Shown here piece after piece: positions 1 to 26,883 of a stretch of 26,883 nucleotides of DNA. The translations under genes were made by a program, and so were the position numbers. The notes beneath the pieces were generated by a model that had not been told where the DNA came from, searched no databases, and worked only from the letters and a program-made list of their open reading frames with translations. Within the stretch, counting starts at the first letter, position 1; every line of letters begins with the position of its first letter. This DNA comes from a virus, in the IMG/VR virus record IMGVR_UViG_3300003886_000039, positions 1 through 26,883 of that record. One strand, written 5' to 3'.

Positions 1-173
1 TCAGCAACAGTTAAAGGTGACGCAAACCAAAAGTCAGATGTATATGGTGGGGTGCCTGCAACATCGACAATAATTTGATCCAAACCAGGACCGATAGCTG
101 GGTTGTCGTTGATAGCCGTTATCAGTTCAGCAGGGCAATCTGAAAAATAGAGTCTTTGGTATAATATTGACAT
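1..173 (-). CDS. Partial phage protein, N-terminal 57 residues
   Basis: An open frame starts at an ATG (173-171) and continues without a stop to the left edge, so only the N-terminus is visible. It begins MSILYQRLYFSDCPAELI and later contains a proline/glycine stretch. The start lies two bases after the stop of the 216-residue fibre-like gene upstream, which suggests the two are co-transcribed. A weak purine-rich stretch (AGCGGA) sits upstream of the start. I do not recognise the family. By position it probably belongs to the same appendage gene block. Confidence 0.6.
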   Translation of the reverse strand, partial: MSILYQRLYFSDCPAELITAINDNPAIGPGLDQIIVDVAGTPPYTSDFWFASPLTVA

Positions 174-175
174 AA

Positions 176-826
176 CTATGGTCCGCTTATTGATTTAATA
201 TTAAGGCGGCAACCACCCACTGCTGTCACAACCGATGACCCTGTTGACACACTACTGATTCGAATTATATCACCTGCAGATATATTTAATATGAATACAG
301 CTGTTGATGTACTTTCCCCACGTGAAGCGTTGCGGTGATATCCAAAAGATATTGTTCCGGGTACCGTATTAAACCCACCACCAGTATTAAGATCTAAGTG
401 AGTTGTGGTCACTGTGCGACTACCCGACGTATTATCACTTGATACAGAGTAGGCAATTTCATACCATCCAGTTGTGTTGATGGTAACTTCGGTCCCACCT
501 CCCACTACTGCTTCCGAAAAGGCAGCATCACTCCTGACAGTGGTACTGAAATTAATAGTGGTTGGGGTTGAGAATGTTTGGGTTACTCCGTTGTTATGTC
601 CCTGAAAATGCAATGAGGCAGAGGCTGCATTGCTGAGTTGTGTCCAGGCAGTATCACCAATCCCTATTTTCTGCCAGAACTGCCCATTGGTTCTCAAAAA
701 GAGAGAACCAATCGGAGCGACTTCGCCTAGTCCTGATGATGGGTCATTGGCACCATGGAAGATGCCAAGATCATCTTCCAGGCTAAGTCCTCCGTCAATC
801 CTAGTGGCTTTATTAATGTTAGCCAT
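176..826 (-). CDS. Probable tail fibre or virion appendage protein with a C-terminal beta-rich domain
   Basis: This 216-residue protein has a short N-terminal module with the motif APIGSLFLR followed by a W-x-K segment (about residues 37-65). The same module is found in the 521-residue fibre-like protein just upstream. From about residue 72 to the end the sequence is Ser/Thr/Gly-rich with alternating hydrophobics (TTGWYEIAYSVSS, FILNISAGDIIRISSV). That looks like a C1q/TNF-type jelly-roll receptor-binding head, inferred from pattern only. The start ATG follows an AGGTGAG ribosome-binding site and lies 19 bases after the preceding stop, so the two genes are probably co-transcribed. Likely role: a distal part of a fibre, or a decoration protein that contacts the host. 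Confidence 0.55.
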   Translation of the reverse strand: MANINKATRIDGGLSLEDDLGIFHGANDPSSGLGEVAPIGSLFLRTNGQFWQKIGIGDTAWTQLSNAASASLHFQGHNNGVTQTFSTPTTINFSTTVRSDAAFSEAVVGGGTEVTINTTGWYEIAYSVSSDNTSGSRTVTTTHLDLNTGGGFNTVPGTISFGYHRNASRGESTSTAVFILNISAGDIIRISSVSTGSSVVTAVGGCRLNIKSISGP

Positions 827-845
827 ATATGGTTCTCACCTAATC

Positions 846-2411
846 TTAGTTGATGGTGTGTGCTGCCAGTCTTTTAACACTAACGTCAACGGGGGTTGTT
901 GAAGTAACAAGCAATCTCATCAATCCGCCACTAACATCAACATCAACTACCAAGCCTGAAATATTTGCCCCGTGCTGTAGGACACTAAATCTGTTATAAT
1001 CAGCAACTGTTCCATTATGCAGTGCATGAACTTCTGCACTAACACGATTAGTGGAATCCCCAGTGTTTTCTACAGAAACGATCCACTTGGCGACATCAAC
1101 GTCAACAAGAAGATGACTATCAACTACTTGTTGAGTCGTCACATTAGCTGTTTGAACAACCAATGATTGGTTATTAATTATCTGAGCTTGTGTATCCAAC
1201 GCATCAATAGAAGCAGTTGTAGTTTCACCGTCGGTTACTACAAAATCGTTAGTGTACAATGCACTACCAATCTGGATATCTAAAGCATCCACAGCGGCCG
1301 TAACAGTAGAGCCGTTTGTTACGTGGAATCCATTAGTGAATACCATCGTACCAATTTCAGTATCTAGGGCATCCAAATTAGCATTTACAGTGTTGGCTGT
1401 TGCAAGCCAATTGAGGCTAGTTACTTCATTACCAAGTTCAGTTGCCAACGCATCCAATGAAGCTGTAATAGATTCGCCATCAGTAAGGTAGGTGTTGTTG
1501 ACATACAGTCGGTCACCGATTGCTGTGTCTAATGCTGTTAAATTTTCCGTAACATCATTGGCTGTTAAGACGATATTTGCACCGGTATGGTCACCAGTCC
1601 CTAACTGAATATCAAGAGCATCTAGGTTGCCAGTAACATCAACACCATTAACAACAACGTTCTGTTCTGTGAACGTCATTGTGCCAATAATAGCATCCAG
1701 TTGACCGACAGCTGATTCTAAACTGGAACTTGGTGTAATGATATCAGTGGACGTATATGTTGGTGATTCAATCCCTGGGCCAGTCTTCCCAATGAAATCC
1801 CGAATATAACCAAGTTCAAGATTGCCTGCAACGGAGGCCATTTTGACCCAAGTAGTACCATCAAATGTCCACTGCTCTTCAGCAAACGTGCCTTGTTCAA
1901 CGAGCAATGCATCCCCATCAGTAGCAAGGTTTGTAAGGTCTTCTGTAAAGGTCCACGCGCCAGCAGAGCCACTGACGATATAGATATTATCATTGCCTGT
2001 TGTTAAGTCTGTGAATAATATTCTATCACCTGGTTGAATAGTAATACCATCAACTAAGTTACCAACATTGGCGGCAGTTTCGGCCGCGGTGATGTTTGCA
2101 TATGTTGTCGGATCCAACACAACTGCTGGTTCTCTCCAAGATAGCCCGTTAACAAGCGAGTCAACATAATCCTTCGAGGTAGCCTGACGCCAATCTGTAG
2201 CATCATTTTGAGTTGTTCTGTACTTCCACCATAGTTGTAAATTTACTGCGTCTGCAACAACATCCATGTAAATGGAACCGATCGGAGCAGCGTCTTGCTC
2301 AGCAGCGTCACCACCAGGTGTACCGGAACCATGAAGAATGTCAGCAATAGTCAAAAAGTCTGCAGATTGGAGTTCAATTCCAAGCCCTGCACGTAATAGA
2401 TCCATAGCCAT
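846..2411 (-). CDS. Repeat-containing tail fibre-like structural protein
   Basis: This 521-residue protein has four visible parts. Residues 1-80 hold an N-terminal module with APIGSIYMD and W-W-K motifs, shared with the 216-residue neighbour. About residues 90-215 form a beta-rich segment (DRILFTDLTTG, WTFDGTTWVKM) of a type common in phage fibres. About residues 220-410 hold seven degenerate repeats of roughly 25-34 residues around the core LDALDTQIG. The C-terminal ~100 residues start at the motif AKWIVSVENT and resemble the 121-residue protein encoded upstream. The repeats suggest an elongated trimeric shaft. The ATG follows AAGGAG at 9 bases, and a late-promoter-like CATAAATA lies just upstream. 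Function as an appendage is inferred from architecture. Confidence 0.6.
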   Translation of the reverse strand: MAMDLLRAGLGIELQSADFLTIADILHGSGTPGGDAAEQDAAPIGSIYMDVVADAVNLQLWWKYRTTQNDATDWRQATSKDYVDSLVNGLSWREPAVVLDPTTYANITAAETAANVGNLVDGITIQPGDRILFTDLTTGNDNIYIVSGSAGAWTFTEDLTNLATDGDALLVEQGTFAEEQWTFDGTTWVKMASVAGNLELGYIRDFIGKTGPGIESPTYTSTDIITPSSSLESAVGQLDAIIGTMTFTEQNVVVNGVDVTGNLDALDIQLGTGDHTGANIVLTANDVTENLTALDTAIGDRLYVNNTYLTDGESITASLDALATELGNEVTSLNWLATANTVNANLDALDTEIGTMVFTNGFHVTNGSTVTAAVDALDIQIGSALYTNDFVVTDGETTTASIDALDTQAQIINNQSLVVQTANVTTQQVVDSHLLVDVDVAKWIVSVENTGDSTNRVSAEVHALHNGTVADYNRFSVLQHGANISGLVVDVDVSGGLMRLLVTSTTPVDVSVKRLAAHTIN

Positions 2412-2446
2412 TTTTTGTTTCTCCTTAAACTAATTAGCGTTTGTAT

Positions 2447-2454
2447 TATTTATG
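2447..2454 (-). promoter_or_regulatory. T4-type late promoter CATAAATA
   Basis: On the minus strand the octamer CATAAATA matches the T4 late consensus TATAAATA at 7 of 8 positions. It sits about 36 bases before the start at 2411 and overlaps the TAA stop of the preceding gene (2450-2452). Confidence 0.6.
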
Positions 2455-2815
2455 CTAACGTTGGTATTCTCACGACATCCACAATTATATCATGTGGTTC
2501 GTTATTTGTTATCAGCAGCACCAGATCCAATGCCACTATTTGAACGTCTGGTGTGTGGTTAACAGTATCACCAATCATTGCATATACATTGTAGTTGGCG
2601 TCTGTTAACCGGCGATGAAGTCCCAATATTTCATACGCCATTGATTTGTCCAACACCTCATCAGTAATAGTTACAATCCACTTAGCAGATCTGTACATTG
2701 CAATTGATAACGAATCTATTGTGAGGGTTACTGAAGAGGGGATTGTTTGGTGAATCTGAGTTAATTCCTCTACACCACCCCCACCACCCGACCGTTTTGT
2801 TAAAATTACTGACAT
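2450..2815 (-). CDS. Small virion-associated protein sharing the fibre C-terminal module
   Basis: This 121-residue protein has a glycine-rich N-terminus (SGGGGGVEE) followed by a domain with the motif AKWIVTITDEV. That domain can be aligned by eye with the C-terminal ~100 residues of the 521-residue fibre-like protein: both have AKWIV, a G/A-LH segment, an N/D-Y segment, then LLIT or LLVT and a final V-x-V-x-R. It looks like a stand-alone copy of that module, perhaps a small appendage or decoration protein. The ATG follows AAAGG. No catalytic motif is visible. Confidence 0.55.
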   Translation of the reverse strand: MSVILTKRSGGGGGVEELTQIHQTIPSSVTLTIDSLSIAMYRSAKWIVTITDEVLDKSMAYEILGLHRRLTDANYNVYAMIGDTVNHTPDVQIVALDLVLLITNNEPHDIIVDVVRIPTLA

Positions 2816-2836
2816 GTGTTACCTTTATCTCTTATA

Positions 2837-3076
2837 TTATTTAGTTTGGATAAACCCGCGAAATTCTTTAAGGGTTTGTTTCAATTTATGTGAGGTCAAA
2901 ACTAGGGTTTGAGATATTCTTTGTTCGAAGTGCTCACACTCACGGAGTGGAATTAATACAGTAATATTTTTCTTGAAGACAGTGACATCATATTCTTGGT
3001 AGGAAACACCAGAAATAGTTGTGTCTGGATGCAGACTTTGTGTATGCAGTTTTTTGATTAGATCTAATCCATCCAT
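2837..3076 (-). CDS. Small hypothetical protein, 79 residues
   Basis: This short frame begins MDGLDLIKKLH and ends in a basic segment (KLKQTLKEFRGF). It is rich in charged residues and has no recognisable motif or signal peptide. It is accepted as a gene because it lies in line with its minus-strand neighbours, has a GGGGGT purine-rich stretch upstream of its ATG, and has a late-promoter-like CATAAATA about 33 bases upstream. Confidence 0.5.
   Translation of the reverse strand: MDGLDLIKKLHTQSLHPDTTISGVSYQEYDVTVFKKNITVLIPLRECEHFEQRISQTLVLTSHKLKQTLKEFRGFIQTK
2838..2844 (-). promoter_or_regulatory. Possible late promoter CTAAATA
   Basis: The minus-strand heptamer CTAAATA lies about 22 bases upstream of the start at 2815 and overlaps the TAA stop of the upstream gene. 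It departs more from TATAAATA than the other sites, so confidence is lower. Confidence 0.4.
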
Positions 3077-3108
3077 ATCACTGACCCCCGGTCGTAGTAT
3101 TTACCACT

Positions 3109-3116
3109 TATTTATG
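3109..3116 (-). promoter_or_regulatory. Late promoter CATAAATA, leftward
   Basis: This minus-strand octamer lies in the divergent gap between the genes starting at 3076 and 3155. It is back to back with a rightward octamer at 3123-3130. Confidence 0.6.
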
Positions 3117-3122
3117 TATGGT

Positions 3123-3130
3123 GATAAATA
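3123..3130 (+). promoter_or_regulatory. Late promoter GATAAATA, rightward
   Basis: The plus-strand octamer GATAAATA lies 24 bases before the ATG at 3155, with an AGGGAG ribosome-binding site between. Only six bases separate it from the leftward octamer. Confidence 0.6.
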
Positions 3131-3154
3131 AAGGAAAGCAATTAGGGAGTTAAC

Positions 3155-3733
3155 ATGGCACACAAAATCATCACATCGTTCTTCACTAACAGTGGGGCTC
3201 CTGAAACAGGTTTGAACCCGTTAATTACGATTCGTGAACTTCACGATACGATACCGGGTTCATATATTACAGTTGTCAACGGCGATCCAATGGTCGAAGT
3301 TGTCGGTGGATGGTATCGCTATGATTTTGCAACATACGATTATAAAAAATCATATGTTATGACTGCTGATGGGGGTGGCTCATTATCATTATCAGAACGC
3401 TACCAACCTGCAGCAAACGATTCATTTCAGGAGGAAATTCAGAAGGAGGTATGGACAGCAAATGCTGTTGATTACTTAGATCTTGGCACGATGGGTCAAT
3501 TTATGAACCTAAATCGTGCAGATATTCAACAAATTCGAATTGATGTTGTTTCCGCTGTTGCACTGCTACAAACGCTTTTGAAATATAGTGAAAATCGTAC
3601 CCGTATTGATAAAATTGCAAAAACTTTAACAATATATGAGAATGACGGAACGACTGCTCTTAAGGTATTTGATTTGAAGGATTCTACCGGGTCTCCAAGT
3701 GTTGTCGAAGTTTGTGAAAGGTCACCTATTTAG
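3155..3733 (+). CDS. Phage hypothetical protein, probable virion protein, 192 residues
   Basis: The protein starts MAHKIITSFFTNSGAPETGL and has an N-terminal beta-rich part (about 1-85, with WYRYDF and YDYKKSYV). A helical segment (about 110-150) follows and ends in LLKYSENRTRIDK. A final beta segment (LTIYENDGTTALKVF) precedes a C-terminus containing CERSP. This C-terminal pattern is familiar from uncharacterised proteins in tailed-phage structural regions, so a virion role is likely, but the function is unknown. AGGGAG precedes the start. The stop codon opens a tandem TAGTTGATTT direct repeat (3731-3750). It is the first of three plus-strand genes in this block. Confidence 0.6.
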   Translation: MAHKIITSFFTNSGAPETGLNPLITIRELHDTIPGSYITVVNGDPMVEVVGGWYRYDFATYDYKKSYVMTADGGGSLSLSERYQPAANDSFQEEIQKEVWTANAVDYLDLGTMGQFMNLNRADIQQIRIDVVSAVALLQTLLKYSENRTRIDKIAKTLTIYENDGTTALKVFDLKDSTGSPSVVEVCERSPI

Positions 3734-3750
3734 TTGATTTTAGTTGATTT
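3731..3750 (+). repeat. Tandem 10-bp direct repeat
   Basis: TAGTTGATTT occurs twice in a row, followed by a further TAG. The first TAG is the stop of the 192-residue gene. This may be a slippage scar at a junction of the short ORF that follows. Confidence 0.7.
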
Positions 3751-3754
3751 TAGT

Positions 3755-3853
3755 ATGGATTATCAAAAAATATACAACCAATTAATTTACGATAGACAAC
3801 AATTACTATCAACCCGAGAGACGGAAAAGAATGATTTAAATGGCTGCCGGTGA
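3755..3853 (+). pseudogene. Possible 5' remnant of an HNH homing endonuclease
   Basis: A 32-residue frame starts MDYQKIYNQLIYDRQQ. That is the kind of N-terminus (M-x-Y-x-K-I-Y-x-x-L-I) seen in phage HNH homing endonucleases just before their histidine motif. The frame stops before any HNH motif and overlaps the start of the next gene by 14 bases. It could be a relic of an endonuclease insertion or a chance short ORF. The family resemblance rests on about 11 residues only. Confidence 0.25.
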
Positions 3854-4304
3854 TCCAATTAATGGGCTAATAACCAACGGGTTGGGAGTTGATCTTCCAG
3901 CTTGCGCTATGATAATGACTGCGACAACGTTTACTCTTGGTCCGTGTAGTGCAGCGATTGTGATTCCTCCGGCTGGGTATTATTCTGGGGGGTCTGTCCC
4001 AATGGCACCCGGAGAAGCAAAGAATTTCTACAAGCCGGTTGATCGTGTTAATCTCCAACCTGCAAAGGACTTTTACGTTCAGCATAAGGTTCCTGTTAAA
4101 AAGCGCATAGTTACTGTTAAGTTGACCTTTGGTGACCGTACGACAGAAAAAGAATTTATGATTCGTGAGAATAAATTAGTAGTTCTTGTGAAAGTAATGA
4201 ACTTCGTAAAACGTGTTTCTGGTGGAATTTCGGTTAAAGTTGCCGATTTGAAGAGGGTGACCACGAGAGCCGCAGTCCGCATTCTCCGGTTCAGAAAACG
4301 CTAA
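3840..4304 (+). CDS. Hypothetical protein with basic C-terminus, 154 residues
   Basis: The N-terminal half (about 1-65) is rich in Gly, Pro and Ala (VIPPAGYYSGG). The C-terminal half alternates beta-type segments (KKRIVTVKLTFGD, ENKLVVLVKVMNF) and ends in a strongly basic tail (RILRFRKR). No signal peptide, membrane segment or known motif is seen. No strong ribosome-binding site precedes the ATG, so its start is less certain than its frame. It sits between two phage genes on the same strand and probably shares their late expression. The basic tail might contact nucleic acid, but that is a guess. Confidence 0.5.
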   Translation: MAAGDPINGLITNGLGVDLPACAMIMTATTFTLGPCSAAIVIPPAGYYSGGSVPMAPGEAKNFYKPVDRVNLQPAKDFYVQHKVPVKKRIVTVKLTFGDRTTEKEFMIRENKLVVLVKVMNFVKRVSGGISVKVADLKRVTTRAAVRILRFRKR

Positions 4305-4307
4305 CAG

Positions 4308-4315
4308 CATAAATA
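4308..4315 (+). promoter_or_regulatory. Late promoter CATAAATA, rightward
   Basis: The octamer lies three bases after the stop of the 154-residue gene and 25 bases before the ATG at 4341. A purine-rich AGGAT sits in front of that ATG. Confidence 0.6.
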
Positions 4316-4340
4316 AATGACAGACGATAGGATATGAATA

Positions 4341-5123
4341 ATGGATGTAATTACCCTAACAGCAGTTAAAGATAACATATTTGATTTTACGCTCGATATA
4401 CAAGGGATGGATAATCTTGAGGGTCTGAGGGTTCAGCTGGTGCTCCATTGCAATGGAATTCATTATGGTTTTGATTGCAAGCGTGATGGCCCAGAAAACA
4501 AATTTACTGTTACTATTCCACCATTGCCACATGTCGAACGAAGTGCATATCAATATTCAATTGAGGTTGTTGCAGATGGATATCATTTTACGCCAGTAAC
4601 TGGTACAGCGAATTTCACACAAGATCCCTTTGTGTCGGGAACACGACCAGAAATTCGGACCAGTGTTACCCCACCTGCACAACGCATTCATGTTCCCGAG
4701 AAGGTTATCACACGTCACAGTGAAAAATCCATACGTCAGATTGCTGAGGAGGTTACAGCTGCAAATAAAGCTGGTGTGACCAGTGAGGTTGTGGATAGAA
4801 TCGCTAGCGAAAAAATCTCGAAAACATCTGTTGAAAAAATCAAGAAGATTCAAAGATCTTCTCTTTTAAAGGAATTAGCTGTCAGCGAAAAAGATAACTT
4901 AGTACTAAGTATTTTGGAATCTGTTAAAGATTCAAAACCCACTGTTAAACGGGTGTTGCAGAAAACTTGGAGTCCCAAACGACAAAAAGTAACGGAGAGC
5001 TCTAGGGCAATAGATTCAAAAAAAGACGAAGAAGTCCGTAATATTTTAGATGGTATTAATCACTCTGTGGACGAAAAGATACCACAATCTAAACTTAAAA
5101 AAGGAAAAGTGATAGAGCACTAA
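4341..5123 (+). CDS. Phage protein with N-terminal beta domain and charged helical C-terminus
   Basis: This is a 260-residue protein. Residues 1-95 form a beta-sandwich-like domain with the motifs FDFTLDIQGM, LVLHCNGIHYGFDCK, TIPPLPHVERSAYQY and VEVVADGYHFTP. I recognise this pattern from uncharacterised T4-like phage structural-region proteins. Residues about 115-260 are Lys/Glu/Ser-rich and predicted helical, with no hydrophobic core, as in scaffold or prohead-core proteins, so an internal head role is possible but unproven. The gene is convergent with the 183-residue gene: the two stop codons overlap (5120-5123) with no terminator between them. Confidence 0.55.
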   Translation: MDVITLTAVKDNIFDFTLDIQGMDNLEGLRVQLVLHCNGIHYGFDCKRDGPENKFTVTIPPLPHVERSAYQYSIEVVADGYHFTPVTGTANFTQDPFVSGTRPEIRTSVTPPAQRIHVPEKVITRHSEKSIRQIAEEVTAANKAGVTSEVVDRIASEKISKTSVEKIKKIQRSSLLKELAVSEKDNLVLSILESVKDSKPTVKRVLQKTWSPKRQKVTESSRAIDSKKDEEVRNILDGINHSVDEKIPQSKLKKGKVIEH

Positions 5124-5671
5124 AGCTTAATCATTTTGGTTTGATATAACAACTGGCCCATCTTCATTAGATGTTTACACAACCCTGGGGATTTTTTGGG
5201 GTTTACTGGGGGCCGATCAGTAGTCTTTTGGTAAGGCTTTGGTTTCCTACCATACAAACTTCCATCATTAAAATTCCATAATGCAAATCTATAGTAAAAA
5301 TCCATACAATTGCACCTAACCTGACAGAAGTTCTCCTTAGCAGGGATTACTTGAATGTTATACTCTTCATTATCTGATGCCATAAACGTGAGGTTGGTTG
5401 GAGTGTCTTCCTCCTCGAATTGCACATTATTGAACATAATTATTGGGGTATAGTTCTTACCGTCACTTACAGCATCACCCCTAAACAGCAGTGCTTTTGT
5501 CCCTATGAATGGTGTGATTTTTAATCCCGTTAATTGGATAGGGTCTGTGGCATACTGACGTTTTTTAGTTGGGAGGTTGTCAATGGCTCCCCTCTCCAAA
5601 TCCACCAGTGAGGATTTTTCGTCTAGTAAAATGAATAAGTCAAAGGGGACTGTAATGTGTATTCCGTTCAT
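5120..5671 (-). CDS. Phage protein with SWIM-like cysteine/histidine cluster, 183 residues
   Basis: The N-terminal two thirds look beta-rich (NGIHITVPFDLFILLDE, LTFMASDNEEYNIQV). The C-terminal third carries C-x3-C-x-C (CQVRCNCMDFYYRF) and, about 45 residues later, GLCKHLMKM. This C-x-C ... C-x-H spacing resembles a SWIM zinc-binding motif and suggests a metal site that could bind nucleic acid or protein. The conserved-looking RPPVNPKK precedes the last Cys-x-His. It starts 15 bases after the stop of the HD-Pnk gene, so co-transcription is likely. The late-type octamer upstream is only five bases from the ATG. Function unknown. Confidence 0.55.
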   Translation of the reverse strand: MNGIHITVPFDLFILLDEKSSLVDLERGAIDNLPTKKRQYATDPIQLTGLKITPFIGTKALLFRGDAVSDGKNYTPIIMFNNVQFEEEDTPTNLTFMASDNEEYNIQVIPAKENFCQVRCNCMDFYYRFALWNFNDGSLYGRKPKPYQKTTDRPPVNPKKSPGLCKHLMKMGQLLYQTKMIKL

Positions 5672-5676
5672 ACACT

Positions 5677-5684
5677 TATTTATC
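5677..5684 (-). promoter_or_regulatory. Late-promoter-like GATAAATA close to start codon
   Basis: The octamer is separated from the ATG at 5671 by five bases. If it is used like a T4 late promoter, the transcript would begin at or next to the start codon. It may instead be a chance AT-rich match. Confidence 0.35.
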
Positions 5685-5686
5685 TT

Positions 5687-6805
5687 CTACCAACTTTCTT
5701 CGTGATTGTATGGGATTACAATCACCTCATCCATCTCTCCGTAAGATGGTAGAGAGAGGGCATTATATTGTGTGTGGATCGCCTGTACAGGAATTGTTTT
5801 ATCCTCACGAGTATTGGCACGCTTAATCAATACCTCCAGTGGGATTGGAAACAACACAGCTCTAACTCTATAACCATGTTGACGGGCACGTTCAATACAG
5901 AATGCACGTACCTTTGGTGATAGGTTTGTGTTGTCAACTACAATATCCTTCTTTGATGGAAGGTATTTAGTGAAATATGGTTGAAACTTTGCCCGGAATG
6001 TCTTATCTGCGAACATCGCTTGGGTGGCTTGTGTGTAGTTCCCCCCATAAACATCCATACGAATCGTATCCCAACTGTACACTTGGTCACAGGGGTTTTC
6101 GGTCAACCACGTTGACTTTCCACATCCACTGGGGCCAATTAACATTGTTAGTGTTGGCTTACTGTCATCCGCATTGTCCATGGCTAGACGTGTTGTTTGA
6201 TCGTATTCATCATGTGTTTCCAGGAAGTCACGAATCCATTCGTTTGTTGTTTCTTTCTTGTGTTCGTGGTCATCTGAAATCCGACCCCAACAATCTGCAG
6301 CAAGGACATCCCCTAGAATTTCAGCTTCGCCAAACATAGATTGTACAGTTGTGTGGAGGTTTTGCAGTTTACGACACTTCTTAATACCATATGGAAGGTG
6401 GTGTTCAATCAACCACCCAACCTTATAAATATCATCCGTTTCAAGACCTAGTGTTGCAAATGTGTTCCAATGGGTTACAACATAATCTTCCCACAATCGA
6501 GCACTAATCTTTTCATGTCCCGTATAACGACGATATGTTCCACGTTCAGGGGATGTTAGGACCTCTTCGGCTTGTGGTTTTCCAACATCATGAAAGGCTG
6601 CAACCAGGGCGGTGATTAGTTGGTTCTTTCCCCAGAGTTCGCTTTGACCTGCATTTCCAACAGCCTGGGACACCACCATGTCTGTGTGTACTAACACATT
6701 CTTTTCACGGTGCCAAGGTGACCCTTCAACTATTCTTTCCATATCACAGCACAGAGACGAAGATCGAAACTTGTTGAAGTACCATGTAATAAATTTGGAA
6801 CGCAT
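5687..6805 (-). CDS. HD-Pnk: bifunctional end-healing enzyme (HD phosphoesterase plus 5'-OH polynucleotide kinase)
   Basis: This 372-residue protein has two domains. Residues about 30-200 form an HD phosphohydrolase domain with H40, H72-D73 (AAFHDVGKP), H97 (TGHEK), H135-H136 (EHHLPYG) and D171 as probable metal ligands. Residues about 217-372 form a P-loop kinase with GPSGCGKS at 224-231, SWDTIR (245-250), VVDNTNLS (289-296) and an arginine-rich lid (KRANTRED). This HD-then-kinase order matches the bacterial HD-Pnk family, typified by the Runella slithyformis enzyme. In that family the HD domain removes 2',3'-phosphates and the kinase phosphorylates 5'-OH ends of RNA or DNA. T4 Pnkp instead pairs the kinase with a HAD phosphatase. 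It probably heals ends left by host nucleases. No ligase is visible here. A sigma70-type promoter lies just upstream, suggesting early expression. Confidence 0.85.
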   Translation of the reverse strand: MRSKFITWYFNKFRSSSLCCDMERIVEGSPWHREKNVLVHTDMVVSQAVGNAGQSELWGKNQLITALVAAFHDVGKPQAEEVLTSPERGTYRRYTGHEKISARLWEDYVVTHWNTFATLGLETDDIYKVGWLIEHHLPYGIKKCRKLQNLHTTVQSMFGEAEILGDVLAADCWGRISDDHEHKKETTNEWIRDFLETHDEYDQTTRLAMDNADDSKPTLTMLIGPSGCGKSTWLTENPCDQVYSWDTIRMDVYGGNYTQATQAMFADKTFRAKFQPYFTKYLPSKKDIVVDNTNLSPKVRAFCIERARQHGYRVRAVLFPIPLEVLIKRANTREDKTIPVQAIHTQYNALSLPSYGEMDEVIVIPYNHEESW

Positions 6806-6836
6806 GTTTTAAAGTCTCGCAGGGGTGTGTACAACT

Positions 6837-6865
6837 ACTATACTATAGAGGTGATTGGTGGTCAA
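6837..6865 (-). promoter_or_regulatory. Sigma70-type promoter for the HD-Pnk gene
   Basis: On the minus strand TTGACC (6860-6865) is followed after exactly 17 bases by TATAGT (6837-6842); each hexamer matches the consensus at 5 of 6 positions. The predicted start near 6830 gives a leader of about 25 bases before the ATG at 6805. The site lies directly after the terminase large subunit stop. It is unlike the late octamers used elsewhere. Confidence 0.65.
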
Positions 6866-6868
6866 CCA

Positions 6869-9022
6869 TTACAATGGAGTGTAGCCACTGGGAGTCTCAT
6901 CACCTTCCCCAAATAAAAATGGTATTGGTTCCTCATTTTCATCATACACTTCTTCAGAAGTATACTCATTCTCATCAATTGAGTATAATTTTTCAAATGC
7001 ATCCTGTTCATATGACGCAAGCTCAGACAACAAGCGAATGCAAATCATTGTGGCCATGATACTATCATCAGTACTTCCAGCCTGTGCTTCGTAGCTTTTT
7101 CGTTTTCTCGCAAACGATTTAATTTCAGCGACCATTACTGGAGAGTTAATCTGTATTCCGCCTCTTTCAACCAACAACCGAAAGTCCAAACAAGCTCTCA
7201 TTTTCCTTTTGTTTGTAGTGGTTAACCCAAGCCGGTTTTTTCCCTCCTCTGAAATCATTTCAGCAACTGGGGGGTGTTCATCATTTTGATACAACGCAAT
7301 AATACCTTCACCAACACCATTATTTTCCACTGAGAAGTAAACACTGCATCCCATTTTTTCAAGATGAATTATCATCCATTTCATCTTTGAATACACTTCA
7401 GGTGAGGACATTGAATCAGAACGCATCTCTGCCACTTGATTCATTGATGGAAATTGATAAACTTGTATGACACTAAAGTCAAGCCCCGTTCCAGTCGAAG
7501 GATCGACCCCTATAAGGTAGGTACTTTTCGGAAGTATATCAGCATAAAAATCAAAATCATTTTGTTTACGTAAAAACGGATGCCTATTCAACTCCATCAT
7601 AGTGGATAGTTGCGAATCAATTAGTAATGCATCGGAGGATAAAAATTCACATTCATATTCTTGGCGCCACTTAAGATCCCCAAGAGTTGCGACGACACTT
7701 TGTTTAAAGTCTTCGTCTCGGTCTGGCGGCTCATCCCACTTAACACGAATCGGCGTAAAGGGAAATTTGCTACTTTCCTGTTTGATGATTGGTTTTATGT
7801 CTTCAGTACTTTTTGTTGTACCATCATCGTCATCAGATAAATTTTCATTGGTTGTAATCGTTCTCAGGCCAACTTCAGCACTTCTCCATATTTGTGCGAA
7901 CTTGTTTGCATCCCCATTAGGAGTAGAGGACATGATACAACTACCACCTGTAGCTAGGGTGGGAGATATTGCAGTCCAAAACTCTTCTTGAATACTCGGA
8001 GCAACGAATGCAAACTCATCAAGAAACAACATTGAGATTGAAAATCCACGCCCAGTGTTTTCAGAGGTGGCAGCGGAGAGAATTCGGGATTGGTTGTCAA
8101 ATATTAAACTGTGTTTATTCCAACCATCATCAGTAACCCCAGGTTTTAACCAATTTGGAATATTCTCATATGCATATCTGATACGTGATATCATCTCCAT
8201 GGCATTGGCGTTTTTATTCGCAGCAATGAGGATAGTTTTATCAAACCGGAACATTGCATACCACAACAAGTATATTGCTGATACGGTTGAATTGTGGGAT
8301 AAAATATTATTTGTGTAGTAAACGTGATTAGTGTCTTCCAACTCTAAATCATACATGTTATCTTTATTACTGGTCTCAACAATGGATGTTATTGATTCTA
8401 TTCCAGTTTTTGTTTTGATTCTATCACCTGTGATTAAATTGTTAACATATATTTCTTGGTCAAATTCATCAATCACTGTATGAGTATCAGCACAATCCAA
8501 CATATGAGAGGTCGTCCGTATTTTCCATACAATAAATGGTACAGTTCGATGGGAGTGTTTAATCGGTGAATACCCAGTTGGGGTTTCTACTAACACATTA
8601 TGGGGATTTGTTTGCTCGATAAATTTTAATTCGTTTGTATCTTCGTCATAAATTTGACAAGTGCTTGGAGATAGATATTCATGCAACTTACTAATTGTTA
8701 TTGTTTGTTTTACATTATTAGATGATCCAGACTGCGGTGGTAATATCACATTGATAAGAGTGTTTGGTGAGCAGCATTTACCGGTTTGGCGGGCGGACAG
8801 GACAACACAATACCGATTGTCCCTATAGGCTTCTATCATGCGTTCTTGGTACGGGTATAATGCAAATGGGATAGCGCCTCTTGTTGGGTGTTGAATCCGT
8901 GCATATGTTTTTATAAAGTGCACAGGATCATCCATACACTTTTTCACCTCCAGTAGTTGTTCTGGGGTAAATTCTGTAAGCTCGCCTGCTCTTTTAATCC
9001 CTGGATTATTTTTCATACCCAT
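6869..9022 (-). CDS. terL: Terminase large subunit (gp17-like) interrupted by an in-frame mini-intein
   Basis: This is the packaging motor ATPase and headful nuclease. The 717-residue precursor contains a 162-residue intein (residues 83-244). Splicing would leave 555 residues, near T4 gp17 (610). The ATPase domain has Walker A SARQTGK (76-82) joined to S245-TVSA after splicing, Walker B MLFLDEFAF (D335, E336) and motif III SSTPNG (365-370). The RNase H-fold nuclease domain has D507 (IGVDPSTG), E566 (SVENNG) and D652/D653 (STDDSIM). Residues about 390-415 form an acidic loop (SDDDDG). Two starts are possible, M1 and M3, and neither has a clear ribosome-binding site. A perfect late octamer lies six bases upstream of the first ATG. 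The small subunit is encoded just upstream. Confidence 0.93.
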   Translation of the reverse strand: MGMKNNPGIKRAGELTEFTPEQLLEVKKCMDDPVHFIKTYARIQHPTRGAIPFALYPYQERMIEAYRDNRYCVVLSARQTGKCCSPNTLINVILPPQSGSSNNVKQTITISKLHEYLSPSTCQIYDEDTNELKFIEQTNPHNVLVETPTGYSPIKHSHRTVPFIVWKIRTTSHMLDCADTHTVIDEFDQEIYVNNLITGDRIKTKTGIESITSIVETSNKDNMYDLELEDTNHVYYTNNILSHNSTVSAIYLLWYAMFRFDKTILIAANKNANAMEMISRIRYAYENIPNWLKPGVTDDGWNKHSLIFDNQSRILSAATSENTGRGFSISMLFLDEFAFVAPSIQEEFWTAISPTLATGGSCIMSSTPNGDANKFAQIWRSAEVGLRTITTNENLSDDDDGTTKSTEDIKPIIKQESSKFPFTPIRVKWDEPPDRDEDFKQSVVATLGDLKWRQEYECEFLSSDALLIDSQLSTMMELNRHPFLRKQNDFDFYADILPKSTYLIGVDPSTGTGLDFSVIQVYQFPSMNQVAEMRSDSMSSPEVYSKMKWMIIHLEKMGCSVYFSVENNGVGEGIIALYQNDEHPPVAEMISEEGKNRLGLTTTNKRKMRACLDFRLLVERGGIQINSPVMVAEIKSFARKRKSYEAQAGSTDDSIMATMICIRLLSELASYEQDAFEKLYSIDENEYTSEEVYDENEEPIPFLFGEGDETPSGYTPL
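8291..8776 (-). other. Mini-intein inside the TerL Walker A motif
   Basis: The insertion of exactly 162 codons begins at Cys83 (CCSPNTLINV, splicing block A). It contains a block B-like segment (LDCADTHTVID, with the T-x-H-type histidine) and ends with blocks F and G (MYDLELEDTNHVYYTNN, then ILSHN). The first extein residue after it is Ser245. The residues required for standard protein splicing are all visible: Cys1, the block B His, the penultimate His, the terminal Asn and the +1 Ser. Only about 35 residues separate block B from block F, so there is no room for a LAGLIDADG or HNH endonuclease. It sits between Lys and Ser of the ATP-binding loop, so the unspliced protein should be inactive as an ATPase. 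Confidence 0.92.
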
Positions 9023-9027
9023 AGAGA

Positions 9028-9035
9028 TATTTATA
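9028..9035 (-). promoter_or_regulatory. Perfect late octamer TATAAATA before terL
   Basis: This exact T4 late consensus lies on the minus strand, six bases before the first ATG (9022) and twelve before the second (9016). A T4-like start point would fall at or inside the first codons. Confidence 0.5.
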
Positions 9036-9103
9036 TGGGTGTTTTGGGGGGTGGCACTAGGTAATGTTTATGAGGTGGTTTGGTATAATTCAACCACTGC
9101 TTA

Positions 9104-9586
9104 TCAGTTGTCCAACTGTCCTTCAATTGGGGTGTCAGTGGGATCAGGAGTAACATCTTTTTCCTCACCCAGCAGTGCTTTCAATAATTCATTACGGTCG
9201 ATAATAATATTATTGTTCACCGTCTGTGCACCACCAGATGAAGCACTGAGCTTGTCTTTGTGTTTTTTCATATCAGCTTTTTCTTTTGCTGCATTTAGTG
9301 CTGTGGTTAGGAAGTTAGCTGCAACCTCAGCATTCCGGGCTTTATACTTACCCTCAACTAATTCAGCCTCACCATTTTGAGCCTCAAACGCATCGAAGGC
9401 AGCATCGTATACTTCTTGAAACTGATCTTCCAATTCAACATCTTTATTATCATAGTCTTCGTGTTGAACAAGTTGTGTCGAGCTTTGAGTTTGTTCAATC
9501 ATGGTGGTTCCTTGTTCGATATTCAAAATACCTTCCATTGGGTGGTCTGTTGCAACCTCTACCGTTTTCTTGGTTTTTTCAGCCAT
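9104..9586 (-). CDS. terS: Terminase small subunit (gp16-like)
   Basis: The chosen ATG (9586) gives 160 residues, close to T4 gp16 (164). An upstream in-frame TTG at 9625 would add 13 residues but has no ribosome-binding site, whereas AAAAGG precedes the ATG by about 11 bases. The protein begins MAEKTKKTVEVATD. It has an acidic central start (EDYDNKDVELEDQF), a long helical core (about 65-125, FQEVYDAAFDAFEAQNG to NAAKEKADMKKHKDKL) typical of the oligomerising coiled-coil of TerS, then a beta segment (QTVNNNIIIDRNELLKALL) and an acidic proline-rich tail. It recognises phage DNA and activates TerL during packaging. It lies directly upstream of terL, as in T4. Confidence 0.75.
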   Translation of the reverse strand: MAEKTKKTVEVATDHPMEGILNIEQGTTMIEQTQSSTQLVQHEDYDNKDVELEDQFQEVYDAAFDAFEAQNGEAELVEGKYKARNAEVAANFLTTALNAAKEKADMKKHKDKLSASSGGAQTVNNNIIIDRNELLKALLGEEKDVTPDPTDTPIEGQLDN

Positions 9587-9647
9587 AACGTTTAATACCT
9601 TTTCCGAAGTTTTTGTGGTGAACAATAATTAAACATCGTTTACATAT

Positions 9648-9655
9648 AATTTATA
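9648..9655 (-). promoter_or_regulatory. Late-promoter-like TATAAATT before terS
   Basis: This site matches TATAAATA at 7 of 8 positions, about 62 bases before the terS ATG. No other promoter is seen in the 106 bases between gp4 and terS. Confidence 0.45.
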
Positions 9656-9692
9656 TATGGGGTTCATATTTACTGATGTCAAGTGTGATCAT

Positions 9693-10130
9693 TCACTTAA
9701 ACAGGTCTTTCTCGGTTAATATTCTAAATAACATCCCACGTGCTTCACACCATTTTGTCGCAGCTTCCCACTTTGCGTTGTTAATAGCATAAGTAACGTC
9801 TTCAATTAATCGAGTCTTGGGCTTTCTACTGCGGGGCTTACGAACCTGTATTGAGGGTTTAACTTCAATAATCTCTTGGATAATATCACCATCTTTATTT
9901 TGGTACATCATCCAATAATCAGGAAAATAACGATGAACTTTGTTATCAGTTGGTTTAATGTACGGGATCACGATTTCTTCAGATGCCCACCCCAATACGT
10001 TAGGGTTGTTATCTAAAAAACTGTTAAACGTTTGCTCCCAAGACGATCTATACACAATCTTAGCCAAGTTACCCTTATACTTCTCCGGATTTTTTGGCGT
10101 GTAGTATCCTTGTTTGAACTTGTATGCCAT
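9693..10130 (-). CDS. 4: Head completion protein gp4-like (PD-(D/E)XK nuclease fold)
   Basis: This is a 145-residue protein; T4 gp4 is 150. The N-terminus contains YTPKNPEKYKG and then YRSSWEQTF (E32). GWASEEIVIPY follows, then a nuclease core of FPDYWMMY (D71) and EVK (89-91), and a basic stretch (RKPRSRKPK, 98-106). E32, D71, E89 and K91 fit the PD-(D/E)XK pattern. In T4 and its relatives gp4 acts after packaging, with gp2 and gp50/65, to finish the head before tail joining. The ATG overlaps the TAA of the upstream tube-initiator-like gene by one base (TAATG), indicating translational coupling. Confidence 0.85.
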   Translation of the reverse strand: MAYKFKQGYYTPKNPEKYKGNLAKIVYRSSWEQTFNSFLDNNPNVLGWASEEIVIPYIKPTDNKVHRYFPDYWMMYQNKDGDIIQEIIEVKPSIQVRKPRSRKPKTRLIEDVTYAINNAKWEAATKWCEARGMLFRILTEKDLFK

Positions 10131-11416
10131 TACGTTCCGAAAATTCCACCCAGGAATTCCTGTCCACGTGCAAGGAGTGATTGTTTTGCCTCGTCTTCAT
10201 ACTTTTCAATATCAAGGTCGGTTGCGCCAACAGGGACACCAACATCAGAACCAGATACAAAACGTAGACTAGATTCACCCAACTCACTGGCTGCTGATAA
10301 CATGTCTTCTTTTTCCTCAAACGATAAATTGTTTGTAATTAATAAACTGTCATAGTTAAAGTCGATGTTAATCGCTGTAGTTTGATTATCTTCCATGTCC
10401 AATTGATCCAACTGGAATTCATTAATTCTGGGATTAAAGAATTGATACATATTAAATTTGTACCCACTGTGATATATCTGATACACACGAATTTGGCTTA
10501 TCACTGTTTTGTTAGCTATTTCATCAAACCCTCCTTCGCCACTTAGACCCCCAAACTCGTTTCGTCTTGGAGTGCGTATCCCGTTTCTCGGTGGACGCAT
10601 GGAACCAGAATGTGCATTCTCCTTAAAGTTCATTCCGTTATCTTCAAATGCGGCAGGATCTTCTAAATTGGCGATTGGACTTATTTCTTTCAAATATTGG
10701 GTAAAGAATTTCATCACCTGGTTATACCCATCATCGTAAAATATCATTTGGGCTGGTGGATATGTAACATGTGTTAAAACTTTTGTTCTAAAGTTATACA
10801 TGTTAACATCTTCGTAGTGGAATGTAGGTGTAGGTAACTGAAATTGTTTACAAAAGGCAGCTGGTTTGATATCACCCAAAAAGTTTTCATATCCTGGCCG
10901 CATTACAAACTCAACAACGAAATGGAATTTGAACTTAGGTGCAAATTCGATTAGATCCTTTGCATAGTGAGTGGCGTGGCATATCTCAACAGCTGGTTTT
11001 TTAACTTTATCCGGTGTGTAAATTCCACCTAATAACTTTTCCAGGTTTTGAAAATCACCTACAAATTGTGGAATATCTTCTAGCTGAAAATCACCTTGTT
11101 TTACTTTTTCAGCAACTTGCTTTGCGGCACCAATTGCACGGTTGGCTACACCAGGATTAAAGTCTCTTAGGGTTGAATTAGTCAACTGATAACTCATTCC
11201 CATTTTATCAAACACCCACGTAACACCATCCCCAACAATAGAACCAGCCTGAGCTGTGTTGCCAATTTTGACTATGTTACGAAGTCCACTAACGACTTTA
11301 TTATTAATCTCTAAATCTGTTACTTTAGATAAAGCATCAAAAGCCGTAAACTTATCGTTGGGTGTTGCGTTTCTTTCAGGGCAAGATATTGTAAATGTTC
11401 GAGGGTCGACAGCCAT
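10130..11416 (-). CDS. Tail tube initiator / baseplate-tube junction protein, gp54-like
   Basis: This 428-residue protein is encoded directly downstream of the tail tube gene. About residues 160-250 look like a tube-protein beta fold (FKFHFVVEFVM, FCKQFQLPTPTFHYEDV, LTHVTYPPAQMIFYDDG), with further beta strands around 320-370 (ISQIRVYQIYHSG, NIDFNYDSLLI). An N-terminal alpha/beta part and a helical C-terminus (DLDIEKYEDEAKQSL) flank it. T4 gp48 and gp54 share the gp19 tube fold and start tube polymerisation on the baseplate; the same role is inferred here. It is longer than gp54 (320). It could also be another tube-fold structural protein. The ATG follows GGAGA, with AATAAATA about 20 bases upstream. 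Confidence 0.55.
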   Translation of the reverse strand: MAVDPRTFTISCPERNATPNDKFTAFDALSKVTDLEINNKVVSGLRNIVKIGNTAQAGSIVGDGVTWVFDKMGMSYQLTNSTLRDFNPGVANRAIGAAKQVAEKVKQGDFQLEDIPQFVGDFQNLEKLLGGIYTPDKVKKPAVEICHATHYAKDLIEFAPKFKFHFVVEFVMRPGYENFLGDIKPAAFCKQFQLPTPTFHYEDVNMYNFRTKVLTHVTYPPAQMIFYDDGYNQVMKFFTQYLKEISPIANLEDPAAFEDNGMNFKENAHSGSMRPPRNGIRTPRRNEFGGLSGEGGFDEIANKTVISQIRVYQIYHSGYKFNMYQFFNPRINEFQLDQLDMEDNQTTAINIDFNYDSLLITNNLSFEEKEDMLSAASELGESSLRFVSGSDVGVPVGATDLDIEKYEDEAKQSLLARGQEFLGGIFGT

Positions 11417-11435
11417 TAAATTCTCCGATTATATG

Positions 11436-11443
11436 TATTTATT
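11436..11443 (-). promoter_or_regulatory. Late promoter AATAAATA
   Basis: This minus-strand octamer, 7 of 8 to consensus, lies between the tail-tube terminator and the ATG at 11416. It gives the tube-initiator-like gene and gp4 their own late start. Confidence 0.55.
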
Positions 11444-11454
11444 ACTGTCACACA

Positions 11455-11481
11455 AAGAAAAAGCCCGTTATAAACGAGCTT
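11455..11481 (-). terminator. Rho-independent terminator after the tail tube gene
   Basis: On the minus strand the 9-bp stem AAGCTCGTT / AACGGGCTT (one G-U pair; arms at 11473-11481 and 11461-11469) with a 3-base loop is followed by a T-rich run (TTTCTTT). It lies 25 bases after the tube stop codon. It should yield an abundant monocistronic tube transcript. Confidence 0.75.
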
Positions 11482-11505
11482 CTCTATCACTGGCTGTCTC
11501 GAAGA

Positions 11506-12093
11506 TTACGCTCCAGCACCGCCTGTACCAACACCCTGACCGGCGTTGTAACCAGTGATATCCTGGCGGGCGTGGTCGTACCGAACAGTTGTGGTTATTT
11601 GAACTGCCTCACTTGCTGAGTAATCTAATTCTGTCCAATCAACATTTTGTAACCAGCAACCTTCCATTGTCCACTTTTCAACAACTGTATCATTACCATC
11701 TAACATATCAAGATATGTAACGAATTTGTAAATTGAACCTTCAGCCGCGGCTGCAAGAAATTGTCCTTCAACACCAATCAAGAACTGTTGTTTTTGTAGT
11801 TGTTCTTGTATCACACGAGTTGCCCCACTTGTTAAATCATCTTCAAGTGTCAACGTAACAGGTTCCCACATATGTTTACCAGCAACCCACGCACGAGAGT
11901 TGTAACGATGTAATTCAACTTCTTCGAATGATAATGTTGGTCGTGTTACTGTCACCGCTTGCACCGAAACGGGCTGGGAGTCTACACCACCGCCCATATT
12001 AGCAAACGTGACGCGCCATCTATTGCGCATCTTCGGTTGTAGGATACCAGCACCATCAAGTCCTGGGATACCAATGTCATTAATCGTAGCCAT
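11506..12093 (-). CDS. 19: Tail tube protein gp19-like
   Basis: This 195-residue protein (T4 gp19 is 163) forms the inner tube of the contractile tail. It begins MATINDIGIPGLDGAGILQPK, then RNRWRVTFANMGGG, SVQAVTVTRPTLSFEEVELH and WEPVTLTLEDDLT. Later come WTMEGCWLQNVDWTELDYS and VQITTTVRYDHA, and it ends in a Gly/Ala-rich tail. The closing D-Y-S-x-S-E-x-V-x-I-x-x-x-x-R-Y-D pattern is characteristic of phage tube proteins. AGGAG precedes the ATG by 9 bases. The gene has its own perfect late promoter and its own terminator, as expected for a major structural protein. The sheath gene lies upstream but is separated from it by the 5-kb invaded segment. Confidence 0.9.
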   Translation of the reverse strand: MATINDIGIPGLDGAGILQPKMRNRWRVTFANMGGGVDSQPVSVQAVTVTRPTLSFEEVELHRYNSRAWVAGKHMWEPVTLTLEDDLTSGATRVIQEQLQKQQFLIGVEGQFLAAAAEGSIYKFVTYLDMLDGNDTVVEKWTMEGCWLQNVDWTELDYSASEAVQITTTVRYDHARQDITGYNAGQGVGTGGAGA

Positions 12094-12095
12094 TC

Positions 12096-12103
12096 TATAA
12101 ATA
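12096..12103 (+). promoter_or_regulatory. Plus-strand TATAAATA, possible late promoter for the endonuclease gene
   Basis: This perfect octamer on the plus strand lies 68 bases before the TTG start at 12172. On the other strand the same bases fall between the ribosome-binding site and ATG of the tail tube gene, so the match could be dictated by that site. Confidence 0.4.
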
Positions 12104-12146
12104 CTCCTGTAAGATAAACGATCTAACGCAAAATATGTCTTAGTGG

Positions 12147-12154
12147 TATTTATA
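12147..12154 (-). promoter_or_regulatory. Perfect late promoter TATAAATA for the tail tube gene
   Basis: This is an exact T4 late consensus on the minus strand, about 54 bases before the tube ATG at 12093. A strong ribosome-binding site AGGAG lies in the leader. Confidence 0.75.
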
Positions 12155-12171
12155 GATATGGGGCCAAAACA

Positions 12172-13641
12172 TTGAAAAAACCCAATAACATCTTGATTGA
12201 TATCTGTAAAAGGGTATTTGGTCTAATTGGACAGGCAAAAAAACCAGGATTGACACTATCCAAATCAGAACGGTTACAACTAACTGACGCAACAAGTTTT
12301 TTAACGAAAGCCACCACAATGCAACGAGCTTGGCATGTAATACACAACACCCAATCATTACCATTGTGTACGTGTGGTAAGAAACTTTCATGGAGAACAC
12401 AGTTGTTTAAGTATTCCACCTTTTGTTCCTCAACATGTGCATATAAGGATGGAGGCGTGCAGCATAAGAAAAGAGAGACAAATATTTCTCGATACGGGTC
12501 ACCATCTCCGTTCGGTTCCACAAACATTCAACACAAAGCGGCAAATACAGTTCGACTGAGATACAATGTCAACAATGTATCACAAATACCCGCTGTTATT
12601 GAGGGTAAGAAATTAAAACAAACGAGAAAATTTTCTGTTGAGGAGGTAAGTTCCTTTAAAACTTTGATTGATCGTAATCTAACACAACAAGCAATAGGTG
12701 ATGTGGTGGGGTGTGCTCAACCAACAGTCTCAAAAATATTCAATCGATTGGATCTCCATACCAAACGGAATACCATGTCGACTATGCAATCTGATATCAC
12801 AAAATTTGTGCAGGAGTTAATTCCTGATAAATCTATTAAAACAGATTGTGCTACAGTGATTGCACCGTACCATGTAGATATTTTCATCCCAGAAATAAAG
12901 ATTGCAATTGAGGTTAACGGAACATTCTGGCACAGCCAGTTATCAGGGCGAGATAACAAGTACCACCAACAAAAGATGTTAATGTGTCGGAATAAGGGGA
13001 TTCAGTTAATCCAAATATCAGATAGTGACTGGAGAACGAAAAAGTCAATAGTAGAATCTCGGCTGAGCTATCTCTTGTCTGAACCCAAATATCGGTTTTA
13101 TGGTAGAAAGTGTGAGGCGAGAGAGATTAGCGTTAAAGAGGCTAACGGCTTTTGTGACAGTCACCATTTACAGGGATCACATTCAGCGTCGTGTAATTAT
13201 GGACTCTACCACGAAGGAGAGCTGGTTGTGGTTATGACCTTTTCACGTGCCCGGTTTTCAAAACAGTATCAATATGAAATGGTTCGTTTTTGTGTACGAC
13301 AGAATACCGTTGTAGTTGGTGCGATGAGTAAATTAGTTAAAACGTTTGTGAGATTGAACCCTGTCAAAAGTATTGGTACATATGCGGATTTGAAATGGGG
13401 GTTAGGTTCTTACGGAAACGCGGGGTTCAAACACATACACAACTCAACTCCAGATTACCATTATTTTTTGCGGAATGGCGACACAACAATTTTATTTTCT
13501 CGTAACAAATTTCAAAAACATAAATTGGCCTCACAGTTACCAAACTTCAACCCACAGTTGACTGAATGGGAAAATATGCAAGCCCATGGGTATGATCGGA
13601 TTTGGGGTTGTGGGCATGCACTGTGGGTTTGGGAGATTTAA
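12172..13641 (+). CDS. Freestanding homing endonuclease, Vsr-like (EDxHD-type), 489 residues
   Basis: The start is a TTG; no in-frame ATG lies upstream. The domains, in order, are: a Cys cluster C66, C68, C85, C89 (LCTCGK ... FCSSTC), probably zinc binding; about two degenerate repeats of the R-Y-G type (ISRYGSPSPFGS, LRYNVNNVSQ; DUF723-like); and a helix-turn-helix at about 165-195 (LTQQAIGDVVGCAQPTVSKI). A Vsr-like nuclease domain then runs about 205-300, with D236 (VDIFIP), E247 (AIEVNG), W253-H254, H265 and D285/D287. The C-terminal domain ends with the Y-D-R-I-W-x-C-G motif. The family is related to very-short-patch repair nucleases and includes phage homing enzymes such as I-Bth0305I. 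It lies opposite the tail tube gene and has two paralogues in this window. Target site unknown. Confidence 0.8.
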   Translation: MKKPNNILIDICKRVFGLIGQAKKPGLTLSKSERLQLTDATSFLTKATTMQRAWHVIHNTQSLPLCTCGKKLSWRTQLFKYSTFCSSTCAYKDGGVQHKKRETNISRYGSPSPFGSTNIQHKAANTVRLRYNVNNVSQIPAVIEGKKLKQTRKFSVEEVSSFKTLIDRNLTQQAIGDVVGCAQPTVSKIFNRLDLHTKRNTMSTMQSDITKFVQELIPDKSIKTDCATVIAPYHVDIFIPEIKIAIEVNGTFWHSQLSGRDNKYHQQKMLMCRNKGIQLIQISDSDWRTKKSIVESRLSYLLSEPKYRFYGRKCEAREISVKEANGFCDSHHLQGSHSASCNYGLYHEGELVVVMTFSRARFSKQYQYEMVRFCVRQNTVVVGAMSKLVKTFVRLNPVKSIGTYADLKWGLGSYGNAGFKHIHNSTPDYHYFLRNGDTTILFSRNKFQKHKLASQLPNFNPQLTEWENMQAHGYDRIWGCGHALWVWEI

Positions 13642-13642
13642 G

Positions 13643-13918
13643 TTATTTTTCAATCTCGACTGACTTAAGTACCTTGAAGTCAAAAGCACGGATGATTATC
13701 GTGATATTCTGCATGGATTCCTCCGTGAGTTCAGCATCAATAGCACCAACAGCACCAAGGTGTTCGTACACTCGTCCAACTCTCGCAAGTGTTGTAGCGT
13801 TGACATCTGATACGTGTATGTTTTCTTGGTACTTCTCCGGGAGAGAATTTGGGATTGGGATGATAATCCCAAACTCGAAGCAAATTATTATTACCCTATC
13901 GTTGACTTTGATTTGACC
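13643..13918 (-). pseudogene. 5'-truncated ORF remnant of unknown function
   Basis: A 91-codon minus-strand frame is open from a TAG at 13919-13921 to a TAA at 13643. It contains no ATG, GTG or TTG start before its late internal Met. It reads like real coding sequence: IIICFEFGIIIPIPNSL, VNATTLARVGRVYEHL, AVGAIDAELTEESMQNI, IIIRAFDFKVLKSVEI. An AGGG is followed by ATA/ATT codons, so a rare ATT or ATA start is possible. A 5'-deleted gene, cut by arrival of the adjacent secreted-protein cassette, fits better. It ends two bases beyond the stop of the plus-strand endonuclease. Family not recognised. Confidence 0.5.
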
Positions 13919-13930
13919 CTAAGTGATAAT
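13902..13930 (+). promoter_or_regulatory. Sigma70-type promoter of the secreted-protein cassette
   Basis: TTGACT (13902-13907), a 17-base spacer and GATAAT (13925-13930) each match consensus at 5 of 6. The expected start near 13937 gives a leader of about 60 bases to the ATG at 13996. No late octamer is present. Confidence 0.65.
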
Positions 13931-13936
13931 CACTTA
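13920..13936. promoter_or_regulatory. 17-bp perfect palindrome over the -10 box, operator-like
   Basis: TAAGTGATAATCACTTA is an 8+1+8 perfect inverted repeat that covers the -10 hexamer and runs to the predicted start point. This is the classic placement of a repressor operator. No repressor gene is visible in the window, so the binding protein would be encoded elsewhere in the phage or by the host. Confidence 0.6.
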
Positions 13937-13995
13937 TCGGTTGGGAAAATACGAATCGATCATTCTTCAACACACTTAAAATAGGAAATTTAGTT

Positions 13996-14478
13996 ATGAA
14001 AAAGGTTTTATTGTTAATCGGAATTATGCTGATGGTAGTATCCAGTTCTTCGTTTGCTGACAGTGACCAGGCGGATCGAGCGCGGATTGCATTTGTGAAT
14101 TTGGGAGATGATGCCATGCAGTGTGCTGTGTTTCAGAAAATAATGACTGATGTGACTATCAATTATTATGAAGGTAAGGGAATTTCCAAGGAGAAAAAGT
14201 CTATAGACCAAGTTGCACGGATAATCGGTTACCGAAACGAGATGGTTGTCATGGCGGCTATATTGTATAAGGCGGGGGGTGTATCAACTGCTGCTGTAGT
14301 GGCAAAATCCGGTTTAATGTTAGATGACCAAATGGATCAAATTGACGGTTGCTTCTGTAACATATCGATTCTTTATCAGAAGTATCTCAAATCCTGCGCC
14401 GCCCTTGCCACTGAGGACGGTTTTAACACCCAAATGTTAAAGCGTTTTGCTGAACAGAACATTGTCCCAACACCTTAA
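13996..14478 (+). CDS. Secreted (periplasmic) accessory protein, moron-like, 160 residues
   Basis: The N-terminus is a clear Sec signal peptide: MKK, a hydrophobic core (VLLLIGIMLMVV), small residues, and a likely cleavage after SSSFA before DSDQ (about residue 21). There is no lipobox cysteine. The mature part (~139 residues) looks helical, with motifs DDAMQCAVFQKIM, GYRNEMVVMAAILYK and GCFCNISILYQKYLKSC. Its four or so cysteines could form disulfides in the periplasm. AGGAAA precedes the ATG. The gene has its own sigma70 promoter, palindromic operator and strong terminator, independent of the surrounding late units, which is typical of a host-derived moron expressed early or from a prophage. 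The function is not known; superinfection exclusion or host fitness are only possibilities. Confidence 0.7.
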   Translation: MKKVLLLIGIMLMVVSSSSFADSDQADRARIAFVNLGDDAMQCAVFQKIMTDVTINYYEGKGISKEKKSIDQVARIIGYRNEMVVMAAILYKAGGVSTAAVVAKSGLMLDDQMDQIDGCFCNISILYQKYLKSCAALATEDGFNTQMLKRFAEQNIVPTP

Positions 14479-14486
14479 CCTGAATG

Positions 14487-14519
14487 AAAAAGGGGGCTCG
14501 TTTTGAGCCCCCTTTTTTT
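14487..14519 (+). terminator. Strong bidirectional rho-independent terminator
   Basis: The stem GGGGGCTC (14492-14499) / GAGCCCCC (14505-14512) has a 5-base loop, with five A before and seven T after, so it can work on both strands. It ends the secreted-protein transcript and also the leftward endonuclease operon at 14541. Confidence 0.9.
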
Positions 14520-14540
14520 GCGTGAGAATGTCATTAACTC

Positions 14541-15989
14541 CTACACGATATTGTTGGTTAGTTTAAATCTAATTTTTCCACAATCCCAAATTCGAAGCAA
14601 CTTATTGTTATGACAATTTTCTCGTTCTGATAACTTTGGGTCGTATATAGATAGTTTTTTTGATAACTTTGAACGCCGATAATTAAATTTATGCACTCTA
14701 TGCAACCCATCAGCGGAGTAACTATAATCAGGTGGAATAATTTTATCCTGTAACCACCCAGCGCGTCTATATAGATTTCCAGTGCTCCAACGTTGATCAG
14801 CAAAAGACACAATCTCAACCCACCTGTGGTTCTGTTGGAAATAAGTTAGAAGTTTTGTAAACCCACCAATCACATGTGCTGATGTTGCATAGCGATTGAG
14901 ATAGTAAAAGCCATTTGATTTCTTAATAAATGACATGCACGCTACTAAAAGACTATCGTGTTGCAACCCTATGTTAATACTACCAGGTCCGTTACCTTGA
15001 ATGTGATTGATATCAAAGAACTGTTTCTTCTGACTGTGCGACACTGGAATAATATTGGTTTTCCTGGCAAAGATCCGCTGTTGGCTGTTGACACCAAGAA
15101 GAGTTTTAAGTTTTAGTTTCACTGGTGTGTTTCGCTCTAACCACTCATCCTCAAATAATGTTATCAGTTGAATCCCTTGTTGCTTGCATAAATCATGTTT
15201 TTTCTTGTGATAATGTCTATCTTTTCCTAATTGTTCCGAGTGCCAATACACCCCACAATATTCAATAGCGATATTATGTGATGGAATAAAGATATCTAGT
15301 TCTAGTGGTGATATTAACGATCGATCACTGCAAACAGTAGATAGCCCCAAATCATTGATAAATTCGTTAACCTCGTTTTCACCTTTTGATTTAGTGAAGT
15401 GTAATTTTTCGATATGATATTTTTCAAAGTAACTGGATACAACACTAACATCAGCATTGACCAACACTCCAATCTCCGTAAGGGTCAATTGTAGTATGTG
15501 GTGTTGGGTGTGTAGCCACTTTGGATCTGTTAACCAATCCATTCGAATGTTAGCTTGCCAAGGGTAATCAGACCCGAAGCGTGCATGTGATGTACTAATT
15601 TTCTTTTGTTTGATGGCATCAGATTTGCTAGGGTTGGATACGCCATAGTTATTGATAGTGGTTAGACACTTCTTTTCTTTTACAGAAGAAGCATTATTAG
15701 AACAATGTAAACTACAAAAGGTGTGATGATATGTATTGCGGTGTTTTCCGGTTTTAGTAAACGTAATTTGATTACCACAAACACACAATGGTGGGATTGT
15801 GTTATTCAGAATGCAATATAGCCGTTCTCTAGTGGAATCAATAAAAGGTTTGGTGATAAATTCAGTCGCTAATATAATTTGTTCGATCAATTGGGGGTCT
15901 TTGGACAACAAACATAGATATTTGGGGTTTAATCCTCGATTATCTTTCAAAAAAATGTTCTGTTGATGTAGTCGTTCTTTTAATGTCAT
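14541..15989 (-). CDS. Freestanding homing endonuclease, Vsr-like (EDxHD-type), 482 residues
   Basis: This is a paralogue of the 489- and 660-residue endonucleases. It has the Cys cluster C69, C71, C92, C96 (LCVCGN ... FCSLHC), about two R/N-Y-G repeats (INNYGVSNPSKSD), and a helix-turn-helix at about 165-195 (LTLTEIGVLVNADVSVVSSYF). The nuclease domain has D232 (LELDIFIP), E243 (AIEYCGVYWH, Y-C-G where the paralogues have V-N-G), H250, H261 and E280-D281 (LFEDEW). The C-terminal domain ends LLRIWDCGKIRFK. Its ATG overlaps the TGA of the GIY-YIG gene (ATGA), so its translation is probably coupled to that gene and inherits its regulation. The bidirectional terminator lies just downstream. Confidence 0.8.
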   Translation of the reverse strand: MTLKERLHQQNIFLKDNRGLNPKYLCLLSKDPQLIEQIILATEFITKPFIDSTRERLYCILNNTIPPLCVCGNQITFTKTGKHRNTYHHTFCSLHCSNNASSVKEKKCLTTINNYGVSNPSKSDAIKQKKISTSHARFGSDYPWQANIRMDWLTDPKWLHTQHHILQLTLTEIGVLVNADVSVVSSYFEKYHIEKLHFTKSKGENEVNEFINDLGLSTVCSDRSLISPLELDIFIPSHNIAIEYCGVYWHSEQLGKDRHYHKKKHDLCKQQGIQLITLFEDEWLERNTPVKLKLKTLLGVNSQQRIFARKTNIIPVSHSQKKQFFDINHIQGNGPGSINIGLQHDSLLVACMSFIKKSNGFYYLNRYATSAHVIGGFTKLLTYFQQNHRWVEIVSFADQRWSTGNLYRRAGWLQDKIIPPDYSYSADGLHRVHKFNYRRSKLSKKLSIYDPKLSERENCHNNKLLRIWDCGKIRFKLTNNIV

Positions 15990-17095
15990 AACAATTCTAA
16001 TATTGAGGGGAGAGTATCAATTGTTAAACATTCTGTAAATCCACCAAATTTATTTTGAGGAACATATTGGAACTCTTTAAAGTGGTCTAATATGAATTGT
16101 TCCATCTGAAAGGCATTGAATAATTCTAATTCATACTCTGCTAATATATCAAATTGGTATACAGATTCTGACATCAATCTTAACGCGGTTGTTCTTGTTG
16201 TTATCCCAACCTTCACAAACGATTCTGTTTCGTTATATCCTGTAACTACATATAACGTAGCCTTCTTTTGTTTATACTGCGGGTTGTTCAGAAAAAATTC
16301 CTTTGTGTATATTCCATTAACTCTGGGGTAACAAGTAGGACAGTACTGACCACTATACTGTTCATATCTATATGGTGTAAACACGCTAGCAGTTCTTGTA
16401 AACATATTATTACACGTTAAACATTGGACGGTCAACAAATAACCACTATCTGATACAGACTCTAATCGTATGTTATATTGTTTTAAATAATCATAAACCC
16501 TCGTTTGTTTTGCTTGTATTCGAGTATGATTTGATTTGATTGCAGTGTTTTTGATTTTTTGTCTTGATTCTACTGATAGATTTAGAGGCTTACCCTTACG
16601 CAATGTTGATGGGTGAATCCAACCATCCAATCGTTTTTGTTCTAGTGTAATTTGTCTTTTTTGTAATGATTCTATCGATACAACCCTACCTAAACTTGAT
16701 GCTCTTATCTTCGCTTTGGTTTCAGTAGATGTTTGTTTACCTAAATTGTGATGAATTCTCTCACCAGAATCATATTGTTTTTTCATGGTTTCCGATAAGT
16801 GTTCCTTCTGTTCTTCTGTCATTGGGACACCCTTGTTCCAAGCAGGGGCTGGGTTTAGTTTCCGCGAGTTTCTAATTTTTTCTTTTGTTGATTGAGTTCT
16901 CGGAACGCCTACCCTAGTCTTATTTCCTTCATTGGCTCCAAGTTGTCTCCGTTGTTTGCTTTCGGGCGAAGCAATCTGTGCTTCAGGAAACATATTTTTA
17001 TATTCAGTGATTGAAAGTTGGTGGTGTTTGAGGTGGGAGGCAGTTAGTTGTTTGAATTCCCGTTTACAGATTTGGCATTGGATTGTTTGTTCCAT
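15986..17095 (-). CDS. Freestanding GIY-YIG-type homing endonuclease with NUMOD3-like repeats
   Basis: This 369-residue protein has an N-terminal C2H2-like finger (C7, C10, H21, H25; IQCQICKREFKQLTASHLKHH) followed by YKNMFPEA, the usual N-terminus of a class of phage homing enzymes. Three NUMOD3-like DNA-binding repeats follow (WNKGVPMTEEQKEHLSETM, NLGKQTSTETKAKIRAS, RKGKPLNLSVESRQKIKN). A second Cys cluster (C225, C228, C252, C255) comes next. A C-terminal GIY-YIG-superfamily domain (about 278-345) holds TLYVVTGY, FVKVGITT, R307 and the presumed catalytic Glu in FQMEQFIL (E332). Its GGAGG ribosome-binding site is seven bases before the ATG and lies within a hairpin. It sits directly downstream of the sheath gene and is coupled to the next endonuclease. 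Confidence 0.8.
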   Translation of the reverse strand: MEQTIQCQICKREFKQLTASHLKHHQLSITEYKNMFPEAQIASPESKQRRQLGANEGNKTRVGVPRTQSTKEKIRNSRKLNPAPAWNKGVPMTEEQKEHLSETMKKQYDSGERIHHNLGKQTSTETKAKIRASSLGRVVSIESLQKRQITLEQKRLDGWIHPSTLRKGKPLNLSVESRQKIKNTAIKSNHTRIQAKQTRVYDYLKQYNIRLESVSDSGYLLTVQCLTCNNMFTRTASVFTPYRYEQYSGQYCPTCYPRVNGIYTKEFFLNNPQYKQKKATLYVVTGYNETESFVKVGITTRTTALRLMSESVYQFDILAEYELELFNAFQMEQFILDHFKEFQYVPQNKFGGFTECLTIDTLPSILELL

Positions 17096-17097
17096 AA

Positions 17098-17127
17098 AAA
17101 TACCTCCACATTATTATGGAGGTATTT
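17098..17127 (-). terminator. Hairpin: sheath terminator that also masks the endonuclease ribosome-binding site
   Basis: Perfect 11-bp arms (17117-17127 and 17098-17108) flank an 8-base loop. On the minus strand the second arm is TGGAGGTATTT followed by TT and then ATG. It is positioned as an intrinsic terminator 25 bases after the sheath stop, with a short U tract. The same arm contains GGAGG of the GIY-YIG gene, so the folded RNA would block its translation. Confidence 0.75.
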
Positions 17128-17130
17128 ATA
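17123..17130 (-). promoter_or_regulatory. Late promoter TATAAATA embedded in the hairpin's 5' arm
   Basis: This perfect late octamer overlaps the upstream arm of the hairpin. With T4 spacing the transcript would start at about 17117, the last base of that arm. The RNA would then lack the masking arm and expose the ribosome-binding site. Confidence 0.65.
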
Positions 17131-17151
17131 TTAATCTATAACGAGGTTGCT

Positions 17152-19620
17152 TTAAAACAATTCAGCGCCAGTTGCGACCACACGAATTGGGATATACAAG
17201 AATTCAGCAGCCTTTGTTGGCTTCAATGCAACATCGATGTACAACTCATTCCGATCAATTCGGGCTGGGGTGTTATTCGATTCATCACTGACGGTCGCAT
17301 AATCGAACAAACCACGTTTAACCATTATGTCGCCAAGGAACCCATCGACTGCGGCTTTCAAATTGTTGCGAGTTAATTGGTCGTTTGGTTGGAACAAGAA
17401 TGGCAAGGAGTTCTTGCGTAGTTGACGCTTGATGAACATTAACATACGTTCGACATTAATACGGTCTCGAGCGCTTGCTGCAGGAGCAGAGGTCTTCTGT
17501 CCCCATACAAGAATGCCCCTTCCTGGGAAGAACACAATTGGGTTAAGATTAGTTGTGTACTTGTAGAGGTTGTCTCGTTGACCTTGATTCAACGCAATTT
17601 CCACAAAAGTAGTTGCGGTGCCGAGTGTACCGGTCACATAACCTACAGCAGTGACGCCCGATACCAAGCCTCGTCGTGTTCCTGCTGGGGCAAACCAAAC
17701 ATCACTTACATTATCACTAAAGGTGATTGTTCGTAGTGCAATACCACTTGATGCAATAAACACGTTTGTTCCGTCGAGGTTTGAAGCCAACCCATGTGGG
17801 TAATAATATGCAAGGTTTTCGCCCCGTTGTCGGGTTGAGTCGGTATCTGCCCACGTAACAACATCATCAGCGTTCATATTCATTGGTGTATCAGCAATTA
17901 CCAACGCTTCCTGTTCAATATCATCGGAGAGCGCTTTCATCTCATCTGCAGTCTCAAAATATCCAGGGCATAGGATTAAGTTAAATTCGATTGATTCGGA
18001 TCTAATATCCGTATTAGAGTTGATTGATGCTTGAAGAGCAGCAACAATCGCTACACGCCGGGCTGCATCGTTTGCACCAAGGCTTGTTTTATTTAAGAAC
18101 TCAACTGTGAATTGGAATAAGTCAGATGCTTCAAGTAATACATCTTTAGATTCCAACGCTGTAAATTCAAGCGCGGTTGTAGGACAAAAGAGTTGTGCAA
18201 CACAATCAGCAACCATTCCATCAAAACCGAAGTAATCACCAGTTGATGCAAGGGAGTAACCGTTTTCATAAATGGGCATCAAGGCATCAGCGTTAATGCC
18301 TGGAATTGAAGAACCAACCGCAAGGAAGCCTGTTAAGCTACCAAATACAGGGTCAGTTGCGCCGTCTGTAATCAATACTGTTGACCCAGATCCTATTGCT
18401 ACTGAAGTGATTTGTAAGTTACCTGCAACTACTGATGCGACTGCTGTACCAATCAAATCAATATCTATTTGAGCAATCAGAGCAACGTATGTTTGTGCAG
18501 CACTACCAGTAATTGCGATAGTGTGGTTTGTTCCGTCAACGTTAATTGTTGCGTTATAGATTGTAGCATCGTTTGCTAAACCTGTAGCAGAACCACCAGC
18601 GATTACATCAACACCAACAACTGCAGCATCAAGAACGTTAATGTTCCCTGCTGTTGTTAACGCTGCGAATAGGGGAGCACCGCCTACATCAGCAAGTAAA
18701 ATTGTTGAGGCACTTCCGAGTGAATCACTAGTGAAAAGTAAGTCACCATTACTGTCCAGTGTAAGAGTTGCACCTGTGACGGTGATCGCTGTCATTAAAT
18801 CAGCAATCGTTCCACCTGTCGTTACTCCCACTACAATATTTTGTGTTGCAGTACCATCAACCGTAATGTCAAAATTAAAGTTGCCAGTGGTCAATCCGTG
18901 AACCGTGGCACCCGTCAATGCTGGTGTGAAGTTTGCAATCTGGTAACCAGCAGTTGCTGGGATTGACGAAATGTTCCCACCAACATCAATAGTTTGTTTG
19001 CCAGAGGTAGAAACGGATGGATTGGTGTTGTCATCAAAGAAATCTGTCATTATGTTCGAAAATGTGAAACTGTCCCAAATATCTGATGTTGCTTCACGAG
19101 CCAAGGAAAGTAACTCCGAAGCCGTCACAGTTGTCTTGAAGCCAGTAGTTGATGGAATCAAACCATTTGCAATATTATATTCATCCATAAACGCAGTAAC
19201 TAGGTTTTCGAGAATGAAACCTGCATTAAGCATTTTAGCACCCCATGATACACGTATATCATCCAAGTCATCGTTGAGATTGACGTTCGAGCGAATGGCA
19301 AACGCTCTGTTACCAGCTCCTAAAAATTGGTTAAGAGCAAAAAGTCCGTATTCGTTTCGGGCATCACCGTGAAGTTGGTTGCCTTGGAAATCTTCCAGGA
19401 AGCGGGGTGTCCCAAACAGTTCTAGGCTTTGTTGTAGTGTTGTCACGGTACGAACCACGTTATATTCAAACGTTCCAGTGGCTGGAGACACACCATCTGG
19501 TTGTGTCTTTTCTTCAGCAGTAGCAAGAAAAATTAAAGGTACTGTAGGGGCCGCAGCTGGTATGAAGAAACTCTCATCAGTGATGGTGACTGATACACCT
19601 GCTGATACTAAATTAGCCAT
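17152..19620 (-). CDS. 18: Tail sheath protein gp18-like, enlarged by two inserted domains
   Basis: This is the contractile sheath protomer, 822 residues against 659 in T4. The N-terminus (MANLVSAGVSVTITDESFFIP) and PLIFLATAEEKTQPDG are typical. So is the C-terminal third: RGILVWGQKTSAPAAS, RINVERMLMFIKRQLRK, FLFQPNDQLTRNNLKAAVD, YIDVALKPTKAAEFLYIPI. These conserved end regions build the sheath core. About residues 225-432 are an insertion of two tandem hook-IN-like repeats. The first contains FDITVDGTATQNIVVGV; the second contains TIAITGSAAQTYVALIAQI, GNLQITSVAIGSGS and DPVFGSLTGF. They are probably displayed on the sheath surface. AAGGAA precedes the ATG, a late octamer lies upstream, and the hairpin at 17098 probably ends its transcript. 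Confidence 0.93.
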   Translation of the reverse strand: MANLVSAGVSVTITDESFFIPAAAPTVPLIFLATAEEKTQPDGVSPATGTFEYNVVRTVTTLQQSLELFGTPRFLEDFQGNQLHGDARNEYGLFALNQFLGAGNRAFAIRSNVNLNDDLDDIRVSWGAKMLNAGFILENLVTAFMDEYNIANGLIPSTTGFKTTVTASELLSLAREATSDIWDSFTFSNIMTDFFDDNTNPSVSTSGKQTIDVGGNISSIPATAGYQIANFTPALTGATVHGLTTGNFNFDITVDGTATQNIVVGVTTGGTIADLMTAITVTGATLTLDSNGDLLFTSDSLGSASTILLADVGGAPLFAALTTAGNINVLDAAVVGVDVIAGGSATGLANDATIYNATINVDGTNHTIAITGSAAQTYVALIAQIDIDLIGTAVASVVAGNLQITSVAIGSGSTVLITDGATDPVFGSLTGFLAVGSSIPGINADALMPIYENGYSLASTGDYFGFDGMVADCVAQLFCPTTALEFTALESKDVLLEASDLFQFTVEFLNKTSLGANDAARRVAIVAALQASINSNTDIRSESIEFNLILCPGYFETADEMKALSDDIEQEALVIADTPMNMNADDVVTWADTDSTRQRGENLAYYYPHGLASNLDGTNVFIASSGIALRTITFSDNVSDVWFAPAGTRRGLVSGVTAVGYVTGTLGTATTFVEIALNQGQRDNLYKYTTNLNPIVFFPGRGILVWGQKTSAPAASARDRINVERMLMFIKRQLRKNSLPFLFQPNDQLTRNNLKAAVDGFLGDIMVKRGLFDYATVSDESNNTPARIDRNELYIDVALKPTKAAEFLYIPIRVVATGAELF

Positions 19621-19673
19621 GTTGTCAATTTCCTTGTAGTGTTGTTGTTAGGGATGTAATATACATCTATAGA

Positions 19674-19681
19674 TATTTATG
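19674..19681 (-). promoter_or_regulatory. Late promoter CATAAATA for the sheath gene
   Basis: This minus-strand octamer lies about 54 bases before the sheath ATG and is divergent from the plus-strand octamer at 19704-19711. Confidence 0.65.
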
Positions 19682-19703
19682 AGGGGTTCCCTTTCACAAA
19701 GAA

Positions 19704-19711
19704 CATAAATA
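19704..19711 (+). promoter_or_regulatory. Late promoter CATAAATA for the plus-strand endonuclease
   Basis: This octamer lies 23 bases before the GTG start at 19735, with GGAGG (19723-19727) in the short leader. Confidence 0.6.
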
Positions 19712-19734
19712 GTGGAACAGTTGGAGGAAAATCA

Positions 19735-21717
19735 GTGGGTAAAAATGATATTTTGTGGGAACACGGTATACGTGAATTAAAAGCGATTAATGTATTTACT
19801 GAAGCGGGTGGCCTAAATCGCCAAAGTAGAGTTATATTGCGAAAATACCCCGGAATCATTCAAACCGTATTGGACTTAACAAGTTTTCTTCCACGGAACA
19901 CAGGGTTGGTTATTAGGTTGCAACATCTCCTTCAAAACATCACAGCCATTCCCACATGTCTAACTTGTGGTGGTCCATTAAAAATGCGTGCTAGTGGAAG
20001 GTTTATCAATACGTACTCTAAATTCTGCAAGTCTAAATGTTTCGGAAAAGACAAAAATGTGGTCGCTAAACGGAGTGCGACTAACTTGGAGCGATATGGA
20101 AACATTCACGTGGTGCAATCTGATGAAATTAAAGAGAAAGTCAAACAAACGAACTTGGCACGTTATGGAGTTGAAAATCCATTATTATCATCAGAGATAC
20201 AACACAAAGTCAAACAAACGAACTTAGCACGTTATGGAGTGGAAAATCCATTATTATCATCAGAGATACAACACAAAGTCAAACAAACGAACTTAGCACG
20301 TTATGGAGTTGAAAATCCATTATTATCATCAGAGATACAACACAAAGTCAAACAAACAAATCTACGTAAGTATGGAGTGGAAAATCCGTTCAATCTAAAT
20401 AAATTTCAACTAAAGGCTAGAAATTCAATCGTTGAAAAATATGGTGTTGGACACGCACTGCAGGATCCTATCATTAGAAAAAAATTTACAGACACAATGA
20501 AAAAATTCCATGGTGTAGAGCATGCATTGCAGGATGCTATTATTAGAAAAAAATTCACATCCACAATGGTTAAAAAGTATGGTGTAGAACATGCATTGCA
20601 GGACAAAGAAATGTTGGACACAGCTACCAGCAATAGAAGGGCGTTTGTAGCGGAGACGTATGGGGTGCAATATTATAACCAGTTGCTAATATCACCTGAT
20701 AGTTTGGAGTTGCTTAACAACAGGGTATGGTTGCAAGTGGAACATAGAGACAATAGAAAAACTCTTACTGATATTGCACACCAATTGGATGTCAGCCACA
20801 GTACTGTGAGTTTGTACTTCAAGAAACATGATATAGAAGTTTTAACTCACACCGGTAGTCAGATCGAGCGAGATATTGTTGAGTATATTTCAACAATATA
20901 CACACAAGAAATTAACACAAATGATAGAACCTTAATAAAACCACTCGAATTAGATATAGTACTTCCTGATAAGAAAATTGCGTTTGAAGTAAATGGAACA
21001 TACTGGCATTCACAATTGAGGGGTAAGGATAAACAATATCATATCAACAAAACAAAGCAGGCTGAGAGGATGGGATATCAGTTAATACACATTACTGACA
21101 AAGAATGGGTAACACAGCACAATATCGTCAAATCCAGAATTGCTGCAAAGCTTGGGGTCAGTAAAACAGTTGGTGCAAGGAAGACTATTATAAGGGAAGT
21201 GGTTGGCCCGGATGCATCAGAATTCTTTAATCAAAACCATATTCAAGGGGCGTGTGCGGCATCGGTTAGATACGGGCTATATCGAGACGGAGTGATGATA
21301 GCGTGTATGACGTTTGGAAAATCCAGATACAATAAAAAAATTGAATGGGAATTGCTTCGATTTGCTAACAAGGTTGGAGTGTCTGTTATTGGCGGTGCGT
21401 CGAAGTTATTCACCCATTTTGTGAAGGAGCATAATCCAACATCAGTGATATCGTATAGCGACAAACGGTGGAATACAGGAAAGTTATATTATAATTTAGG
21501 ATTTGACTATTCTCACACCTCACCCCCAAATTATCGATATTTCCTTCCTTCTGATTGCTTCAACACATATCCCCGTATTAAGTTTCAAAAACATAAATTG
21601 AGAAAGTTACTTGGTAAATTTAACACACAGTTGACAGAGTGGCAAAATATGGTTATTAATGGTTACGATCGAGTCTGGGATTGTGGTAATGATGTATGGG
21701 TATGGCAATCACACTAA
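19735..21717 (+). CDS. Freestanding homing endonuclease, Vsr-like (EDxHD-type), with expanded repeat array, 660 residues
   Basis: It starts at GTG, seven bases after GGAGG. It has the same plan as the 482- and 489-residue paralogues: Cys cluster (CLTCGG ... FCKSKC), R-Y-G repeats, a helix-turn-helix (LTDIAHQLDVSHSTVSLYF), then a nuclease domain with D407 (LELDIVLP), E418 (AFEVNGTYWHS), H425 and ITDKEW. The C-terminal domain ends YDRVWDCGNDVWVW. Its extra length comes from the repeat region, with about eight or nine units of the form Y-G-V-E-N/H-P/A-L. Three of these are nearly identical in DNA (20137-20343). The final nine bases overlap the 3' end of the convergent gp15 gene, so its stop codon lies inside that gene. 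It lies directly upstream of the sheath gene on the opposite strand. Confidence 0.82.
   Translation: MGKNDILWEHGIRELKAINVFTEAGGLNRQSRVILRKYPGIIQTVLDLTSFLPRNTGLVIRLQHLLQNITAIPTCLTCGGPLKMRASGRFINTYSKFCKSKCFGKDKNVVAKRSATNLERYGNIHVVQSDEIKEKVKQTNLARYGVENPLLSSEIQHKVKQTNLARYGVENPLLSSEIQHKVKQTNLARYGVENPLLSSEIQHKVKQTNLRKYGVENPFNLNKFQLKARNSIVEKYGVGHALQDPIIRKKFTDTMKKFHGVEHALQDAIIRKKFTSTMVKKYGVEHALQDKEMLDTATSNRRAFVAETYGVQYYNQLLISPDSLELLNNRVWLQVEHRDNRKTLTDIAHQLDVSHSTVSLYFKKHDIEVLTHTGSQIERDIVEYISTIYTQEINTNDRTLIKPLELDIVLPDKKIAFEVNGTYWHSQLRGKDKQYHINKTKQAERMGYQLIHITDKEWVTQHNIVKSRIAAKLGVSKTVGARKTIIREVVGPDASEFFNQNHIQGACAASVRYGLYRDGVMIACMTFGKSRYNKKIEWELLRFANKVGVSVIGGASKLFTHFVKEHNPTSVISYSDKRWNTGKLYYNLGFDYSHTSPPNYRYFLPSDCFNTYPRIKFQKHKLRKLLGKFNTQLTEWQNMVINGYDRVWDCGNDVWVWQSH
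20137..20412 (+). repeat. 69-bp tandem repeat array within the endonuclease gene
   Basis: Units at 20137-20205, 20206-20274 and 20275-20343 differ at only one or two bases each. A fourth, at 20344-20412, is diverged. Each encodes 23 residues (KVKQTNLARYGVENPLLSSE plus three). In-frame length means copy number can change without breaking the gene. Confidence 0.95.
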
Positions 21718-22449
21718 GTCGTCTGTTGACACTACTGTAGTATATTCAATCCCCAGTTCATCAAATTCCGTAACAATATCAGCTAGTGACGTACTCAAAT
21801 CGGTTGCGCTAATACGCATTTTTATTTTCTCAACATAATCCTGCTTTATTTGGGCTGGTGGAGCAATATAAATTGGAACCTTAAAATCAAGAGAAGTCTG
21901 AATCATTCTACGATCTGTTCCTATTGGATAATTTTCATCAAACCGAATTGCTTGCAGTTCAACTTGAGTAATCTTCTTCCAATCGAAGGGACTATCAGAA
22001 AGTTGAATTTGCAGGGTGGGATCAAATAACATTAATATTTGTTCGAGGATTTGCATGTGCTGGTCTTGGTTACTTGTAAAGATAGCGAGTTCAATGCTCA
22101 TATTATATGGGACAGGCATTAATCGGTGAACAACCTGTACATCATCTGGAAGCAAGCCGCCGCGTGGTAAGTGTGTGTGTCTATCAGCTATACCAACACC
22201 TTTCCTACGTTCTGGTGCTAGATCTATACTACTAATGTACATGCTCATATTAGGCAGTCGAACCGGCTTGTTTTGTGTGTTGCCAGCTAATATTGCATGA
22301 GCAGCTCTGTCTTTAGATCCATAATGAATTTCAACTGGAATTAGTCTTTCTTCCCTATCTTCATTAGCTCCTATTTTAACAAACATTTCAGAAAAAATAG
22401 CAGCGAATTGGAGTAGGTACTGTTTGTGTTGCTCATCGTAGTAAAACAT
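21709..22449 (-). CDS. 15: Tail sheath stabiliser / tail completion protein gp15-like
   Basis: This 246-residue protein (T4 gp15 is 272) caps the tail end and joins it to the head. Visible family features are the N-terminal MFYYDEQHKQYLLQFAAIFS followed by RLIPVEIHYGSKDRA, then PNMSMYISSIDL and PVPYNMSIELAIFTSNQDQ. Further on come ILEQILMLFDPTLQIQL and the C-terminal TSLDFKVPIYIAPPAQ. The order R-x-P-(I/V)-x-Y-x-S-K, P-Y-x-M-x-(Y/I)-E-L-x-I-F-T and Q-I-L-x-x-F-x-P matches gp15. The ATG overlaps the TAA of the 511-residue gene by one base. Its 3' end overlaps the convergent endonuclease gene by nine bases, with no terminator visible. Confidence 0.85.
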   Translation of the reverse strand: MFYYDEQHKQYLLQFAAIFSEMFVKIGANEDREERLIPVEIHYGSKDRAAHAILAGNTQNKPVRLPNMSMYISSIDLAPERRKGVGIADRHTHLPRGGLLPDDVQVVHRLMPVPYNMSIELAIFTSNQDQHMQILEQILMLFDPTLQIQLSDSPFDWKKITQVELQAIRFDENYPIGTDRRMIQTSLDFKVPIYIAPPAQIKQDYVEKIKMRISATDLSTSLADIVTEFDELGIEYTTVVSTDDLV

Positions 22450-23984
22450 TATTTTTTAATATCTCCCAACGGAACACCATTCTTCAAATACTCTTGAAGT
22501 GTGGGTTTTGTTTTATTATATTCGAACCGTCTATCTGTTTCCAAGTACAACCACCTATTCTTGACTGTTGACCAACGATACAATCTAGGGGGCACGTCTT
22601 CCGCCAGTCCACTATATGTTAGTCTATGATAATCACCATCGTTATGTATGGTTGGGAGAAGATCTCCGATTGTATATGGCTCTCCATTAGGTGGCAATGC
22701 GTCCTCCATGTATAGCCCGTTTGGGTTTAAATTCAATTGGTTTAAATCAGTTCCTGTCGCGTTCAGATTATTCACTATTGTGTCGGCAGGGATTTCTGCT
22801 ATATCTGCAATATCTGATCCCCTTTCTGGAACTTGAGTTTTTGCTTCTGCTGTAATATGAGGAGCAGAGTTGGATACGTCTTGATATTTTTCACGGTTAA
22901 TTTCTAAGAAACCATCTGTTCCAATCGTAGGGGCAAAGTCACCAAAAACATCCTGTGTTTCTTGTGAGGCGAGTGCTGGTTTTGCCACTACTCGTAGCAT
23001 GGAGGGTGTCCAACCAGGTGTATATCCTTCAGTGCTCCAACCGACATCCGTCACTTCTAAATATTTTTTAACAGGATTCATATTAGGATCGTATTGAGTT
23101 TCACTTGGAAGCTCTAAAATATCACCAATAATGACTGGGCGTCCCAATGCATTAACTGCCGAGGTGAATCCAATTTGTATGTAAAGTTCTTGAGAGGGGA
23201 CGTCCATTCCCCAACGTGAAATTTCTGCCTGGACATCAATCAAATCATATTGACCCTTTAGTAGTATTGTATCCTTAGCATAATCACGGTTGCGTGTTTC
23301 CATAAAGATGTAGTCTTCATCAAAGTTATCCAGTTGTGTGTCGTTATAATGGATTAACTGTAAGCGCTCGACATTCCAAGAATCTGCGGCACCACCTGAA
23401 AACTCCAATGGGCGGATCCTCCAATAACGAGAAGGAACGGAACGCTTAAAACTGATTTGGTTTTCATTATTATCGTTTGGTAACTCTACAATACCAGCGC
23501 CATACCATTGTATGTTGTCATTGGAACGTTCGATCCGTGCTTTTGTAACTCTGTTACTACTGTTAACACTCTGTTTGATAATGATTGTTGTAATGTGCTG
23601 GTGGATCGGAGCATCTATCCCATATCGCGCTCGTCCATTATCCAATTTTAATGTCCCAAAATCGTATCCTATAAAGACAGAATTAACTACTTCACTCCCC
23701 TTACCAAAAGATCTCCACTCCAAGTTATTACTTGTAAAGGCATTTATTGGTGGGAAGGCATTCGGTGAACCGCTTGTGAGGGGTTCACCGAATCCAACTT
23801 GATCTATTAACTTCTGTTGCTCATGAACGCCAAGCAATTTGAAAACATTTACTTTGGCACCAGCGATCTCCAAGGCTTCGTTAACGTAGTTGTCAATGAA
23901 GCACTCATTAGATTCTGTGATATCCCAAGCAGACTTGCAATCTTTATCGTCTGTGGGACAACCGGTTCGATCATCACAAGCCAT
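22449..23984 (-). CDS. Phage structural protein with discoidin-like domain, 511 residues
   Basis: The N-terminus is Cys-rich (CDDRTGCPTDDKDC). About residues 75-215 resemble a galactose-binding/F5-8C (discoidin) fold: LEWRSFGKGSEVVNSVFIGYDFG, IKQSVNSSNRVTKARIERS, then NIQWY and SRYWRIRPLEF. About 225-330 is a beta-rich structural domain (GRPVIIGDILELP, YLEVTDVGWS). The C-terminal part includes DALPPNGEPYTIGDLLP and RWSTVKNRWLYLETDRR. Located between a neck-like protein and gp15, it is probably a head-tail connector or neck-associated protein, perhaps occupying the gp14 position, but I do not see gp14 motifs. Its ATG directly follows the stop of the 75-residue ORF. Confidence 0.6.
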   Translation of the reverse strand: MACDDRTGCPTDDKDCKSAWDITESNECFIDNYVNEALEIAGAKVNVFKLLGVHEQQKLIDQVGFGEPLTSGSPNAFPPINAFTSNNLEWRSFGKGSEVVNSVFIGYDFGTLKLDNGRARYGIDAPIHQHITTIIIKQSVNSSNRVTKARIERSNDNIQWYGAGIVELPNDNNENQISFKRSVPSRYWRIRPLEFSGGAADSWNVERLQLIHYNDTQLDNFDEDYIFMETRNRDYAKDTILLKGQYDLIDVQAEISRWGMDVPSQELYIQIGFTSAVNALGRPVIIGDILELPSETQYDPNMNPVKKYLEVTDVGWSTEGYTPGWTPSMLRVVAKPALASQETQDVFGDFAPTIGTDGFLEINREKYQDVSNSAPHITAEAKTQVPERGSDIADIAEIPADTIVNNLNATGTDLNQLNLNPNGLYMEDALPPNGEPYTIGDLLPTIHNDGDYHRLTYSGLAEDVPPRLYRWSTVKNRWLYLETDRRFEYNKTKPTLQEYLKNGVPLGDIKK

Positions 23985-24212
23985 TTATTTTCCCATGTGC
24001 TTCTGTTTAATTAAGTCGGTTACTTCGACTGTAATCTCGGACATAATTCCTTTCGCTATAGACATAATCTGATCCCCTGTAACAGATCGTTTCCCATTAG
24101 ATGATTCATCATAAGCGGCTTTTTCCGCCATTTTAAAAATTTGACTAGATAGTCCCTCAACACCTTCTGTGAGTCGAATGCCGGCCAGTTCCATTAATCT
24201 ATCTCTTTTCAT
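23985..24212 (-). CDS. Small phage hypothetical protein, 75 residues
   Basis: The protein begins MKRDRLMELAGIRLTEG, a start seen in small conserved phage proteins, followed by a helical segment (LSSQIFKMAEKAAYDESS) and another (IMSEITVEVTDLIKQKH). No enzymatic motif is visible. GGAGA precedes the ATG, a late octamer lies 29 bases upstream, and the next ATG follows its stop directly. It therefore heads a likely late operon with the 511-residue protein and gp15. Confidence 0.65.
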   Translation of the reverse strand: MKRDRLMELAGIRLTEGVEGLSSQIFKMAEKAAYDESSNGKRSVTGDQIMSIAKGIMSEITVEVTDLIKQKHMGK

Positions 24213-24240
24213 TGTTCATTCTCCGTTAAGGTTAATATAT

Positions 24241-24248
24241 TATTTATG
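24241..24248 (-). promoter_or_regulatory. Late promoter CATAAATA
   Basis: This minus-strand octamer lies in the 104-base gap between the neck-like gene and the 75-residue gene and probably drives the latter, the 511-residue protein and gp15. Confidence 0.65.
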
Positions 24249-24316
24249 TTTTCCGTATAATGCTTGTGCGTAGTTGATTCTTGAGATATAATTTTCCGAT
24301 TTAACTCAAGGAGTTA

Positions 24317-26883
24317 TTATCCTATTAAGAAATCAGCGCTCATCCCAATATTTTCTTTGTTGTCTGCAACGTAGTCTTCAATCATCTGTAGACATTCAGC
24401 CTTGTCCTCTACCGATTTTGCAATCAAATCTTGTGCATTAAGAGATACCCCCCCACCCGCACCTGGCAACCCTACATACTTACCTCGTATTTCTGATAGA
24501 ATTTGCCTAGCTTCTGCAGAGGCCCACCGTTCAATCCAATTCTTCAAATACCGATCTTTAATTAATTCTTGTTCGGACCTTTCAACGACCACATCAAGTA
24601 GTATACGTTCATGTGTCCACATAGTCTGGAGAATAAGTATTTCACGGGTATCTTCATACCAATGATATTGAATTCCAGACGCAAATAACTGTCCCATGGT
24701 TTCGACATATTCGTTTACCATGTAATAACTAACTAAATCAAATGTACCCAATTGGTACAAATGTTGTAACAGTAGTTGGCCATAGACTCCCTGACCCGCA
24801 GCATTACCAAGAAATGATGATTGGGTACGATAGACATCCATTATCGAAACAATTTTATGAAACCCAACTGTTTCATCTGTCAGGCTATAGGTTTGTTGCC
24901 CTGGCAACATGTCCATAAAAAAGTATGCACGACGATATGCAGATGAGCTTCTTGCACGTAATTCTTCAATCGCTCTGTTAACGCATTGGTCCCATTGATA
25001 TTTTGTTAATTCAACATCAACAACTGGATACCCTAACTGTGCTCTGATGCTGTCAATAAGTTCACGGCGCTCATCAGGCGAACCATCATTCCCCACCCCT
25101 ATCTGCATATATGTTGGTTGTGGGTCCACTCCATCTAAACCAAGAACAAGTGGGTTTAGAACAAGTGGGGTTCCAAGCGATCCCAACGAACTGAATAGTG
25201 GGTTTACTACATTGAATTCATTAACAGCCACCGCCGATGAAGATCCAAGTTTTCTACTACTAAAACGTAAGTTGCCTTTATATAAACCAGCAACAACTAA
25301 ACCAAACGTTTGAACCCAGAGATCCTGCCATTCAAATAATTGATTCAACACAGTGTCAAAGTATCGATCACCATTGGTTGGAGTATAGGGTGTAACTGCA
25401 AACAACAATCCAACCCAGGCAACGCCACTCCATTGGAATAGTGTTGTACCATCATACCAATAATCACCCGCAATTGGTGCGTATGGATCCTCGTTTGATT
25501 CTGTTAACGTCACTACATTCCAAAGCGTGCCGTCCCATTGGTAGAACAATGCATCAACTGTGTTGTACCAGTAATCGTTAATATTTGGTAGAGTTGGGTC
25601 GGTTGGGTATTCCATGTAGTTGATTTGAACCCACCCCGCTCCGTCCCAATTATACAATATATTACCACTGTCCCAAATATCCTCATTAGCAGTTAACGTT
25701 GGGGGTAATGATGGATCGGTAGCTGAGTCCACAAACACAGGCGCTGTGTCCCAACTAGTGGTTGTAATATCCCAAACATTTATTTGATTAAGGGTAGTAT
25801 CCCACCATATACCTGCTGATGGTGGATTGTTTGGTTCAAATGGTGCAACTTTGAATATCTGTAAGTCCCATGTTGATGTAATGCTATTGTATTTGAATAA
25901 TTCCTCAGTGTCGATGTCATACCAAAGGGCACCATCCATCGGAAATCCTGGGGCGGTTGATGCAATAGTAGCACCAGTGTCAACCCAGGTAACAGTGTCC
26001 CACTGCATTACCAAACTTGTTTCTGTGTCGTACCAATAATCATCTAATACGACTATTGTTGGATCGGTGGGCCACATTATAGGATCAACAATGTTCCACC
26101 CGCTTATTTCCTCACTCCATTCATACAGGTACATTGAGACTTCGTCGTACCAGTAAAACGGGCAGGTCATAGTTGGTGGTAGTGATGGATCTGTGGCTTG
26201 GTCTCGGAGAGTCTTTAGTTCCCATACAGTTCCATTCCAACGATACACATCTGTAGCACTTCTCCAAAAATCATCGCATGTTGGTTCAGTTGGTGGTCTA
26301 AGGAAATCAACAACGTTTGTTTGAACAACCTGGTTGGTGCCATCATATTTGTATAGGAGATGATCATCTACGTCATGCCACAAGGCATTTATAGCTGTGA
26401 TCGTTGGGTCGGTTGGTTGAATTATAACATCCAATTGAACATGCTCGGCACCGTTCCATTGAAGTAATTGATTGTTGTTGATATAATAAGCACCAGCGTT
26501 TGGTATTCCCGCAACTTGTGGTGGGTTGTCTATGAGTGATAGTTGTTTGTTTAGCTCAGAAATCAGGTCGTCGTAAGTAACAGCATCTGAACCATTAATG
26601 GTAATCGTTAGATCGTCAGTGTGGTCCAATTGGATGTTGGCTTGTGTTATATCAATCGTCGGAGTTACTTTCAGGACTGGATGGTTAATAACACGATCGT
26701 CTATATCAATTCGAAATTCGTAATTTATTGTAGGGGACAGTGCTGTTAGGAATGTTCCTTCTACCATCAAATCTATAATTTGATAGCCGTTGATGTCAAA
26801 GTTTTCCTGGTTACCATAATCTAATGAATATGCGTGAACACCTTCTAGGTGATACCGCAATACATTATCAACAGCAAACCCTG
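24317..26883 (-). CDS. Neck protein (gp13-like C-terminus) with eleven Trp-rich repeats, 5' partial
   Basis: The frame is open to the right edge (GFAVDNVLRYHLEG precedes the TTG at 26860), so the true start is outside the window; at least 855 residues are visible. Counting from that TTG, residues ~70-115 hold the first half of a hook-IN-like domain (DLTITINGSDAVTYDDLISE). Residues ~120-525 hold eleven repeats of 30-43 residues around Y-W-Y-D-x(4-6)-L-x-x-W-(D/N)-G-x-x-W, and ~525-580 hold the second half of that domain (KGNLRFSSRKLGSSS, NPLFSSLGSLG). The C-terminal ~265 residues (LIDSIRAQLGYPVVDVELTK, CVNRAIEELRARSS, YFFMDMLPGQQTYSL) resemble T4-type neck protein gp13. The repeats are probably surface exposed and may bind glycans; that is inference. 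Confidence 0.7.
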   Translation of the reverse strand, partial: GFAVDNVLRYHLEGVHAYSLDYGNQENFDINGYQIIDLMVEGTFLTALSPTINYEFRIDIDDRVINHPVLKVTPTIDITQANIQLDHTDDLTITINGSDAVTYDDLISELNKQLSLIDNPPQVAGIPNAGAYYINNNQLLQWNGAEHVQLDVIIQPTDPTITAINALWHDVDDHLLYKYDGTNQVVQTNVVDFLRPPTEPTCDDFWRSATDVYRWNGTVWELKTLRDQATDPSLPPTMTCPFYWYDEVSMYLYEWSEEISGWNIVDPIMWPTDPTIVVLDDYWYDTETSLVMQWDTVTWVDTGATIASTAPGFPMDGALWYDIDTEELFKYNSITSTWDLQIFKVAPFEPNNPPSAGIWWDTTLNQINVWDITTTSWDTAPVFVDSATDPSLPPTLTANEDIWDSGNILYNWDGAGWVQINYMEYPTDPTLPNINDYWYNTVDALFYQWDGTLWNVVTLTESNEDPYAPIAGDYWYDGTTLFQWSGVAWVGLLFAVTPYTPTNGDRYFDTVLNQLFEWQDLWVQTFGLVVAGLYKGNLRFSSRKLGSSSAVAVNEFNVVNPLFSSLGSLGTPLVLNPLVLGLDGVDPQPTYMQIGVGNDGSPDERRELIDSIRAQLGYPVVDVELTKYQWDQCVNRAIEELRARSSSAYRRAYFFMDMLPGQQTYSLTDETVGFHKIVSIMDVYRTQSSFLGNAAGQGVYGQLLLQHLYQLGTFDLVSYYMVNEYVETMGQLFASGIQYHWYEDTREILILQTMWTHERILLDVVVERSEQELIKDRYLKNWIERWASAEARQILSEIRGKYVGLPGAGGGVSLNAQDLIAKSVEDKAECLQMIEDYVADNKENIGMSADFLIG

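Follow-up and report, generated by a model that had tools for sequence, protein, structure and literature searches.

A Predicted Late Promoter, a Probable Masking Hairpin and a Candidate Sheath Terminator Combined in the Leader of a Phage Homing Endonuclease Gene

Gene Organization at the Sheath Locus

The window, i.e., the entire analyzed stretch of 26,883 nt of viral DNA, originates from a jumbo (giant) phage of the T4 superfamily. Single-protein scans of IMG/VR revealed no close relatives of the window, and at the DNA level its similarity to named phages was confined to another endonuclease. The features of interest are compiled in Table 1. The tail sheath gene, whose product is 45% identical to the sheath of Xanthomonas phage XacN1, is followed by two homing endonuclease genes, a terminator that closes this pair, and a displaced tail tube gene with a late promoter of its own. 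An ATAAATA motif 5' of the sheath gene is also found in XacN1, RAS14, Paride, and 121Q.

Table 1. Features of the sheath-endonuclease region, in window coordinates.
Feature	Position	Strand	Basis
Late promoter of the sheath gene, T4 type, CATAAATA, 54 nt before ATG	19674..19681	minus	motif
Tail sheath gene (structural, 5' of the leader), 822 aa	17152..19620	minus	PHROG 10581 tail sheath, E=5e-157
Sheath stop codon TAA	17154-17152	minus	read directly from sequence
Late promoter TATAAATA, perfect T4 type, over first 5 hairpin bases	17130-17123	minus	sequence
Hairpin 5' arm AAATACCTCCA	17127-17117	minus	sequence, stem count
Hairpin loop, 8 nt	17116-17109	minus	sequence
Hairpin 3' arm TGGAGGTATTT	17108-17098	minus	sequence, fold
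Shine-Dalgarno GGAGG in 3' arm, 7 nt to ATG	17107-17103	minus	sequence
T-run TTTTT between Shine-Dalgarno and ATG, candidate U-tract of the proposed terminator	17100-17096	minus	sequence
Endonuclease 1 ATG	17095-17093	minus	sequence
Homing endonuclease 1, 369 aa	15986..17095	minus	PHROG 681 'endonuclease', E = 7.6e-13
Homing endonuclease 2, 482 aa	14541..15989	minus	PHROG 3339 homing endonuclease, E=7e-106
Strong terminator behind the endonuclease pair, bidirectional, stem of 13 bp	14487..14517	.	sequence, stem scan
Late promoter TATAAATA of the tube gene	12147..12154	minus	motif
Displaced tail tube gene	11506-12093

The initial annotation had called the first of the two a GIY-YIG gene. Its product matches PHROG 681 'endonuclease'. 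The class is weakly suggested by a C-terminal T5orf172/GIY-YIG-like nuclease; the last 110 aa of the protein score 19.4 bits against Pfam T5orf172, below the cut-off of 20. T5orf172 is a domain of the GIY-YIG superfamily. The N-terminus carries a Cys/His finger and a weak NUMOD3 motif. A structure model of the nuclease domain was poor (mean pLDDT 50), and an alignment of endonucleases from sheath sites was too divergent to serve as a search profile. Since the start of the second gene overlaps the stop of the first (ATGA), endonuclease 2 is probably under the same leader.

Anatomy of the Leader

Direct reading and a stem count confirm the perfect 11-bp hairpin between sheath stop and endonuclease ATG (17098-17127, minus strand) on which the initial annotation was built: all pairs are Watson-Crick, four of them G-C. 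The well-spaced GGAGG in the second arm and the overlap of the first arm with a perfect late promoter were likewise found as claimed. In dinucleotide shuffles of the 59-nt interval, at least 11 perfect pairs were reached in 3 out of 5,000 cases, and a 106-nt fold around the hairpin has a z-score of -5.3, with none of 200 shuffles equally stable. Perfect stems of at least 10 bp occur at five places in the window, as opposed to zero or one per shuffled window (n=10). The promoter motif alone is not rare (5 copies of TATAAATA in the window vs. 1.9 expected), but of 14 NATAAATA sites, 13 precede a gene on their own strand, at a distance of 6-69 nt from its start.

By T4 spacing, transcription is predicted to begin at about 17117. 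The start had been proposed to lie exactly after the first arm; the position agrees with this spacing, but it is the last base of the arm itself, so that late RNA would retain one of the 11 arm bases.

Probable Masking and Predicted Late Promoter

Folding calculations reveal a difference between RNA that reads through from the sheath gene and RNA that starts within the stem. Opening the Shine-Dalgarno sequence costs 16.3 kcal/mol in the former and 8.0 kcal/mol in the latter (window fold), compared to 12.3 and 4.4 kcal/mol, respectively, in a T4-like gene e control. Its mean unpaired probability in read-through RNA is 0.000 to 0.03; in late RNA it is partly free, where it is still able to pair with a CCTCCC in the coding region.

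The same architecture is present on a separate contig, L013, whose sheath is 46% identical to that of the window and whose endonuclease is 38% identical over 164 aa (E 4e-32). Its leader at the same site reads TATAAATACCTCC..14..GGAGGTATTTTTTATG; it shares the 11-bp stem, the promoter, and the T-run with the window leader but has another loop and another spacer, and the opening cost is 17.6 kcal/mol in read-through RNA vs. 0.8 kcal/mol in late RNA. Relatives of gp55, the T4 late sigma factor, were detected in XacN1 (E 1.6e-6) and RAS14 (E 1.7e-7). These two phages are among the named phages with the sheath most like that of the window.

Hiding a ribosome binding site in this manner is textbook T4 biology. 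In I-TevI, I-TevII, and I-TevIII of T4, a hairpin buries the Shine-Dalgarno sequence in long transcripts, and a late promoter in or beside the 5' arm gives rise to RNA devoid of this arm (PMC2988022), in agreement with the reference to T4 gene e and I-TevI in the initial annotation. I-TevII displays this layout directly (CCTCGTATAAATATGAATACGAGGTGAAACGATG), and the gene e (lysozyme) leader of T4-like contigs, TATAAATACCTCC..GGAGGTATTATG, has almost the same core. However, gene e does not encode an endonuclease, and the stop codon of its neighbor abuts the promoter; the three I-Tev genes are intron-encoded and reside inside early or middle genes, whereas the window endonuclease follows a sheath gene. 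Free-standing endonuclease genes with a hairpin that masks the Shine-Dalgarno sequence are segB of T4 and mobE of Aeh1 (PMC2988022). Anatomy, opening cost, the L013 architecture, and the known T4 cases together make a masking hairpin with a late promoter a well-supported reading of the window leader.

As the sheath gene itself has a late-type promoter (CATAAATA), the relevant contrast would be between read-through and own-promoter RNA, both probably late, rather than between early and late transcripts. This is a further difference to the three I-Tev genes.

Part of the inverted repeat might also, or mainly, be a DNA operator at which the endonuclease represses its own late promoter. I-TevI does so, its binding site and its late promoter overlapping each other (PMC2988022), and the N-terminal finger domain of the window endonuclease is common to other endonucleases at this site. 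The repeat is, however, accounted for by base pairing with the Shine-Dalgarno sequence, and compensating stem changes across the wider family favor pairing in RNA. We rate an operator as very unlikely.

The Hairpin as Candidate Sheath Terminator

Whether the same hairpin ends the sheath message was assessed by comparison. Each of the 74 distinct 3' ends examined for the major capsid gene 23 has a strong terminator no more than 130 nt away from the stop codon. Strong terminators are also found behind nearly all sheath genes that lack a closely following gene, while sheath genes running straight into the tube gene are mostly without one. At most fused gene-23 and sheath loci, i.e., those where late promoter, Shine-Dalgarno hairpin, T-run, and ATG directly succeed each other, this hairpin is the only terminator-like structure. 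All 17 hairpins that follow gene 23 or a sheath gene have at least five T within the 8 nt after the stem; the median behind other genes is 3 (n=56; Mann-Whitney p = 7e-9). The contrast persists when restricted to GIY-YIG genes and with the window left out (p = 3e-4). Loci L060-L069 were omitted from this test, as their search pattern had demanded TTT. In a tree, the endonucleases located behind gene 23 group in a single clade, to which those of T4-type sheath sites are sister, so these counts are not independent observations, and we dropped the T-run correlation as proof of many independent origins.

The stems differ as well. Behind structural genes they are extended inward by compensating pairs, on average by 4.65 pairs, whereas other late genes that share the core reach 1.04; 75 pairs form vs. 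29 with shuffled partners. Because the leader family was retrieved by a CTCC..GGAG pattern, the pairs of this pattern are no evidence, and we used the inner pairs and the T-run only. The 'FUSED' flags of L231, L234, L254, and L296 turned out to be false positives due to a weak second hairpin and were excluded by eye.

These observations bear on a narrower explanation, according to which the leader is the known T4 device of masking and late bypass, does not terminate usefully, and leaves the sheath RNA to end at the strong terminator at 14487-14517. The layout is shared with gene e, I-TevI, I-TevII, I-TevIII, segB, and Aeh1 mobE, for which no terminator role is described (PMC2988022, PMC3014915); the window T-run comprises only 5 T and the stem only 4 G-C pairs, both weak points for a terminator; a simple terminator scan missed the hairpin; and the nearest relatives have no sheath terminator. 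In our home-made terminator score the hairpin is at -18.8, within the range of its relatives' terminators (-13 to -25). On the other hand, L013 has retained the T-run at the corresponding site, and behind gene 23 this run is long and varies little, whereas the classic cases lack it (gene e GGAGGTATTATG; T4 I-TevII GAGGTGAAACGATG). We regard masking and bypass without termination as unlikely, albeit not negligibly so.

In the opposite extreme, the segment would be mainly a sheath terminator, with promoter match and Shine-Dalgarno sequence incidental and the endonuclease made at low level from read-through. In line with this, terminators were present at all 3' ends examined for gene 23 and at most of those examined for the sheath, and TATAAATA is not rare in the window. 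Yet promoter, stem, Shine-Dalgarno sequence, and ATG stand in precisely the same register in L013 and at more than a dozen further loci. In phages that have a terminator apart from the endonuclease leader (Paride, L085, L090, L091, L113), this terminator is located well upstream of the endonuclease ATG. A mere terminator is very unlikely.

The triple role put forward in the initial annotation is well supported in two parts, masking and late promoter, while the third, the ending of the sheath message, is supported indirectly, by comparison. We consider it likely that the leader combines all three. Sheath-derived RNA would fold the hairpin upon synthesis, and stem and T-run would release part of the polymerases, setting the sheath 3' end. 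In RNA that reads through, the Shine-Dalgarno sequence would be buried in the stem, such that neither endonuclease is translated from the abundant sheath message. RNA polymerase with the late sigma factor would start at TATAAATA within the stem, and the resulting RNA without the 5' arm would expose the Shine-Dalgarno sequence, the endonuclease level being set by its own promoter. One element of 60 bases could thereby cut the neighbor's message, silence the selfish gene in leak-through RNA, and let it be transcribed late from a start of its own, a way to sit beside some of the most strongly expressed phage genes.

Origin of the Insert

By its position, endonuclease 1 is a free-standing phage homing endonuclease, located between conserved genes and missing there in relatives. 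In many of these, the sheath-tube gap is empty and spans 17-67 nt. Endonucleases at this site were found in PA5oct-like phages, L013, L085, L090, L091, and L113. Those of PA5oct and Paride share the insertion site and a related N-terminal domain with the window, but have a nuclease domain of another type and a separate GC-rich terminator followed by a separate leader.

In the nearest endonuclease-free relatives, the sheath gene runs straight into the tube gene with no sheath terminator, so the insert appears to have interrupted a joint unit of sheath and tube genes and to have brought the terminator along. A takeover of a pre-existing sheath terminator by the endonuclease was dropped for the same reason. 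The proposal that the endonuclease could settle here without harm to the sheath is plausible, but not by use of an existing terminator.

Recurrence in Other Phages

The fused leader is not restricted to the window and L013. It occurs behind T4-type sheath genes in L024 and L035, at about a dozen gene-23 loci, and downstream of the tail tube gene in the cultured Rhizobium phage RHph_I1_18 (GATAAATACCTCGG..CCGAGGTATTTTTATG, then an endonuclease), with Sinorhizobium phage phiM12 as second cultured case. Fusion with the terminator of a structural gene had been deemed unusual; against this speaks that several lineages of endonucleases have it, be it after a sheath, a capsid, or a tube gene. What is undescribed in the literature searched, although not unique, is a hairpin that hides a ribosome binding site and would also end the message of an upstream capsid or tail gene. 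No such role is described for I-TevI, I-TevII, or I-TevIII. The weak intrinsic terminator of mobE (about 30% termination) lies within the coding region (PMC2988022), separate from the masking hairpin and with nrdA/nrdB as neighbors, whereas a single hairpin would serve both purposes behind a virion gene in the window.

It is conceivable, though somewhat doubtful, that several unrelated endonuclease lineages of T4-superfamily phages independently turned their leader into the terminator of a strongly expressed virion gene (capsid, sheath, tube), the U-tract doubling as spacer between Shine-Dalgarno sequence and start codon. If so, the virion gene would depend on the hairpin, and the endonuclease control element would be hard to lose. 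The fused leader can serve as a search pattern for such endonuclease genes in metagenomes. Among the gene-23 loci, L069 has promoter, hairpin, and T-run with no endonuclease, and in L012 and L041 these elements are accompanied by a remnant of 16-17 codons only; under the reading of independent origins, all three would be scars of endonuclease loss.

Leader between the sheath and endonuclease genes

On the minus strand, the short interval behind the sheath gene joins a late promoter, a Shine-Dalgarno hairpin, a T-run and the ATG of an endonuclease gene, an arrangement that we call a fused leader. The hairpin, the GGAGG and the promoter that the initial annotation had placed between sheath stop and ATG are all present. 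The stem consists of 11 perfect pairs; when the interval was shuffled 5,000 times with its dinucleotide content kept, 3 of the shuffles had stems at least that long. The fold of the hairpin region has z = -5.3. GGAGG and ATG are separated by 7 nt. T4 spacing places the predicted late start at 17117, the position already proposed; it is the final base of the 5' arm and not, as then stated, the base after it.

Coordinates of the leader and the endonuclease pair in the window
Feature	Position	Strand	Remarks
Sheath gene	17152-19620	-	stop codon TAA at 17152
Late promoter TATAAATA	17130-17123	-	21 nt past the sheath stop
Hairpin AAATACCTCCA-taataatg-TGGAGGTATTT	17127-17098	-	followed by TT and the endonuclease ATG
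First endonuclease (369 aa)	15986-17095	-	ATG at 17095; N-terminal Cys/His finger, weak NUMOD3
Second endonuclease	14541-15989	-	start overlaps the first gene's stop codon (ATGA)
Terminator, 13-bp stem	14487-14517		closes the endonuclease pair
Tail tube late promoter TATAAATA	12154-12147		tube gene displaced by ~5 kb

The first product is supported as an endonuclease by PHROG 681; its C-terminal domain falls just below the Pfam cut-off for T5orf172, so the GIY-YIG class assigned earlier is likely but not secure. The second gene would stand under the same leader.

In total, four endonuclease-like genes lie within 10 kb (12172-21717): 12172-13641 (+), the pair, and 19735-21717 (+), which encodes tandem protein repeats KYGVENPLLSSEIQHKVKQTNLAR. 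The terminase large subunit gene (6869-9022, -) seems to contain a small putative intein at ~8290-8775 (Walker A motif, GKCC...HNST).

Predicted late promoters and masking

The window is a virus fragment of 26,883 bases whose sheath, sheath-stabiliser and terminase are of the T4 superfamily. Among named phages, the jumbo phages XacN1 and RAS14/CM1 are closest, with PA5oct/Paride and 121Q more distant. The T4-type late promoters look real, because 13 of the 14 NATAAATA sites in the window lie 6-69 nt upstream of a same-strand gene start, ATAAATA also precedes the sheath gene in XacN1, RAS14, Paride and 121Q, and a relative of T4 gp55 is present in XacN1 and RAS14. Two pairs of divergent late-promoter motifs stand out: at 3109-3130, where GATAAATA (+, 3123) adjoins CATAAATA (-, 3116), and at 19674-19711, where CATAAATA at 19704 (+) faces CATAAATA at 19681 (-).

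In read-through RNA, entering from the upstream gene, the Shine-Dalgarno sequence is paired; folding gives an opening cost of 16.3 kcal/mol, against 8.0 in late RNA starting at 17117. The residual 8.0 reflects pairing with CCTCCC in the coding region; a short-range fold misses this pairing (unpaired probability in late RNA, 0.49). Corresponding costs are 17.6 and 0.8 at L013, a related sheath locus, and 12.3 and 4.4 in a T4-like gene e control. Masking combined with a late promoter is predicted with high confidence. The device itself is established for I-TevI, II, III, segB and Aeh1 mobE, and also for e, soc and others (PMC2988022, PMC3014915).

In the tail tube leader (12093-12160), CTATAAATAC / GTATTTATAG form an inverted repeat of 10 perfect base pairs. 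One arm is the minus-strand tube late promoter; the other is a plus-strand TATAAATA, oriented towards the endonuclease gene at 12172. Of these arms, the far one lies between Shine-Dalgarno and ATG. Its opening cost falls from 10.9 kcal/mol in read-through RNA to 1.0 in late RNA, so the tube gene, too, may be subject to masking.

Predicted termination behind structural genes

Pattern scans of IMG/VR, with upstream genes identified by PHROGs, revealed the same core at many loci, behind major capsid gene 23, T4-type sheath, jumbo-type sheath and other genes. A separate protein-based scan yielded 74 distinct gene-23 3' ends; at every one, a strong terminator lies no more than 130 nt past the stop codon. 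Where the fused leader follows gene 23 or sheath, its Shine-Dalgarno hairpin has a strong terminator score and, at all but three of these loci, is the sole candidate. At least 5 T in the 8 nt after the stem occur at 17/17 of these loci, against a median of 3 at the 56 where other genes lie upstream (p = 7e-9; p = 3e-4 within GIY-YIG genes with the window excluded), and the stems extend inward with compensating pairs. These figures are not independent, because in the tree the gene-23 endonucleases fall into a single clade, to which those of T4-type sheath loci are sister. This clade has long internal branches, yet the T-run is kept, and the endonucleases of the window and L013 belong to another family.

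For sheath genes, a strong terminator precedes the next gene in 60 of 74 distinct loci; it is mostly absent where the tube gene starts within ~60 nt. The window's closest endonuclease-free relatives (L070, L071-L073, L075, L077-L079, L082, L083, L107) are of this terminator-less sheath-tube type, which suggests that a sheath-tube unit was interrupted by the insertion and that the terminator-like hairpin arrived with it. Since the window hairpin has a T-run of 5 and four G-C pairs, and a simple terminator scan of the window did not list it, useful termination here is only somewhat favoured; the case is better behind gene 23.

Masking being known, it is the termination part that goes beyond known cases. 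The terminators of mobE and segF sit inside their coding regions (PMC2988022, PMC3014915), whereas the candidate in the window is the leader hairpin behind sheath; the T4 I-TevII and gene e leaders, whose sequences we examined, lack a T-run, unlike the window leader. We take the joined arrangement of masking hairpin and upstream-gene terminator as a probably new form of the known device, because full-text searches for it, which reached few subscription papers, gave nothing beyond the 2010 reviews.

Several gene-23 loci depart from the common form. L012, L041 and L069 keep late promoter, hairpin and T-run; L069 has no endonuclease, and in L012 and L041 the frame opening at the ATG is only 16-17 codons long. 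All three are possible scars of endonuclease loss. In L023 (2104-2678), the gene driven by the fused leader is not an endonuclease gene; it appears to be the native late gene that lies downstream at other gene-23 loci. L275 has hairpin, T-run and endonuclease intact and ACTAAATA in place of TATAAATA.

The arrangement in other phages

Among cultured phages, RHph_I1_18 has the tail tube stop followed by GATAAATACCTCGGAAACAATAACTCCGAGGTATTTTTATG and an annotated endonuclease, and phiM12 has CTAAATAACTCCGA..TCGGAGTTATTTTTTAAGTG before its endonuclease; in phiM7 and phiN3 the hairpin is present with a short or absent T-run.

The key comparison for the window leader is L013, with a sheath 46% and an endonuclease 38% identical (the latter over 164 aa). 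Its sheath-endonuclease interval, TATAAATACCTCCAAGTTAATAAATTTGGAGGTATTTTTTATG, retains promoter, 11-bp stem, Shine-Dalgarno, T-run and ATG, while loop and upstream spacer are changed.

Endonucleases with a related N-terminal domain occupy the site behind sheath in PA5oct-like phages, L013, L085, L090, L091 and L113; those of Paride, L090, L091 and L113 carry another type of nuclease domain. The sheath-3' endonucleases of L004, L090, L091, L113 and the window (15986-17095) have the N-terminal DNA-binding part in common but not the nuclease domain, as if nucleases had been exchanged on a constant targeting part. In the sheath 3' region of L089, a hairpin whose 3' arm contains GGGG is accompanied by a long T-run and the ATG of a short frame, but not by a late promoter; this may be a degenerate leader copy.
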